DNA from: Methanosarcina sp. Ant1
GTDB taxonomy: Archaea > Halobacteriota > Methanosarcinia > Methanosarcinales > Methanosarcinaceae
Length of the DNA: 54,414 nucleotides
Direction of reading: 5' to 3'
Assembly: GCA_001714685.2 (NCBI GenBank)
Contig: MDTP02000006.1
Location: 1-54,414, forward strand
Position numbers and translations under genes: made by a program. The notes below the pieces were generated by a model. The model did no database searches. It saw only the letters and a list, made by a program, of their open reading frames with translations, and had not been told where the DNA came from. Positions 1-54,414 of this stretch are shown here, piece after piece (position 1 is the first letter of the stretch; each line of letters starts with the position of its first letter).

Positions 1-697
1 AAATTTTTTGCAAAATAAGCTATACTACCAAATATTATTGGAAAATAAGGAATATTGTGGAAAATGGCAAAACCTCAATTATTTAGGTTATACATCTTCA
101 TTTTTAGATTAATGGATTCAATTTTGATTTTTAGTTTATATCTATACATAAATGAAATATATAAATCCAATAGAATAAATTCCTTATGATTAAAATTCTA
201 GAAAACGTAGACAATATAACGGAAATGAGATAATTTCTCTATGGTTTGGTCACTTTCCAACTAGTAAATTATTTTCAACCAACACAAAACAGCGAATAAC
301 GGTAGAGCAGCCTGATTCGCTTATTTTGCAAGGGTAGATTTGTTCTTCTAGTTCATGCCCATCTTTTTATTCTATATTCCGCAGATGTACACAGATATAG
401 GATTTGTTTGCTTATTTTCCCATTATTACTCATAAGGTAAAACGAATTTTTAAGCTGCTACCTTATTGAGAAAATAGGTGGTATTTTTGTGGACTTCCGC
501 GGAAAATGGTAAACGTGTTGAAACTTTTTTTCAATGTTGTTTATTATTGGGGACAATGTGGAAAAACAAGTTACCTGTTGAAGATAGGTTCTATGGTAGA
601 TGAATACTGCATGAAATATATTTTAAAAAATATATATTAGGGAGAAATCTGATTTAAGAGCACCACATATCTGGGCCAAAAAAACAAGAAAAGGGAA
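1..697. other. AT-rich intergenic region at left edge
   Basis: No convincing gene is visible on either strand. The stretch is very AT-rich and holds one member of the dispersed repeat family described at 230-300. A stretch near 560-590 resembles one near 38,757-38,790 (both contain AAACAAGTTACCTG). Nothing else is recognised. Confidence 0.5.
230..300 (+). repeat. Dispersed repeat, copy A (ends AACAGCGAATAAC)
   Basis: About 65 bases match positions 11,005-11,070 in direct orientation with scattered mismatches. Both contain GGTCACTTT, then CAACTAG, AATTATTTTCAACC and a terminal AGCGAA. A related copy lies inverted at 38,289-38,342. The end resembles the AGCGAAGAGCC terminus of the other family members at 3,046, 10,898, 12,077 and 22,882. 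It is probably a small non-coding mobile or palindromic element. Confidence 0.6.
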
Positions 698-794
698 ATA
701 ATCCCTCTTAATTAGCTCATATAATCCTTTTTAATTAGCTCATATAATCCCTTTTAATTAGCTCATATTTCAGGCAAGCTCATATTTCAGGCAG
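698..794. repeat. 23-bp tandem repeat, three copies plus a shorter repeat
   Basis: Three consecutive 23-base units start at 698, 721 and 744. Each reads ATAATCC, then a T-rich stretch, then TTAATTAGCTCAT. A shorter unit, ATTTCAGGCA, is then repeated at 767 and 784. The array runs into the stop codon of the alkaline phosphatase gene, so it forms that gene's 3' untranslated region. Confidence 0.8.
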
Positions 795-2556
795 TTACTG
801 CCACTCTTTTAATTCCATTAATTTTTGCCTCATTAACCAGTGAAATCACTTCAGCGGGAATATAGACCTTACCAGTTACAGGAGCGTAGACAACTGTTCC
901 TTCAAGCTCATGAGTTACGCCATTCTGGACAAGAATGTTCTTGCTTACTGGCAGTTCGGCATCTCCGATTCTCAGCACAGGGTTTGAGGAATCTGTCATG
1001 TCCACCATATACTCATTTTTATCCAGTTTCCCGTCTCCGTTATCCTTGGAGAAAACTTCACCTGCTTCGACAAACAGGCGCGAGTTGGTTTTGTTCAGGT
1101 CAAATCCGAGTTCTTTAGCTATACATCCTGCAATTTCGGTATTATCCATGTGACCTGTCGGATAGTCTGGGCCATAGGCCCACAGGGGAACATCATCGCC
1201 AGAGTGCCCGTGGGTAGTCCAACCAATTACGGTGTGGTTTCGGCTGATTACCTCGCTGATCGCATAGCTGAGCGAGAGGCCTTTCCCATTGTTGTAGAGT
1301 CCGATAATTTCGGTTATATCATCGTCAGTTGCAGTAATGCTCCACCAGATTTTAAGCTGCTTTTTGATGTTTTCAGATGAGATGTCAATTCCTATTTTTG
1401 CCGCAATACCTGTAGAACTGAGTTTCATTCCTTCGAGAGGCGCAATGACATCTTCTATGGTTGTGGATGTGTAATTAGAGTCAGAGTTACTGCCAATAGT
1501 CATGCCGCCGGTGTTGTGGTCCGGGAAGACCAGCACTAGAGTATGCCCGTCATTTTTAGCAAAGTCAACTGCGACCTTAACAGCTTTGTCAAAAGCCAGG
1601 AAATCAGTGACAGCATAGTTAGGGTCATTGGCATGGTTAGCCCAGTCTACCTGGCTGCCTTCCACCATGAGGAAGAAACCATCCTTATCCCTGGATAGAA
1701 GCTCAACAGCCTTTCCGGTCATCTCCCCAAGAGAAGGCTCCTCAGGTGCAAGTTCGGTACGATCAATGTCCGGAGCCATGTGACCGCTGGCAAAAAGACC
1801 CCAGGTTTTACCGGAGTTCAGGTTTATCATTTCATCTCTTGTGTCAACATACTGGTAGCCTCTGTCAAGAAGTACGTTTGTCAGGTTTTCTCCGTCAGTT
1901 CTTTTTCCCCCCTCAGCTGCAGGTACTAGATAACTGGAACCACCTCCAAAGACCACATCAATGCTTTCATAAACCATCTGTTCCATTATCTCGGTCTCGT
2001 TATCTCTGTTATCAACGTGAGCAGCAAAAGCCGCAGATGTAGCATGGGACACTCGAGAGGTTGCCACAATACCGGTGGCCTTGCCTTCGAGCTTTGAAGC
2101 TTCAAGCACTGTTGCAAGCGGCCTGTATTGCAATTTTTCATGTGGAATCTCCAGCGTGCTTAACACAGAACTATTGCTCGGCCCGACGCTTACGAAACCG
2201 TTGATAGTTTTATATCCCGTGGAAAAAGCAGTTGCAGCTGAAGAAGAGTCGGTGATCACTGAGTCAGTGCTGTAAGTAGATACCGTTCCAGTCACCATAT
2301 TGTCAAGCTCTAGAGGCTTTCCGCTGTACCAGCGAGCTAAAGTCTCTACACTCTGGGAACACCCATCAGGAATCAGGACAATGACATTCTTTATTTTAGC
2401 TTCCGATCCTGCAAGAGGTTTGCAGTAAGCGGAATCAGTGAAATCAGCATTATGATTCAAATCAGATTTTGCAGCTACTGCAGAACCAATATTTCCCAGC
2501 AGCAGAAGCCCTATAATAGAAAGAATAAGCACAGTGTTCGTTTCTTTAATTTCCAT
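787..2556 (-). CDS. Secreted alkaline phosphatase (PhoA family)
   Basis: A 589-residue protein with an N-terminal signal segment (hydrophobic about residues 8-29, ending AVAA). It probably releases phosphate from organic monoesters outside the membrane. The PhoA-family metal and nucleophile motifs are all visible: Asp64 in LIPDG, the nucleophile Ser104 after Asp103 in TDSSSAATA, Glu299/Asp304/His308, Asp346-His347 and His449/His451. A single EF-hand-like loop (DNGDGKLDKNEY, about 505-516) sits in a C-terminal extension that is unusual for the enzymatic core and may bind Ca2+. The ATG is preceded by GAGGT and a TATA box. The psiE-like gene at 11,270 points to a local phosphate-starvation theme, although the operon at 3,081-10,086 lies between them. 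Confidence 0.92.
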   Translation of the reverse strand: MEIKETNTVLILSIIGLLLLGNIGSAVAAKSDLNHNADFTDSAYCKPLAGSEAKIKNVIVLIPDGCSQSVETLARWYSGKPLELDNMVTGTVSTYSTDSVITDSSSAATAFSTGYKTINGFVSVGPSNSSVLSTLEIPHEKLQYRPLATVLEASKLEGKATGIVATSRVSHATSAAFAAHVDNRDNETEIMEQMVYESIDVVFGGGSSYLVPAAEGGKRTDGENLTNVLLDRGYQYVDTRDEMINLNSGKTWGLFASGHMAPDIDRTELAPEEPSLGEMTGKAVELLSRDKDGFFLMVEGSQVDWANHANDPNYAVTDFLAFDKAVKVAVDFAKNDGHTLVLVFPDHNTGGMTIGSNSDSNYTSTTIEDVIAPLEGMKLSSTGIAAKIGIDISSENIKKQLKIWWSITATDDDITEIIGLYNNGKGLSLSYAISEVISRNHTVIGWTTHGHSGDDVPLWAYGPDYPTGHMDNTEIAGCIAKELGFDLNKTNSRLFVEAGEVFSKDNGDGKLDKNEYMVDMTDSSNPVLRIGDAELPVSKNILVQNGVTHELEGTVVYAPVTGKVYIPAEVISLVNEAKINGIKRVAVTA

Positions 2557-2605
2557 GTAATTACCTCAAAATTGAGAATAATTTTGAAATGTCTCTTTAT
2601 TAGGA

Positions 2606-2615
2606 CCTTATAAAG
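2606..2615 (-). promoter_or_regulatory. TATA box of the alkaline phosphatase gene
   Basis: CTTTATAAGG on the minus strand lies about 50 bases before the ATG at 2,556. Transcription would start near 2,585, leaving a leader of about 30 bases that contains the GAGGT ribosome binding site. Confidence 0.5.
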
Positions 2616-2663
2616 AATGCAAATCTCAAGTTTGAAGAAGGAGCCAGCTGTATTTGAATTTTT

Positions 2664-2682
2664 CACATATAAAATATATGTG
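2664..2682. promoter_or_regulatory. Palindrome upstream of alkaline phosphatase, possible operator
   Basis: CACATAT and ATATGTG form a perfect 7-bp inverted repeat around a 5-base AT spacer, about 50 bases upstream of the TATA box. A second small inverted repeat (ACATTT / AAATGT) follows near 2,695-2,708. The position would suit an activator or a regulator of phosphate starvation, but no known motif was recognised. The rest of 2,557-3,002 appears non-coding. Confidence 0.35.
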
Positions 2683-3002
2683 ACCCCATATTAAACATTT
2701 GAAAAATGTAGCTATATAACTCTATTTTGTGGTACTTGCTGTTTGCCAAAATATTTACCCTATCTATACCATTTACACATTGCTAGTCTCCATTTAACTA
2801 TAGACCCCGAATTTGACCGAAGCATACATTTTATAATGTATAAATGGGCTTCATGCTTCTGTTTTCCCCCATAAAATTCAAAATTCGATCCTGTGTTTTT
2901 TGATTTTTGACATTTTTCATTTTTCAGAAAGAGTCTGTGCCGGTACAATGCGTTTTTTGGAAGAATATATTATATTAATTAGTAGAATCTGTTAAATTAA
3001 GA

Positions 3003-3046
3003 TTATAAAGTGACTATAAATTGCCCACTCGAAATAGCGAAGAGCC
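3003..3046 (+). repeat. 44-bp inverted repeat, left copy
   Basis: These 44 bases match the reverse complement of 10,898-10,941 at 41 positions. The sequence begins TTATAAAGTGACT and ends CGAAATAGCGAAGAGCC. The pair brackets the type IV secretion-like operon, and the GAGCC ends point inward. The last bases are shared with a wider dispersed repeat family, so these may be copies of that family rather than borders of one element. Confidence 0.8.
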
Positions 3047-3080
3047 TTATCCCAATATACTAATGCGAGAAAAGCGGGTT

Positions 3081-5585
3081 TTATAGTGCCCCCATTTCCT
3101 TCGAAACACTTAAAACCATCTCAGGTTCTTGGAATAATGGATTTACTGCCAGTCCCTCTATGAATTCACACACTTCAGACCCTCTTTTAAGGATGTATCG
3201 GTCTCCTACTCCCCTCTCGATCAATTTTGCATCTACTGAACTGCAAACGAACCTGACGATATCATATTTTCCAAGAGCATCTTCCTTCTTTTTGACTAGC
3301 TGGTCTACAGAATTAGACCTGTCTATCTCATACTCAAAAGCTACAGTTTTGCCGTTAATTTTCGCCTCGATATCTACTTCCTTATCGTGGTTTATGTGGA
3401 TTCCTTCAAAGCCGTATTGATATAGTAAGCCGGCCAACTGTACCACACTACTGTAATGGTCTAGCGTTTGTTTGCCGAAATGAGGAAGATCAATAAGTCC
3501 ATTCTGAACCATTCCGGCAGGAAGATACGCGGCCATTGTACCTGATTCTGCTATTCTTTCTACCCTGTGTTTTTCATAGCCCTCACTGGTAAGATGTGAA
3601 AGATCGCCTGTCGTCCAATCTGAAAATATAATTTTCTGGTCTTCTACCAGCCATTGAAGTTCAGGAAAAACCAAAAAACCACTAGTTAGAGGTCTGTTTT
3701 TTCTTCTGTAATTACCCTTAATTACATCCATTTCCAGGGTTGTAGGTTCGAATCTTATAGGGATTCTCTGGCCTTTAACTATTAGAATTCCCTCTCCTTT
3801 ATCTGCGCTTATTAAGATCTCTGTTTCTTCTTCTGAGAGTTTAAAATAGTCTTTTACATCGTCTATGGCGTTCTCCAGGTTAGCCCCTAAAACGATATTA
3901 ATAAACATGTTTGTTTTGAACTCTTCTTTTACTCCGTTTTTGGCAAAATCTCCCGGTTGATGTGTAGCCATCCAGAGGGAAACTCCATGACTGCGCCCCT
4001 GGGTCAACGTCTTTAATAAGAAAAGGGAAAGTTCAGGATTCCGCAGGTAAACTGCAGCTTCATCTACTGCTATAATTGTCTCTTTTTCGTTGTCTGTGGA
4101 AAACCTGCTGCCTAACATCCCTGTAACCAAAACGTTCATGGCTTCCTGAATAAGTTCAGGAACGTTGGATAGGTCAATTATTATGAAATCTTTTGAGATA
4201 TCAATATCAGTCGGTCGATTAATATAATTTAAAGAACCTTTTTCACTGACATGATATGTCCTGTCAAAAAGTACTTCTGCTATTATTTTTTTTGTTCCGA
4301 GGTCTTTATTATTCATATCTTTTTTCCAGACTTCCCTTAAATTCCTCAGAACAGGGAAAGGATTATTCCAAGTCTCCGGCCTGTCTCTAAAGATTCCTGC
4401 CTGCTCATAGACAACGTTAAGGGTTTCATCGAGGTATGAATCCATATTACTAGAAACTTCAGAACCGAACCAGACAGAACAGAACTTAATAAAAAGATCT
4501 TTGTGCCGGTCGTATGCTTTTGCATAAGCATATTGGCTTGACCCCATGTTTTGAGAGTCAAAAAGGATTTGCAAGGGGTTTATGTTGCTCCCACTTGGCC
4601 CTATATCCACTATACAGGCACCCTCGCCGTAATAGCCCGCTACTGCCCTGTAGTCTGTGCCCAGATCGGCTTTAGGGGTCGTGTACACGATTCTTGTATT
4701 CAACAAATCGTGCATTCTCATTAGGAGAATAAGGAAAGAGAAGGTTTTTCCTGCGCCTGTAGCTCCCAGGAAAGTAAGGTGTTTTGCCGGTAATGTATCA
4801 AGATCAATAAGGATTTCAGCATTGGTTTTTAAGTCCTTGCCGAAGTACAACCCTTTTTCATCAGTCCGGCTATTCAAGTTTGTAGCTGTACAGAGAACCG
4901 CTGCGGTATCGCTCCTGACTTCTACCCACGCTTTAGAATCGGATACAGGGAAAGGAAGAGAAGCCAAAAACATTTCAAGCATTTTCCCTTTTGGGATATG
5001 CACTTCCATTAACTCAGACTTCAAAATTGAAATAATGTAACTCTCTGCAGTGAAAGTTTCTTTCTCTCCTCCCATCATTGTAATTATAAATGCACTATGG
5101 AACGACCTATGAGAGTTGAAGTAAATCTGTTCGTAGTTTGAGACTACGTCTTTCTGTTTGCACATCAAGCCTAAATCCATTGAGCCGCCAGGATTTACCT
5201 GTCTTGCATGTTCCTGATTGACATTGACGGCAAAAGATGTTTTCTGCAGGGTCTCCCTTGCTTCTTCATTCGGGATCTGTATGAGGCTGTGAGAAATCAT
5301 AATCTTGCAGCCATCGAAACTAAGCTCCTGGATTCGTTCTATTGCCTTGCTGGTCATATCCCGGGGATAGCCTTCTCCGTTCTCCTTCGGAAGCCCTACG
5401 ACGAGGCAACGAACATACGTCCTCTGATCTATAAGGAGGTTAGTATCGAACACTTCTATGCGGTTAGGGGCAATGATTTTGCAGTACGAATCCCACCAGA
5501 TTTGATTTTCTGCTGTTTCTTTCACTTTTCTTGATCTTTGTTTTGATTCTCTTCTTTTTGCCAAAAATTTTCCCCATAATGACAT
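3081..5585 (-). CDS. VirB4/TraC-type conjugation ATPase with C-terminal nuclease-like domain
   Basis: An 834-residue cytoplasmic ATPase expected to power pilus assembly or DNA/protein transfer. Walker A is GATGAGKT (274-281) and Walker B is IIAVDEA (504-510). These are followed by the Gln/Arg-rich TLTQGR (527-531) and ATHQ (540-543) motifs typical of VirB4/HerA hexameric motors. Residues 30-250 fit a VirB4 N-terminal region. Residues about 700-800 are an extra module with Asp738 and FEYE (750-753) after a helix, which resembles a PD-(D/E)XK nuclease core; that reading is inference. The start codon overlaps the previous stop (TAATG). It is the last gene of the operon. No VirD4 or relaxase is adjacent. 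Confidence 0.8.
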   Translation of the reverse strand: MSLWGKFLAKRRESKQRSRKVKETAENQIWWDSYCKIIAPNRIEVFDTNLLIDQRTYVRCLVVGLPKENGEGYPRDMTSKAIERIQELSFDGCKIMISHSLIQIPNEEARETLQKTSFAVNVNQEHARQVNPGGSMDLGLMCKQKDVVSNYEQIYFNSHRSFHSAFIITMMGGEKETFTAESYIISILKSELMEVHIPKGKMLEMFLASLPFPVSDSKAWVEVRSDTAAVLCTATNLNSRTDEKGLYFGKDLKTNAEILIDLDTLPAKHLTFLGATGAGKTFSFLILLMRMHDLLNTRIVYTTPKADLGTDYRAVAGYYGEGACIVDIGPSGSNINPLQILFDSQNMGSSQYAYAKAYDRHKDLFIKFCSVWFGSEVSSNMDSYLDETLNVVYEQAGIFRDRPETWNNPFPVLRNLREVWKKDMNNKDLGTKKIIAEVLFDRTYHVSEKGSLNYINRPTDIDISKDFIIIDLSNVPELIQEAMNVLVTGMLGSRFSTDNEKETIIAVDEAAVYLRNPELSLFLLKTLTQGRSHGVSLWMATHQPGDFAKNGVKEEFKTNMFINIVLGANLENAIDDVKDYFKLSEEETEILISADKGEGILIVKGQRIPIRFEPTTLEMDVIKGNYRRKNRPLTSGFLVFPELQWLVEDQKIIFSDWTTGDLSHLTSEGYEKHRVERIAESGTMAAYLPAGMVQNGLIDLPHFGKQTLDHYSSVVQLAGLLYQYGFEGIHINHDKEVDIEAKINGKTVAFEYEIDRSNSVDQLVKKKEDALGKYDIVRFVCSSVDAKLIERGVGDRYILKRGSEVCEFIEGLAVNPLFQEPEMVLSVSKEMGAL

Positions 5586-6433
5586 TATACCACCATCTCT
5601 GAAAACATCGTTCTATAAGCTGTTGCAATCTCATTAGGATCTTCATAGATTCGAGGCTGTAATTTTGCCCCTCGCATGTTTTTCAAGAGCCCTGGCATTA
5701 CTGCCCCGTACTGGATCCTTGCAGCTTCTAAGTTAGGCTGTTTCCCTAAACTCTGAAAAGCGTAATACTTCCAGGAAATGACTGGTGTCCCATCCTCTGC
5801 AACTTTAGTATAAAGTCCTGCCAGATGTTGATCGGTTGCTCTTTTTCCATTGGAATTGTTGGATACTTCGAGAAGATAAGACTGAATAGGTTTTCTAGGC
5901 TGTAGTCTACTGCATGATATCGTTTTGAAGTGAGTATTAGCAGGAATCCCGTTTACAACTTTCTCAATCTTCTTTTCATGAGCTGCTCTTTCTTCGTCTG
6001 AGATTCTCATAGGATTTGTCTCCATCAGTATCCCCCATTTGTTATCTTTGAATTCAATAATACCTCCTGCGTGAATCGCTACGATGGGCACGATTTGCTC
6101 AAGAAACTGAACAGGAATTTCAAATTTGTTGATTACATGTTTTCCTCGCATGTCGGCCCACTTAAAACCGTAAATCGTAAACTGTTTTTCCACTTTTTCA
6201 GAGGTAGAGAAGTATTTCAGCCAGATGTAAAGCCACATGACCAGGATTCCCACTAAAGCCGTCTGTATTTTATCATTCTGAATGTTTCCGATTTTGGAAA
6301 TGACGAATAAAGAAACCCCTACAAATCCCATCAAAACCCATGTAAAAGGACTTGTAAAATCAAGATATTCATCATCTTGTATTTTTGTAATCGTCTTCGG
6401 GGGCTTTGGAGGACTGTACGGTGTATCGCTCAT
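5585..6433 (-). CDS. Membrane protein resembling VirB3 fused to a VirB4 N-terminal-like domain
   Basis: A 282-residue protein with a Pro-rich cytoplasmic N-terminus and two close transmembrane helices (about 29-47 and 56-75). A soluble domain of about 190 residues follows. The two-helix hairpin is the VirB3/PrgI layout. The soluble part (GGIIEFKDNKWG, then ISDEE and a helix) looks like the N-terminal domain of VirB4-type ATPases, so VirB3 plus part of VirB4 may be encoded here apart from the motor gene downstream. Its start overlaps the stop of the preceding gene by ATGA, and its own stop overlaps the next ATG. Family assignment is inference from topology and order. Confidence 0.5.
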   Translation of the reverse strand: MSDTPYSPPKPPKTITKIQDDEYLDFTSPFTWVLMGFVGVSLFVISKIGNIQNDKIQTALVGILVMWLYIWLKYFSTSEKVEKQFTIYGFKWADMRGKHVINKFEIPVQFLEQIVPIVAIHAGGIIEFKDNKWGILMETNPMRISDEERAAHEKKIEKVVNGIPANTHFKTISCSRLQPRKPIQSYLLEVSNNSNGKRATDQHLAGLYTKVAEDGTPVISWKYYAFQSLGKQPNLEAARIQYGAVMPGLLKNMRGAKLQPRIYEDPNEIATAYRTMFSEMVV

Positions 6434-7338
6434 AATTTTGCACCTACCTTTTCCAGAATTTTACCCCCTTTCTTTATCATTTCGAAGTTTCCGAAAAGGA
6501 AATACCAACAAATTAGAGCTACAAAAAGAGTCAAGCAGATGTATCCAAGAGGCTGTGCTATCATCGGCATGTTTTTCAATCCGAGAATTCCAGCACTTGT
6601 GGCAAATATGGCCCCCGGTTGCAATGCCAGAATTCTTATGATCTTCTCTGTTGTTTGCTGTGCAAATTCCCGCGTTGGTTCTGGAACCCAAAGAACGGCC
6701 AGAACAGTGCAAACAATGGCAACGGCTATTATTATATAATATCTTATGATAAAAAATATCATAACGCAAAGATCACAAAAAGCCATTCCTATATAAGTTA
6801 CAAAGTTATCGGGACTCGGAGCAATGGAACCCATCACAGAAAACATTGCATATTGGCTGAGAGCTTCCGTTACTTTCAAAGCTCCCATAAAAATAAAGTT
6901 AGCTCCGAGTCCGATAAAACACATCGTAATCCCACCGATGAATTTTGAAGTGGACAGGTCTTTTTTCCCAAAAACGCTCTCTGTTACTTTCATCCTTGCC
7001 AGGTTTCTGTTCATGAATTCTCCCAGGATGAAAAGGACTACAAAAAAGATTGCTAAATTATAATAATTTGTATAGAGTGCTTTAACCTCTGGAATGCTGT
7101 AAGGATCCGGAATGTGAGTAATAACCGTGAATAGTGCCCCCCTGGCAGTCCCGAACCTTTCGGTTACTGCGCTGTTATTATCGTAAGCAGCATACATGTT
7201 ATCGGCTACTGCAATGAAAGCTTTCTCAAATCCCTTCGCAACCATGTCCGCGCCTGCATCCTGCGCACTATAATCACTCGCTAAAGCTGTACTGCAAAGC
7301 AGAAGAAGTCCTGCTATAACCCAAACAACTTTTACCAT
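6430..7338 (-). CDS. Polytopic membrane protein, VirB6/TrbL-like channel candidate
   Basis: 302 residues from the ATG at 7,338; a longer frame exists, but this start gives a clean signal peptide (MVKVVWVIAGLLLLCSTALA) and has GAGTGAT upstream. About six further hydrophobic segments follow a periplasm-like N-terminal region. The stretch RYYIIIAVAIVCTVLAVLWV followed by a Trp/Pro/Thr turn resembles the central Arg-led helix of VirB6/TrbL proteins, the inner-membrane pore of conjugation machines. The start overlaps the end of the beta-helix gene by 7 bases, so translation is probably coupled. Confidence 0.5.
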   Translation of the reverse strand: MVKVVWVIAGLLLLCSTALASDYSAQDAGADMVAKGFEKAFIAVADNMYAAYDNNSAVTERFGTARGALFTVITHIPDPYSIPEVKALYTNYYNLAIFFVVLFILGEFMNRNLARMKVTESVFGKKDLSTSKFIGGITMCFIGLGANFIFMGALKVTEALSQYAMFSVMGSIAPSPDNFVTYIGMAFCDLCVMIFFIIRYYIIIAVAIVCTVLAVLWVPEPTREFAQQTTEKIIRILALQPGAIFATSAGILGLKNMPMIAQPLGYICLTLFVALICWYFLFGNFEMIKKGGKILEKVGAKL

Positions 7339-9500
7339 TTTATCACTCTTTTTCCATTCCTGTATATTGAAATTCCAAAAACCGTAAGAGTCCCGACGAA
7401 AGCCCATAGTCCAGGATTTAGAATTGCTCCGCTTTCGTCAGGGATTTCAACATAAGTATAATTTGTCACTTCGATAGATTCATAGGGTGTTGCCACTTTT
7501 ATGTTCAGTTGTTCAGGCTGCAACTTCCCTTTTATATAGAGTTTATTGCCTGATCCAGAAAGCTGATTCCCTGAGAACTTCCATGTATTAACTTTAGAAA
7601 AGTTGGTGTACTCTACACCATTTGGCTTTGATGTTTTCCAACCTATCAATTTAAAATGAGTTGCTGTAGATCCATTATACTGGAAATTTTCTTCTACAAT
7701 TCCGGGGATATTGGAGAGATCGACTATTGTATGCGGATTATAAGAATTATTGTAATAAGTAACGTAAGCGTAAGGCTCTTTTATCTTTGGAAACTGCGCA
7801 GGAACCGGAGAAGTAATAGAAAATTTTTCAGTTTCACTTTTGGTACTAATCGAAGGAACTGAAATACTCATCCCTTTTACATGGATAGTTGAGGTTTTTT
7901 TGACATAATATGAAGTTTTAACGGTCAAGATAGTAGTTAAACTGTTATTGTTTTCCTCATACGATAAGTTGGAAGTTTGTCCTGCTCTGAGTAGTGCTGT
8001 GTTTCGTGTTTCATAATGAACTATTGCGTTATCCTGTGAGCTCCCATTAATGTATTCAATGCCATCTATTTCTGAAATACCTTTAAAATCTTCAATTGAG
8101 AGAGTTGCTTCAGTATATTTCCCCTTTTTCTGCCAGTTTTCCGAAGGGATAATGACTTTTTTCTGTTCGATTAAAGCTGTAGTAGAAAACTCTTGATTGA
8201 GGATTCCAAAAATATCTTTTATTTCGTGAGTGTCTGTATCCGTTGTATTCCTGGTTGTTGTTGCTGCAATGCTTCCCAATTCCATCGGAGGCACAAAGGC
8301 ACATGTCCAGGTCGTCCCGGTCCACGTCCAACCGCTTGAAGTTGCATGAGTTTTAGGGTTCTGTAAATCATCTCCTGAAGAGGTGCATTGATACAGGTTT
8401 CCGTTTTGATTATTATAAAAACAATTATTTGTAATTGAAAGGGCAGCTCCTGCTAAATCGGCTATTCCTTTTCCGGTAGCAGTCTGAGAGATACCTGTAT
8501 GAGAAACCGTATCAGTAATAACATTGTTACTAATAATCGTTCCTTGACCTTCTCCTTGATTCCTGAAAGCATCATTTTTAGTACCCTCGAAAACATTATT
8601 ATAAACCTGCGTTCCCTTCATTCCATCATTTACAATTCCACCCGTATATGGAATATTATAAGACTGTCCAACTTGATGGAATAAATTATGATGAACTAAT
8701 ACACCTTGTGTGTTTTGGCCTCCATTTTCATAACTTATGAGCCATGTTCCTGCTCCCCATGTTTGAGAAATTATATTGTTGCAGATTTCAACATCCTGCA
8801 AGGTCCCTTTTGAATCTTCGATTTGTAGTCCTGCGTTTCCTCCGAGGCTGTCAAGCTGTGCGTTTATGACGTTACTATAAAAGCGTACATGAGCAGAGTT
8901 CCAAAGTCTCAAAGCTGAATTTGTCCTGGTTGTAATCCTATTATTGTAAGCTTCAATATTTTGTGAATCGATCCCATAAAAAACATCATGTCCTAGCCGG
9001 TAAGCAGTATTATTATAAAATTTAATATTTGTACTTGTTTTTGTTCGGACCCCGTCTCCTAGAGAGTCATGCATCAGGCAGTTATTGACATCTACAGAAT
9101 CACAATCAATCACATGGATAAAATTATAGTACCCCTGGCCCCACCTTTTACCTTCTCCCTTTCCGTCATGCCCGCTCCATGTCGGGGTATTGTCTTGATT
9201 TTTGTCATTTCCATTAATTTCTATATTTCTTATAGTAGCATTCTGAACACCAATTCCTGAGATTAACGGTTTCCATTGAGGCCATCCGGCATTATCAGGA
9301 ATTGTAATTATAGTTCCAGGCTCACCTTCTAAAACTGAATTGTCCTGAAGGATGATAGAGTCAGTGATTACATAGGTTCGAGCCGAAAGGGTGGCATTAC
9401 CACTTTCTCTGAGCTGTTCATTAATTTGGACTTCTGCGCCTGCGCTAGCTATCGATGGGAGTAATAAAAAAGAAAGGAAGATAGCGAGAAGGCGACTTAT
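7332..9500 (-). CDS. Membrane-anchored right-handed beta-helix surface protein
   Basis: 722 residues if translation starts at an ATA codon (9,498-9,500), six bases after a perfect GGAGGA. The reading frame is open from there. It begins with a signal peptide (RLLAIFLSFLLLPSIASAGA) and continues through TYVITDSIILQDNSVLEGEP, a typical first beta-helix rung. No ATG, GTG or TTG occurs in frame before the GTG at 9,113, which would delete about 129 residues and the signal. Asn-rich rungs (NNVI, NNCF, YNNR) fill residues up to about 400. Beta-rich domains follow, then one C-terminal transmembrane helix (GLWAFVGTLTVFGISIY) and a basic tail. It is probably an adhesin or polysaccharide-binding/lyase-like component of the surface machine; activity is unknown. 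Confidence 0.7.
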   Translation of the reverse strand: MSRLLAIFLSFLLLPSIASAGAEVQINEQLRESGNATLSARTYVITDSIILQDNSVLEGEPGTIITIPDNAGWPQWKPLISGIGVQNATIRNIEINGNDKNQDNTPTWSGHDGKGEGKRWGQGYYNFIHVIDCDSVDVNNCLMHDSLGDGVRTKTSTNIKFYNNTAYRLGHDVFYGIDSQNIEAYNNRITTRTNSALRLWNSAHVRFYSNVINAQLDSLGGNAGLQIEDSKGTLQDVEICNNIISQTWGAGTWLISYENGGQNTQGVLVHHNLFHQVGQSYNIPYTGGIVNDGMKGTQVYNNVFEGTKNDAFRNQGEGQGTIISNNVITDTVSHTGISQTATGKGIADLAGAALSITNNCFYNNQNGNLYQCTSSGDDLQNPKTHATSSGWTWTGTTWTCAFVPPMELGSIAATTTRNTTDTDTHEIKDIFGILNQEFSTTALIEQKKVIIPSENWQKKGKYTEATLSIEDFKGISEIDGIEYINGSSQDNAIVHYETRNTALLRAGQTSNLSYEENNNSLTTILTVKTSYYVKKTSTIHVKGMSISVPSISTKSETEKFSITSPVPAQFPKIKEPYAYVTYYNNSYNPHTIVDLSNIPGIVEENFQYNGSTATHFKLIGWKTSKPNGVEYTNFSKVNTWKFSGNQLSGSGNKLYIKGKLQPEQLNIKVATPYESIEVTNYTYVEIPDESGAILNPGLWAFVGTLTVFGISIYRNGKRVIKW

Positions 9501-9502
9501 AT

Positions 9503-9742
9503 CTAGTCCTCCATTTTCACGCCTATTAAATCTGCAATCCCTAAAGACCCGCCTTCACATTCATGAACATACATTTGAGGAATGGCGATATTTACAAATC
9601 TAAGATATCCAACACCGTTTATATTTCTCTCAATATCGAGAGCTAACGAGGGGTTACTTTTGTTATAATATAAAATAGTTAAGTTATGGATAATTTGAGA
9701 GCATCTTCGCCATTTGTATTCAGGCGATGCTTTCATTTTCAC
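9503..9742 (-). CDS. Small hypothetical protein in the secretion-like operon
   Basis: 79 residues, mostly soluble, with two cysteines (CSQ near residue 14 and HECEGG near residue 62). No family was recognised. It is supported as a gene by its position: its ATG overlaps the stop of the pilin-like gene by ATGA, and its 3' end carries the GGAGGA that serves the next gene. It lies between the pilin candidate and the beta-helix protein, so a role in assembly or chaperoning is possible but unproven. Confidence 0.6.
   Translation of the reverse strand: MKMKASPEYKWRRCSQIIHNLTILYYNKSNPSLALDIERNINGVGYLRFVNIAIPQMYVHECEGGSLGIADLIGVKMED
9507..9512 (-). promoter_or_regulatory. Ribosome binding site GGAGGA deciding an ATA start
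   Basis: The minus strand reads GGAGGA, then six bases including the TAG stop of the 79-residue gene, then ATA and the signal-peptide codons of the beta-helix protein. The spacing is ideal for initiation at ATA. No ATG, GTG or TTG is in frame nearby. Confidence 0.6.
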
Positions 9743-10086
9743 ACCATTCCATTCAACTTTGGGACAACGTACTCAAAAAGAAACGCTAGGCCGAGAATTA
9801 CGATAATACATTCTACAAACCAACCTTTCATATTTTCCCGAGTATTCAAAACATCATTAATTCTCTCTCTCATCCGGGCGATATTTCCAGACATCCAGAG
9901 GAACAGAATCGAGATTATAGCAACAAAAATAGCTCCCCATTTTGCAAAAGATATCATATCACTTGCTATATCTGAAGCCGGACCCAGGTTCCTTACCACG
10001 GAATAATTTTCCGCTCCTAAAGCTGTACTGGCAGTAAGCAGAATCCATCCTACCTCCAAAACGAACTTTCTTATCTTATTCATCAT
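9739..10086 (-). CDS. VirB2/TrbC-like pilin candidate
   Basis: 115 residues. A signal peptide (about 1-24, ending STALGA) is followed by a short extracytoplasmic stretch and a hydrophobic helix (WGAIFVAIISILFLWMSG). A positively charged loop (RMRERINDVLNTRENMK) and a second helix (FVECIIVILGLAFLFEYVV) complete it. Signal plus two helices around a basic loop is the layout of VirB2 and TrbC pilins and of archaeal DNA-import pilins. It is the first gene of the operon, as pilins often are. The homology claim is topological only. Confidence 0.55.
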   Translation of the reverse strand: MMNKIRKFVLEVGWILLTASTALGAENYSVVRNLGPASDIASDMISFAKWGAIFVAIISILFLWMSGNIARMRERINDVLNTRENMKGWFVECIIVILGLAFLFEYVVPKLNGMV

Positions 10087-10558
10087 ATTTTTTTAAACAT
10101 CTTCATATTTATTATATCTTTCTATATTTGCTAATATATTAATATACTAATACTAATTTAGCAATATAATAAATAGATACTACTAAAAACTCATTATATT
10201 ACTATATAGCCTTAAATATCTAGTAGTAAAATAAGTTCATCTATTATTGGAACCAAAATATTATAGAATTTAGAATAAAACATATTTAACTGCAGTACTA
10301 AAGTTATAATATCAAGAAAATATACTAAAAACGAAATAAAATTTTACAAAGGAATAATTATAAGATTTAAAGAATTGATCAGCAAATGGAAAGCGTTCGA
10401 TCAGTTAGATCCATGATAGGAAATATATTCAAATTTTTTGCCATAAAGCACTGTTTTTTAGCTTTATTTTAATATTCTTGACTTTAAATTATCGGATTGA
10501 CAAAAGAAATAAACTAAAAACCTTTTTTGAATAAAGAAATCAAATTGCTTTCGGCCAT

Positions 10559-10696
10559 CCTACCCCAAACAGGCTGCCCGACAATTCAATTTAAGGGTAA
10601 AAAGATTGCAAAAAAGCATTTAAGACCTTTGAATTGAAAAAAAAGGAATTCTTTTATTACTGATAGTAATTGTCGGACAACCTCTTAAGGTAGGGG
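10559..10696. repeat. About 138-bp palindromic element (MITE-like)
   Basis: The left end (CCTACCCC ... CCCGACAATT) matches the reverse complement of the right end (AATTGTCGGACAACC ... GGTAGG) over about 28 imperfect bases. A second inner inverted pair (TTCAATTTAAGG / CCTTTGAATTGAA) makes most of the element foldable. It has no coding capacity. It may be a non-autonomous insertion element or a relic of insertion-sequence ends. Confidence 0.5.
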
Positions 10697-10897
10697 TATT
10701 CGTAACCCTCCGCACTTCCAAAGTAATAAAGAGGAGGCTATATCGTCAGCAGGATGATATATAGAATAGAATCGATTTTTTTAATTATTCAGCCTAGATT
10801 AAACAGCCTCAACAGCCATCTTTCTTAAGATACAATGGGCAAATTTCTCCGAATTAATCTTCGTCAATTGTTGGCGATTGGTTGCGTTTTTCTTTTT

Positions 10898-11075
10898 GGC
10901 TCTTCGCTATTTCGAGTAGGTAATTTAGAGTCACTTTATAACTGCGATCCGACATCTATAATGTTTAAAAATATTTAGTGTGGAGAAATCACATTCAGAA
11001 TCGATAATTTCTCTGTGGCGTGGTCACTTTTCAACTAGAGAATTATTTTCAACCCACGCAAAAAAGCGAAAAGTC
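10898..11075. repeat. Dispersed repeat containing the right 44-bp inverted copy and copy B
   Basis: Positions 10,898-10,941 are the inverted partner of 3,003-3,046. Positions 11,005-11,070 match copy A at 230-300. Read together, the segment starts GGCTCTTCGCTATTT and ends AAAAAAGCGAAAAGTC, so it has imperfect terminal inverted repeats like the shorter elements at 12,077 and 22,882. Confidence 0.6.
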
Positions 11076-11269
11076 TTCTTTTTTATTGGTTAGTTATCAC
11101 ACTTATCTGGATATCTAAATCAATATCAATCAACGGATTTTGGGTAGGCTGAATAGTTATCGATTTTATTAGGATCTGTTCCATTAGATATTTAGAATCC
11201 GATTAAGGGCCACCAGCGGGGAGCCTTATTCGGGCAAGGGGAGCTGTTGGGTCACCTTCAGGGAAGAGA

Positions 11270-11833
11270 TTAATTGATTTCATGAGCAGGTTTGTACCGA
11301 TCAAGCGTAGTTCTCAGGCCTTCTTTTGAAAGATGCTCTTCCCCAGGCACAGAAATATAAGAACCCGGGGTTTTTTCAGGAGAATACTTAACAGCCAACA
11401 CTCTCATTACACCCAGTACGAGCAGTAACGTCGCCAGACTTAAAACAAATTCGTACGCGAATTTTTGGGAATAAAGTCCAATGGCGATTTCACGCAGGAC
11501 TATTAAAATTGTGGCATCCGTTACATCCGTGAGTTTGATCCGATCGTTTTCGTGGTAATCGACAAAAGCTTTGAAAAGGTCAATGACAATAAAGACCGTT
11601 AATACACTTGTTACCATGCGATTGAATCCGCTTTCAAGGGACTCAAACAAAATGAAGCGAATATCCAGTAAAGTTTTTGCCATCCCCACAACTAAGGCTA
11701 GCAGCAATATATAAAGAAAGATTGTACTAATTATATCCGTGACTTTTTTAAATAACTTAATGCTATCCAATTTATCCCTCCTAATATTGACTGTAATATC
11801 CATACTTTTTAGGTTATATAGAGTTTTCCCCAT
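11270..11833 (-). CDS. PsiE-like phosphate-starvation membrane protein
   Basis: 187 residues with four hydrophobic segments (about 32-55, 70-88, 104-120 and 124-144), in the pattern of the PsiE family: a first helix, an FNRMVTSVLTVFIVIDLFKAF stretch, then a conserved DATILIVLREI segment. The function of PsiE is not well defined; in bacteria it is induced when phosphate is scarce. The ATG at 11,833 has no ribosome binding site but lies about 23 bases from a TATA box, so the mRNA is probably leaderless. A second ATG at codon 11 is possible. Confidence 0.75.
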   Translation of the reverse strand: MGKTLYNLKSMDITVNIRRDKLDSIKLFKKVTDIISTIFLYILLLALVVGMAKTLLDIRFILFESLESGFNRMVTSVLTVFIVIDLFKAFVDYHENDRIKLTDVTDATILIVLREIAIGLYSQKFAYEFVLSLATLLLVLGVMRVLAVKYSPEKTPGSYISVPGEEHLSKEGLRTTLDRYKPAHEIN

Positions 11834-11850
11834 TAATCTCTATAGTTATA

Positions 11851-11860
11851 TTTTATAAAT
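11851..11860 (-). promoter_or_regulatory. TATA box of the psiE-like gene
   Basis: ATTTATAAAA on the minus strand is centred about 23 bases before the ATG. This spacing puts the transcription start at or next to the start codon. Positions 11,861-12,076 are AT-rich and show no gene. Confidence 0.55.
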
Positions 11861-12076
11861 ATAGTAATACATAGATATATGTTCATTCTTTTTCATTTAC
11901 TGGATATGGTACTTTTGTTCTCTCTTCTTGTAATCATCACTCTAAATAATTCATTAAATAAGATTCCACTACTTTTTACAAGATTCATTATTTTCAATAA
12001 TATTTGATAATAAAAATTTATTTTATAAAAATCGATTAAACAATTTAAAAATAAAAATAAGTAACATTAAGATTAC

Positions 12077-12166
12077 GGCTCTTCGCTATTCCTTATGGAT
12101 AAGATGCTTTTTCAATTTACCCGCATTGGTTTTTGTGATGATATCCACACGAAACAGCGGAGAGCC
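12077..12166. repeat. 90-bp palindromic element, copy E
   Basis: It begins GGCTCTTCGCTATTCC and ends GAAACAGCGGAGAGCC, with an inner pair TGGATA / TATCCA, so nearly the whole element can fold into one hairpin. It is closely related to 22,882-22,972 over its full length. The ends are shared with the repeats at 3,046, 10,898 and 38,289. Positions 12,167-12,420 hold nothing else recognisable. Confidence 0.75.
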
Positions 12167-12420
12167 TTAATTACTCTGACCAAAAGAGACTTCAAATATT
12201 TATTATTGAAAAAAACTGAAAAGCAGTGAAAAATAAGATAAATTTGCCTTAATCTCACATTTCGATTTTTGGATTGAAACGGTAGAAAAAAAGTGAGTTT
12301 TTAAATATTTGTAAAAATAATCGCCACCCAAAAGGGCAAGAATTACCAAATCAACGAAATTCAATGAAAAAATTAAAGGGGGATCGGAATGTAAATTATA
12401 TCACAAAAGGGGTGGATAAG

Positions 12421-12861
12421 ATGGAGAAAAGTTTTTTCAAAAAGATTTTGGTCGCAACAGACGGCTCAGAAAGTGCCGTAAATGCAGTTTCTCATGGAAT
12501 AAACATCGCAAAGGCGACAGGAGCTGAAGTGCATGTCCTTTATGTTATTTCTACTGAGTATGCAGTAACTACACGAACGGTTAGAGGTTGGACAGATGAA
12601 TTTGAAGAATCTCTTGCTAAAAGGGGAGCAGTTGCAATTGATTATGTAAAAGGGCTTGGAAAAGAAGCCGGCATTAAAGTTGAGCCTGTGTTTCTGAGAG
12701 GCACCCCGGCTGAAGAAATCCTTGACTACGCAGAAGATAACGATATTGACCTGATAATGATGGGCACACATGGCCTTACAGGCGTCAAAAGATTCCTGAT
12801 CGGCAGTGTGGCAGAGAAGGTTCTCAGGCACTCAAAGATTCCTGTAATGATTATTCGATGA
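12421..12861 (+). CDS. Universal stress protein (UspA family)
   Basis: 146 residues from the ATG at 12,421, chosen because GGGGTGG lies just upstream and the protein then starts MEKSFFKKILVATDGS as usual; an ATG 19 codons earlier lacks a ribosome binding site. The fold is the UspA Rossmann-like type. The ATP-binding signature is present: ATDGS near the N-terminus and GTHGLTGVKRFLIGSVAEKV near the C-terminus, matching the G-x2-G-x9-G-S pattern. Its exact stress role cannot be read from sequence. It converges with the psp pair. Confidence 0.9.
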   Translation: MEKSFFKKILVATDGSESAVNAVSHGINIAKATGAEVHVLYVISTEYAVTTRTVRGWTDEFEESLAKRGAVAIDYVKGLGKEAGIKVEPVFLRGTPAEEILDYAEDNDIDLIMMGTHGLTGVKRFLIGSVAEKVLRHSKIPVMIIR

Positions 12862-12925
12862 ATGCAGGCCCTAAGGCCTGCCAATCTCTATTTTTAATAA
12901 TGGTTTTCCCTGAGATCACAGCTTT

Positions 12926-13204
12926 TCAATCTGCAAAAATCCCTGACCCTTTAAACACGGCTTTTGCTTCCTCAAAACTCAGGTCTTCAGGGGGCACAAT
13001 GATGTCGGATTTAAGGATTTCTTTCGCATCAATTGCCTCTCCTTTTTCCTTGATCTTGGAAATCAGCTTCGCAAGCTCTTTTCTGAACTCTTCAGCTTTC
13101 CCCTCAGAAACTAGGGCCACAATCCGGTTATCTATCTTGTTTAGCTCATTGCAGAGGGATTCAGGCGCCTGATACTGCCCTTCGCCCATTATCCTGATAA
13201 TCAT
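12926..13204 (-). CDS. pspAA: PspA-associated protein PspAA
   Basis: 92 residues starting MIIRIMGEGQYQ, the characteristic opening of the PspAA domain, followed by helices and a conserved SDIIVPPEDLSFEEAKAVF end. PspAA is a small partner encoded next to PspA in archaea and actinobacteria and is thought to tune the membrane-stress response. It lies two bases after the pspA stop, with GGGAGGT as ribosome binding site inside the end of pspA, so the two are co-translated. Confidence 0.8.
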   Translation of the reverse strand: MIIRIMGEGQYQAPESLCNELNKIDNRIVALVSEGKAEEFRKELAKLISKIKEKGEAIDAKEILKSDIIVPPEDLSFEEAKAVFKGSGIFAD

Positions 13205-13206
13205 TT

Positions 13207-13965
13207 TCAGACCTCCCTTTTTTCTTCTGCACTTTTGCCTTCTTCCTCAATTTTCGCTTTTTCGGGTCCCTTTCCAGCTTCGTATTTGAGCCTGGAAAGT
13301 TCAGATTCGACATTGCTTTGCGTACTGATCTTTGAAAGTTCCCGGTCGATATCGTCCTTGCCACCCGTGAGGTCCTGGAGTGTGCCGGCTTCCATAAGCT
13401 CATCAATTGCCTCAGCTCGGGCTTTCATGTCTTCAGTCTTATTTTCGGCCCTCTCAAGAGCAAGGCCCACATCTGCCATCTCCTCGCTGATCCCGGTAAC
13501 TGACTCGTTTATTTTCACCTGGGCTTCAGCTGCTGAGTACTGAGCCTTAATGGACTCTTTTCGTGTCCTGAAGATTTCCACTTTGGTTGAAAGACGCTTT
13601 TCCGCGGCTATTAATTTCTCTTCCTGCTTTTCGAGTTCTATAACTTCTCTGTCAATCCCTTCTACCTGTTGAACAAGGGCGGCTTTCCTCTCAAGGGCCA
13701 GCCTTGCAAGGTCTTCTCTGTTAGCCGCAATTGCGTCTTTTGCCTGCCCTTCAAGCTTGTCTATGTTCTGCGTCAGTTTTGCACGCTGGAGCTGAAGGCG
13801 CTTTTTCGAGGTTGTAACCTCTGCAACTCCCCTCTTAACATTCTGAAGAAGTTCCAGCTGCTTCTCATAGGAATAATCAAGCGTTTCACGTGGATCTTCC
13901 ATCAAGTTAAGCACCTTATTCATCTTTGATTTGATTACTGTTTCCATCCTTGCGAATAATCCCAT
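13207..13965 (-). CDS. pspA: Phage shock protein A (PspA/IM30/Vipp1 family)
   Basis: 252 residues, nearly all coiled coil, beginning MGLFARMETVIKSKMNKVLN, the amphipathic helix that binds membranes in the PspA/ESCRT-III superfamily. Long helices rich in Lys, Glu and Gln follow (about 25-220), then an acidic C-terminal tail. It should form rods or rings that stabilise damaged membranes. AGGGG precedes the ATG. It is divergent from the msvR-type gene across about 335 bases, so a redox link is possible. Confidence 0.92.
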   Translation of the reverse strand: MGLFARMETVIKSKMNKVLNLMEDPRETLDYSYEKQLELLQNVKRGVAEVTTSKKRLQLQRAKLTQNIDKLEGQAKDAIAANREDLARLALERKAALVQQVEGIDREVIELEKQEEKLIAAEKRLSTKVEIFRTRKESIKAQYSAAEAQVKINESVTGISEEMADVGLALERAENKTEDMKARAEAIDELMEAGTLQDLTGGKDDIDRELSKISTQSNVESELSRLKYEAGKGPEKAKIEEEGKSAEEKREV

Positions 13966-14246
13966 AAATTTTCCCCTTTACTTTTTAAAAGTCATCAGGT
14001 TGGTAGATTGGGGTTTCATGCTCTTCTGTAACTTATGTTGAAACCTTTCTACATTTTTTTCGGCATTTTTGGAATACATTGCTGTCTATTTGTTTTGGCT
14101 GGAGTTATATTTTTAGTTTACCTATTTTTCATTTGTTGATTGAGATTCAGGCTCATTACCCATAAATTTATCATTCTCTCTATATTTCCGGTGCTTTCGT
14201 AATCAACTAGTTTTATAAGTTATTTATTATATATACAATGAAGATA

Positions 14247-14262
14247 TTCGCCGCCATGCGAA
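14247..14262 (+). promoter_or_regulatory. MsvR binding box TTCG-N8-CGAA
   Basis: TTCGCCGCCATGCGAA matches the reported MsvR recognition pattern (TTCG, 7-9 bases, CGAA). It lies directly upstream of the TATA box of the regulator gene, so it probably mediates autoregulation by blocking TBP/TFB. It is the only perfect box in the pspA-msvR intergenic region; a partial one (TTCG-N8-GGAA) starts near 14,081. Confidence 0.75.
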
Positions 14263-14265
14263 CGA

Positions 14266-14273
14266 TTTATATA
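14266..14273 (+). promoter_or_regulatory. TATA box of the MsvR-type regulator gene
   Basis: TTTATATA begins four bases after the MsvR box. The ATG at 14,302 lies about 30 bases downstream and has no ribosome binding site, so the transcript is probably leaderless or nearly so. Confidence 0.6.
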
Positions 14274-14301
14274 TTCAAAATGCAACTTATCTAAAGATAT
14301 T

Positions 14302-15042
14302 ATGGCAAAACCTGAGAGTAAGACGGAATTTTATTATACTGAAAAAAAGTTAATAGCAGTAGACAGTCCTGTTAAACTCCAGATTCTTAATTTGCTCAGG
14401 GAAGAGCCCAAATCGTTTGAAGAAATCGTAAAATTTACGGCAAAAGCCAAATCAACTATTTCTGTGCATCTCAACAATCTTAGAGCATGCGAGCTTGTAG
14501 AAGAAAACTACGATCCTGAAGACCGCCGCCGAAAAATCTATTCCCTCACTTCTAGCTATATGGGTTGCTCTCAGGAACCCTTCATCGAGCATTATAACAG
14601 TTTGCTGGAAAAGGTCGCAGCAAACGGAAGTGACCGGTTTTACTTCACTGAAACTCTATTTCATGCCCTGCATTTTGGCTTTGAAGCGTACGGGATTGAT
14701 AATGCGCCTGTCGTAAAAATGATAGGGAGCGATATTGGGAAGCACCTTTCTCCTAATTTCGAGGCCGAAAATTCTGAAGAACTCCTGATAGAGATCGCAG
14801 GCTTTCTGGAATTTCATGGGGACTGTCGGGTTTCCTTGCTCCTTAAAAACAGTCCTGCTCTTGAGATTGAAGATAATTTCAAAGCCAGATTGATGCCTTT
14901 CATTGGAAAACCTTTCTGCGCCCTCAAAGAGGGCATCATTGAGGGAATACTCAAGGAAAAGTTAGGAAAGGAGTGCAGGGTTCTCGAGACTGAGTGTTAC
15001 GGGACAGGGCACAAGCACTGCCTTTTTGAGATTACAATATAA
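14302..15042 (+). CDS. msvR: MsvR-type redox-sensing transcription regulator (HTH + V4R)
   Basis: 246 residues: an ArsR-like winged helix (about 15-85) followed by a V4R domain (about 110-246). The cysteines at 63, 89, 175, 206, 225, 232 and 240 include the positions described as redox-active in Methanosarcina MsvR (175, 206, 225, 232). In that family oxidation or reduction of disulfides switches DNA binding and controls oxidative-stress genes and the gene itself. The MsvR box just upstream agrees with self-control. The adjacent divergent pspA may also be a target; that is inference. Confidence 0.87.
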   Translation: MAKPESKTEFYYTEKKLIAVDSPVKLQILNLLREEPKSFEEIVKFTAKAKSTISVHLNNLRACELVEENYDPEDRRRKIYSLTSSYMGCSQEPFIEHYNSLLEKVAANGSDRFYFTETLFHALHFGFEAYGIDNAPVVKMIGSDIGKHLSPNFEAENSEELLIEIAGFLEFHGDCRVSLLLKNSPALEIEDNFKARLMPFIGKPFCALKEGIIEGILKEKLGKECRVLETECYGTGHKHCLFEITI

Positions 15043-15193
15043 ATTCTTTTTTTAAATTCACATTATTACATATAAATTATTATTAGGAATCCTGCCCTTT
15101 TGAATTGCGCTTTGGTTTCACAGCCAACTGGCTTAAATATTTCTCGGAAAACTCTGTCTTCCCGCTCTCAACAGATTTTTCCAGGAATACTCG

Positions 15194-15889
15194 TCAGCGA
15201 GCATCTCCGATTACGACTCCCATCTCAGATTTAAGGCGGGGACCTATCGCTGCAACTATTCCCGGGCCATCTGTGTTTTCCTTGCATACGATTGCATGTT
15301 CCAGCAGCCCAAGGCGCTCGATTTCATAAATATCTCTGCCGTGACCTGTCTTTTTTATTGTACTTTTGATTTCCGAACGTGTGGCTGCATTAACTATAAC
15401 CCTGTCAGTACCAGCCTTTTTCCAGTTCCACCAGATATCAAGCTGCTTTTTGGTGAAACGGGCTTTTACCTTTTTGTTTGCCTCAAAAACCTCGATTTCA
15501 ACCGGCAAATGGGGTATCAGGCCGAATCTGGATGCAAGCTGTTTTGGCTTTCCGCTTCCCAGATCTTTCAATTCTTCGGTTTCGACCTTAACAGGTATGC
15601 CGATATTAACCCGAAAAGCATCTTCTCCGAAAGCTTGAAGAAAACCCAGATATTTCTTACCGGCTTCAGCTTTTACTGCAGGCGTCCCATACCTGGAAAT
15701 AAGGAAATTCGCAGATATCTCTTCATCCTCACCTTCAAGGGAAAACTCGGCCCAGTTTTCCGAAGTAATGGAGATCTCAACCTTTACTTCAAGGTCTTTC
15801 AATTCGTTCTCAACAAGGGTTTTCAAAAGGTCAGTCATCCTTTCCCGGTTTTTCCCGTAAATATGCTGAAGGGTTACAACTTTGATCAT
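15194..15889 (-). CDS. DUF2110 family archaeal protein
   Basis: 231 residues, recognised as the archaeal DUF2110 family by its overall sequence (MIKVVTLQHIYGKNR start, KARFTKKQLDIWWNWKKAGTD, and an HAIVCKENTDGPGIVAAIGP end). The function is unknown; the conserved basic and Trp-rich middle could contact nucleic acid, which is inference. Its start ATG overlaps the stop of a 24-codon leader frame created by a local duplication, so translation may be coupled to that leader. Confidence 0.75.
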   Translation of the reverse strand: MIKVVTLQHIYGKNRERMTDLLKTLVENELKDLEVKVEISITSENWAEFSLEGEDEEISANFLISRYGTPAVKAEAGKKYLGFLQAFGEDAFRVNIGIPVKVETEELKDLGSGKPKQLASRFGLIPHLPVEIEVFEANKKVKARFTKKQLDIWWNWKKAGTDRVIVNAATRSEIKSTIKKTGHGRDIYEIERLGLLEHAIVCKENTDGPGIVAAIGPRLKSEMGVVIGDAR

Positions 15890-15979
15890 ATTTTCCTGCC
15901 TGTTATTCCGGACACCGTGCTGCCGAAATGGAATTCGGCTGGCGTTACAACTTTGATCATATTTTCCTGCCTGTTATTC
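15873..15979. repeat. 36-bp perfect direct repeat at the DUF2110 start
   Basis: Positions 15,873-15,908 and 15,944-15,979 are identical over 36 bases (GTTACAACTTTGATCATATT and onward), 71 bases apart. Each copy contains the ribosome binding region, the ATG and the first six codons of the DUF2110 gene. Confidence 0.9.
15886..15960 (-). CDS. 24-residue leader peptide overlapping the DUF2110 start
   Basis: The upstream repeat copy supplies an ATG with the same leader as the real gene. The frame encodes MIKVVTPAEFHFGSTVSGIT and four more residues, then ends in a TGA that overlaps the ATG of the DUF2110 gene as ATGA. It looks like an accidental but perfectly coupled upstream open reading frame. 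Whether it is translated is unknown. Confidence 0.4.
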   Translation of the reverse strand: MIKVVTPAEFHFGSTVSGITGRKI

Positions 15980-16014
15980 TCTGCCTCTTTTTTCCGGGAA
16001 TTGGACAATTCCGG

Positions 16015-16677
16015 TTAACTCTTCAGGTAAGATTCCAGAAGCCTTTCACTTTCGTTCAGGGATGAGATAACAATTTCGCTAATAGGACTCTCTGCCCTTG
16101 CAATCTGGTTCTGGAGTTTTTTAATATCCCGGCTGTAAGGGCCGAGTTTTCGGGATATTGTATCTCTGCTATCTCCCTGCTCCAATGAACCCCTGTGAAT
16201 GCCTTCTATTTTACTTCTAAGGCTCTTTATTTTTTCAAGGATTTCAGCATTTAGAGGGTCAAGCTCTTTTGCCTTTTCAAGTTTTTCCTTTTCTTCCTCT
16301 TCTGTAGCTTTTTCCCCTTCGCCTTCTTCTGCAGCTTTTTCCCCTTCACCTTCTTCTGCAGCCTTCCTTTCAGACTCCTCTTTCTCCGCAGTTTCGATCA
16401 GAGGCTCCTGTGCGATCATATCCCTGAAATCTTTAAGGGCAGTTTCTACATCTCTTCCGTATTTAGTAAGTTCAACAAATTTTATCCGTCCCTCGAATGT
16501 GAATCTTATGAGTCCGCACTGTTCCATTTTCGAGAGGATCCTTGTTGTATGGGCAAAAGTTGAATCTATCTCTTTTGAAATAACGGAAGCGTAGGTCTTT
16601 CCCATCGAGCCTATAAATAGCAGCGCAAGAGTGGGTTTTTCCTGCAAAAATAACTTTTCTGCATTTTCATCGGACAT
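16015..16677 (-). CDS. Winged-helix regulator with acidic coiled-coil tail
   Basis: 220 residues. Residues about 10-90 form a MarR/ArsR-like winged helix (TYASVISKEIDSTFAHTTRI recognition region, then ILSKMEQCGLIRFTFEGRIKFVELT wing). A highly acidic linker contains three 9-residue repeats (KAAEEGEGE twice, then KATEEEEKE). The C-terminal half is helical and probably coiled-coil. It may be a DNA-binding regulator whose charged linker separates a dimerisation domain. Target genes are unknown. A TATA box at 16,747-16,755 precedes it. Confidence 0.65.
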   Translation of the reverse strand: MSDENAEKLFLQEKPTLALLFIGSMGKTYASVISKEIDSTFAHTTRILSKMEQCGLIRFTFEGRIKFVELTKYGRDVETALKDFRDMIAQEPLIETAEKEESERKAAEEGEGEKAAEEGEGEKATEEEEKEKLEKAKELDPLNAEILEKIKSLRSKIEGIHRGSLEQGDSRDTISRKLGPYSRDIKKLQNQIARAESPISEIVISSLNESERLLESYLKS

Positions 16678-16746
16678 AATATCACATTGAAATTTTTAGC
16701 GGATTATTCCAGATTTGAGCTAAGGCCTTATTATTCTTTAATGGTT

Positions 16747-16755
16747 TATATATAA
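16747..16755 (-). promoter_or_regulatory. TATA box of the winged-helix gene
   Basis: TTATATATA on the minus strand lies about 70 bases before the ATG at 16,677. The leader would be about 45 bases. Confidence 0.4.
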
Positions 16756-16797
16756 CACTGGAGCAATCCTCAACCTTCAGGTCTCTATCGAATTTGT

Positions 16798-17964
16798 TCA
16801 TCCCGAAAGAGCTCCGATTATTTTTTTTATTTCGGGAATTGGCGCATCAGTCTTGAACGAAGTTCCGCTGAAGTGAGTTCTGGAAGCTTCAAACCCATGG
16901 GCCTTAATGGCTTCGATTAGAGTCTCTATTCTGGTTGCAGAAGCCCCTAGTTCTTTACAGATTACATGCTGATCATAGAACATAGGAATATCGAGTTCAT
17001 CCCTACAGAAGGTGATTAATTTTTTTGCTTTATCTTTTGTATTTAGAGGATGTATTTCGAGTTCTGAAATAACTTCATCACAGAAGCCGGGTTCTCTGAA
17101 AGGCCCAAGCCACAGAGGGCCTGCAATTTGTGTGAGCGCCCCGCATACCGGGCATTCCCTGTCAATGTGCACTGCAAGCCCGTATACAGGTCCCCTAAAC
17201 CCGCATTTAGGACAATGAATAGTGAAACCCATTGACTTCAGAGTTCTATTAACCTGTTTTGTTCCGGGAATAACTTCAAGGTAAGTGCGGACATAATGAC
17301 GTGTCACATGAGAAAGCAGAGGAAACATCCCTTTTTCATGTTTAGCAAGTTCTCTGGCACAGGCTCCCAGAAGAACTCGCAAGCCCATCTCACTGTGATA
17401 TTCCGTATTCAGAGGCACAGCAGCATATTTCCTGATCCCGGCATTCAGGTGAGCTCCGCATAAGGGAGCCGTATCTGTTGCCGTAACCGAGAGCATACTC
17501 CACACCGAGGCAGAAGCTGCATCCATGAAAGGTGAAGGAGTGCCAAAAGGATCAACATCGACGATATGGAACTTTTGTTCGTGAAGTAGCACATTTGCGT
17601 TCTTACGGGTAGCCAATGTCAGTTCCTCAAGCCCGTTAATTTTGATATTTTCCTTTATCAGTTCAAAAGCATCCGGACTCCAATCATTCAGGGTCGCATG
17701 GATTCCCACTTCGCCTGCGATCCGAAGTCCCCTGATCCCTGAAGCTGAAAAGGCATCAACATAGCGAATTTCTTCCCTGAGGATCTCTTTTCTTGAAAGA
17801 AGCCTTTCAACAAATGCCGCCGTGGCTGCGACATTGATATCGCGGTTAAGTTCCATCTCAGGATTATAAAAAACCGCAGCTGCCGAGGGAGGAAAGGTTG
17901 CATTCGGAGGCGGTAACGGAACCGAAACCTTTGTTGTGCCTTCGACTATAGTTTTACAGATCAT
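16798..17964 (-). CDS. trm1: tRNA (guanine26-N2)-dimethyltransferase Trm1
   Basis: 388 residues, the usual length of archaeal Trm1, which makes N2,N2-dimethylguanosine at position 26 of tRNA with S-adenosylmethionine. Visible landmarks are the N-terminal FYNPEMELNRDI motif, the SAM-site segments (DAFSASGIRGLR, then NDWSPDAFELI), the catalytic DVDPFGTPSPFMDAA motif, and a zinc-binding pair (CPKCGF and CPVCGA). The ATG start fits the family. It lies upstream of the winged-helix gene on the same strand, but a TATA box between them suggests separate transcription. Confidence 0.95.
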   Translation of the reverse strand: MICKTIVEGTTKVSVPLPPPNATFPPSAAAVFYNPEMELNRDINVAATAAFVERLLSRKEILREEIRYVDAFSASGIRGLRIAGEVGIHATLNDWSPDAFELIKENIKINGLEELTLATRKNANVLLHEQKFHIVDVDPFGTPSPFMDAASASVWSMLSVTATDTAPLCGAHLNAGIRKYAAVPLNTEYHSEMGLRVLLGACARELAKHEKGMFPLLSHVTRHYVRTYLEVIPGTKQVNRTLKSMGFTIHCPKCGFRGPVYGLAVHIDRECPVCGALTQIAGPLWLGPFREPGFCDEVISELEIHPLNTKDKAKKLITFCRDELDIPMFYDQHVICKELGASATRIETLIEAIKAHGFEASRTHFSGTSFKTDAPIPEIKKIIGALSG

Positions 17965-18485
17965 CTGAAGTTGCTATTCTTTGGGATCTTATTTTACAGT
18001 GATGGTTGTCTCCATTCTTGGATATTCTTTCATACTGGAACTGTAGCTTCCGGCCTTTGGCTTTCTGTTTAACCGCAGCCAGACTCCTGATCGTGCATTT
18101 CTTCTCTTTCCGAACTCAGCAGCCTAACATTATAATTGACAGGACTACCTGGAGCAGGATTATTTTTTGTTACTTTTTATCTCTCCTATAACATTACTTA
18201 CCCCCTTATAACAAATCTTCCTGTCGTATTCTCAGTTATATATAAGCATTTATAAATAATAATGTTTTCATATAATAATCCTTTATATCTGAATTAATTT
18301 TGACTTTAGAGCTTTGCCACCCCTGCTTCAAAAAGCCTATTTTTAGGAAAAATAGTTTGACTACGTGATATTTATTCTTAATTTAGTATCTAGCTATCTC
18401 GAATGCTCTTGAAAAGACCAGGAAATCGATTTGGTTATTTTGAAGTAATATCAACAAACTGCTGAGGAACCATATAATTAAAAAT
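17965..18485. other. Intergenic region, no gene seen
   Basis: About 520 AT-rich bases between the divergent trm1 promoter side and an 11-bp tandem array. No open frame with a ribosome binding site and no clear RNA structure was noticed. Confidence 0.4.
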
Positions 18486-18540
18486 AGAAAGATAATAGAA
18501 AGATAATAGAAAGATAATAGAAAGATAATAGAAAGATAAT
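18486..18540. repeat. 11-bp tandem repeat, five copies
   Basis: The unit AGAAAGATAAT is repeated five times without change (starts 18,486, 18,497, 18,508, 18,519 and 18,530). It lies downstream of the lipoprotein gene in non-coding DNA and probably varies in copy number by slippage. Confidence 0.9.
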
Positions 18541-18687
18541 AGACCTACGAGGACAGATTTCCTTTGCTTCCGCTTAAGTCTATTTACCTATATTTCACAA
18601 ATTTCTTTAGAACAATTGAACTAATCGATTATTTCTATTAAGAGTTATTCCTGGAACTTCGATTCCCGGTTTTTTGTAGCTGTTTTC

Positions 18688-19233
18688 TCAGGGTGTGACC
18701 ACACTGACGCTAACATCCATCTTCGGCTGGCCGACAACAGTGAAGTTATAATCTCCGGTTTCATTGAATGTATGAGTAAAAGAACGCTTGTACACGAGAT
18801 TTGTGTTCTCAAAAAGGCCTTCTTCACTGACAAGTTTAAGGTTTCTCTTCGGGTTTTCCTGCAGGTTCATCCAGGCAACTGTTTCTCCTTTTTTAATTTC
18901 AAGACTTGTTGGACTCGCCTTGAAATTGGCCAATCTTATTAGATAAGGAGTTACCCTTATATCAGGAGATGATATTCCACCAACTCCTGGAGTTACATTT
19001 CCATCCGGAGTTACGGCCTCTGCGGGGGTTGCATTTTCTTCTGGAGTTATAGATTCTCTAGGGGTTGCATTTCCTTCTGGAGTCACGGTTTCTGCAGGAG
19101 TCGCATTCTCTTTTGGAGTTACGGTTTCTACAGGAGTTACATTTTTATCCGGTGATGGCTTTTCATTTCCCGCGCACCCTGAAAGTAAAACGGCGCCTAA
19201 TACGAGAAGCAGAACGATAATCTTTATTTTCAT
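18688..19233 (-). CDS. Lipoprotein with sequon-repeat stalk and degenerate cupredoxin domain
   Basis: 181 residues. A lipobox (LLSGC) at the end of the signal peptide predicts a lipid anchor at Cys20. Residues about 31-84 are four and a half 12-residue repeats of the form NATPAETVTPEG, each carrying an N-x-T glycosylation sequon, which forms a Thr/Pro-rich stalk. Residues about 95-181 have a cupredoxin-like pattern (SLEIKKGETVAWMN ... FTHTFNETGDYNFTV), but the usual His and Cys copper ligands are absent (VVGQPKM where a Cys is expected). It is probably a surface protein that does not bind copper; its role is unknown. Confidence 0.75.
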   Translation of the reverse strand: MKIKIIVLLLVLGAVLLSGCAGNEKPSPDKNVTPVETVTPKENATPAETVTPEGNATPRESITPEENATPAEAVTPDGNVTPGVGGISSPDIRVTPYLIRLANFKASPTSLEIKKGETVAWMNLQENPKRNLKLVSEEGLFENTNLVYKRSFTHTFNETGDYNFTVVGQPKMDVSVSVVTP

Positions 19234-19713
19234 TTTATTCCCTTCATCTTTTTACAGTAGCTAAAATTCGGAAATTTAAAAATTATTCCTGAGTCTCATT
19301 AAGTTTAATTTCCTCATTTTCTAATTATTATTACACTAGCTGTTATGCCTCTGATTTATTTAATATTCCTGCATAGGGCAGATTAAACATTCAGAGGGAT
19401 TTTCGTTTTATATAAAACTTGGAAATACTTAAATTCAGCTTTATATTTATTCATTACTCGGGCTGAACTTTTAAATATTGTTCAAGGACTTTAACCACAT
19501 ATTAAGCTATTCCCAAATTATAAAGATATTTCCGAGCTGAATAAGGATTCTTGAAACCGAGTCTGTATTTTACTCTGAATAAAGAGTATTTTAGGACTGA
19601 ATATCGCCTTTTGTCCTGAAAGGGAGACGAACTTTGCCCTGAAAAAGAAATAGAGAAAATTGGAATTATTTTATAAAGGATTTATTTCCTCCAGGTTTTT
19701 CTTTCGTCTTCTC
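19234..19713. other. Intergenic region, no gene seen
   Basis: 480 AT-rich bases between two minus-strand genes. Promoter elements of the lipoprotein gene must lie here, but no clear box was chosen. No open frame stands out. Confidence 0.4.
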
Positions 19714-20946
19714 TTAAATGTAATTCCATAAAAGTAAAGCAACAGTCCCTATAATAGCAATTACTCCGAAAGTGTTCTTTGAGCTGGAAAATAGGGTATC
19801 GGAACCGGAAATTTTCGAAAGCAGGATTTTGTTAATCGTGCTGATAAGGCTTGCAAGTACTGCAGTGTTTGCTGCGGTTGCGTAGGAGATGTTTCCACTT
19901 ACGGCAAGGAGGGTTACCGAAACTATCACTCCCGAACTGCTGACAAGAGCCCCAAGAGCAGTGGCGTAAATTCCGGCAGTCCCTCCAGTGATATATGCAA
20001 GGTTTCCTATGATAAGAATCAGGGTAAAGGCAATGCCGAATTTAAATGCCTGACCAAGTGAGAAAGGAGACTGAATCTTAAGTTCTCCCCCACTTATAGG
20101 GCAGAATTTCTTATTACGTTTGAGAGTCATCGCTATGGAAACAAGGATGATTGTAAGCTGGGGAGGGAGCATAAGCAGGGTTGTCTGACCGGTCGGATCA
20201 ACTATTAGGGCTAATGCAAGGTTTCGAATGAGCATGGAGATATTACAGAGAAGTATTCCTGTAAGGACAGGATCGGCCATATCTACCGCTCTTTTTGAGA
20301 GACCTGCAAGTGCTGCTGTTGTGGCTTCACTGTTAACAAAGCCTCCCAGGAAACCTGAATAACATATCCCGCGTTTTGTCCCGTACTTTCTCAGGAGCAC
20401 GTAGCTTGAAAAACTGATAAGTGAAACAAGAATTACGATCAGTATTGCATACCTGAGGTTTACAAGTCCGAAAAACTGTTTATCCGGCATCACCGGATAA
20501 AGTATAAAAGCCACAGCCAAAAATTGTATTGCGTTGAAGAGTTCTTCTTTTGTCAGGTTTCCTGCAAATTGGTGAAGGGGTTGTTTCTGAATCAGGAGAA
20601 TAGCGACAACTATTGAAGAGACAATAGCAAACAGCCAGTAGTCATAGCCAACAAGGATTCCCATAAGAAAAATAAAAAAGAGGCTTATAGGGCTGGTAAC
20701 TCCGATTCGCTTGTAAAGAACTATCTTGGAATAAGTTATTATAGAACAGATTGCTCCGAAAAAGAGCGTGACTACATAGACAAAACCTGTGCCTGCTTCT
20801 TTGCTTACGAGAGCGGTGAGCATGCCTATTATGCAGGTTATAGTGTAACTCCTTACACCCGCAAAAATTTCATGTTCAAGGCCTCTGTGCTCCCGTTCTA
20901 TACCTACCATAATCCCTATCAGAAGGGTTATAGCCAGTTTTGTCAT
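19714..20946 (-). CDS. MgtC/SapB-type membrane protein with DUF4010 domain
   Basis: 410 residues with roughly 11-12 hydrophobic segments. The N-terminus (LAITLLIGIMVGIEREHRG, then AGVRSYTITCIIGMLTAL) is the MgtC/SapB signature. The remainder (AIQFLAVAFILYPVMPD, then YSGFLGGFVNSEATTAAL) matches the DUF4010 extension. MgtC proteins are linked to Mg2+ limitation and control of membrane energetics, but transport has not been shown for this subfamily. An in-frame stop lies 19 codons upstream, so the ATG at 20,946 is the first usable start. Confidence 0.85.
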   Translation of the reverse strand: MTKLAITLLIGIMVGIEREHRGLEHEIFAGVRSYTITCIIGMLTALVSKEAGTGFVYVVTLFFGAICSIITYSKIVLYKRIGVTSPISLFFIFLMGILVGYDYWLFAIVSSIVVAILLIQKQPLHQFAGNLTKEELFNAIQFLAVAFILYPVMPDKQFFGLVNLRYAILIVILVSLISFSSYVLLRKYGTKRGICYSGFLGGFVNSEATTAALAGLSKRAVDMADPVLTGILLCNISMLIRNLALALIVDPTGQTTLLMLPPQLTIILVSIAMTLKRNKKFCPISGGELKIQSPFSLGQAFKFGIAFTLILIIGNLAYITGGTAGIYATALGALVSSSGVIVSVTLLAVSGNISYATAANTAVLASLISTINKILLSKISGSDTLFSSSKNTFGVIAIIGTVALLLWNYI

Positions 20947-21415
20947 GAAATCCAGAAAAACCGGATCGAAACCGAAATCTTCAATTGTGCCCGTATCTCA
21001 ACCTCTGATGTTTCTTCTTTAAAATTCTGATGTTTTTTCATTAAAATCAAAGTTAGGTTCCTAAGAAATTTCGATTTAACTTATTTAAGTATTCCATTTA
21101 TACATCAAACACTTATATTCACATTTATCGAATAGTTTCTTCTCCAGGTTTTAGTTGTCTGCGAATAAAATAATACTGACAAAGTGAGCGATGTGATAGT
21201 GAGCGATGTAATAAGTGAGCGAAGTAATTTAGTGCTGGTAAAGACAAACGATTGAATAATCTGAAATAAAATATAATTATATAGTAGAGATATTCATGCT
21301 AATTAAAATAGCCCCTTAAAGTAGAAAAAGGCTCAGAGTACACAAGGGCCTGTGAAAATTCACACCTATGACTTGAAACCTGATTAAAGTCCGCTAATCT
21401 GATTTAACTGGCTAT
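20947..21415. other. Intergenic region with short tandem repeat
   Basis: About 470 bases. The only feature noted is an imperfect tandem repeat at about 21,183-21,230, three copies of roughly 15 bases around GTGAGCGA. No gene was seen. Confidence 0.4.
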
Positions 21416-22072
21416 TTATACTTCTATGAATTCAACATCAATAGGTTTGTTTTCTGCCTCTTCAATAGTTATAATAGCACAAGAACCCTTGCAAGCTTCT
21501 CCAGGGTTTACCACTACAGTCTTTCCGACTATCTCGATACCTTTTGCTTCATGAATGTGCCCGCAGACGATCAGGTCAACCCGGTCAACAAATTTTTGGA
21601 TAGCTTTGCTGCCGACGTGCCCAAAGGGAAGCTCATCCCTGGTTCCGTGGGGAGGGGCATGGGTCAGGAGCACTATAGTCCCGCAATCATCTGTATTTTC
21701 AGCGGAGCAGACCATTCTTTCAAGGGTGTTTTCGATATATTCTTCAGAAAGTTCGAAGGGAGTCTTGAAAGGCGTGGGATTCGAGCCTCCTAGCCCTATA
21801 AACCGAATTTTTCCTATCTGCTCGGCTTTCCCATGTAGGTTTATGGCTTTTGAGGCGTCAAGTGCTCCCAGAATACTCTTCTGGTCACAATTTCCGGGAA
21901 TTGCAAGCACAGGCTTGTAAAACATTTCCATCAATTCTTCGACTTTCTCATCGGGTCCGAAGTTGGTAATGTCTCCGACAATCACGGCAAGGTCAAAGTC
22001 TCCGGCTCTTTCCATTATTTTCTTTATCTTCGAATAATCCCCGTGGGGATCAGAAATAGCTAGTATCTTCAT
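21416..22072 (-). CDS. Calcineurin-like metallophosphoesterase
   Basis: 218 residues with the standard metallophosphoesterase motifs in order: AISDPHGDYSKI at the N-terminus, VIVGDITNFG, IPGNCDQ, LTHAPPHGT and VCGHIHEAKG. These bind two metal ions and hydrolyse phosphoester bonds. The substrate cannot be read from the sequence; close families include YfcE-like and archaeal Icc-like phosphodiesterases. It is divergent from trmY across about 150 bases. Confidence 0.88.
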   Translation of the reverse strand: MKILAISDPHGDYSKIKKIMERAGDFDLAVIVGDITNFGPDEKVEELMEMFYKPVLAIPGNCDQKSILGALDASKAINLHGKAEQIGKIRFIGLGGSNPTPFKTPFELSEEYIENTLERMVCSAENTDDCGTIVLLTHAPPHGTRDELPFGHVGSKAIQKFVDRVDLIVCGHIHEAKGIEIVGKTVVVNPGEACKGSCAIITIEEAENKPIDVEFIEV

Positions 22073-22221
22073 CCATGTCCCGTCCTTATTATATGTAATC
22101 CCTTTTCAGATTTTTAATTCCAGGTTTTTAATTCCAGGTTTTTATCTCCTGTACATGATAATCCGTGCTTGCCTTTGAACATGCATACATCTTTTATATC
22201 CCTTACGTAAATATAGTGCCC

Positions 22222-22857
22222 ATGCGCGATATCGTTATCATAGGGCATAAAGCGAAGACAAACGGAGATTTTTCTTTAAATGATCTCCCTGGTTCTGCGG
22301 GAAGGATGGATATTCTCTGCCGTTGCGTAAGCTCTGCCCTTTTCCTCTCTTTCGGAATGCGCAGGGATGTAAATGTACACCTGCTTCTTTTAGGGGATCC
22401 TGATCCCGGAAAAATCATCAGATTCGAAGGGCTTCACCTGAGGTACCTTAATCCCGACGAGCGAAGCAGTGGTTCGCTCATCAACAAAGCCCTTCAGAAA
22501 GACGCTACCGAGCAGGATATCCGTTCTACTCCAGGTGTCTGGATTCGCAGGGGAGATCTCAAGTCACTGCTCTCAGAGTTTGAAGGGCGCAACCTGCTTT
22601 ACCTGAGAGAGGACGGGAAGGATATTCGAGAATTTGCCCGTGAAATCCGGGATCCGGTTTTTATTCTGGGAGACCATACAGGGGTTACCGAAGAAGAAGA
22701 GGAGCAGCTCCTGGAGGCAGGAGCAAAAATCATCTCTGTAGGCCCGATTTCTCTTCATTCCAACCACTGCATAACCCTTATCCATAACGAATTGGACAGG
22801 GCTGAATCAGAAAGAGGGGAGTTACCGGGAGAAGTTGATTGTAGGGTTGAGGAATAA
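22222..22857 (+). CDS. trmY: tRNA (pseudouridine54-N1)-methyltransferase TrmY
   Basis: 211 residues from MRDIVIIGHKAKTNGDFSLN, the normal start of archaeal TrmY; an in-frame ATG 19 codons upstream gives an atypical hydrophobic prefix. The enzyme methylates pseudouridine 54 of archaeal tRNA using S-adenosylmethionine in a SPOUT knot. The conserved PGRMDI-like segment (GSAGRMDILCRC), TPGVWIRRG and the knot region FILGDHTG ... ISVGPISLHSNHCITLIHNELD are present. It works with Pus10, encoded nearby, which makes pseudouridine 54. Confidence 0.93.
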   Translation: MRDIVIIGHKAKTNGDFSLNDLPGSAGRMDILCRCVSSALFLSFGMRRDVNVHLLLLGDPDPGKIIRFEGLHLRYLNPDERSSGSLINKALQKDATEQDIRSTPGVWIRRGDLKSLLSEFEGRNLLYLREDGKDIREFAREIRDPVFILGDHTGVTEEEEEQLLEAGAKIISVGPISLHSNHCITLIHNELDRAESERGELPGEVDCRVEE

Positions 22858-22881
22858 GCTACAATCGGGATTTGCCAAAGA

Positions 22882-22972
22882 GGCTCTTCGTCATTCTCGA
22901 TGGATAAGATGATTTTCAATTCAAGACCTCGTTGGTTTTTATGAGGATATCCACACAAAACAACAAAGAGCC
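22882..22972. repeat. 91-bp palindromic element, copy F
   Basis: It begins GGCTCTTCGTCATTC and ends CAACAAAGAGCC. It is related along its length to copy E at 12,077-12,166 (shared ATGGATAAGATG, TTGGTTTTT and GATATCCACAC). It lies 24 bases after trmY, where it could also act as a terminator hairpin. The rest of 22,858-23,171 shows no gene. Confidence 0.75.
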
Positions 22973-23171
22973 CAAAAAGCTATATTCCATTTATCTGTAT
23001 CAGGATAGAAGCTTACCAGGCTGTATCTTCAGGATATTTACCTCTCAAAATATTGGCAGTCAGGCATTAGCCTTCAGGGAATTTGTTCTTACCCTCGATT
23101 TATTTCTTACTTCCTGATTATCCACTCCCAGGTCTATTTCCCAAATAAAAAGTGAAAGAAAGTGAAAGAAA

Positions 23172-24467
23172 ATGGATGTACTTGAAATTTCAAAAAAGAT
23201 TATGCATGAAGGCCCCATATGTGACCACTGCCTGGGCCGTCAGTTTGCAAAACTATCTACAGGCCTGAGCAACAGAGAACGCGGACAGGCCTTAAAACTC
23301 GCTCTTGTCCTGGAAGGGGACCGCATTTACAAAAGTGAAAACAATGATTCCCTTCTAAAGGAACTTGCCCTTTGCAGTGCATTTGCAAGGAAGACTCTTG
23401 GAACAGGGGGTGAAGACGAGCAGTGCTTGGTCTGCCAGGATCAGTTCAAAAAATTGGACAGATGGGCAGATGAAGCGGCAAAGGCTCTTGAAGGTCTTGA
23501 GTATTCTACATTCCTTGTGGGCACGAAGGTCAGCGGACTTCTGAGTGAAAACGAAGAGATTCTCTGGGCTGAGGCAGGAACTGCATATGCCGAACAGCTT
23601 AAGTCCGAGCTTAACAGAGAAGTGGGCAAGCGGATCGCTGAAAAAGTTCAAAAAGAAGTGGATTTCGAAAATCCGGACATTACAATTACCCTTGACCTTG
23701 CAAAAAGCAAACTTGAGCTTCAGATCCGCTCTGTATATATCATTGGTCGCTACCGTAAAATGGTCAGGGGAATTCCGCAGACACGCTGGCCGTGCAGGAA
23801 ATGCAAGGGCAAAGGTTGCGAAAGCTGTAATTTTACAGGAAAACAGTATCAGGAGTCCGTAGATGAGCTGATCAAAGGTCCTGTAGTTGAAGCTTTCCAG
23901 GCCGTTGATACGGCTTTCCACGGTTCGGGCAGGGAAGATATTGATGCCCTGATGCTTGGAAGCGGCAGGCCTTTTGTAGTGGAAGCAAAATCCCCTAAAA
24001 AGCGCAGCGCAGATCTTGAAGAGCTTATGAGAAGTATTAATGAGAAAGCTGCCGGGAAAATAGAGGTAAGAGAGTTTTCTTTCATTGGAAAAGGTATGAT
24101 TGAGACCCTGAAAAGCGCAAAGGCGGATAAAACTTATAAGCTTAAAGTTACATTTAAAGAGCCTGTTTCAGAGGAAAAGCTTAAATCCTGCCTTGGGTCT
24201 TTGAGTGGTACAGAGATCTCCCAGCAGACCCCAAGGCGTGTAGTTCATAGGCGGGCTGACCTTGTCCGGAAGAGACATGTGCACAGTATCAGGCTTGATG
24301 AACTGACAGGAGAAGGTTATGTTTACATAACAGTTAACTGCGAAGGCGGTCTGTATGTAAAAGAGCTTATTTCCGGAGATGAGGGCAGAACAAATCCAAG
24401 CCTGAGCGGGCTTTTAGGTGTTACTGCGCTTGTGGAAGATCTTGACGTTGTCAATGTTGATATATGA
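23172..24467 (+). CDS. pus10: tRNA pseudouridine synthase Pus10
   Basis: 431 residues, the length of archaeal Pus10, which makes pseudouridine 54 (and 55) in tRNA. N-terminal zinc-type cysteines (CDHCLGRQF, later CLVCQDQF) and CRKCKGKGCESCNFTGKQY fall in the accessory/THUMP-like half. The catalytic region is FHGSGREDIDALMLGSGRPF, where the Asp of GREDID is the nucleophile. RRVVHRRADLVRKRHV and the C-terminal GEGYVYITVNCEGGLYVKEL motif complete the fold. It lies between trmY, which acts on the same base, and the L21e gene. Confidence 0.94.
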   Translation: MDVLEISKKIMHEGPICDHCLGRQFAKLSTGLSNRERGQALKLALVLEGDRIYKSENNDSLLKELALCSAFARKTLGTGGEDEQCLVCQDQFKKLDRWADEAAKALEGLEYSTFLVGTKVSGLLSENEEILWAEAGTAYAEQLKSELNREVGKRIAEKVQKEVDFENPDITITLDLAKSKLELQIRSVYIIGRYRKMVRGIPQTRWPCRKCKGKGCESCNFTGKQYQESVDELIKGPVVEAFQAVDTAFHGSGREDIDALMLGSGRPFVVEAKSPKKRSADLEELMRSINEKAAGKIEVREFSFIGKGMIETLKSAKADKTYKLKVTFKEPVSEEKLKSCLGSLSGTEISQQTPRRVVHRRADLVRKRHVHSIRLDELTGEGYVYITVNCEGGLYVKELISGDEGRTNPSLSGLLGVTALVEDLDVVNVDI

Positions 24468-24608
24468 ACAGATCTGAATCAAGTTTATATAGAAGGTCAG
24501 TAAAGGATTGCCTGACTAAACATCTTATTTACATATTATCCATCTTATCTGGAATAAATCTGCATTAATATAAAGAAATTAATCGAGCATTCTAAGGAGG
24601 AACATGCG

Positions 24609-24902
24609 ATGACAAACTCACACGGTGAAAGACGTTGCACAAGATACAAATTACAGAAGACGGTTCGTGAAAGAGGGATTTCCCCTGTAAGCAAGGCAAT
24701 CCAGGAATTCGAAAAAGGGCAGATGGTTCATATTGACATCGACCCGAGCATTCAGAGAGGCATGCCCAATGCAAAGTTCCAGGGTTCTACTGGAAAGGTC
24801 CTCGGACAGCGCGGCCGTTCATTTATGCTCGAAGTCCGTTCCGGAAATGCAAAGAAGGTAGTTATTTCCCTTCCTCAACACCTGAAAGCGCAGAAATACT
24901 AA
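24609..24902 (+). CDS. rpl21e: 50S ribosomal protein L21e
   Basis: 97 residues ([20 protein letters not shown] start, then [19 protein letters not shown] and [15 protein letters not shown]), a complete archaeal L21e. The upstream AAGGAGG is a strong ribosome binding site. It opens the conserved archaeal order L21e - RNA polymerase F - DUF655 - KsgA. A terminator-like hairpin follows. Confidence 0.96.
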
Positions 24903-24916
24903 TCCCAGTTCAGGCA

Positions 24917-24941
24917 GTTAGGTTCTAAACCTAACCCTTTT
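24917..24941 (+). terminator. Hairpin terminator after rpl21e
   Basis: GTTAGGTT, loop CTA and AACCTAAC form a perfect 8-bp stem, followed by CCTTTTAT. It lies 14 bases after the stop codon. Confidence 0.6.
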
Positions 24942-25458
24942 ATCTTGAGTTTACGGTTGCAGGCCTTTTACCGCAGGCTTTGGCTCCTGCCTAAAAGCTT
25001 TGATAAATTGAGGGATTAATTGCCTGCTAAATAATTAATGTGAAAACTTAATGTCCCCTGAAGAGCCTGCTAAAGAAACAAGCTCAGCTGGGGATAAAAA
25101 GCTGCTTTTTGACAACCTTATCCCGATACGGGAATATCTATAATTATATATCGTTTGTCAAACATATACCTGAACCATATCAGGATAATGTTATTTGGAA
25201 CAAGCCCGGCTATCAAATGCAGGTTGAATTTCGTGCATATGGCAATCTGGATAAAGCTTGATCAATTTCAGCATGAAGAATGCTACAAAGGCTAATTCAG
25301 ACTGCCAGGTTCAGGGCACTGACGGGCAGGAATACTGATAGCTGGAATTATTAAAGCATTGAGAAGTGATATTAAAGCATTGAGAAGTGATCAAAATAGA
25401 TCATTCTACAGAGAATGGCAATTACATACAGTTTTTAACTCAAAAAGAGTGTATTCCA
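24942..25458. other. Intergenic region between rpl21e and rpoF
   Basis: About 520 bases. A 30-codon frame starting at 25,051 (MSPEEPAKETSSAGDKKLLF and on) lacks a ribosome binding site and is probably chance or a remnant. A 21-base tandem duplication (ATTAAAGCATTGAGAAGTGA) lies at about 25,349-25,390. No other structure was identified. Confidence 0.4.
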
Positions 25459-25812
25459 ATGATAGTTAAGGAAGTCATCAGCGAAGAATTATTGACGTTG
25501 GCCGAAGTCAAAGAAATACTTTCCAGGATCGTTGAAGAGCGCAGAGAGCAGGGACTTGAGGTAGGGTACGGATTTCGGAAAGCCCTGCATCATGCTGATC
25601 AGTTCTCTCAAATCAGCGGGGAAAAGTCAAGAGAACTGATTAACAGGCTACTAGAACTCGAAAAAATGAAGCCTGTAATCGCGGTCAGGATAGCAGACCT
25701 TCTACCTCAATCCAGAGACGAAATCAGATCAATTTATGCAAAAGAAAAGTATACACTGAGCAACGAAGAGCTGGACCAGATTCTCGATTACGTGCTGGAG
25801 ACTATTGAATAA
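25459..25812 (+). CDS. rpoF: DNA-directed RNA polymerase subunit F (Rpb4 homologue)
   Basis: 117 residues from MIVKEVISEELLTLAEVKEI. The frame opens 24 codons earlier, but that prefix is not conserved-looking. Archaeal RpoF pairs with RpoE to form the polymerase stalk that binds nascent RNA and aids initiation. The C-terminal helical HRDC-like region (KPVIAVRIADLLPQSRDEIR ... LDQILDYVLETIE) is the conserved part. The gene sits in its usual place before DUF655. Confidence 0.93.
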   Translation: MIVKEVISEELLTLAEVKEILSRIVEERREQGLEVGYGFRKALHHADQFSQISGEKSRELINRLLELEKMKPVIAVRIADLLPQSRDEIRSIYAKEKYTLSNEELDQILDYVLETIE

Positions 25813-26162
25813 GTTAAAATCCAAAGAGAATAAGCTATATAGCAGTTTTTATCTTGTTATTTAGAAAGGAAGTATCCGAAACTTACAGTACTTAAAAAGT
25901 ATAAGGGAGAATCTTGGCCTGAAGAAGTAAATACAGAGGATTCTTTGGGTTACAGACAGCCTTGAGTCCGGGACTCGGTTACAGGATAGTCACAAGTTTT
26001 CAGAAAACTGAAAGTTTGAGGACTCGACAGGTCTGGCTATTGGGGCAGGTCCCGAACTGGATAGTGTCATCAAAATAAGCTGAGTATATCCAGGTTTGGT
26101 AGATCCTGAACACAGATAGTCTATTTTATGGGATTTCATATTTATTGATAGGATGGGTGCTG
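25813..26162. other. Intergenic region, no gene seen
   Basis: 350 bases between rpoF and the DUF655 gene. No convincing small open frame or structure was noted; it should contain the promoter for the DUF655-ksgA-hemK2 group. Confidence 0.35.
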
Positions 26163-26894
26163 ATGAAAGAAGATAAGTCGCAATCTGGTAGACCGTATGA
26201 TGGCAGGTCAGCTGCTGAAAAACCTTCTTATGGCGGCAAGCGTCCGACAGGCAGACCGCAATCAGATAGGCAGTCAGAAAGAGCTCCGCGCTCATCCGGA
26301 AAATCTATGGAAAGTCCGCAGGACAGGGAAGAATATGTGTGGGTTCTCGATTATCTTCCTTATGGGAAGTCTGTTGATGGAACTTCTACATTTCAGAAAA
26401 AACCTCTTGTCCAGGCTGTAGGAGACAAAAAATTTACCCTCATTGAACTTGTCCCCAAAACCGGTGTGGTTCCTAACATCCAATCAAGAGTCTACATTGG
26501 ATCTGGAGATCGGGATGAAATAGACCATGTAAAGCAGAGAATAGGCTATTCGGACCTTACTACAGGAGCCAATCTTGAACTGCCTTTTATTCTTGAAGCC
26601 TGTGTCAGGCACCAGGAGGAGCGCTTCGTAAAGTTATTTAACGATGCTCATTCTATCACCACCCGCCTGCATATGCTTGAACTTCTGCCAGGAATAGGAA
26701 AAAAGCTTATGTGGTCAATAATCGATGAGCGCAAAAAAGGGGAGTTTAAGAGTTTCCAGGATATCCGTGAAAGAATTCCAAGTCTCCATGACCCGGCTAA
26801 AGTTGTTGCCCACAGGATCGCAGGAGAGATTAAGGATGACTTCATCAAGTACAGACTGTTTACCACCCCCCCGCGTCGCCAGAAACCCGAGTGA
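26163..26894 (+). CDS. DUF655 family RNA/DNA-binding protein
   Basis: 243 residues from the ATG at 26,163, preceded by GGATGGGTG; a TTG 18 bases earlier is less likely. The first 55 residues are low-complexity and basic (Ser, Arg, Gly, Pro) and are longer than I expect for the family. The rest is DUF655: an OB-like half (EEYVWVLDYLPYGKS ... FTLIELVPKTG) and a helix-hairpin-helix (LELLPGIGKKLMWSIIDER). It is predicted to bind nucleic acid and is almost always encoded before KsgA in archaea, so a role in ribosome biogenesis is likely. Confidence 0.88.
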   Translation: MKEDKSQSGRPYDGRSAAEKPSYGGKRPTGRPQSDRQSERAPRSSGKSMESPQDREEYVWVLDYLPYGKSVDGTSTFQKKPLVQAVGDKKFTLIELVPKTGVVPNIQSRVYIGSGDRDEIDHVKQRIGYSDLTTGANLELPFILEACVRHQEERFVKLFNDAHSITTRLHMLELLPGIGKKLMWSIIDERKKGEFKSFQDIRERIPSLHDPAKVVAHRIAGEIKDDFIKYRLFTTPPRRQKPE

Positions 26895-27025
26895 ACTGTG
26901 GACTCTTTTTTTATTTTTTCCAATCTGGCTTTCACTGTTTAGCTTTTATCGATTCAGTTTTTGATTGTTTACTACTTTAATTCAAGTTGCTTTACTTAGC
27001 TTCAAACCAAAGATTTACTATATTC

Positions 27026-27032
27026 AGGAGGT
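27026..27032 (+). promoter_or_regulatory. Ribosome binding site AGGAGGT deciding a CTG start of ksgA
   Basis: AGGAGGT is followed by seven bases, then CTG GTA CGT TCT, which matches the family's usual ATG-GTA-CGT opening. No ATG, GTG or TTG lies at a suitable distance. Confidence 0.7.
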
Positions 27033-27039
27033 TTCAGCT

Positions 27040-27858
27040 CTGGTACGTTCTCTTCTTGAAAAATATAACATAAAAGGAGGCATTTTTGATCAGCATTTTC
27101 TGATAGACGCAGGCTACCTGGATAGAATTGTGGCTGCCGCGGAGTTAAAATCCGAGGACGTCGTTCTTGAAATCGGTGCCGGCATCGGAAACCTTACTGA
27201 AAGGCTTGCAAGGAAGGCAAAAAAAGTAATTGCAATTGAATTTGATCAGGCCCTGGTTAATGTCCTGCATGTCCGTTTCGATAATGTCGGGAACATTGAG
27301 ATCATTGCCGGCGATGCCCTGAAAGTTGATTTCCCGGAGTTCGACAAGGTCGTCTCAAACCTCCCCTATTCCATCTCTTCAGAGATAACCTTCAAGCTCC
27401 TTCGCCATAAATTCAAACTCGGAATCCTCATGTATCAGTATGAGTTCGCAGTACGCATGGTCTCCCTGCCCAACTGCAAGGACTATTCCCGCCTGACTGT
27501 CGATACCTATTATTTTGCAGATGCCTCCATTCTAATGAAAGTCCCGAAAGGAGCCTTCCATCCAGCGCCGGAAGTTGACTCCGCAGTCGTCAAACTTGTC
27601 CCCCGCCCGACACCTTTTGAAGTCAGAGACGAAGCCTTCTTCATGGCTTTTGTGGCTGCAGTCTTCAGCCAGCGCCGGAAAAAGCTGAGAAATTCCATCC
27701 TGAACACAAATCACATGCTCAAAATTCCCAGCATAAAAGAAGTAGTTGGCCATCTTCCTGAGGATTTGATGAACAAACGGGCTGAAAACCTGACTCCTGA
27801 GCAGCTTGCAGAGGTTGCAAATCTGATAGTTGATTCGAAATCAAAAGAAATAAACTAA
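27040..27858 (+). CDS. ksgA: 16S rRNA dimethyladenosine transferase KsgA/Dim1
   Basis: 272 residues if initiated at CTG (27,040), seven bases after AGGAGGT; this gives (M)VRSLLEKYNIKGGIFDQHFL, the usual N-terminus. A frame opening at 26,965 adds 25 hydrophobic residues with no ribosome binding site and is unlikely. The enzyme dimethylates two adjacent adenines near the 3' end of 16S rRNA. Motifs are GGIFDQHFL, VLEIGAGIGNLTE for S-adenosylmethionine, and catalytic NLPYSIS, followed by the helical C-terminal domain. The hemK2-type gene follows after 21 bases. Confidence 0.93.
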   Translation: MVRSLLEKYNIKGGIFDQHFLIDAGYLDRIVAAAELKSEDVVLEIGAGIGNLTERLARKAKKVIAIEFDQALVNVLHVRFDNVGNIEIIAGDALKVDFPEFDKVVSNLPYSISSEITFKLLRHKFKLGILMYQYEFAVRMVSLPNCKDYSRLTVDTYYFADASILMKVPKGAFHPAPEVDSAVVKLVPRPTPFEVRDEAFFMAFVAAVFSQRRKKLRNSILNTNHMLKIPSIKEVVGHLPEDLMNKRAENLTPEQLAEVANLIVDSKSKEIN

Positions 27859-27879
27859 TTTTCTCAAACCTGATAAACC

Positions 27880-28488
27880 ATGGTTGAAATAGAATACGGA
27901 AAAGTCAGGATCAAGCTCGGGGATACAGCTCATGTCTATGAGCCTGCAGAAGACTCTTTTTTACTTGCCGACGCAGCCCTTAAGGAAGCAAAGCCAGGCA
28001 TGCGTATCCTAGAAGTCGGGGCAGGTTCGGGTTTTGTATCTGCTGTACTCCTGGCAAATCTAAAAGACATTCACCTGCTTGCAACAGAAATAAATCCCCA
28101 CGCTGCTCGCTGTGCGAAAGCAAACGGTGTGGAGGTTATCCGTACCGACCTTTTCAGAGGTATAAAGCCTGAAAAACCGGAAAACCGCTTTGACCTTATC
28201 CTCTTTAACCCGCCCTATCTTCCCACTTCTAAGGAAGAAAAAGTTCCGGGATGGCTGAACTATGCTTTTGACGGCGGGATCAGCGGGAGAGAGACCCTGG
28301 AAAGGTTTCTGGATGAGGCAAGAGCTTACCTCAAGCCCGGAGGAAAGATTCTTGTGCTTATCTCTTCCATTACCGGGCTGGAAGCTGTTAAGGAGATAAT
28401 GAAAAGTCTGGGGTTCAAGGCTGATGTCGTAGAAAGGAAAAAGGTTTCTTTTGAAGAATTGATTGTGGTCAGAGGAAAACTTTTGTGA
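27880..28488 (+). CDS. HemK2/MTQ2-type protein methyltransferase
   Basis: 202 residues, a class I S-adenosylmethionine methyltransferase. Landmarks are EPAEDSFLLADA, ILEVGAGSGFVSA for the cofactor, and the catalytic NPPYLP motif characteristic of N5-glutamine methyltransferases. Archaeal and eukaryotic members modify the GGQ glutamine of release factor, and some also act on lysine. It lacks the N-terminal domain of bacterial PrmC, as expected for HemK2. It follows ksgA by 21 bases and is probably co-transcribed. Confidence 0.88.
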   Translation: MVEIEYGKVRIKLGDTAHVYEPAEDSFLLADAALKEAKPGMRILEVGAGSGFVSAVLLANLKDIHLLATEINPHAARCAKANGVEVIRTDLFRGIKPEKPENRFDLILFNPPYLPTSKEEKVPGWLNYAFDGGISGRETLERFLDEARAYLKPGGKILVLISSITGLEAVKEIMKSLGFKADVVERKKVSFEELIVVRGKLL

Positions 28489-28707
28489 ACTTAATGAATA
28501 CCCTTTTTATTATCGTCATTTCAAGATTAAAGTCTCATTTGAGGTTTAATCTAAGGAAATTATGATACCGTCCTCAAGTTTTTTCCACCCCAAATTCTAT
28601 ATCCTATAAAATGAATTAGCAACTCGAATATTATATTAAGAACTGGCAGATTATGGACGCTTTTTGACTCGAAAGCGCTTGCCTGATTAACTGGAGATAA
28701 AAACTGG

Positions 28708-31371
28708 ATGTATTATGATGAAGCCGCAGAAGCGGTTCTAAAAACCCTGAACACGTCCGAAACCGGACTTAGTTCGGAGGAAGCAAGCATTAGGCTTCTA
28801 AAGTATGGGAAAAACGAACTTAAAGAGGAAGAAAAAATTTCAGTTGTTAAACTTTTCCTTTCTCAGTTCAAGAGTTTTCTGATTATTATCTTGTTGGCTG
28901 CGGCACTGGTTTCTGCCCTTCTCGGAGAGTTTATTGATGCCTCTGTGATACTGTTTACCGTGATCCTGGCCGGCGTGCTCGGCTTTGTCCAGGAGTACAG
29001 GGCAGAAGAGTCAATCAAACTTTTAAAATCACTGACCAGCCCCGAAGCTCTGGTCGTAAGGGACGGGAAGGAAGTAAGAGTCCCTTCATCTGTGCTTGTC
29101 CCGGGCGACATCCTGCTTTTGCAGGCAGGAGACCGAATTCCTGCAGATGCCAGGGTGTTTATGGCTCCTCTCCTGAAGGTTGACGAATCTTCCCTCACAG
29201 GAGAATCCGTTCCGGTGGAGAAAAGCACCAAAATTTTTCCTTCCGAAACCCCGCAACCTGACAGGAAAAATATGGCTTATACCGGGACTGCAGTCGTCTA
29301 TGGCAGAGGAAAGGCAGTAATTACAGCAACAGGTATGAATACTGCTTTTGGGAGACTGGCCGGGCTTCTAGGGGAAATCGAAAGGGAGAGAACTCCCCTT
29401 CAGGAAAAGCTTGACCAGTTCGGGCGCTGGCTTGGGGCTGCGACGCTTGTAGTTGTGGCCGTTGTGGCAGTATTAGGAATATTACAAGGTTTCTCTCGTT
29501 TTGAGATGTTTCTATGGGGTGTTGCCCTCGCTGTTGCGGCAATTCCGGAAGCTCTCCCTGCGGTTGTGACTGTCGGGCTTGCTCTCGGTGTTCGAAGAAT
29601 GGTGAAGAGACATGCTCTTATCAGGAAACTACCTTCTGTAGAGACCCTTGGCTCTACCAATATCATCTGTACGGACAAGACCGGGACACTTACCCAGAAC
29701 AAGATGACCGTTGAAAAGGTGTATGTAAACGGGACCGTATTAAACGTTACAGGCGGAGGGTATGAGCCTGTCGGAGACTTTTTCAGCGGAGACGGGCCAG
29801 TCTCTGAAGATATGCATCTTCATAAACTACTGGTTGCAGGGACTCTTTGCAATGATGCAGGTTTAGTCCAGGAAGAGGGGTTATGGGGTATCACAGGCGA
29901 CCCTACAGAAGGCGCTCTTGTGGTTGCGGCAGCCAAAGCAGGAATCTGGAAAACTGCCCTTGAGGAAAAGCACAGGCGTGTCGGAGAAGTCCCGTTTTCT
30001 TCAGAGAGGAAAATGATGACTACCCTGAACACCTACGAAGAGTGTCTGTATGCTCATTCAAAAGGAGCTCCAGAGGTTATCCTTGCTTCCTGTACGAAAA
30101 TCTTTCTCAGGGGACAGGAGGAGCAATTAACCCCTGAAATAAGGCAGGAAATCCTGAATAATCTACATGACATGGCAACCCAGAGTCTTCGGGTGATGGG
30201 ATTTGCGTATCGCAGGTTTACAGAAGAAGTCCTTCCCGAAGAAGCTGAAAAGGATATGGTTTTTGCAGGACTTACGGGTATGCGCGATCCCCCAAGGGAA
30301 GAGGCAAAGGTTGCGATTGCCACCTGTACTAGTGCAGGAATCAGGACTATAATGATTACAGGGGATCACAAAACGACTGCTTTTGCAATTGCAAAGGAAC
30401 TTGGGATTTTCCGTGAAGGAGACCTGATCTTTACCGGCACTGAACTGGATGCCATGGATATCAGGGAATTCGAAGAGACTGTTGAGAAAATTTCAGTCTA
30501 TGCAAGAGTGTATCCTGAACACAAGTTAAAGGTCGTTGAGGCTCTTAAGAAAAAAGGATATGTGGTTGCGATGACCGGGGATGGGGTAAACGATGCTCCT
30601 GCCCTGAAAGCCGCAGACATGGGCATTGCCATGGGCATTACCGGAACGGATGTCAGCAAGGAAGCGTCAAGTATGATCCTGACAGACGACAATTTTGCAT
30701 CAATTGTCTCTGCAGTGGAAGAGGGCCGAAATATATTGAAAAATATCATGAATTTTATCGGCTACGGCCTTACCTGTCACATAGGGTTGGTCCTGATTGT
30801 TCTTGTAGGGGTGCTTACCTGGCAGATCCTGCCTGTTATTGCCGTCCAGATACTCTGGATCAACCTCATCACAGACGGCCTACCTCCAATGGCGCTTTCT
30901 GTGGAAGCTCCGGACAGGGGACTCATGAAGCAGAAACCCAGAAAGTCAAAAGAAGGGCTGGTTTCCAAAAGAATGATTGTATCAAGCCTGGGATTAGGAA
31001 TTTTGATTGCCCTCCAGTCGCTTGGAGTCCTTTACTGGGCTCTTAATGAAGGGGTGTCTCTTCCAAAAATCCAGACTGTGATCTTTACTCTGGTGGTAAT
31101 TTCTTTGATGTTCAATGCCTTTAACTGGCGCTCGGACAGGTATTCGGTTTTTTCCCTGGGAATATTTACCAACAAGGCCCTTATCTATGCCGTCCTGAGC
31201 ACAGTGCTTCTGCAGCTTGCGGTAATCTATATTCCGATTCTGCAGACGGCTTTCCGGACTGTGCCTCTCTCACTTTCCGACTGGGCGATGATCATTCCTC
31301 TGGCTTCGACAACCCTTATAGCCATGGAGCTTGCGAAATATCTGGAACAGAAAACTAACAGGCAAAGTTAA
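28708..31371 (+). CDS. Cation-transporting P-type ATPase, Ca2+ (P2A) type
   Basis: 887 residues, the length of SERCA/PMR1-like pumps. Order: N-terminal cation ATPase domain; actuator TGES motif (SSLTGESVPVEK); M4 PEALP; phosphorylation site CTDKTGTLTQNKM; hinge MTGDGVNDAPAL; M6 NLITDGLPPMAL, whose Asn, Thr and Asp match Ca2+ site II of SERCA. M4 has PEALP where SERCA has PEGLP, common in prokaryotic members. It probably exports Ca2+. GGAG nine bases before the ATG sets the start. It appears monocistronic. Confidence 0.93.
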   Translation: MYYDEAAEAVLKTLNTSETGLSSEEASIRLLKYGKNELKEEEKISVVKLFLSQFKSFLIIILLAAALVSALLGEFIDASVILFTVILAGVLGFVQEYRAEESIKLLKSLTSPEALVVRDGKEVRVPSSVLVPGDILLLQAGDRIPADARVFMAPLLKVDESSLTGESVPVEKSTKIFPSETPQPDRKNMAYTGTAVVYGRGKAVITATGMNTAFGRLAGLLGEIERERTPLQEKLDQFGRWLGAATLVVVAVVAVLGILQGFSRFEMFLWGVALAVAAIPEALPAVVTVGLALGVRRMVKRHALIRKLPSVETLGSTNIICTDKTGTLTQNKMTVEKVYVNGTVLNVTGGGYEPVGDFFSGDGPVSEDMHLHKLLVAGTLCNDAGLVQEEGLWGITGDPTEGALVVAAAKAGIWKTALEEKHRRVGEVPFSSERKMMTTLNTYEECLYAHSKGAPEVILASCTKIFLRGQEEQLTPEIRQEILNNLHDMATQSLRVMGFAYRRFTEEVLPEEAEKDMVFAGLTGMRDPPREEAKVAIATCTSAGIRTIMITGDHKTTAFAIAKELGIFREGDLIFTGTELDAMDIREFEETVEKISVYARVYPEHKLKVVEALKKKGYVVAMTGDGVNDAPALKAADMGIAMGITGTDVSKEASSMILTDDNFASIVSAVEEGRNILKNIMNFIGYGLTCHIGLVLIVLVGVLTWQILPVIAVQILWINLITDGLPPMALSVEAPDRGLMKQKPRKSKEGLVSKRMIVSSLGLGILIALQSLGVLYWALNEGVSLPKIQTVIFTLVVISLMFNAFNWRSDRYSVFSLGIFTNKALIYAVLSTVLLQLAVIYIPILQTAFRTVPLSLSDWAMIIPLASTTLIAMELAKYLEQKTNRQS

Positions 31372-31649
31372 GGAATAGGTCTGCTTTTAAGCATACCTTT
31401 TTCCGACTTTTTAGAATCTGAACTTATTCGTGATTGTTAAATCTTTTTTTATTTCTTTTTCTTGAATAGTGATGTCTTTTTTTTGCAATCCCGTCTTTCA
31501 ATAAGTGCGATATATCAGCAATGAATCAGCTAAATATCGTTGGTTGAAAACTTATCATTAAATTCACAGGCAGTTGACTGCATCAATCAAAATTCGTTTA
31601 CACACTTAAATGAAATTTTTTCAAAGTTGGATTCAAATTTGGATGAAAG

Positions 31650-31830
31650 ATAGAAAAAGAAAAAAGACAATAAAAAAGTAGCGTAGAAGAAGCCCAGAGG
31701 CGCTGTTACTGTATCCCCCAATACAGTTTCTTCGAAATATTATGCTCCCCCAAGCATGTTAATTCGAAGAAGGATCAGCGACCTCCAGGAAATTCTTTTA
31801 TTTATCTTGGTGATACCCCAGCTTACGTCC
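31650..31830 (-). ncRNA. Candidate structured small RNA with three-way junction
   Basis: Four stems fit together without conflict: GAGG-CGCTG (31,697-31,705) with CAGCG-A-CCTC (31,776-31,785); ACTGTAT/ATACAGT (31,708-31,727); TTCTTCGAA/TTCGAAGAA (31,728-31,736 and 31,763-31,771); and ATGCT/AGCAT (31,742-31,757) inside the third. Both hairpin loops are the same hexamer, TGGGGG on the minus strand. The minus strand is preferred because a TATA-like stretch lies near 31,846-31,857 and T-runs (CTTTTTT) follow at about 31,675 and 31,655; the exact ends are estimates. A plus-strand RNA with CCCCCA loops is the alternative. Confidence 0.6.
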
Positions 31831-32505
31831 CAACTCCAGAATATAATAATATAATAAATTATTTTAAATTAATTATACAAAAAATTGTCTTCAATCAAAA
31901 CAGATTCCCAGATAAAAAGTTTCAAAGCAAGCATCGAGTTCTATATTATTTATTTTGTTGAGCACCCTGTAATTTTGGTCTTACTTTCAAACCAAGAAAT
32001 CCCATTTCTGATTCTTTGCAACTTTAATATCATGTTTGTAGGAAGTAACATATTTTAGGCATTTTGATGTTTTATGCTACTGATTTATAATTTCATCACC
32101 AATTTCATCACCTTTAGCTATGATAAACACCAGCGAGCATGGAAAAACTCAATCCAGATCTATAACCGCAGAAAACGCTGAAAGAACTGAAAAAATGTGC
32201 CCTCATTTTCCTTCTTTCTTGCCTTACGCGTTTTCCGCGTTTTCCGCGTTTCGTCTCTTCTTTTGGATTAGTGAAGGAAGTAGGTAATTCACTAATAAGA
32301 AGAACCTTGGAGATACAGGAAGAGCCTGAGAGATCCGATCAGGTACATTGCTTTCTTTTGAAAAAAAGAAATGTAAAAGAAATGTAACAATGAGTTACGG
32401 AAATGTTACATAGAATTAGAGAAGTAACATGGAATTATAGAAATATATATGGAGTTTGCGACAGAGGAATTGTTTTCCAAATGCAAACCCATTAAATAAA
32501 TCTGT
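31831..32505. other. Intergenic region, no gene seen
   Basis: About 675 bases. GCGTTTTCC repeats near 32,228-32,250 and GTTAC/GTAAC palindromic fragments near 32,384-32,430 are the only patterns noted. Together with 31,372-31,649 it forms a long gap between the P-ATPase and the glycan cluster. Confidence 0.35.
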
Positions 32506-33858
32506 TCAGATCCTCCCGTATTTATCCTCAAGTCTTACGATGTCATCTTCTCCAAGGTAATCTCCCTGAGCGATTTCAATGAAAACGAGATTTTCGTTGC
32601 CTATATTTCTAACGCGATGCAACTCATTCACAGGAAAATCGACCGAATCTCCGGTAAGAACCCTGATTTCACTCCCATTTTTAGTTACAATTCCTTTTCC
32701 CTTGACTATGTACCAGTGCTCATTTCTATGAGCATGGCGCTGAAGTGAGATTTCACCCTGAGGTAGAATAGTAAGAGTTTTGACTTTATATCCTGGCCTC
32801 TGCGTAAGCACCTCATAGTGCCCCCAGGGCCTTTCTGACTCACGTTTGCATTTCTCAAGAATTGTTTCGTAGACCTTGATGTAATCATCTACCATCCTGT
32901 CAACAGAGAAACGTTTTTCCACATTTTCCCTGCATTTTTTGCGGGATATGGAAGCAATCTTTTGCACAGCCTCTGCAGCTTCATCAACGCTATTGACCAG
33001 AAATCCAGTCTCTCCATCTCTGATCAGCTCAGGCATCGAACCCCTGTTTATTGCAATTACCGGTGTACCGCTGGCCATGGCTTCAACCACACCAAGTCCG
33101 AAAGCTTCATCATAATTGATCATGTGCAGCAAAGCGTATGCATTTGATAGAAGTTCCTTCTTCCGCTCAGGATCGACATGCCCCTCATAAATAATCTGTT
33201 CATTGTCTATATAGGGCTGTACTTCTTTTTCGAAATAGGCCTGATCTGCGATAAAACCGGCCATTCTAAGTATTCTTCCTGTCTTTTTAGCTACCTGTAT
33301 TGCCTCTTTTGCGCCCTTATCTTCATGCAGGCGTGATAAGAAAAGGAGATAGTCCTGCGGCTTATCATTGAAATGAAGACCTTCTACGTCGATTCCGTGC
33401 CGAACCGTAGCTATATAGTCCAGCTCATGGCATCTGTAGGCATCACTTATGGATACATAAAAAGTTTTATTATTGTATTTTTTGTAGATGGGCAGAATTT
33501 TCCTTGAAGAAATACCGTGTATTGTTGTCATGACAGGCGTATCGACAAGACCACTATATATAAGAGGGAGATAGTCAAAATGGTTATGTATTATATCGAA
33601 CTCATTTGCTCTCTCAAAAACTTCTGATATGTGCAGGCATTCATATGCCTTTACTATTATACTCTTATCTTCTTCGTAGGGTCTGGGGCAGACTGCATGA
33701 AGTTTGGCTGAAGTGTGCGAATCCGCTGTCGCAAATAATGTAACGTCAATTCCCCTTTTTACCAGCCCTTCGGTTAATAAAGATACTACCGATTCCCATG
33801 GGCCATATTTTTTAGGTGGTGTGCTCCAGGCAATCGGAGATAACATTGCAATTCTTAT
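32506..33858 (-). CDS. GT4 glycosyltransferase fused to a C-terminal cupin
   Basis: 450 residues if initiated at ATA (33,856-33,858), six bases after GGGGGT, giving (M)RIAMLSPIAWSTPPKKYGPW with the usual first strand; the ATG at 33,846 would remove it. Residues about 1-335 are a GT-B family 4 transferase (HNHFDYLPLIYSG, FLSRLHEDKGAKEAI, EAFGLGVVEAMASGTPVIA). Residues about 340-450 are a cupin like the mannose-6-phosphate isomerase type II domain (RPWGHYEVL, ISLQRHAHRNEHWYIVKGKG, GDSVDFPVNELHRVRN). The fusion suggests a mannose-related glycan. It is the most downstream gene of the glycan cluster. Confidence 0.87.
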   Translation of the reverse strand: MRIAMLSPIAWSTPPKKYGPWESVVSLLTEGLVKRGIDVTLFATADSHTSAKLHAVCPRPYEEDKSIIVKAYECLHISEVFERANEFDIIHNHFDYLPLIYSGLVDTPVMTTIHGISSRKILPIYKKYNNKTFYVSISDAYRCHELDYIATVRHGIDVEGLHFNDKPQDYLLFLSRLHEDKGAKEAIQVAKKTGRILRMAGFIADQAYFEKEVQPYIDNEQIIYEGHVDPERKKELLSNAYALLHMINYDEAFGLGVVEAMASGTPVIAINRGSMPELIRDGETGFLVNSVDEAAEAVQKIASISRKKCRENVEKRFSVDRMVDDYIKVYETILEKCKRESERPWGHYEVLTQRPGYKVKTLTILPQGEISLQRHAHRNEHWYIVKGKGIVTKNGSEIRVLTGDSVDFPVNELHRVRNIGNENLVFIEIAQGDYLGEDDIVRLEDKYGRI

Positions 33859-33931
33859 AATAATACCCCCAAAAATACTTACATCCTATAATTTAGTTTT
33901 AATTTATATTTTTGATTTTTAGTAATATTCA

Positions 33932-34056
33932 GATATCCTGTCGTGTCCGTGAGTCATTGATCAAATCTGAAAAAACGACTTCCCCTGTGTTTGGGTGAAA
34001 TATAGAGAGATTCTTATTCTAAAGGTTTTCAATAACCCACCCCACTGCCAGATATC
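33932..34056. repeat. About 125-bp palindromic element, copy G1
   Basis: The ends GATATC-CTGTCGTGTCCGTG and the reverse complement of 34,030-34,056 pair imperfectly, with TCATTGA / TCAATAA further in. About 80 bases match 48,118-48,200 (CCGTGAGT, ATTGATCAA, TCTGAAAA, AGAGAGATTCTT). It lies between the GH130 gene and the GT4-cupin gene. The remaining gap on either side is empty. Confidence 0.65.
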
Positions 34057-34226
34057 CCAATCAGCCTATTGATTTTAGTTTTGAGTTGTCAAAAATATGT
34101 AATTTCCAACCTATTCAAAACTGAAAAACATAATCAATAGCCAACAATTAAAGAAAATGAGCTAAAAAACTTGCCCATTAAATTTTAAATAAGATGGCTA
34201 ATGATTTGTTTTCCCAAGCTGAATAT

Positions 34227-35261
34227 TTACGATTTTTTTTCTAATTTAATATCGCCTTTTTTTGCATCGCTGGAAATTCCCATATTTTCTTCAAACCATC
34301 TGCAGTATTCTTCAGGGCACTGTGTTTCAGGGCAGCCATGGATATAGTCCAGGACATCGCGAATTTTCGCGCTGGCCATTGATACTGACACATCCGCACT
34401 TCCATAATAAATTCTGATTTCATCATCCACTAAGACCCATCCGCAAGGGAAAACAACATCATTAACGTCTCCACTGCGTTCATACATTTCACGGGGCCCG
34501 AAAACCCATCCCTCTGATCTATGGAGCACTTTCCTGGGGTCTTCAAGATCGAGAAGGGCCAATCCAAGCCTATAACTTGCTTTAGAAGTTGTCTGGCGTA
34601 CCCCATGGTACATAATTAACCATCCATCAGATGTACGGAGTGGCTGCGGGGATAATCCGATTTTTCGTGCATCCCACCATCCACCTTCTCGAGCATATAG
34701 AAGAACCTCGTGACCTCCCCAGTATTTCATATCCGGAGAAAAGGATATCCAGATATTTGCCTTCGCACCACCTGATACAGGCCTGTGTACCATTGCCCAC
34801 ATGCCATTAAATCTTACAGGAAAAACAGCAGCATCTTTATTTTCAGGAGGCAGGGTAGCTCCTACTCGATCAAAATTACGGAAATCTTCGGTAAAGGCAA
34901 GAGCCGGTAAGGGACCTGAATCCGAAAAAGCCGTATACGTTACAGCCCATTTTCCCATCTCGTCTATGTAAGTTATACGCGGATCCTCAATACCATATAT
35001 CTCTTCAGGGTAATTTACAGGATCCGGAGAAAAGGTTGGTTCTCTGTCAATTTCCCAGCCGTCGATTCCGTTCTTACTTTTGGCTACTGTAAGGTGAGAA
35101 AAGCCCCTATGGTCTTCAACACGCACCATTAATAAAGTTGTACCATCAACTATAGTTGCTGCAGGGTTAAACACTGAATGGGCCTGATACGGCCAGTCTT
35201 CAACAGTAAGTATAGGATTTTTCTTACACCTTTCGAACAGTTCTCCATGGTCTTTCCACAT
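34227..35261 (-). CDS. GH130-type glycoside phosphorylase/hydrolase
   Basis: 344 residues with the five-bladed propeller pattern of GH130: HSVFNPAATIVDGTTLLMVR, YGIEDPRITYIDEMGKWAVTYTAFS, DAAVFPVRFNGMWAMVHRP, WWDARKIGLSPQPLRTSDGWLIMYHGV, and NDVVFPCGW near the end. Family members act on beta-mannosides, often by phosphorolysis; which linkage applies here is unknown. GGAGGT precedes the ATG. It follows the GT4-helical gene by 13 bases in one transcription unit and probably remodels or recycles the mannan-like glycan made by its neighbours. Confidence 0.87.
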   Translation of the reverse strand: MWKDHGELFERCKKNPILTVEDWPYQAHSVFNPAATIVDGTTLLMVRVEDHRGFSHLTVAKSKNGIDGWEIDREPTFSPDPVNYPEEIYGIEDPRITYIDEMGKWAVTYTAFSDSGPLPALAFTEDFRNFDRVGATLPPENKDAAVFPVRFNGMWAMVHRPVSGGAKANIWISFSPDMKYWGGHEVLLYAREGGWWDARKIGLSPQPLRTSDGWLIMYHGVRQTTSKASYRLGLALLDLEDPRKVLHRSEGWVFGPREMYERSGDVNDVVFPCGWVLVDDEIRIYYGSADVSVSMASAKIRDVLDYIHGCPETQCPEEYCRWFEENMGISSDAKKGDIKLEKKS

Positions 35262-35274
35262 CGTGTTACCTCCA

Positions 35275-37671
35275 TCATTCCGCCTGATTTGCTGATAACA
35301 GATTCTTTATTCTCTGCAGAGCCCCTTCATTTGCTTCATCACTTACTCTGGATTGCAATATTGTACTGAATGCTTCATTTTCATGTTTATTTAAAGAGCT
35401 CAAAGCCATAAGGTAGCAAATTACAGGTTCTGCACCCTGATTATAGTTCATGCCTTCGCTGTTGAGCCCGTCGCAGACTGCACCTGTTGAGCAGTCGTGC
35501 ATAACAGTTCGCAAGCGGTTTCTGCCCATGAAATATTCAAAAGAATATTTTGCGAGTTCCAGATATTTCCTTTCGCGCACGATCTCATAAGCCGAAACAT
35601 AAGCCTGAGTTAGATAACCTGCTTCTATAGGCTGTTGGTCAAATAGTGGTTTTTCTCCATTGTAGGAGTACCAGCCTTGATTTCCAACCAGATCAAAAAA
35701 GTCGCCTCTCCATTGAATCTCAGTAAGGAAATCCAGTGTAGCAAGGCCAATTTTTCTGTAAGTTTTGTTTTTGGTATAATCATACGCTAGTAAAAGAGAT
35801 TCACTTAATTTTGCATTGCTATAGGTAACTGTGGGTTCAAACCAGTTCCAGTCGTCTTTATGGTTAGTCTCATATAAATCGACCAGAGAATCTGCAAGCT
35901 TGACAAATATAGATTCAAAGGCTTCTTTCTCTACAAGAGAGTCTACGGACTTGACAGCATCCCTGGGTGAATTGAATATAGACCCGAATTCATCTACATC
36001 TACACCTGCCCTGAACATCTCATGCAAACCGCACATCGTATAGGCTTTTGCCCTCGGGTGGCTTAGATTTTCCATTTCCTGTTTGGATTTGCGGACAAGG
36101 GTATATGCAAGCGTGCGTATGTTTTTTGAGAGATAAGAGCAGCTTACCACATGTCCAAGCCCGTAAATAGCACGCCCGAGAGTGTCTTCACTGCCTTTTT
36201 CATCCAAAAATTCTCTTTTATAGCTCATGAAATTATGAAAATGACCCGTATCAGTCTGGGCATATTCAAGGAAGCTCATGTATGTTGCAATTAACTTCCA
36301 GTGCTCTTCGGCTTTTTCTTCACTATTTATTAACTGTGTCACAGCAACAAGAGCCCTGCCCACATCATCAGTGCTGTACCCATAACGGAGAGCAGGCACA
36401 CCAAGATCGGTGTGCTGTATAATGCCCACATCATCGGTCAATAGCTTAAGGTGATCAAGTTTAACTTCAGGCAGCTGGTTTGGGAGGAAATTGAATCTGT
36501 TTTGTATTTTGGGACAGGTATTGTAGTTCTTTAAAGCCTTATGGAAGACAGTAGTATATTCTTTGCCAACGTTTTCCCATGTCATTTTTCTGCCAAAATC
36601 GTATGCCTTTTTGCGCATAATATCACACTCTTCTGGATTTTCAATTAAGTATAAGAGGGATTTTTCAAAGCCTTCAGTATCTCTGAAATCTACAAGTAAC
36701 CCACGATTATCGGAAAGCATTTCCTGGGCGTACCAGTAAGGAGTGGATACTATCGCTTTCCCCATACCTATGGCATAGGTCAGAGCGCCGCTTACTATCT
36801 GTTCTCTGGAAAGATAGGGAGATGCATAAATGTCACTGGCAAGGATGTAAGTGCAGAGTTCTTCTTTTTCGACAAATTTGTCATGGAATACTACATTGTT
36901 CTCAAGCCCGAGTTCTGAAACCTTGTTTTTGAGATATTGTCGATATGCTTCTCCATTTCTCTTTTTGACCCCAGGATGCGTGGCGCCCAATATAAGGTAA
37001 ACAAGGTCAGGGTATTTGTTTACAACATCTGGAAGGGCATCGAGCAGACTTTCGATCCCTTTATTCTGGCTCAGCAAGCCGAAAGTGAGAACAAGTGGAG
37101 AACCCTTCAGATTTAACATTTTTTTATACTTCTCGCAGTTGTTGAACGGATAGTCAGGAAGTCCATGAAAGATTACTTCTATTTTGTCCTCAGGAGCCTC
37201 ATAAACATCTTTTAGCATATCAACTGCAGTCTGGCTCATTACAACCAGTTTTTCGGAATACCTGATGAGCTTTTCGGTGGATACTCGATATTCAAGTTCA
37301 GGCTCCCGGATAACAGTATGCATTGTGGTTATTACGGGCTTATCTATTCCTGACAGAATAGCGTAAATGTAATCGCCTGCATCCCCCCCAAAAAGGCCGA
37401 ATTCATGCTGAAGACATACGATATCTGCATCAGATTGGTTTATATAATCTGCAGCCCGGTAATAGTCCTCTATTTTGTCTCTTTCAATTTGAAAAACTAC
37501 CTCTTCCGGGTAATTGTAAGTTTCAGAAGGATCATTCAAAGCAATAACTTCACAATGAACGTCTTTATATTCTCCAGAAACCGAATTCAAAAGATCAGAA
37601 GTGAATGTAGCAATCCCACATTCTTTTGGAACATAAGTTCCTATAAATAATATTCTCAACTGCTTATTCAA
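35275..37671 (-). CDS. GT4 glycosyltransferase fused to a large helical domain
   Basis: 798 residues starting at TTG, six bases after GGAGGGAA, giving (M)NKQLRILFIGTYVPKECGIA. Residues about 1-395 form a GT-B transferase (CLQHEFGLFGGDAG, VLTFGLLSQNKGIESLLDAL, ASPYLSREQIVSGALTYAIG). Residues about 420-790 are alpha-helical with aromatic and Trp-rich turns (NWFEPTVTYSNAKLSESLL, GYLTQAYVSAYE) resembling the (alpha/alpha)6 barrels of glycan-processing enzymes. The C-terminal half may bind or trim the sugar chain; that is inference. It is the first gene of the pair with GH130. Confidence 0.85.
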   Translation of the reverse strand: MNKQLRILFIGTYVPKECGIATFTSDLLNSVSGEYKDVHCEVIALNDPSETYNYPEEVVFQIERDKIEDYYRAADYINQSDADIVCLQHEFGLFGGDAGDYIYAILSGIDKPVITTMHTVIREPELEYRVSTEKLIRYSEKLVVMSQTAVDMLKDVYEAPEDKIEVIFHGLPDYPFNNCEKYKKMLNLKGSPLVLTFGLLSQNKGIESLLDALPDVVNKYPDLVYLILGATHPGVKKRNGEAYRQYLKNKVSELGLENNVVFHDKFVEKEELCTYILASDIYASPYLSREQIVSGALTYAIGMGKAIVSTPYWYAQEMLSDNRGLLVDFRDTEGFEKSLLYLIENPEECDIMRKKAYDFGRKMTWENVGKEYTTVFHKALKNYNTCPKIQNRFNFLPNQLPEVKLDHLKLLTDDVGIIQHTDLGVPALRYGYSTDDVGRALVAVTQLINSEEKAEEHWKLIATYMSFLEYAQTDTGHFHNFMSYKREFLDEKGSEDTLGRAIYGLGHVVSCSYLSKNIRTLAYTLVRKSKQEMENLSHPRAKAYTMCGLHEMFRAGVDVDEFGSIFNSPRDAVKSVDSLVEKEAFESIFVKLADSLVDLYETNHKDDWNWFEPTVTYSNAKLSESLLLAYDYTKNKTYRKIGLATLDFLTEIQWRGDFFDLVGNQGWYSYNGEKPLFDQQPIEAGYLTQAYVSAYEIVRERKYLELAKYSFEYFMGRNRLRTVMHDCSTGAVCDGLNSEGMNYNQGAEPVICYLMALSSLNKHENEAFSTILQSRVSDEANEGALQRIKNLLSANQAE

Positions 37672-37763
37672 TTAATTCCCTCCAAAATTACATTAATTTA
37701 TTTCCCATTTTCCCCAATAATCTATTTACAAATCACATATCTTCGCCTGGAATCATCAAAAAC

Positions 37764-38008
37764 TTCCATGACTTCGTCTGGAAGCTCGTTAAAAACTTAG
37801 CTCATTAAAAGCTTAGCCTATTGAAAACTTCCATGACTTCGTCTGGAAGCTCGTTAAAAACTTAGCTCATTAAAAACCTAGCTCGTTAAAAACCTAGCTC
37901 GTTAAAAACTTAGCTCGTTAAAAACTTAGCTCGTTAAAAACTTAGCTCGTTAAAAACTTAGCTCATTAAAAACTTAGCTCATTAAAAACTTAGCTCATTA
38001 AAAACTTC
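37764..38008. repeat. 16-bp tandem array upstream of the glycan operon
   Basis: Ten consecutive 16-base units (GTTAAAAACTTAGCTC, with G/A and T/C variants) run from about 37,850 to 38,008. Two earlier units and a longer duplication of about 61 bases containing CTTCCATGACTTCGTCTGG begin at 37,764. The array lies about 100-340 bases upstream of the GT4-helical gene, in its promoter region. Confidence 0.9.
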
Positions 38009-38288
38009 CACGCCTACCTTATGTTTATATACCCCTCAATCTGACTAACTTCTCTTGATGAGTTCATCTTCCATGATTAGGTATCTTTGCCTTTTACATA
38101 TCTTACATTGAGTATACTGTTTATGTATTATATAAAGGTATAGTTTCTATACTTGGTAGGTCGACATTAAAAATTTAGATAGTTCTCGAGATAGCGTTTT
38201 TCTGACATTCTGCAAATTTATATTGTGTTTAGGCTTAGTTAACATATAGCTCAAAGCTCACGACTTATATAAGCAACGAACCATTTTT

Positions 38289-38342
38289 GGCTCTTCGCTG
38301 TTTTGTGAGGGTTAAAAATAATTATTCATTTAGAAAGTCACT
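38289..38342 (-). repeat. Dispersed repeat, copy D
   Basis: Starts GGCTCTTCGCTGTTTTGTG and, read on the minus strand, resembles copies A and B (AATTATTTTTAACCC and AAAACAGCGAAGAGCC). It belongs to the same family as the 3,046 and 10,898 ends. The surrounding 38,009-38,573 shows no gene. Confidence 0.6.
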
Positions 38343-38573
38343 ATTCCAGAAAGATAAACATCGATCTTGAATTTGATTTTTCACAACGAATGTTTCTAAA
38401 TGTTACAGTTTTCCCTCTATATTAAAGAAGTAATCATTTGTATTCAGTTAAGATGCAAAAAGTCTAAAAGTGTTATTTTTTATGCTAAATATCTAAAATT
38501 CATGTAAGAAAATCGCTACACATGGTATTCGAAGTTGTGCATAAAAATCGTTAACCAATGAAAAATGAAGAAG

Positions 38574-38677
38574 TGATCTGAATTCCCAGGCGAAACAGCT
38601 AAGCACTATTCAAAGGCTCGACGGTCTCGATGACTTTCTGGAAATGATCTGAATTCCCAGGCGAAACAGCTAAGCAC
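38574..38677. repeat. 33-bp perfect direct repeat
   Basis: TGATCTGAATTCCCAGGCGA and 13 further bases are repeated exactly at 38,574-38,606 and 38,645-38,677, a period of 71 bases. It lies in non-coding DNA downstream of the flippase gene. Confidence 0.9.
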
Positions 38678-38796
38678 CCTGTTTTTGCAATAATATTTAT
38701 TATGGGAGGTAATGTGTTTTCCCACAAAAACGCTATCATTAAAAATACTCTGAATAAAACAAGTTACCTGCCGAAATTAGGATATAGAACTTTTTA

Positions 38797-38856
38797 ACTT
38801 GAAAAATTGCGCAAAAATAGAATTGCCGGCATTCTTCAAAGAGATATTTGCCGGCC
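38797..38856 (-). terminator. Hairpin and T-runs after the flippase gene
   Basis: On the minus strand GCCGGCA and TGCCGGC (38,849-38,855 and 38,824-38,830) can pair around an 18-base loop. CTATTTTTG and AATTTTTC follow. The hairpin lies about 25 bases after the flippase stop codon. Confidence 0.45.
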
Positions 38857-38878
38857 TCTTGAAAACTCCGTAAGTAAA

Positions 38879-40420
38879 TTAGGATGCACGCGCTTTAAGT
38901 GCCTTGAGGATTCGAATGTCTATGTTATACCGGATAGATTTCCCTATTTCTCTTATCATGTTCAGTTCTACGTTGTCCAGAACATTTGCATAGCGGATAA
39001 TCACAAAGTAAACGATAACAAAAGCTGCATATTCCCAGTTTGCTCCGGACAGCAGGAGTGCTTTTCTGGCAGCAAGCATGGACACGACCATGAAGGCACT
39101 TATAATGGTCAACTTCCTGTACATCGGAGTGAATGGATGCATATTTTGCTTCTTCCAGGCCCTTAAGGTCATCAAGACTTCGATAGCCGCAAAAGATACA
39201 GCAGATGCAGTCGCTGCGCCTGCCATACCAAACTGGGGTATGAGTAAGAAGTTAAGAATGGCATTAACACCTGCACTTGCTACCGAACACTTCAGCAGGA
39301 AGTCAGAATCTCCGGATGCTATTATATTATGATAGCAAAATCCGAAGTACGAATTTGTCACAAATCCCAGAGCAAGGATACGCAGGACAAGAGCACCACT
39401 TGCATATTCTGCTCCATAGAGTTTCGTGAGAATAATCTCAGGATATACGAACATCAATGCAAAGACCGGGAAGGTGAGCATAAAACACCATTTAGTCATT
39501 ATTTGGTAGATAGAGCCAATTGACTGGATATTGTTTTCCCCCCACAATTTTGATGTTACGGGAATGTACACAAAGCCCATGGAGTTGATAATCATAGACA
39601 GAAACCCTACGAGCGGGTATACTGCACTGTAAATTCCGACTACTTCAGTTGACTCGAAATAGCCAAGAATTAAAGTGTCTGTCCAGGTCATGAGGTTTAA
39701 TAGAGTAGCGCTTATCAAAAGTGGGAATGAATACCTGATTAGCTGTTTGGTTGGCTCGCTGAATCTCAATTTCCATTCAGGTTTTAATGGGGGTTTCTTG
39801 ATGAAGTAAACTGACATTATTCCGAACGTGAATATCATGGAAAGCAGGTCAGAGAGCACTACTCCACGCAAAGACACACCCATAAACACTGCAGCTGAAG
39901 CAAATACTAGCAGGGACACCGGTCTTATGATATTGTAGAAGTACATGTTGACACTCGTGCGGTCAAATCCCCTGTAAATTGCCACTGCCACGTTCAGGAG
40001 TATGGTAAACGGGATGGCAAAGATCATTATCCTGATTACTGACAGGATTTCGCCTTGCACGTCGAACCCTTTCCCGGCTAAATGTTCAAACAGAACCGGT
40101 GAGATCAGCATGGCAAGCACACCGGCAATCAGGCCCATAATTATGGCTGAGATTATTAATTCATGAATCTTTTGTTCCTCATTACTTCCCCTGAAAAATG
40201 CAATATACCTGGGCACGCCTTCATTAAGCCCGAGTGTTGCTACTGCGCCTGTGATTGATATTACCATAAGCGCAAGGGAATAGATTCCTAAGTCGGCTGG
40301 CGAGAGGTACGAAGTGAGCACTCTTTTAATAAGGATCTCGAACAGCAGTCCAGCAAGGGTTCCGGCAAGTATTACACCGGAACCCGTAACTATCCGGTTG
40401 ACCGAGTCGTTAACTGACAT
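38879..40420 (-). CDS. Polysaccharide flippase (Wzx/MATE-like)
   Basis: 513 residues with about 14 hydrophobic helices in the MVF/Wzx layout. The opening VNRIVTGSGVILAGTLAGLL, the NEGVPRYIAFFRG loop and the repeated halves are typical of lipid-linked oligosaccharide flippases. It should move glycan precursors across the membrane for surface polysaccharide or S-layer glycosylation. GGTG precedes the ATG. It is on the same strand as the glycosyltransferases but separated by 1.2 kb, so it has its own promoter. Confidence 0.88.
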   Translation of the reverse strand: MSVNDSVNRIVTGSGVILAGTLAGLLFEILIKRVLTSYLSPADLGIYSLALMVISITGAVATLGLNEGVPRYIAFFRGSNEEQKIHELIISAIIMGLIAGVLAMLISPVLFEHLAGKGFDVQGEILSVIRIMIFAIPFTILLNVAVAIYRGFDRTSVNMYFYNIIRPVSLLVFASAAVFMGVSLRGVVLSDLLSMIFTFGIMSVYFIKKPPLKPEWKLRFSEPTKQLIRYSFPLLISATLLNLMTWTDTLILGYFESTEVVGIYSAVYPLVGFLSMIINSMGFVYIPVTSKLWGENNIQSIGSIYQIMTKWCFMLTFPVFALMFVYPEIILTKLYGAEYASGALVLRILALGFVTNSYFGFCYHNIIASGDSDFLLKCSVASAGVNAILNFLLIPQFGMAGAATASAVSFAAIEVLMTLRAWKKQNMHPFTPMYRKLTIISAFMVVSMLAARKALLLSGANWEYAAFVIVYFVIIRYANVLDNVELNMIREIGKSIRYNIDIRILKALKARAS

Positions 40421-41323
40421 GTTAACACCATTTTATTGCTCTTGTTCCAATCTTCCAGGACTAACGGAAAAAAACAGAATTCTGTTGTCCAGCTAGTAAC
40501 GACTTGTAAACCAGTTTCTGTCAACTCAAGGTTGGTATTTAAGGAGTTATTCTCTGCAGTCTCTTTATTTTTCACTTATTTTCCTTCTTTCCCATTCATT
40601 AAAACAATTTTAATACTGATTACACTCTAATTATTTTTAAACCTTTTCTTCTGAATTTGGGCTTTTTAGAGATACTCTAGTTTGAGAGAATTTGTCCATG
40701 GACAAGGATCGAATCAAAGCAAATATGCGTAGATACACCAGGGTATTTCGGCACAAAAAACGTGAAGTTAAGCCTTTGAATATTTAGATGAGCTTAAAAA
40801 AGTTAAGAGATTAGGCATGGGGCCAATTACGAGAACCGCAAACAAAAGCATGTTCTCTCAAATCTAACCAAAAAAGATGAATTATAGTTTTGCTGTCCGA
40901 ACTTAATGTACACAAAGTTAGCTATTTAACATGGTAAATAAGCTTTGAATTCAAATTGAAGTGATATAATACTTTAATTAAATCAAAAAGATGATGTTTT
41001 AACCTTCTTTTGACAGTACAAATTCCATTTAGTATGAAACCTCATCTTTTCATCAAAAATCATTTTACAGCCTCCAAAAATTCAATCAAAATGACCTCTT
41101 ATTTGTTACTTTTCAACCAAGTTGTGTAAAAAAACGGAGTAAGTAAGGAGTTTTATTTCACTTTAGCAGTTTTGCCATCCAATTTTTTATACAGTATTTA
41201 ATATTTTTTCCGTTATCCATACTATCAGCCAAATTCAATATCAAAAATTCGATCAAAAATTGAAAAAATAATATTCAAATACAAATGCTCCTGTAACCAT
41301 ATATAGAACAAAAAACAATAAGT
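40421..41323. other. AT-rich intergenic region
   Basis: About 900 bases. A basic 29-codon frame (40,698-40,787, MDKDRIKANMRRYTRVFRHK and on) may be a gene remnant but has no ribosome binding site. No other structure was recognised. CATATATAG at about 41,297 is a plausible TATA box for the leaderless nudC-type gene. Confidence 0.35.
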
Positions 41324-42190
41324 ATGAACATTATGACCCCGATACACAAGGAAAGTCCCACTTACCAGGAATTTATCGTAGGCACCGAACCGCCGGTTAA
41401 AAGGACGGAAAAAGCGCTCTGGTTCGTATTCAGGGGTCGCGAGATTCTCATCAAGATCCATAAAAACCCTGGGGCGATTCCTAAATTACTGGACTTTGGA
41501 GAACTTGGGCTTTCTGGGGTCAGGGAGCAGTACCTGGGCATGCTTGACGGAACACACTGCTATTCCATAGAACTTCACGAGGAGGCACACCCACCTGAGG
41601 GAATGAAGTTTGTAGACCTCAGGCAGGCCTATTCAGAGATGAGTGAGGGATGCTTTGCGCTTGTGAACAAGGCAGTCCAGGTAATGGAGTGGGACAGGAC
41701 AAACCAGTTTTGTAGCCGGTGCGGGACAAAGACCCTGCAGAGACCCGGAGAAAGAGGAAAGGAATGTCCTGACTGCGGAGAGCTTTTCTATCCAAGGATC
41801 TCGCCAGCTGTAATCGTACTCATCAGAAAAAAGCATGAGATTTTACTTGCAAGCTCGCCTAATTTCCCCCCAGGTATGTACAGCTTAATAGCCGGTTTCG
41901 TTGAACCTGGAGAAACAGCCGAAGCTGCAGTTGCCAGGGAAGTTAAGGAAGAAGTAGGAATAGAAGTTAAGAATATCACTTATTTCGGGACGCAGGCCTG
42001 GCCGTTTCCGAATTCTCTTATGATAGGGTTTACCGCAGAGTATAGTTCAGGAGATATCCTTCCTGATGGGTTCGAAATAGAAGATGCACAATGGTTTTCG
42101 GCTGAAAAACTGCCTGCACTGCCTGGAAAAATCAGCATATCCAGAAAGCTGATCGACCATTTTCTTAAAGAAGAAGGGATTGAAATTTAA
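41324..42190 (+). CDS. nudC: NAD(+)/NADH pyrophosphatase-type Nudix hydrolase (NudC)
   Basis: 288 residues: an N-terminal NudC-like domain, a zinc ribbon (CSRCGTK ... CPDCGE, about 125-147), then the Nudix domain with a full Nudix box (GFVEPGETAEAAVAREVKEE and VG) and the NudC-specific TQAWPFPNSLM motif (SQPWPFPxS). It cleaves NADH/NAD+ and, in bacteria, removes NAD caps from RNA. The ATG at 41,324 lies about 26 bases from a TATA-like sequence and has no ribosome binding site; a second ATG three codons later is possible. Confidence 0.9.
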   Translation: MNIMTPIHKESPTYQEFIVGTEPPVKRTEKALWFVFRGREILIKIHKNPGAIPKLLDFGELGLSGVREQYLGMLDGTHCYSIELHEEAHPPEGMKFVDLRQAYSEMSEGCFALVNKAVQVMEWDRTNQFCSRCGTKTLQRPGERGKECPDCGELFYPRISPAVIVLIRKKHEILLASSPNFPPGMYSLIAGFVEPGETAEAAVAREVKEEVGIEVKNITYFGTQAWPFPNSLMIGFTAEYSSGDILPDGFEIEDAQWFSAEKLPALPGKISISRKLIDHFLKEEGIEI

Positions 42191-42421
42191 GAGCTTTTTT
42201 TCCAGTTGAGTCTTTAAACCATATTTTAAAGAGCGTTTAAACCATACTATAAATGCTCTTTATCGTCCATGAAGTACTTACGTTGGACACTTGAGAAACC
42301 TGTATTTCCCTAAAACTTTCTGTCTACAGCGCAATACCTAAAAGTAAAAAACACTTTTTTAAATATGCAGGTTTTACTAATAAGGGCATTAGTTCAATTC
42401 TTTTTCATGGGAGACACTTAA

Positions 42422-43531
42422 ATGGCAAGTAAAGTCTATTTCGCAGACCTGAGGGCGAGAAACCCGCAGGAAAGTACGATCATGAAGATTCAGAAGCTTT
42501 TTGAAGAGGTAGGTTTTGTCGAGCTTCTGGGCGTAGACGACCTGACCGCAATCAAGATCCATTTTGGGGAGTACGGAAACGATGGGTACATTAATCCTGT
42601 TTTTGTCAGGCAGGTAGTAGAAAAGATCAGGGCAGCAGGAGCAAAGCCATTTATTACGGATACGAATACTCTGTATTCCGGGAGCCGGCATAATGCAGTT
42701 GACCACCTGACAACAGCGATAGAACACGGTTTTGATTATTCCGTTGTCAGGGCTCCGCTTATTATCTCAGACGGGTTGAAGAGCCAGAACATATCAGAAA
42801 TTGAGATTGGACTCAAACACTTCAAATCCGTAAAAATAGGGTCAGATATTGCTGCCGCAGATTCTATGATTGTGATGTCGCACTTCAAAGGGCACATTGT
42901 GGCCGGTTTCGGTGGAGCTGTCAAGAACCTGGCAATGGGCTGTGCCCCAGCAGCCGGCAAAAAGGATCAGCACTTCAGGACAAGCCCGCATGTTGTTGAA
43001 GAAAAGTGTATAGGCTGCGGGAAATGCGTTCAAATCTGTCCTGTAGGAGCTGCTTCCCTTCTAGGGGAGGTTTCAAGGATAGAACCTGAGATCTGTATAA
43101 GCTGTATGCAGTGCTTTGAAGTCTGTCCCTCAAGTGCTATCGATATAGACTGGGAACATGATATCCCGGAGTTTCTGGAGTGCATGACCGAGTATGCATA
43201 TGGCGCTGTAAAAGGAAAAGAAGAAAGGGTAGGTTATATCAACTTCCTGCTCAAGATCACGCCCGACTGCGACTGTGTACCCTGGAGTGACGCCCCGATT
43301 GTCCCGGACATAGGAATCCTCGCCTCAAAAGATCCTGTTGCCCTTGACCAGGCAAGCTACGACCTTGTAAACAGGCAGAAAGGACTTGTCAATTCCTCTT
43401 TGCATTCTAACCACGAAAAAGGAGCCGATAAGTTCAGGGGCGTCTGGCCAATGGTCGATGGGACTCACCAGCTTAAGTATGCTGAAGAGATCGGACTTGG
43501 AAGCCGGGATTATGAACTTATTGAGATATGA
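42422..43531 (+). CDS. DUF362 iron-sulfur protein with two 4Fe-4S clusters
   Basis: 369 residues: an N-terminal DUF362 domain (LTAIKIHFGEYGNDGYINPV, then FITDTNTLYSGSR), a ferredoxin module at about 190-240 with two complete motifs (CIGCGKCVQICPVGA and CISCMQCFEVCPSSA), and a C-terminal return to DUF362 (DIGILASKDPVALDQASYDL). The family is predicted to act in redox reactions, possibly with flavin or as an electron donor; the substrate is unknown. An ATG directly follows GAGACACTTAA, with a TATA-like stretch near 42,355. Confidence 0.88.
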   Translation: MASKVYFADLRARNPQESTIMKIQKLFEEVGFVELLGVDDLTAIKIHFGEYGNDGYINPVFVRQVVEKIRAAGAKPFITDTNTLYSGSRHNAVDHLTTAIEHGFDYSVVRAPLIISDGLKSQNISEIEIGLKHFKSVKIGSDIAAADSMIVMSHFKGHIVAGFGGAVKNLAMGCAPAAGKKDQHFRTSPHVVEEKCIGCGKCVQICPVGAASLLGEVSRIEPEICISCMQCFEVCPSSAIDIDWEHDIPEFLECMTEYAYGAVKGKEERVGYINFLLKITPDCDCVPWSDAPIVPDIGILASKDPVALDQASYDLVNRQKGLVNSSLHSNHEKGADKFRGVWPMVDGTHQLKYAEEIGLGSRDYELIEI

Positions 43532-43763
43532 ACTCGTTGATATATGAAATGGTTGAGATTTGAGTTATTCTACGCGAATTAACTCTTCTTAACAATATTT
43601 TCCTTTTTGTTCATCTGCATTGCAAGAAACTGCTGCATTTATGGATTGACTCTGAGATCAACTTTAATTGATTTGATCACAAATCTATTTTTTAAAAAGA
43701 TAAATATAGCAGATATCCCCAGTTAATATATGAGATAATGTTACCCAACTTTACTGGAGATGA

Positions 43764-43955
43764 ATGCGAGTGACCGTCTGGGAATATGATGTTAAAGAGA
43801 TAAGGTTCAGTGAATGGTCAAAAACAAAAGAAGATCTTAATAGCCTCGGAGTCGAAGGCTGGGAACTCATCAAGTTTGCGGAAGAGATCGACGAAAATGG
43901 TATGATCACGGCTGTTTTCAAAAGGCCGGTCGATTATGTTGATGCAATGGCTTAA
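43764..43955 (+). CDS. DUF4177-like small protein
   Basis: 63 residues with the pattern WEYDVKEIRFSEWSKTKEDL, then LNSLGVEGWELIKFAEEIDE and a final strand TAVFKRP. This is the two-strand, helix, strand arrangement of the DUF4177 family, whose function is unknown. GGAG lies six bases before the ATG. It appears to be a single gene. Confidence 0.7.
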   Translation: MRVTVWEYDVKEIRFSEWSKTKEDLNSLGVEGWELIKFAEEIDENGMITAVFKRPVDYVDAMA

Positions 43956-44092
43956 ATGTGGATGCGCGGTATTAATATAATATACTGTCTTAATATTATT
44001 TTTGCATCCTATGTTTCTTGTCCGTTTTTTGCACTTTTTTACTCTCAAGATAGATCACCGGCCTTCAAAATGACAGAAGTCAAAATCAAATT

Positions 44093-44455
44093 TCAGCAGG
44101 TCACGTGGAACATTGCAATGGTCTTCCCCTTGCTTTTGTTCCAGAGTTTGATTGCTTTCGGGGTGCTAAGGAGTTTTGCCTTGAGATCTTTCTCCCCGAA
44201 AAATTTCCTGGCTTTTTTTGAAAGTTCAACGTAACCGGTCTGACCGGTTCCTATGACTATCTTCTCCGCTCCTTTCTCATAGATATATTTCGCCTCTGCA
44301 AGCGAGATTTTATGGGAGGTCCCGTAGACTTTTTTCGAAAGCTTTTTCCTGCGCTTTTCTATCTGCCCACCCATACGGATAAGGACATCATAATCAAAGG
44401 TCTTCCCGTTGACCGTAATCGAACCGAAACTGGTTGAATTTATCTTTGGCTTCAT
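44093..44455 (-). CDS. MTH938-like (DUF498) protein
   Basis: 120 residues: MKPKINSTSFGSITVNGKTF start, then RMGGQIEKRRKKLSKKVYGT, KIVIGTGQTGYVELSKKARK and a C-terminal KLLSTPKAIKLWNKSKGKTI. The family (also NDUFAF3/AAMDC in eukaryotes) has a small beta-rich fold; in archaea the function is unknown. GGGGAG lies seven bases before the ATG. Confidence 0.8.
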   Translation of the reverse strand: MKPKINSTSFGSITVNGKTFDYDVLIRMGGQIEKRRKKLSKKVYGTSHKISLAEAKYIYEKGAEKIVIGTGQTGYVELSKKARKFFGEKDLKAKLLSTPKAIKLWNKSKGKTIAMFHVTC

Positions 44456-45060
44456 GACTATCTCCCCTCATAATTACCTCTCTTTTATTGCCTTTTTCCC
44501 ATTTCGCTGTTAGTTTCTGTTCTTACTATGTTTTGATATTGAAGAATCCCTAATGCAACTGTTCAGGACAATTGTATATTGGGTTATCTGCTTATATCCC
44601 AGTAAGAAACAATTTGCTGAGGCTCCTAATCAAAATTTTCGTTATCAGTCTTCTCGTTCTCGCGTTTATATAGAGCCAGAAAGCTTATCAAGACTCTTTT
44701 TGATCCGATTTAACAGGTTTTCCAGTCATCCTGAAAGTATAGGTAATTTTTAAATCAGGCACTGTGGGATCAGGGAGAAGTCCCATACCGTTTCTTGTTG
44801 TCGAGAGCTTGAACAAGTAACTGTTAATTATTGAGCTTATCTCAAAAGCCATTTTATTCATATCATTTAGAGTTTTTAGAACTACTTTCACGATAAGAAA
44901 ATCAATTGGTCATTCAAAATACGAGTTCAAAGAAGCAAGTTTTGAGTTTTGGGACCGGCTCATAGAGAACTTAGTTCAGTAAATAAGATTCCTATGCTTC
45001 TATAATTGACAAGACTAACCTTATTGATAACAATAGAAATACCTGGGTTCGGGAATAAAG
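44456..45060. other. Intergenic region with a doubtful small frame
   Basis: About 600 bases. A minus-strand frame at 44,688-44,891 (67 codons, GTG start, no ribosome binding site) is the only candidate and is not called a gene. Nothing else was recognised. Confidence 0.35.
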
Positions 45061-45270
45061 ATGAAAATAAGTGCACGCAATGTTCTGAAAGGCAAAGTCA
45101 AAAGAATAGTCCATGGAGCTGTCAACTCAGAAGTGATAGTCGAACTTCCGGGTGGCGTGGAAATTACTTCAATTATCACGAAAAATTCGGCCGAAAATCT
45201 GGATTTGAAAGAAGGGCATGAGGTATATGCAGTAATTAAAGCCACAAGCGTAATGCTAGCGTCTGATTGA
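45061..45270 (+). CDS. Molybdenum-pterin/molybdate-binding protein (molbindin, Mop)
   Basis: 69 residues forming one complete TOBE/Mop domain (MKISARNVLKGKVKRIVHGA, then VNSEVIVELPGGVEITSIIT, AVIKATSVMLASD). Molbindins assemble into hexamers that bind molybdate or tungstate and buffer it for cofactor synthesis. Formylmethanofuran dehydrogenase and other methanogen enzymes need these metals. The gene stands alone here. Confidence 0.9.
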   Translation: MKISARNVLKGKVKRIVHGAVNSEVIVELPGGVEITSIITKNSAENLDLKEGHEVYAVIKATSVMLASD

Positions 45271-45453
45271 CCGGTCTGATTTTGGCGCTGTACAATAGAA
45301 CGCTCTTACTACAACAATTTTTACTGCCTTAAAGCAGGTTGTTGATCCTTTAATGCTTGAAAAACGATTTGCCAACGCGAATTCATAACGAAGCAAATCT
45401 CTAAGAAAGCAGATTATCCTGAAAGTCACATCTCTAATAGAGGAGGAGTTATT

Positions 45454-45594
45454 TTGCAAAAGGAATACACAGAACCGTCTTTTCAGCCTGAGCCAATACC
45501 TGATCCGGAGCCGCACCCGACTCCTTCGCCTGAACCGATACCTTACCCGGAGCCAGACACTGAGCCTGAACACAAATCAAAGAAAACAAAGTAA
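45454..45594 (+). CDS. Pro/Glu-rich 46-residue small protein
   Basis: TTG start preceded by a very strong AGAGGAGGAG. The product begins MQKEYTEPSFQPEPIPDPEP, continues in Pro-Glu and Pro-Asp repeats and ends with a basic HKSKKTK. It has no hydrophobic segment. The repeated x-P-E-P pattern suggests an extended acidic rod. It lies 23 bases before the TIR gene on the same strand. No family was recognised. Confidence 0.55.
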   Translation: MQKEYTEPSFQPEPIPDPEPHPTPSPEPIPYPEPDTEPEHKSKKTK

Positions 45595-45617
45595 CTGCAG
45601 GCAAATATACAATAAGT

Positions 45618-46178
45618 ATGATCACAAAAATTTACATAGCTCATTGCGAGCAGGATGAACCACTTGCCCAGGAACTTACCCTTGCACTCTGGGCCGTGGA
45701 ACTTGAGAGTTTTTCCGCCCTGTACAGGAAAGCTCTAATCCTTTCCCTGGCCGATAGGATACGTTTTGGCATCCGCCAGTCAGACTGCGTTATCCCAATC
45801 CTCACAGAGGAAGGTGCAAAGTCTCCGGAAGTAAACCAGGAAATCGGCCTGGCAATCGGAGCCGACCAGTTTATAATTCCGCTTGTAGAGACAGGAGTGA
45901 AACTGCCTATCCTGATACGTCACCTCCAGCCCATCTGCTTTTCTCATGATACTTATGGGGGTGCTCTGGGAAAACTGATACAGAATATAAGGCAGCTCAC
46001 CAGGCTTGACTGGCTGAAGATAAAATGCCCATACTGTGGAGAGGAAATGACCCAGTATATCTCGCCTGAGGAAGAGGTAGAAAGAGCTATCATTGCAGGA
46101 AAGCACCTTGAGACAAGATGCAGCTACTGCCAAAAAAATATATCTCTGGATCCTAGAACCTTCAGGCCCATACTGTGA
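45618..46178 (+). CDS. TIR-domain protein with C-terminal zinc ribbon
   Basis: 186 residues. Residues 1-125 look like a TIR domain: KIYIAHCEQDEPLAQELTLA, the RIRFGIRQSDCVIPILTEEG core and PEVNQEIGLAIGA, where Glu75 fits the catalytic Glu of NAD-hydrolysing TIRs. Residues 135-175 form a zinc ribbon (CPYCGEE, then CSYCQKN; Cys137, 140, 168 and 171). Prokaryotic TIRs often act in anti-phage defence, but signalling or scaffold roles are equally possible. It follows the Pro/Glu-rich gene and precedes a 113-residue gene by 23 bases, so the three are probably one operon. Confidence 0.7.
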   Translation: MITKIYIAHCEQDEPLAQELTLALWAVELESFSALYRKALILSLADRIRFGIRQSDCVIPILTEEGAKSPEVNQEIGLAIGADQFIIPLVETGVKLPILIRHLQPICFSHDTYGGALGKLIQNIRQLTRLDWLKIKCPYCGEEMTQYISPEEEVERAIIAGKHLETRCSYCQKNISLDPRTFRPIL

Positions 46179-46201
46179 GCAAATAACGAAGGAAGGAAAT
46201 T

Positions 46202-46543
46202 ATGGAAAAAAGAGTTAAAGATGGACCAGGAGAGCCTATGGTGGCTCAATCCAAAATGGATGAATCTACAGTGAGTGAGCTAGAAGTTAAAGGAATAGAA
46301 GACCTTACCCCAATGGAAAGGAAACACCTGCTCTTGCAACTTGCCCGCGATGGAGTGAAAGATCCTTCTGCAGGCCCATGGGAAATAACTGATATCATTA
46401 GGGGTGAATGGAAAGCTGTTAAAGCTACATTAACTCAGCCAATAGAAATTGGCGTAAAAGACATAGGAAGGGCCGCTATCTTTCAGGTGTCGCTGGATAT
46501 AACAAAATTAGAAAGAGAACTTGAAACAGCGCAAGAGGAGTGA
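46202..46543 (+). CDS. Hypothetical protein in the TIR operon
   Basis: 113 residues, charged and mostly helical at both ends, with a middle region (GPWEITDIIRGEWKAVKATL, then IEIGVKDIGRAAIFQVSLDI) likely to form strands. No family was recognised. AAGGAAGG lies just before the ATG, and the spacing to the TIR gene supports co-expression. Confidence 0.65.
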   Translation: MEKRVKDGPGEPMVAQSKMDESTVSELEVKGIEDLTPMERKHLLLQLARDGVKDPSAGPWEITDIIRGEWKAVKATLTQPIEIGVKDIGRAAIFQVSLDITKLERELETAQEE

Positions 46544-46903
46544 TTCTGGAAGTACGGAAGCTAGCATTAAGAAATAAAAGATACGTTGAAAATGTCAGAT
46601 GAAAACCTCAGAAACAGATAATTTATAGGCCCGTTACCAGTTTATAGAAATAAGATCACTGATAGATTACTGAAGTTATCTGTGAGACTGCATATATGCG
46701 AGACTGCATATCTATAAAAACCATATACTTTAGCTTTGAAGCGACTAATGCAATCATACATATCGATTTACATGTATAGGTTTATAGAAAAAGCAACAAG
46801 AATAACATATTTCTTACGGATGGTATCTTAACCGAATACATATGGAAAGCTATTAAAGAAATACCAGAAAATCAAGTGAAAATGTTTTAGTTCAAGAAAA
46901 ATG
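46544..46903. other. Intergenic region, no gene seen
   Basis: A 36-codon open stretch ending at 46,890 (ending AIKEIPENQVKMF) has no start signal and may be a fragment of an old gene. The direct repeat GAGACTGCATAT occurs twice near 46,684-46,711. Nothing else was found. Confidence 0.35.
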
Positions 46904-46925
46904 CAGGAGGGCTGTTAGCCTCCTG
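46904..46925. terminator. Bidirectional hairpin terminator
   Basis: CAGGAGG and CCTCCTG form a 7-bp stem around GCTGTTAG. ATTTTTG follows on the plus strand and CATTTTTC on the minus strand. The stop codon of the minus-strand gene at 46,915 lies in the loop. Confidence 0.55.
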
Positions 46926-47136
46926 ATTTTTGTGTCAAACAGATTACTGTCGCACTTTCCATAACTTGTCTCACTCCCTGCAACAAAATCTCGAAGGGAG
47001 TTAATGAATTTCTTCCGGCTGATCTTGCTCTTTTGACAGATTCTATCAAATTACCATATCTTGAAAGAAAATCCAGATAACTTAAAATTTCGGAGCCCAG
47101 GCAGGATTTACTTTTATACTCGTCCCCATTTGACAA
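46915..47136 (-). CDS. Hypothetical small protein downstream of DUF2795 gene
   Basis: 73 residues with a TTG start. It is helical-looking (LSYLDFLSRYGNLIESVKRA, then TPFEILLQGVRQVMES). No family was recognised. It is kept because it follows the DUF2795 gene by 21 bases on the same strand and ends exactly in a terminator-type hairpin. The weak ribosome binding site (AAGG) is against it. Confidence 0.4.
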   Translation of the reverse strand: MSNGDEYKSKSCLGSEILSYLDFLSRYGNLIESVKRARSAGRNSLTPFEILLQGVRQVMESATVICLTQKSGG

Positions 47137-47157
47137 TTGATTTGCCTTAGAGCAAAT

Positions 47158-47346
47158 TCATTTACCGCGGAATTCCTTGCTGACATCGGCAGCGTTGGTG
47201 TATTCTTTTTCTGGAAGGCTCTCAAGAACCTGAATTACCTCCTTACTGGCACCATGTTTTTTGGCGTGTTGAATGAGAGCCTTTTTATGTACAGGATAGT
47301 CTATATCTTTTAGAGACTTTTGAACCTCAATAGGACTGGTTTGCAT
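47158..47346 (-). CDS. DUF2795 family small protein
   Basis: 62 residues: SLKDIDYPVHKKALIQHAKK, then HGASKEVIQVLESLPEKEYT and NAADVSKEFRGK. This is the typical DUF2795 helical pattern, in which a short helix pair ends in a conserved L-P-x-x-x-Y-x-x-x-x-[DE]-V. The function is unknown. GAGGGGGA lies before the ATG. A decayed partial copy lies immediately upstream at 47,371-47,445. Confidence 0.75.
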   Translation of the reverse strand: MQTSPIEVQKSLKDIDYPVHKKALIQHAKKHGASKEVIQVLESLPEKEYTNAADVSKEFRGK

Positions 47347-47370
47347 AAATTTCCCCCTCTTATTTTTGCT

Positions 47371-47445
47371 TTATTTGTCTTCTAATTTCTTGCTAACATC
47401 AGCAAGGCGCTATATTCCTTTAGAGTAGACCTTTCAGAAGGTCTG
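47371..47445 (-). pseudogene. Decayed 3' fragment of a second DUF2795 gene
   Basis: The minus strand reads GAA TAT AGC GC, then CTT GCT GAT GTT AGC AAG AAA TTA GAA GAC AAA TAA, paralleling EYTNAADVSKEFRGK of the intact gene but with a one-base loss between the two halves. The preceding CTTCTGAAAGG parallels its SLPEK codons. No start remains. It looks like a tandem duplicate in decay. Confidence 0.5.
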
Positions 47446-48114
47446 GAACATCACTGCTATCTTTTTTTCTTCGGTACTTTTACAAGGTAATCTTTTCTGC
47501 GGGATGAACGTGCCTGCTATAGACTCCTCAATCTGGTTTAAACCCCTCTTTACGAGTTCACATCCCTAGATCAGGTATCTATTGCCTTTCCCATTTTAGT
47601 TGCCCACCCTTCACTTAGTATTATGAAATATATATTATAAAAAAGAATTCAACCGAAACGTTTAGCAGAAGATGATTATTTAGGTCTAGTAACTCTTTAT
47701 TTTTTGTTAGTATTAAGAAGCTGAAGGTACCTCGAAACAAGGGTTTCGAGCTAACTCCGATAGAACCCGTGTCTCAGGTACAACTTGGTTCAGAACAGGA
47801 AAATTAAAGGAAAACTCTACTTACAGAGGCTGCCCAAATAGAAAAAAATACTCCATCAGAAAATAAGTTAACCACATATAAAAAAAACTTTCTTGAAAGC
47901 AACTAAGCTTCAGAGTCCGTAATATAAAAAAATGATGTGTGTCGAGCTTTGATTATGAAATATAAATTTAACGCTTGAACTATCTGAAATTCCATTAATT
48001 GCTCCTGCTGGCCAGACTGCAGGTCTAAATAGGAATTGTACCAGAAAAAGCAGAAAAAACAAACACATGCAATAAGAACTTCAAATCTTAGATAAACCCG
48101 ATGATATAAATTAG
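47446..48114. other. Intergenic region with a small hairpin
   Basis: About 670 bases. A perfect 8-bp stem, CTCGAAAC and GTTTCGAG around AAGG, lies at 47,731-47,750. No gene was seen. Confidence 0.4.
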
Positions 48115-48230
48115 TGGTCGTTGCCGTGAGTTATTGATCAATTCTGAAAAACGAGTATTACCCCTGCATTTGAGGGAAACGCAGAGAGATTCTTGTGCTC
48201 GCTTTTTTCAGTAACTCGGGGGCACGATCA
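48115..48230. repeat. About 116-bp palindromic element, copy G2
   Basis: The ends TGGTCGTTGCCGTGAGTTA and the reverse complement of the right end (TGATCGTGCCCCCGAGTTAC) pair. An inner stem, CTGAAAAACGAG with CTCGCTTTTTTCAG, also forms. It matches copy G1 at 33,932-34,056. It lies just downstream of the phosphodiesterase-like gene and may double as its terminator. Confidence 0.65.
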
Positions 48231-48273
48231 TTATAGAAATACATCATATAAGCCATAATTGGAGTTACGTTTT

Positions 48274-49089
48274 TTAACTACACCCGACAATCAAAGCTAC
48301 AACGTTTTCCCGGTGGTTCTCAATCTCTTCTTTTGTTGCATCTTTTAACCATTTTGCTCCCCCATGGATTGCGTGGTCTCCGCAGATGAAGAAAACTGTG
48401 CCTTTTTCTGCTTTCCGGAAAATCTTACTTAAATTTTCATCCACCGCTTCTGCTGCTTTTTTCAGTTCTTCCCAGTTTTTTGCCCTGTGCGAAAAGCGGT
48501 CAAGAGATCTTAGATGCACGGCCAGGATGTCGGGCCTTTCCTTGAGGGATTGTAAGGCATACTCGGTGATCTTCCGGTCATAGTCCAGAATATCTTCGGA
48601 ATCCGGGACTCCATAAAAACTTTTTAATCTTCCTCTGAAACTCTCTGCGCCTTCTGACTCGATAACTGCTGAAGCTTTCATGCCTGCCCTGCAAGCCCAT
48701 TCCATTATGCTTCTCACTTTTGGGTTTTCAGGATTTTTTGCTGTTTCAGCATAGATGTCCGCTGTTGAGTAAATGTTATGCTCCTCTGGCAAGTACCCTG
48801 TAAAGATTGACGCAATAGCAGGAGATGTTATTGCTGCCGTGGATTTGCATTTAAATACGAGACCTTTCTCGGCAAGCTCGTTCAAATTCTTCAATAATGG
48901 AGAAAAGCTCCTGTAAAGGGAGTATCCTAGACTGTCAACCACTATAATTACCGCTCTTTTGCAACCTCTTTCCTTTGCGTAGTTTTCGACTTCAGGAATT
49001 GGCCTGCCAGAAGGCGGAACCATAGGGATTTTCAACAGTCTTGAAATCGTGGGGGCAATGTCTATCGTGCTGCACTCAAAAATTTTCAT
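48274..49089 (-). CDS. Alkaline phosphatase superfamily phosphodiesterase-like protein
   Basis: 271 residues, intracellular (no signal). The core AVIIVVDSLGYSLYRSF supplies the first metal Asp, KSTAAITSPAIASIFTGYLP the nucleophile Ser/Thr region, VHLRSLDRFSHRAKNW the middle metal ligands (Asp, His) and FFICGDHAIHGG the last Asp-His pair. The layout is that of the type I phosphodiesterase/nucleotide pyrophosphatase group rather than PhoA. The substrate is unknown. Confidence 0.8.
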   Translation of the reverse strand: MKIFECSTIDIAPTISRLLKIPMVPPSGRPIPEVENYAKERGCKRAVIIVVDSLGYSLYRSFSPLLKNLNELAEKGLVFKCKSTAAITSPAIASIFTGYLPEEHNIYSTADIYAETAKNPENPKVRSIMEWACRAGMKASAVIESEGAESFRGRLKSFYGVPDSEDILDYDRKITEYALQSLKERPDILAVHLRSLDRFSHRAKNWEELKKAAEAVDENLSKIFRKAEKGTVFFICGDHAIHGGAKWLKDATKEEIENHRENVVALIVGCS

Positions 49090-49653
49090 ATACTCTCCCT
49101 ATATTATCTGAAAAGCCAGTTTATATGCATTTCCCAGATTGCTTATTTTTTTAATTATACAGGGTTAATTTTGGGCCTTTTGCAGAAATTATTCTGGACT
49201 CTTGAATTATCAGCAGAGCTCTTCAAAAGCGTATGAAAGAGAAGGCTGTTTGTGGAGTTGATTAAATAGAGTAGAACGACTATGATTACCCACTATTATT
49301 TTATATGGTTCCAGCCTGAGAATTTCTTTCCTGCTGATATCCATTGGGTCTTTATTTTATATTTGGTATATAAATAGATTATATCAATTTGTGTAAATTT
49401 ATATACTCTTGATTTCAAAAGAGATACCAGGAAACAATTTATTTTCTTTATATAAGTATATGAGAAGTAAATTAAAAAAGATCCAAGCTTGCCCCATAAA
49501 TCAGAATTTGCTTCTTTGAGCCTTTTGAGACTCAAATTTTTAAGCCTGAAGGAATTGAGACGGTACAAATGCGAATATGAGAAGAGTTAAAGAACGATAC
49601 AATACTTCATATATATGGACTAATAAAATGATATATAAGGGGGTATTAATCAT
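49090..49653. other. Intergenic region, no gene seen
   Basis: About 560 AT-rich bases. A minus-strand open frame at 49,296-49,568 is AT-driven (Leu, Lys, Tyr, Ile) with no ribosome binding site and is not called. Confidence 0.4.
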
Positions 49654-49794
49654 ATGAGCATTTTATCTCTTTTATTGCGCACTAAATGCAAGTATTGTGC
49701 CTCATGTACCCAATTCCAGCAAAAAGGAAAATATTGCGAGGGATTAAATTACCCTAAGTGTGGACTGTTTTTGAAAAGGGAACGAGGAATATAA
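49654..49794 (+). CDS. Cys-rich 46-residue small protein
   Basis: ATG preceded by AAGGGGG eight to nine bases upstream. The product reads MSILSLLLRTKCKYCASCTQ and on, with cysteines at 12, 15, 18, 28 and 36 (CxxCxxC-x9-C-x7-C), and ends KRERGI. The spacing suggests a small zinc- or iron-sulfur-binding protein. No family was recognised. It stands alone between two long empty regions. Confidence 0.6.
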   Translation: MSILSLLLRTKCKYCASCTQFQQKGKYCEGLNYPKCGLFLKRERGI

Positions 49795-50738
49795 CTTATA
49801 TCGTTAAATGCTGAAATTCTAAGTTGTCCTAACTTAATTGTCATGCTACAGCTTAAATATTTTAAGCTATTAGAGTGTGTACCTCATAAAATTTAGTATA
49901 TGTTCTGAAAAATCAGCACAATGATCTTAAAAATTCAAGGTTAATTTTGCCTCTTCTCATCTTGCTTAAAGCCGGGTACATAATAATGCTATCACAGAAA
50001 AAAAGATCATTAATTTCTTATAGCGGCTCAGGAAACGTAAAAAAGTAAATTTCGTCCTTTTTATTTTACCAAATTAAGTATAAGAAACTTAACTTTACAT
50101 TGTCAAGATAAAGTGCAGAAAATAATATCCCCCTGAAGTTCCATTCTTTGGTTTGATTCCCCTATGCTGGGAGTGACTCTACAAACATAATATGTAATAT
50201 CATGGAAGTCAACAGCGATGTCGTTACTATTAGTTTTAAGATCCATCATCCTAAAAATTTCATCATTTATCGGAATGAAGAAAGAATATTTACAATAGAA
50301 TTAGTTTTTATGCAATTAAAAATCGTATAAGGCGAAGGGATTTTTATATTTGGTATTTTTGACTTGAGATCATTACTTGCAGATTCAAGAGAGTTGTAGA
50401 AGATGTTACTGCATGAAGTAAAATGTTAAGAAATTCTTGAAAGCTATAATTTGCTTCATCAGGTAAAGTTATTATATTAACGACGCTAAATAATTCAGAA
50501 GACGCAGCCAACAACTGGCTGTGTCTAATTAGATATGGAATCATTTTTTGGTGTCATAACAAACGACTCCACGATCTTCAATACCTTTTTTATTCATACC
50601 CTCATTTGTAATAAAATGGGTTTTGGAACCAAGTAAATTCGGAACTACTGGAATTGAAGGAAAAGTTATATACTATGTATATATCTGGTCTTCTCAAAAT
50701 GAGCATAGGAGTTAAATAACTAACAGAGATACATATAT
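49795..50738. other. Intergenic region, no gene seen
   Basis: About 940 bases. A minus-strand frame at 50,344-50,544 (66 codons) lacks start signals and is not called. TATA-like sequence near 50,677-50,690 may serve the amidohydrolase gene. Confidence 0.35.
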
Positions 50739-51848
50739 ATGTACATCGCTGAACAGATAATTCCCGGAATAATTATTGCAGGCCCCGAACTGGAACCTAT
50801 TGAGGGGTATATCTGCATAAATAACGGAATAATTACGGAAATTGGTGAGGAACGTACTTGTTCTTCCAACATAATAGCTCCCTGTTTTGTCAATGCCCAC
50901 ACTCACCTTGGAGATTCGGTATTCAAAGACCCTCCTCTGGGGAAAGTTTCCGGCTTCCGGACACAGAAGAATCTCGACTCTCTCGTAAAACCTCCCGATG
51001 GGTTAAAACATAGGATTCTCAAAGAAACGCCATATAAGTCCCTGATAGAATGTATGAGAAAGTCTCTACTTGATATGATCGAAACCGGGACCTGTGCTTT
51101 TGCAGATTTTAGAGAAGGGGGAGTTGTAGGAGTTGCAGCCCTAAATAAAGCTCTGGAAGGGCTCGAACTTTATTCCATGATACTGGGTCGACCCGCAAAG
51201 CCCGAATCGCCCCTCAATGTTGTACTGGCCGAAGTAAGAAGAGTTCTTCTCTATTCCAACGGACTTGGAATGAGCGGAACAAACGACCTTGATCTCGAAC
51301 TACTAAAGGAGATCGTTGCCTGCACACGAGACAGCAAGAAGCTCTTTGCAATTCATGCAGGAGAAAAAGACCGGAACGATATAGAAAATGCACTATCATT
51401 GGAGCCGGATCTGCTGATTCATCTAACGAATGCTACAAAAAAAGATCTTGAAAACGTAGCCGACGCTGAAGTTCCTGTTGTCGTCTGTCCCAGGTCTAAC
51501 TTAATTACAGGGGCTGGCATGGCACCTATTGCAGACATGCTGGAAGCTGGAATCAAGGTAGCCGCAGGAACCGACAATGTAATGTTAAATTCTGTAAATA
51601 TGTTTGCTGAAATGGAATTTATCTCGAAGGTTTTTTCTATTGAGGATAGGCAAGTATTTAAAATTTGCACACTTAATGGCTCTTTTGTAATGGGGCCGAA
51701 TTCCACAGGTTCAATAGAAAAGGGGAATAAAGCTAATCTGATGATCCTGAATGGAAATTCCAATAATCTTGCAGGGACAAAGAACCCTGTAAGTGGAATC
51801 ACAAGGCGAGCAAGACCCGATGATATACTATCGGTGCTTCATGCGTAA
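50739..51848 (+). CDS. Amidohydrolase superfamily metal-dependent hydrolase
   Basis: 369 residues. Motifs in order: APCFVNAHTHLGDS (metal-binding HxH), DFREGG, FAIHAGEKD (metal His), LLIHLTNATK (second His) and AAGTDNVMLNS (catalytic Asp). This is the chlorohydrolase/cytosine-deaminase branch; the substrate is unknown. The C-terminal strand (GSIEKGNKANLMILN) is the usual composite beta-sandwich. The next gene follows closely and may be co-transcribed. Confidence 0.85.
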   Translation: MYIAEQIIPGIIIAGPELEPIEGYICINNGIITEIGEERTCSSNIIAPCFVNAHTHLGDSVFKDPPLGKVSGFRTQKNLDSLVKPPDGLKHRILKETPYKSLIECMRKSLLDMIETGTCAFADFREGGVVGVAALNKALEGLELYSMILGRPAKPESPLNVVLAEVRRVLLYSNGLGMSGTNDLDLELLKEIVACTRDSKKLFAIHAGEKDRNDIENALSLEPDLLIHLTNATKKDLENVADAEVPVVVCPRSNLITGAGMAPIADMLEAGIKVAAGTDNVMLNSVNMFAEMEFISKVFSIEDRQVFKICTLNGSFVMGPNSTGSIEKGNKANLMILNGNSNNLAGTKNPVSGITRRARPDDILSVLHA

Positions 51849-51867
51849 AGCAAATGGAGAACAGGAC

Positions 51868-52320
51868 ATGACGAGCGAGTTTTACCGGAATATATTGATT
51901 GCAACAGACGGATCCAAGAATACTCAGAGAGCTATTTCATACGGTATTGAGATCGCAAAACTTAGCGGAGCCACGATTCATGCTCTTTACGTAGTAGATA
52001 CATCTTCGTTTTCCTCAATACCGATGGACGCCGGCTGGGAAGCAATGTATGCAATCCTGAGAGGAGAAGGGGAGAAAGCAGTCTTTGAAGTGAAGGAGTT
52101 CGGAGAGGCCTCAGGAACAGAGGTAAGAGAGGTCATCTTGGAAGGGCATCCAAGTAGTGAGATTATCAATTTCGCAGATAATAATAACATTGACCTGATA
52201 GTAATGGGCACACTCGGTAAAACCGGACTCGATAGGTTTCTAATGGGAAGTGTTGCAGAAAAAGTAATAAGAGGCTCAAAAGTCCCTGTTCTTGTTGTCC
52301 GGGGTGAAGAGCAAAGCTGA
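51868..52320 (+). CDS. Universal stress protein (UspA family), second copy
   Basis: 150 residues from MTSEFYRNILIATDGSKNTQ, chosen because GGAG lies upstream and the N-terminus is normal; an ATG at 51,841 that overlaps the amidohydrolase stop is the alternative. The ATP-binding motif is complete (VMGTLGKTGLDRFLMGSVAE and KVIRGSKVPVLVV). It differs from the copy at 12,421 mainly in the middle. It may be coupled to the amidohydrolase and the CBS protein. Confidence 0.9.
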   Translation: MTSEFYRNILIATDGSKNTQRAISYGIEIAKLSGATIHALYVVDTSSFSSIPMDAGWEAMYAILRGEGEKAVFEVKEFGEASGTEVREVILEGHPSSEIINFADNNNIDLIVMGTLGKTGLDRFLMGSVAEKVIRGSKVPVLVVRGEEQS

Positions 52321-52401
52321 AACTTTCTGTCGACTGGAAGTCTTTTGAGAAAAGAAGTCTGAAAGAAATCCAGAATTCAGAGGATACAAGGTGTAGATTG
52401 C

Positions 52402-53256
52402 ATGCCAAAAAGCATCTTCATTGAAGATATTATGGTAAGGGATGTAGCAAGTGCTACTCTTCCCGGTTCAAGGGACGAGGTTCTTAAAATCCTTAAGAAC
52501 AAACATATATCCGGGGTTCCGGTACTCAAAGATTCCAAAATTGTAGGAATCGTAACCAGGACAAATCTTCTACAAAACCCTGAAGAAGAACAGCTAGCCC
52601 TTCTTATGACACGGAATCCGATAACCATATCCTCTGGGTCGGACCTGCAGACGGCTGCCCGCCTTCTTTTAGAACATGGCATAAGAAGGCTCCCAGTCGT
52701 AGATGAGGGAAAACTCGTAGGACTTGTTACGGTAGCAGATGTTATCGGCACAATTGCTGACATGAATATCGATATTCCGATCAAGGATTATGTAGAAAAG
52801 GAAGTAGTTGCGATCTACAGTGAAACACCTTTGCCTGTTGTTGCCAGGATTATGGAGCTTGCAAGTGTCAAGGCGGTTCCTGTACTTGATGCAAACCTGG
52901 AACTCGTAGGAATAATCTCGGACCGTGACGTTATCTCTGCCAGCATAATCGAGGATAGTGTAGAGATGTCAGATATGTCTGCAGGTCAGGACGACGATGC
53001 CTGGACATGGGAATCAATGAGGGACACAATGAGCATTTACTATAGTGTGTCAAGGATCAAAGTCCCGAACCTGATCGGAAGTGATATTATGATCCGGGAA
53101 CCGATCACAGCCACCTATATTGCATCCGTAAGCGATTGTGCAAGAAAAATGAAGCGCAACAGGATTGACCAGGTTCCAATTATAAATTCAAACCGAAAGC
53201 TTCAGGGGCTTTTGAGAGACCATGATCTGCTGAAGCCTCTGATTGAAATAGAGTAA
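52402..53256 (+). CDS. Four-CBS-domain protein
   Basis: 284 residues made of two Bateman pairs: MVRDVASATLPGSRDEVLKI, TRNPITISSGSDLQTAARLL, KEVVAIYSETPLPVVARIM and MIREPITATYIASVSDCARK mark the four CBS units. CBS pairs usually bind adenine nucleotides and sense energy state. There is no catalytic domain, so it is probably a free-standing sensor. It follows the universal stress protein by about 80 bases; both families can bind ATP, which suggests a shared response. Confidence 0.9.
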   Translation: MPKSIFIEDIMVRDVASATLPGSRDEVLKILKNKHISGVPVLKDSKIVGIVTRTNLLQNPEEEQLALLMTRNPITISSGSDLQTAARLLLEHGIRRLPVVDEGKLVGLVTVADVIGTIADMNIDIPIKDYVEKEVVAIYSETPLPVVARIMELASVKAVPVLDANLELVGIISDRDVISASIIEDSVEMSDMSAGQDDDAWTWESMRDTMSIYYSVSRIKVPNLIGSDIMIREPITATYIASVSDCARKMKRNRIDQVPIINSNRKLQGLLRDHDLLKPLIEIE

Positions 53257-53414
53257 TCCGGATTAAAAGCCCGCCCCAACCAAAAGTCGATTTCTTAATA
53301 TGAAGCGAAGAAAAAAAATTAAAAAGAATTCTGGAGCTTACTCAAAATATTAATTAAGGGAGGCCACTTTTTAAAAAATACCTCCCAAAAATACTTTTTT
53401 TCAGGAGCCAGAAA

Positions 53415-54101
53415 ATGGACAGACCTTTTATTTTTATCAATTCTGCTATGTCAGCTGACGGCAAACTCTCAACAAAGGAAAGAAAACAGGTAAGGATCTC
53501 CGGAAAACTTGATTTTGGAAGAGTGGATGAGCTCAGAGCTCAGGCCGATGCAATCATGGTAGGGATCGGAACTGTCCTCTCAGATGATCCAAGCTTAACC
53601 GTAAAATCTCCAGAAAGGAAAGCTGCCAGAAAAGCCGTCGGAAAAAGTGAAAATCCAGTGAGAATTATCGTGGATAGCGCAGCGAGAACCCCACTGGATG
53701 CAGATATTTTCAAAAAAGGGGAAGGAATAAGGATCATTGCAGTTTCAAATGCAGCTCCTGCCGAAAATGTAGAAAAGCTGGAAAAAAAAGCTCTTGTTAT
53801 CAAAACAGGGACTAATAAAGTCGATCTCTCAGAGCTTGCAGGAAATTTAAAGGAAATAGGCATAAACACTCTTATGGTAGAGGGAGGTGCAACTCTTAAC
53901 TGGGGAATGCTTTCCGCAGGCCTCGTTGATGAAATCTATACTTTTGTAGGAAATCTAATCATAGGAGGGGCTACATCACCAACTTTTACTGATGGAGAGG
54001 GATTTTTAGAAGCCGAAATGCTTGACCTTGAACTGCTCTCTATCGACAAAATCGAAGAGGGAGTGCTCCTTAAATGGAAAGTCAAAGGGAAAAGAAAATG
54101 A
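53415..54101 (+). CDS. Archaeal riboflavin-pathway reductase (diaminohydroxy-ribosylaminopyrimidine phosphate reductase)
   Basis: 228 residues, a stand-alone RibD-C domain: INSAMSADGKLSTKERKQVR, DAIMVGIGTVLSDDPSLTVK, IIVDSAARTPLDADIF, LMVEGGATLNWGMLSAGLVD. It reduces the ribosyl side chain of the 2,5-diamino pyrimidine intermediate with NAD(P)H, an early step of archaeal riboflavin/F420 precursor synthesis. GGAG lies seven bases before the ATG. Confidence 0.92.
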   Translation: MDRPFIFINSAMSADGKLSTKERKQVRISGKLDFGRVDELRAQADAIMVGIGTVLSDDPSLTVKSPERKAARKAVGKSENPVRIIVDSAARTPLDADIFKKGEGIRIIAVSNAAPAENVEKLEKKALVIKTGTNKVDLSELAGNLKEIGINTLMVEGGATLNWGMLSAGLVDEIYTFVGNLIIGGATSPTFTDGEGFLEAEMLDLELLSIDKIEEGVLLKWKVKGKRK

Positions 54102-54156
54102 GACATTGCTTCTTAATTTATTTTTGCCGTCAATAAATATTCCAATTTTATTCAGC

Positions 54157-54300
54157 CTTGATTTAGCACTTCTACAATTTCTCTTTAATCTTGATTTGCC
54201 ACTTCTATAATTTTTATTTAACCTTGATTTACTACTTTTATAATTTTTAATTAACCTTGATTTACCACTTTTATAATTTTTATTTAACCTTGATTTAGTC
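54157..54300. repeat. 33-bp tandem repeat, four copies and a partial fifth
   Basis: Units beginning CTTGATTTA start at 54,157, 54,190, 54,223, 54,256 and 54,289 (partial), each continuing CCACTTTTATAATTTTTATT with changes. They lie downstream of the riboflavin reductase gene. On the minus strand the 33-base period yields an 11-residue Lys/Ser/Arg repeat in an open frame that also runs antisense into the reductase gene; this is most likely chance. The remaining bases to the window end hold nothing. Confidence 0.85.
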
Positions 54301-54414
54301 TTTCTTAGAGAGCGTCGTAAAAGTACAGAACTGTTAGATTTATAATAGAATGTTGCACTTTTCGTTTCTTTTCTATCCCAAATCAAATCACTTATATACG
54401 GTTAACACTTTCAT

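Follow-up and report, generated by a model that had tools for sequence, protein, structure and literature searches.

A probable minimal type IV secretion-like machine encoded on Methanosarcinales mobile elements and in a Methanosarcina chromosome

Closest described systems

Conjugation machines are used by bacteria for the passage of DNA from cell to cell, and type IV secretion systems (T4SS) have been described on plasmids, in ICEs and in chromosomes. The minimal conjugation apparatus of the mycoplasma ICEs is a system of wall-less cells with VirB4, VirB6-like and VirB3-like parts and without VirB8 (PMC12857230), and the MPF_FA/FATA T4SS of Gram-positive bacteria show the gene order VirB6-VirB3-VirB4 (PrgH-PrgI-PrgJ) (PMC12857230). 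The Ced/Ted systems of Thermoproteota comprise VirB2-, VirB6- and VirB4-like parts and no relaxase, and thaumarchaeal ICEs and Sulfolobus conjugative plasmids carry an archaeal VirB4 (the ICEs also VirB6 and VirB3), again with no relaxase (PMC6563490). An independent T4SS-like set is present in a tailed virus, Bacillus phage G (gp150-gp156), where gp150 matches T4SS_pilin (3.7e-6) and gp155 a VirB4-type P-loop (1.6e-15); the words phage and virus appear nowhere in the text of a recent review of T4SS diversity (PMC12857230).

The operon described here lies in the window, i.e. the whole analysed stretch of DNA (54,414 nucleotides of Methanosarcina sp. Ant1). The best curated model for its VirB4 ATPase is that of the mycoplasma ICEs (NCBIfam NF045975, 1e-31); in contrast to these ICEs, which have VirD4, the window system is devoid of it; further differences are its candidate pilin, its anchored surface protein and the nuclease-like domain carried by VirB4. 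With the MPF_FA/FATA systems it shares the gene order and a match of VirB4 to the Thermoanaerobacter VirB4 4ag5 (phmmer, 7.4e-19), but VirD4, relaxase, VirB1 and VirB8 are not recognised in it. Some copies of the family are chromosomal, as in Ced/Ted, from which it differs by the VirB3-like protein, the surface protein, the nuclease-like domain and its frequent location on mobile elements; the CedB equivalog model gave 43.9 bits (cut-off 700) and the CedD model 22.9 bits (cut-off 600). The thaumarchaeal ICEs and Sulfolobus plasmids have VirD4, and the ICE genes are not syntenic, whereas the order in the window family is fixed. Phage G, finally, is a bacterial jumbo phage with an extra ATPase (gp156) and no recognised nuclease-fused VirB4, and its proteins have no clear sequence homology to the window components. 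A published description of the present system was not found in the open-access literature. Our preferred reading, with a probability of about 0.58, is that the operon encodes a minimal machine of the type IV secretion/conjugation type, belonging to a distinct family on Methanosarcinales mobile elements including head-tailed viruses, and that the window copy was inserted between phoA and psiE and kept.

Organization and components of the operon

The operon consists of six minus-strand ORFs, overlapping or nearly contiguous, running from 10086 to 3081. A check of the ORFs and translations bore out the six-gene layout and the junctions as originally predicted: the VirB6-like gene, starting at M24 of its longest ORF (position 7338), overlaps the preceding surface-protein gene by 7 bases, the VirB3-like ORF is joined by an ATGA overlap and the VirB4 ORF by a TAATG overlap. 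Five of the six genes form a conserved module (pilin-like, membrane-anchored surface protein, VirB6-like, VirB3-like, VirB4), which is complete or nearly so and in fixed order in more than 20 further loci from Methanosarcinales or their elements. Since the identical order recurs in independent loci, it is not due to chance. The co-occurrence of the genes in other genomes, whose absence the original prediction had named as counter-evidence, was thus seen in a gene-order survey across Methanosarcinales. Comparison with the counterpart from another Methanosarcina genome gave dN/dS (NG86) of ~0.07-0.15; the operon is under purifying selection and the window copy is selectively maintained.

The first gene (9739..10086, minus strand) encodes a pilin-like protein of 115 residues with a signal peptide and two helices, a candidate VirB2. 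Pfam T4SS_pilin (PF18895) is matched by 7 of 10 relatives (best 2.9e-5) and not by the window protein itself; held-out relatives were recovered by the HMM in the expected slot. The hhalign comparison with phage G gp150 gave E 7e-4 at a probability of 26%, and the profile had no meaningful match among the PDB sequences. The following 79-residue ORF (9503..9742, minus strand) found no match in the family searches and may be no gene; in three related loci its slot holds a different protein of ~66-74 residues, winged-helix-like by eye.

The secreted surface protein (7332..9500, minus strand; 722 residues) is formed by an N-terminal beta-helix with a Disaggr_assoc domain (Pfam Disaggr_assoc 4.6e-22, Beta_helix 1e-9) and a conserved C-terminal domain with a membrane anchor (alignment A5). 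Its frame has no ATG, GTG or TTG start before 9113, and the 722-residue form needs the ATA at 9500, which is preceded by a good Shine-Dalgarno sequence (GGAGGA). Three readings of this ATA are a non-canonical initiation codon, a mutated start or an error of sequencing; the surface protein of the window copy may be impaired, which was counted against the preferred reading. Most relatives have no beta-helix and keep only the anchored C-terminal domain of ~300 residues (alignment A5), and the ectodomains are variable. The beta-helix is judged a lineage-specific addition and not a core component, the C-terminal anchored domain being the conserved part; on this point the original prediction, with the beta-helix protein as the adhesin of the machine, is unsupported or incomplete.

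The VirB6-like polytopic membrane protein (6430..7338, minus strand; 302 residues) has no match at the sequence level, and its profile found nothing meaningful among the PDB sequences. Its AF2 model is of moderate confidence (pLDDT 70). The best Foldseek match of the model in the PDB is VirB6 of R388 (7o3v_J) with a probability of 1.00 but an E-value of only 0.067, and four R388 VirB6 chains are among the first 37 matches. In the viral library the best match of the fold is phage G gp153 (E 6.2e-5), itself matching TrbL_4 (1.8e-11). The assignment to VirB6 is supported by the predicted fold. The VirB3-like protein (5585..6433, minus strand; 282 residues) is composed of N-terminal membrane helices and a soluble domain. 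No family match was obtained by sequence or by profile, PDB sequences included, and hhalign against VirB4 gave nothing, as did hhalign of both the VirB6-like and the VirB3-like proteins against those of phage G. VirB3 is defined by two transmembrane helices and adjacency to virB4, and only one helix of the present protein clears a simple hydropathy cut. Its assignment rests on topology, on the position in the VirB6-VirB3-VirB4 series and on the fusion of the VirB3-like protein to VirB4 in Methanoperedens-type loci, which together suggest a VirB3 counterpart.

The identity of the VirB4 ATPase (3081..5585, minus strand; 834 residues) is certain from the sequence matches given above, and its Walker A and B motifs are intact. 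Residues 640-834 (3081..3668, minus strand) are predicted to form a PD-(D/E)XK nuclease-like domain (AF2 pLDDT 88, pTM 0.84), with the alpha-beta-beta-beta-alpha-beta core and conserved D and E of this superfamily according to AF2 secondary structure and Foldseek. Foldseek matched it to Can2 (probability 0.98-0.99) and also to Hjc resolvase and HindIII; the profile had no meaningful match among the PDB sequences. Among its residues are H710, D738, E751, E753 and K766, of which the first three are invariant in all 17 loci. The position of the catalytic lysine is unusual, an E-Y-E being followed by K766 in the next helix, and in one locus (L078) E753 and K766 are replaced by A and Q; some copies might therefore lack nuclease activity. 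This domain had escaped the earlier reading. The original prediction is upheld in part: its idea of a reduced T4SS-like machine, with VirB4, a VirB6-like channel, a VirB2-like pilin candidate and a VirB3-like protein, is supported.

Relatives on mobile elements and the proposed function

Relatives of the module lie within genomes of head-tailed viruses of Methanosarcinales, and others in plasmid-like contexts. Those in the contig collections were found with the VirB4 subgroup alignment A8; a scan of genome and viral contigs with the single window VirB4 found nothing, the fused-type alignment A7 gave no viral relatives and the whole VirB4 alignment A6 was too diverse for scanning. As tblastn of VirB4 against annotated phages and plasmids returned only distant VirB4s, the family is missing from these collections. 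TerL is present in 7 of the 10 UViGs carrying the module and an eighth TerL in L078; a role of VirB4 as the viral packaging ATPase was rejected, TerL being present in most carriers. The operon sits between TerL and portal in three loci (L066, L068, L074) and between the minor head gene MuF and the putative capsid genes in two (L069, L022). A small lipoprotein is often its neighbour in the virus genomes.

The function is most likely contact-dependent DNA transfer, the sequence being compatible with both uptake and export. The pilin would form a pilus or surface conduit and VirB6 the membrane channel, coupled by VirB3 to the VirB4 ring; equipped with a nuclease domain, VirB4 would process and pump the DNA and so take the place of both a relaxase and a coupling protein. 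The anchored surface protein, whose beta-helix in the window copy is related to disaggregatase, might adhere to the partner cell's matrix or act on it, and the resulting cell-to-cell transfer would be of use to organisms living in aggregates. Such a nuclease-like domain on the motor, without relaxase and VirD4, offers a testable answer to how DNA is prepared in relaxase-less archaeal conjugation. An archaellum or type IV pilus was rejected, as the operon has no T2SSE-type ATPase. VirD4, VirB8 and VirB11 were not recognised in the system, which was counted against the preferred reading, the translocated substrate being putative. The original prediction took the lack of VirD4 and relaxase as an argument against ordinary conjugation. 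Both are indeed absent from the source genome and nine virus records (VirD4, PF02534, none over cut-off, the control genomes being positive; relaxase of the MobA/VirD2 class, PF03432, none), but only the missing VirD4 is notable. The relaxase part of the argument fails, since true conjugative plasmids of Sulfolobus, like the thaumarchaeal ICEs, also lack one (PMC6563490).

A further and tentative proposal, rather doubtful at present, is that the head-tailed viruses use the module, placed in the packaging/head block, late in infection or in a carrier state to send DNA into neighbouring cells, so spreading both by virions and by conjugation, and that hosts capture it. The virus-borne relatives hint at a possible second DNA-moving route for some archaeal viruses, and a five-gene T4SS module within their genomes would blur the border between virus and conjugative plasmid.

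The absence of VirD4 is shared ground for two unlikely alternatives. According to the first, the VirB4-driven machine is an organelle of adhesion or aggregation that carries no DNA and serves only to assemble a pilus and display the surface protein; the Bartonella Trw system, with a proposed adhesion role, is a precedent (PMC12857230). Relative to L069, the pilin (42% identity) and the beta-helix protein (45%) evolve fast beside the conserved VirB4 (70%), which, with the variable ectodomains, agrees with this function, but adhesion alone offers no evident use for the invariant nuclease-like domain or the VirB6-like channel. The second, a domesticated T4SS importing kin DNA for repair, is quite unlikely: Ced, Ted and ComB are precedents (PMC9905601, PMC11868833, PMC12857230), and stand-alone chromosomal copies exist in the window and, at least on its 3' side, in another genome (G024, L016), but many relatives reside in viruses and other mobile elements with little to gain from import, the module is patchy (found in 17 of 186 Methanosarcinales genomes) and the CedB score is far below its cut-off. 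Very unlikely is superinfection or entry exclusion, in which a membrane VirB4-nuclease complex would destroy incoming DNA. The nuclease-like domain, the viral carriers, the weak similarity between VirB4 and the anti-phage protein HerA (7.7e-10) and a small companion lipoprotein adjoining the operon in 17 loci, which would be the exclusion factor, are consistent with it; however, exclusion requires neither a pilin nor VirB6 nor an anchored surface protein, and the window copy has no lipoprotein.

Chromosomal insertion of the window copy

Compared with relatives where phoA lies next to psiE (empty site), the window operon stands alone in an insertion of ~8.4 kb between these genes (2797..11251), and psiE is inverted. 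Neither this insertion nor the viral and plasmid-like contexts were part of the earlier reading. The operon is bracketed by a 44-nt inverted repeat (93% complementary), the left arm of which (3003..3046, plus strand) adjoins a dispersed ~200-bp repeat at 2806-3010, the right arm (10898..10941, plus strand) being inside another at 10898-11079; a second dispersed repeat on the right side occupies 10537-10730. The gene content of the 54 kb contig looks chromosomal, with no terminase, portal, capsid or other viral gene, and a provirus remnant in the window was rejected on this ground. Dispersed repeats at both ends and the inverted psiE could also come from an assembly join at repeats, the operon truly belonging to a virus or plasmid, but this is highly improbable, as none of the other listed genome copies of the repeats exceeds about 90% identity, a divergence too great for a k-mer misjoin, the 54 kb hold no viral gene and the operon is single-copy in the source genome. 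Since Methanosarcina is amenable to genetics, the clean isolated chromosomal copy in the window is open to deletion. The nearest relative of the clade of this copy is a virus copy.

Components of the operon

The operon is formed by six minus-strand ORFs running from 10086 to 3081, with the reading frames and junctions as they had been described in the original prediction; the 7-base overlap at the VirB6-like gene is obtained with a start at 7338, most likely the true one. To reach 722 residues, the beta-helix protein must be initiated at ATA (9500), and there is no standard start codon in this frame before 9113. This ATA (window 9490–9510) is the apparent start of the gene and is preceded, at suitable spacing, by a good Shine-Dalgarno sequence, GGAGGA. 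No family match was found for the 79-residue ORF, and its slot is occupied by other proteins of ~66–74 residues in three relatives.

The ATPase matches the Thermoanaerobacter VirB4 structure 4ag5 at 7e-19 (phmmer) and the mycoplasma ICE VirB4 at 1e-31 (NCBIfam). Its residues 640–834 are predicted to fold with high confidence (pLDDT 88, pTM 0.84), and the helix-strand-strand-strand-helix-strand core matches PD-(D/E)XK nucleases in Foldseek. The matches include the CRISPR ancillary nuclease Can2 (probability 0.98–0.99, E 0.006), Holliday junction resolvases and HindIII; no Pfam family covers this domain. His710, Asp738 and Glu751 are invariant in 17/17 aligned copies, and again in a second, partly different set of 17, and Glu753 and Lys766 are kept in 16 of the first 17. 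The C-terminal domain is inferred to possess nuclease activity.

The assignment of VirB6 is supported by fold but not by sequence profiles, which gave no match. The AF2 model (built from 16 sequences, pLDDT 70) has as its best match of 350,542 PDB chains the R388 VirB6 (7o3v chain J, probability 1.00, E 0.067), with chains of the same R388 complex also at ranks 12, 13 and 37. Its best viral match is gp153 of Bacillus phage G (E 6e-5), a TrbL by Pfam (1.8e-11). The small protein is a pilin candidate: T4SS_pilin is matched by 7 of 10 relatives (best 2.9e-5). By eye, the VirB3-like protein has two hydrophobic stretches near its N-terminus, of which only one passes the hydropathy cut; its soluble part of ~190 residues has no family assignment. 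Its gene follows that of VirB6 and directly precedes that of VirB4, an order shared with Gram-positive systems, and is fused to VirB4 in Methanoperedens-type loci.

The surface protein matches Beta_helix and Disaggr_assoc in Pfam. Its conservation is limited to the C-terminal ~300 residues and the anchor; some Methanosarcina-type copies carry the beta-helix as an extra N-terminal part. A family of ~100-residue proteins, nearly all with a lipobox and usually divergently encoded, adjoins the operon in 17 loci (L018, L048–L055, L058, L063, L065, L066, L069, L072, L075 and L077) and is absent beside the operon in the window. This companion is a candidate entry-exclusion protein.

Proposed function

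As predicted, neither VirD4 (PF02534) nor a relaxase (PF03432) was found in the window's genome or in nine virus records, in searches whose controls worked. The absence of both had been taken to argue against ordinary conjugation; for the relaxase this argument does not hold, because archaeal conjugative elements generally lack one (PMC6563490). The lack of VirD4 is common to DNA-uptake, protein-release and adhesion systems (PMC12857230). Import instead of contact-dependent transfer is possible, as are adhesion alone and exclusion. Contact-dependent DNA transfer best fits a set of parts that unites a surface anchor, a pilin and a channel with a motor bearing a nuclease-like domain. VirB4 would process DNA and drive it through the VirB6 channel and a pilus-like conduit; contact with the partner cell or its matrix would be made by the surface protein.

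Carriers of the module

Profile search detects the family in the order, where 17 of 186 genomes have it. The same 17 appear in the class-wide set (17/238), and a phylum-wide sample of 393 genomes adds one partial copy outside. Among the carriers with a name are Methanosarcina sp. Chersky and Candidatus Methanoperedens nitroreducens. The module recurs in other genomes: HMMs of the five proteins recover the same set locus by locus in nearly always constant order. The surface gene precedes the pilin in L017, L022, L069, L072 and L078. Pilins found by HMM in L018, L048, L049, L055, L056, L058, L068 and L075 were left out of model building.

Nine IMG/VR contigs of 13–73 kb were matched by the subgroup alignment, and a search with VirB4 of L022 gave a tenth viral record. 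TerL is present in 7/10 records; L078 also has it by a second PHROG, and it was not matched in the putative viral records L070 and L075. TerL and the portal gene flank the operon in L066, L068 (which begins after the TerL position) and L074 (portal phrog_18178, 2.7e-40). In L069 it is flanked by the gene for the MuF minor head protein on one side and by genes for a putative protease, decoration protein and capsid on the other, as it is in a 60 kb contig of a Methanosarcina MAG (G010:C111, L022–L025); the capsid match is weak (phrog_264, E 0.002). The viral operon of L069 also contains a 135-residue ORF (9607–10014), YopX-like by eye, between VirB3 and VirB4. L066 and L068, archaeal-virus-like contigs assigned to a Candidatus Omnitrophota MAG (RS_8_54), carry relatives of archaeal type; they are probably viral contigs placed in the wrong bin. 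Plasmid-like or integrated elements also carry the module, as follows from the neighbouring Orc1/Cdc6 (L019) or PrimPol (L018, L048, L049, L051, L053).

In the open-access library no paper was found on archaeal head-tailed viruses with a T4SS module, and none of the annotated phages has a close relative. Bacillus phage G has an unrelated T4SS-like set (gp150, gp153, gp155, perhaps gp156). Its gp150–gp156 region (NC_023719.1, 1972–8337), where the record labels gp155 VirB-like, matches T4SS_pilin (3.7e-6), TrbL_4 (1.8e-11) and a VirB4-type P-loop (1.6e-15), and looks like an independent phage-borne T4SS. Such a gene set may therefore have arisen in tailed viruses at least twice. The second ATPase of phage G, HerA/TraG-like, is phrog_5156, so other phages also carry it.

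Origin of the copy in the window

The window is the entire contig C6 (54,414 bases), and the rest of it reads as ordinary chromosomal genes, with no tRNA genes or integrase. In three compared genomes (G010, G008, G005) phoA and psiE are divergent neighbours with 0.2–0.3 kb between alignable ends. In the window the gap is ~8.4 kb with the operon inside, and psiE is inverted. The VirB4 tree joins the window copy first to that of another Methanosarcina (G024) and then to virus L069, with full support. The NG86 dN/dS of the module against the G024 copy is ~0.07–0.15, thus the module is kept functional.

On both sides of the operon stand the arms of a 44-nt inverted repeat (93%), which forms part of dispersed repeats. 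Several families of short, dispersed, MITE-like repeats (2806–3010, 10537–10730, 10898–11079, 12069–12173) are clustered around the insertion and are numerous both in this genome and in related ones of Methanosarcina. Three tandem 23-nt repeats (698–768) lie directly downstream of phoA.
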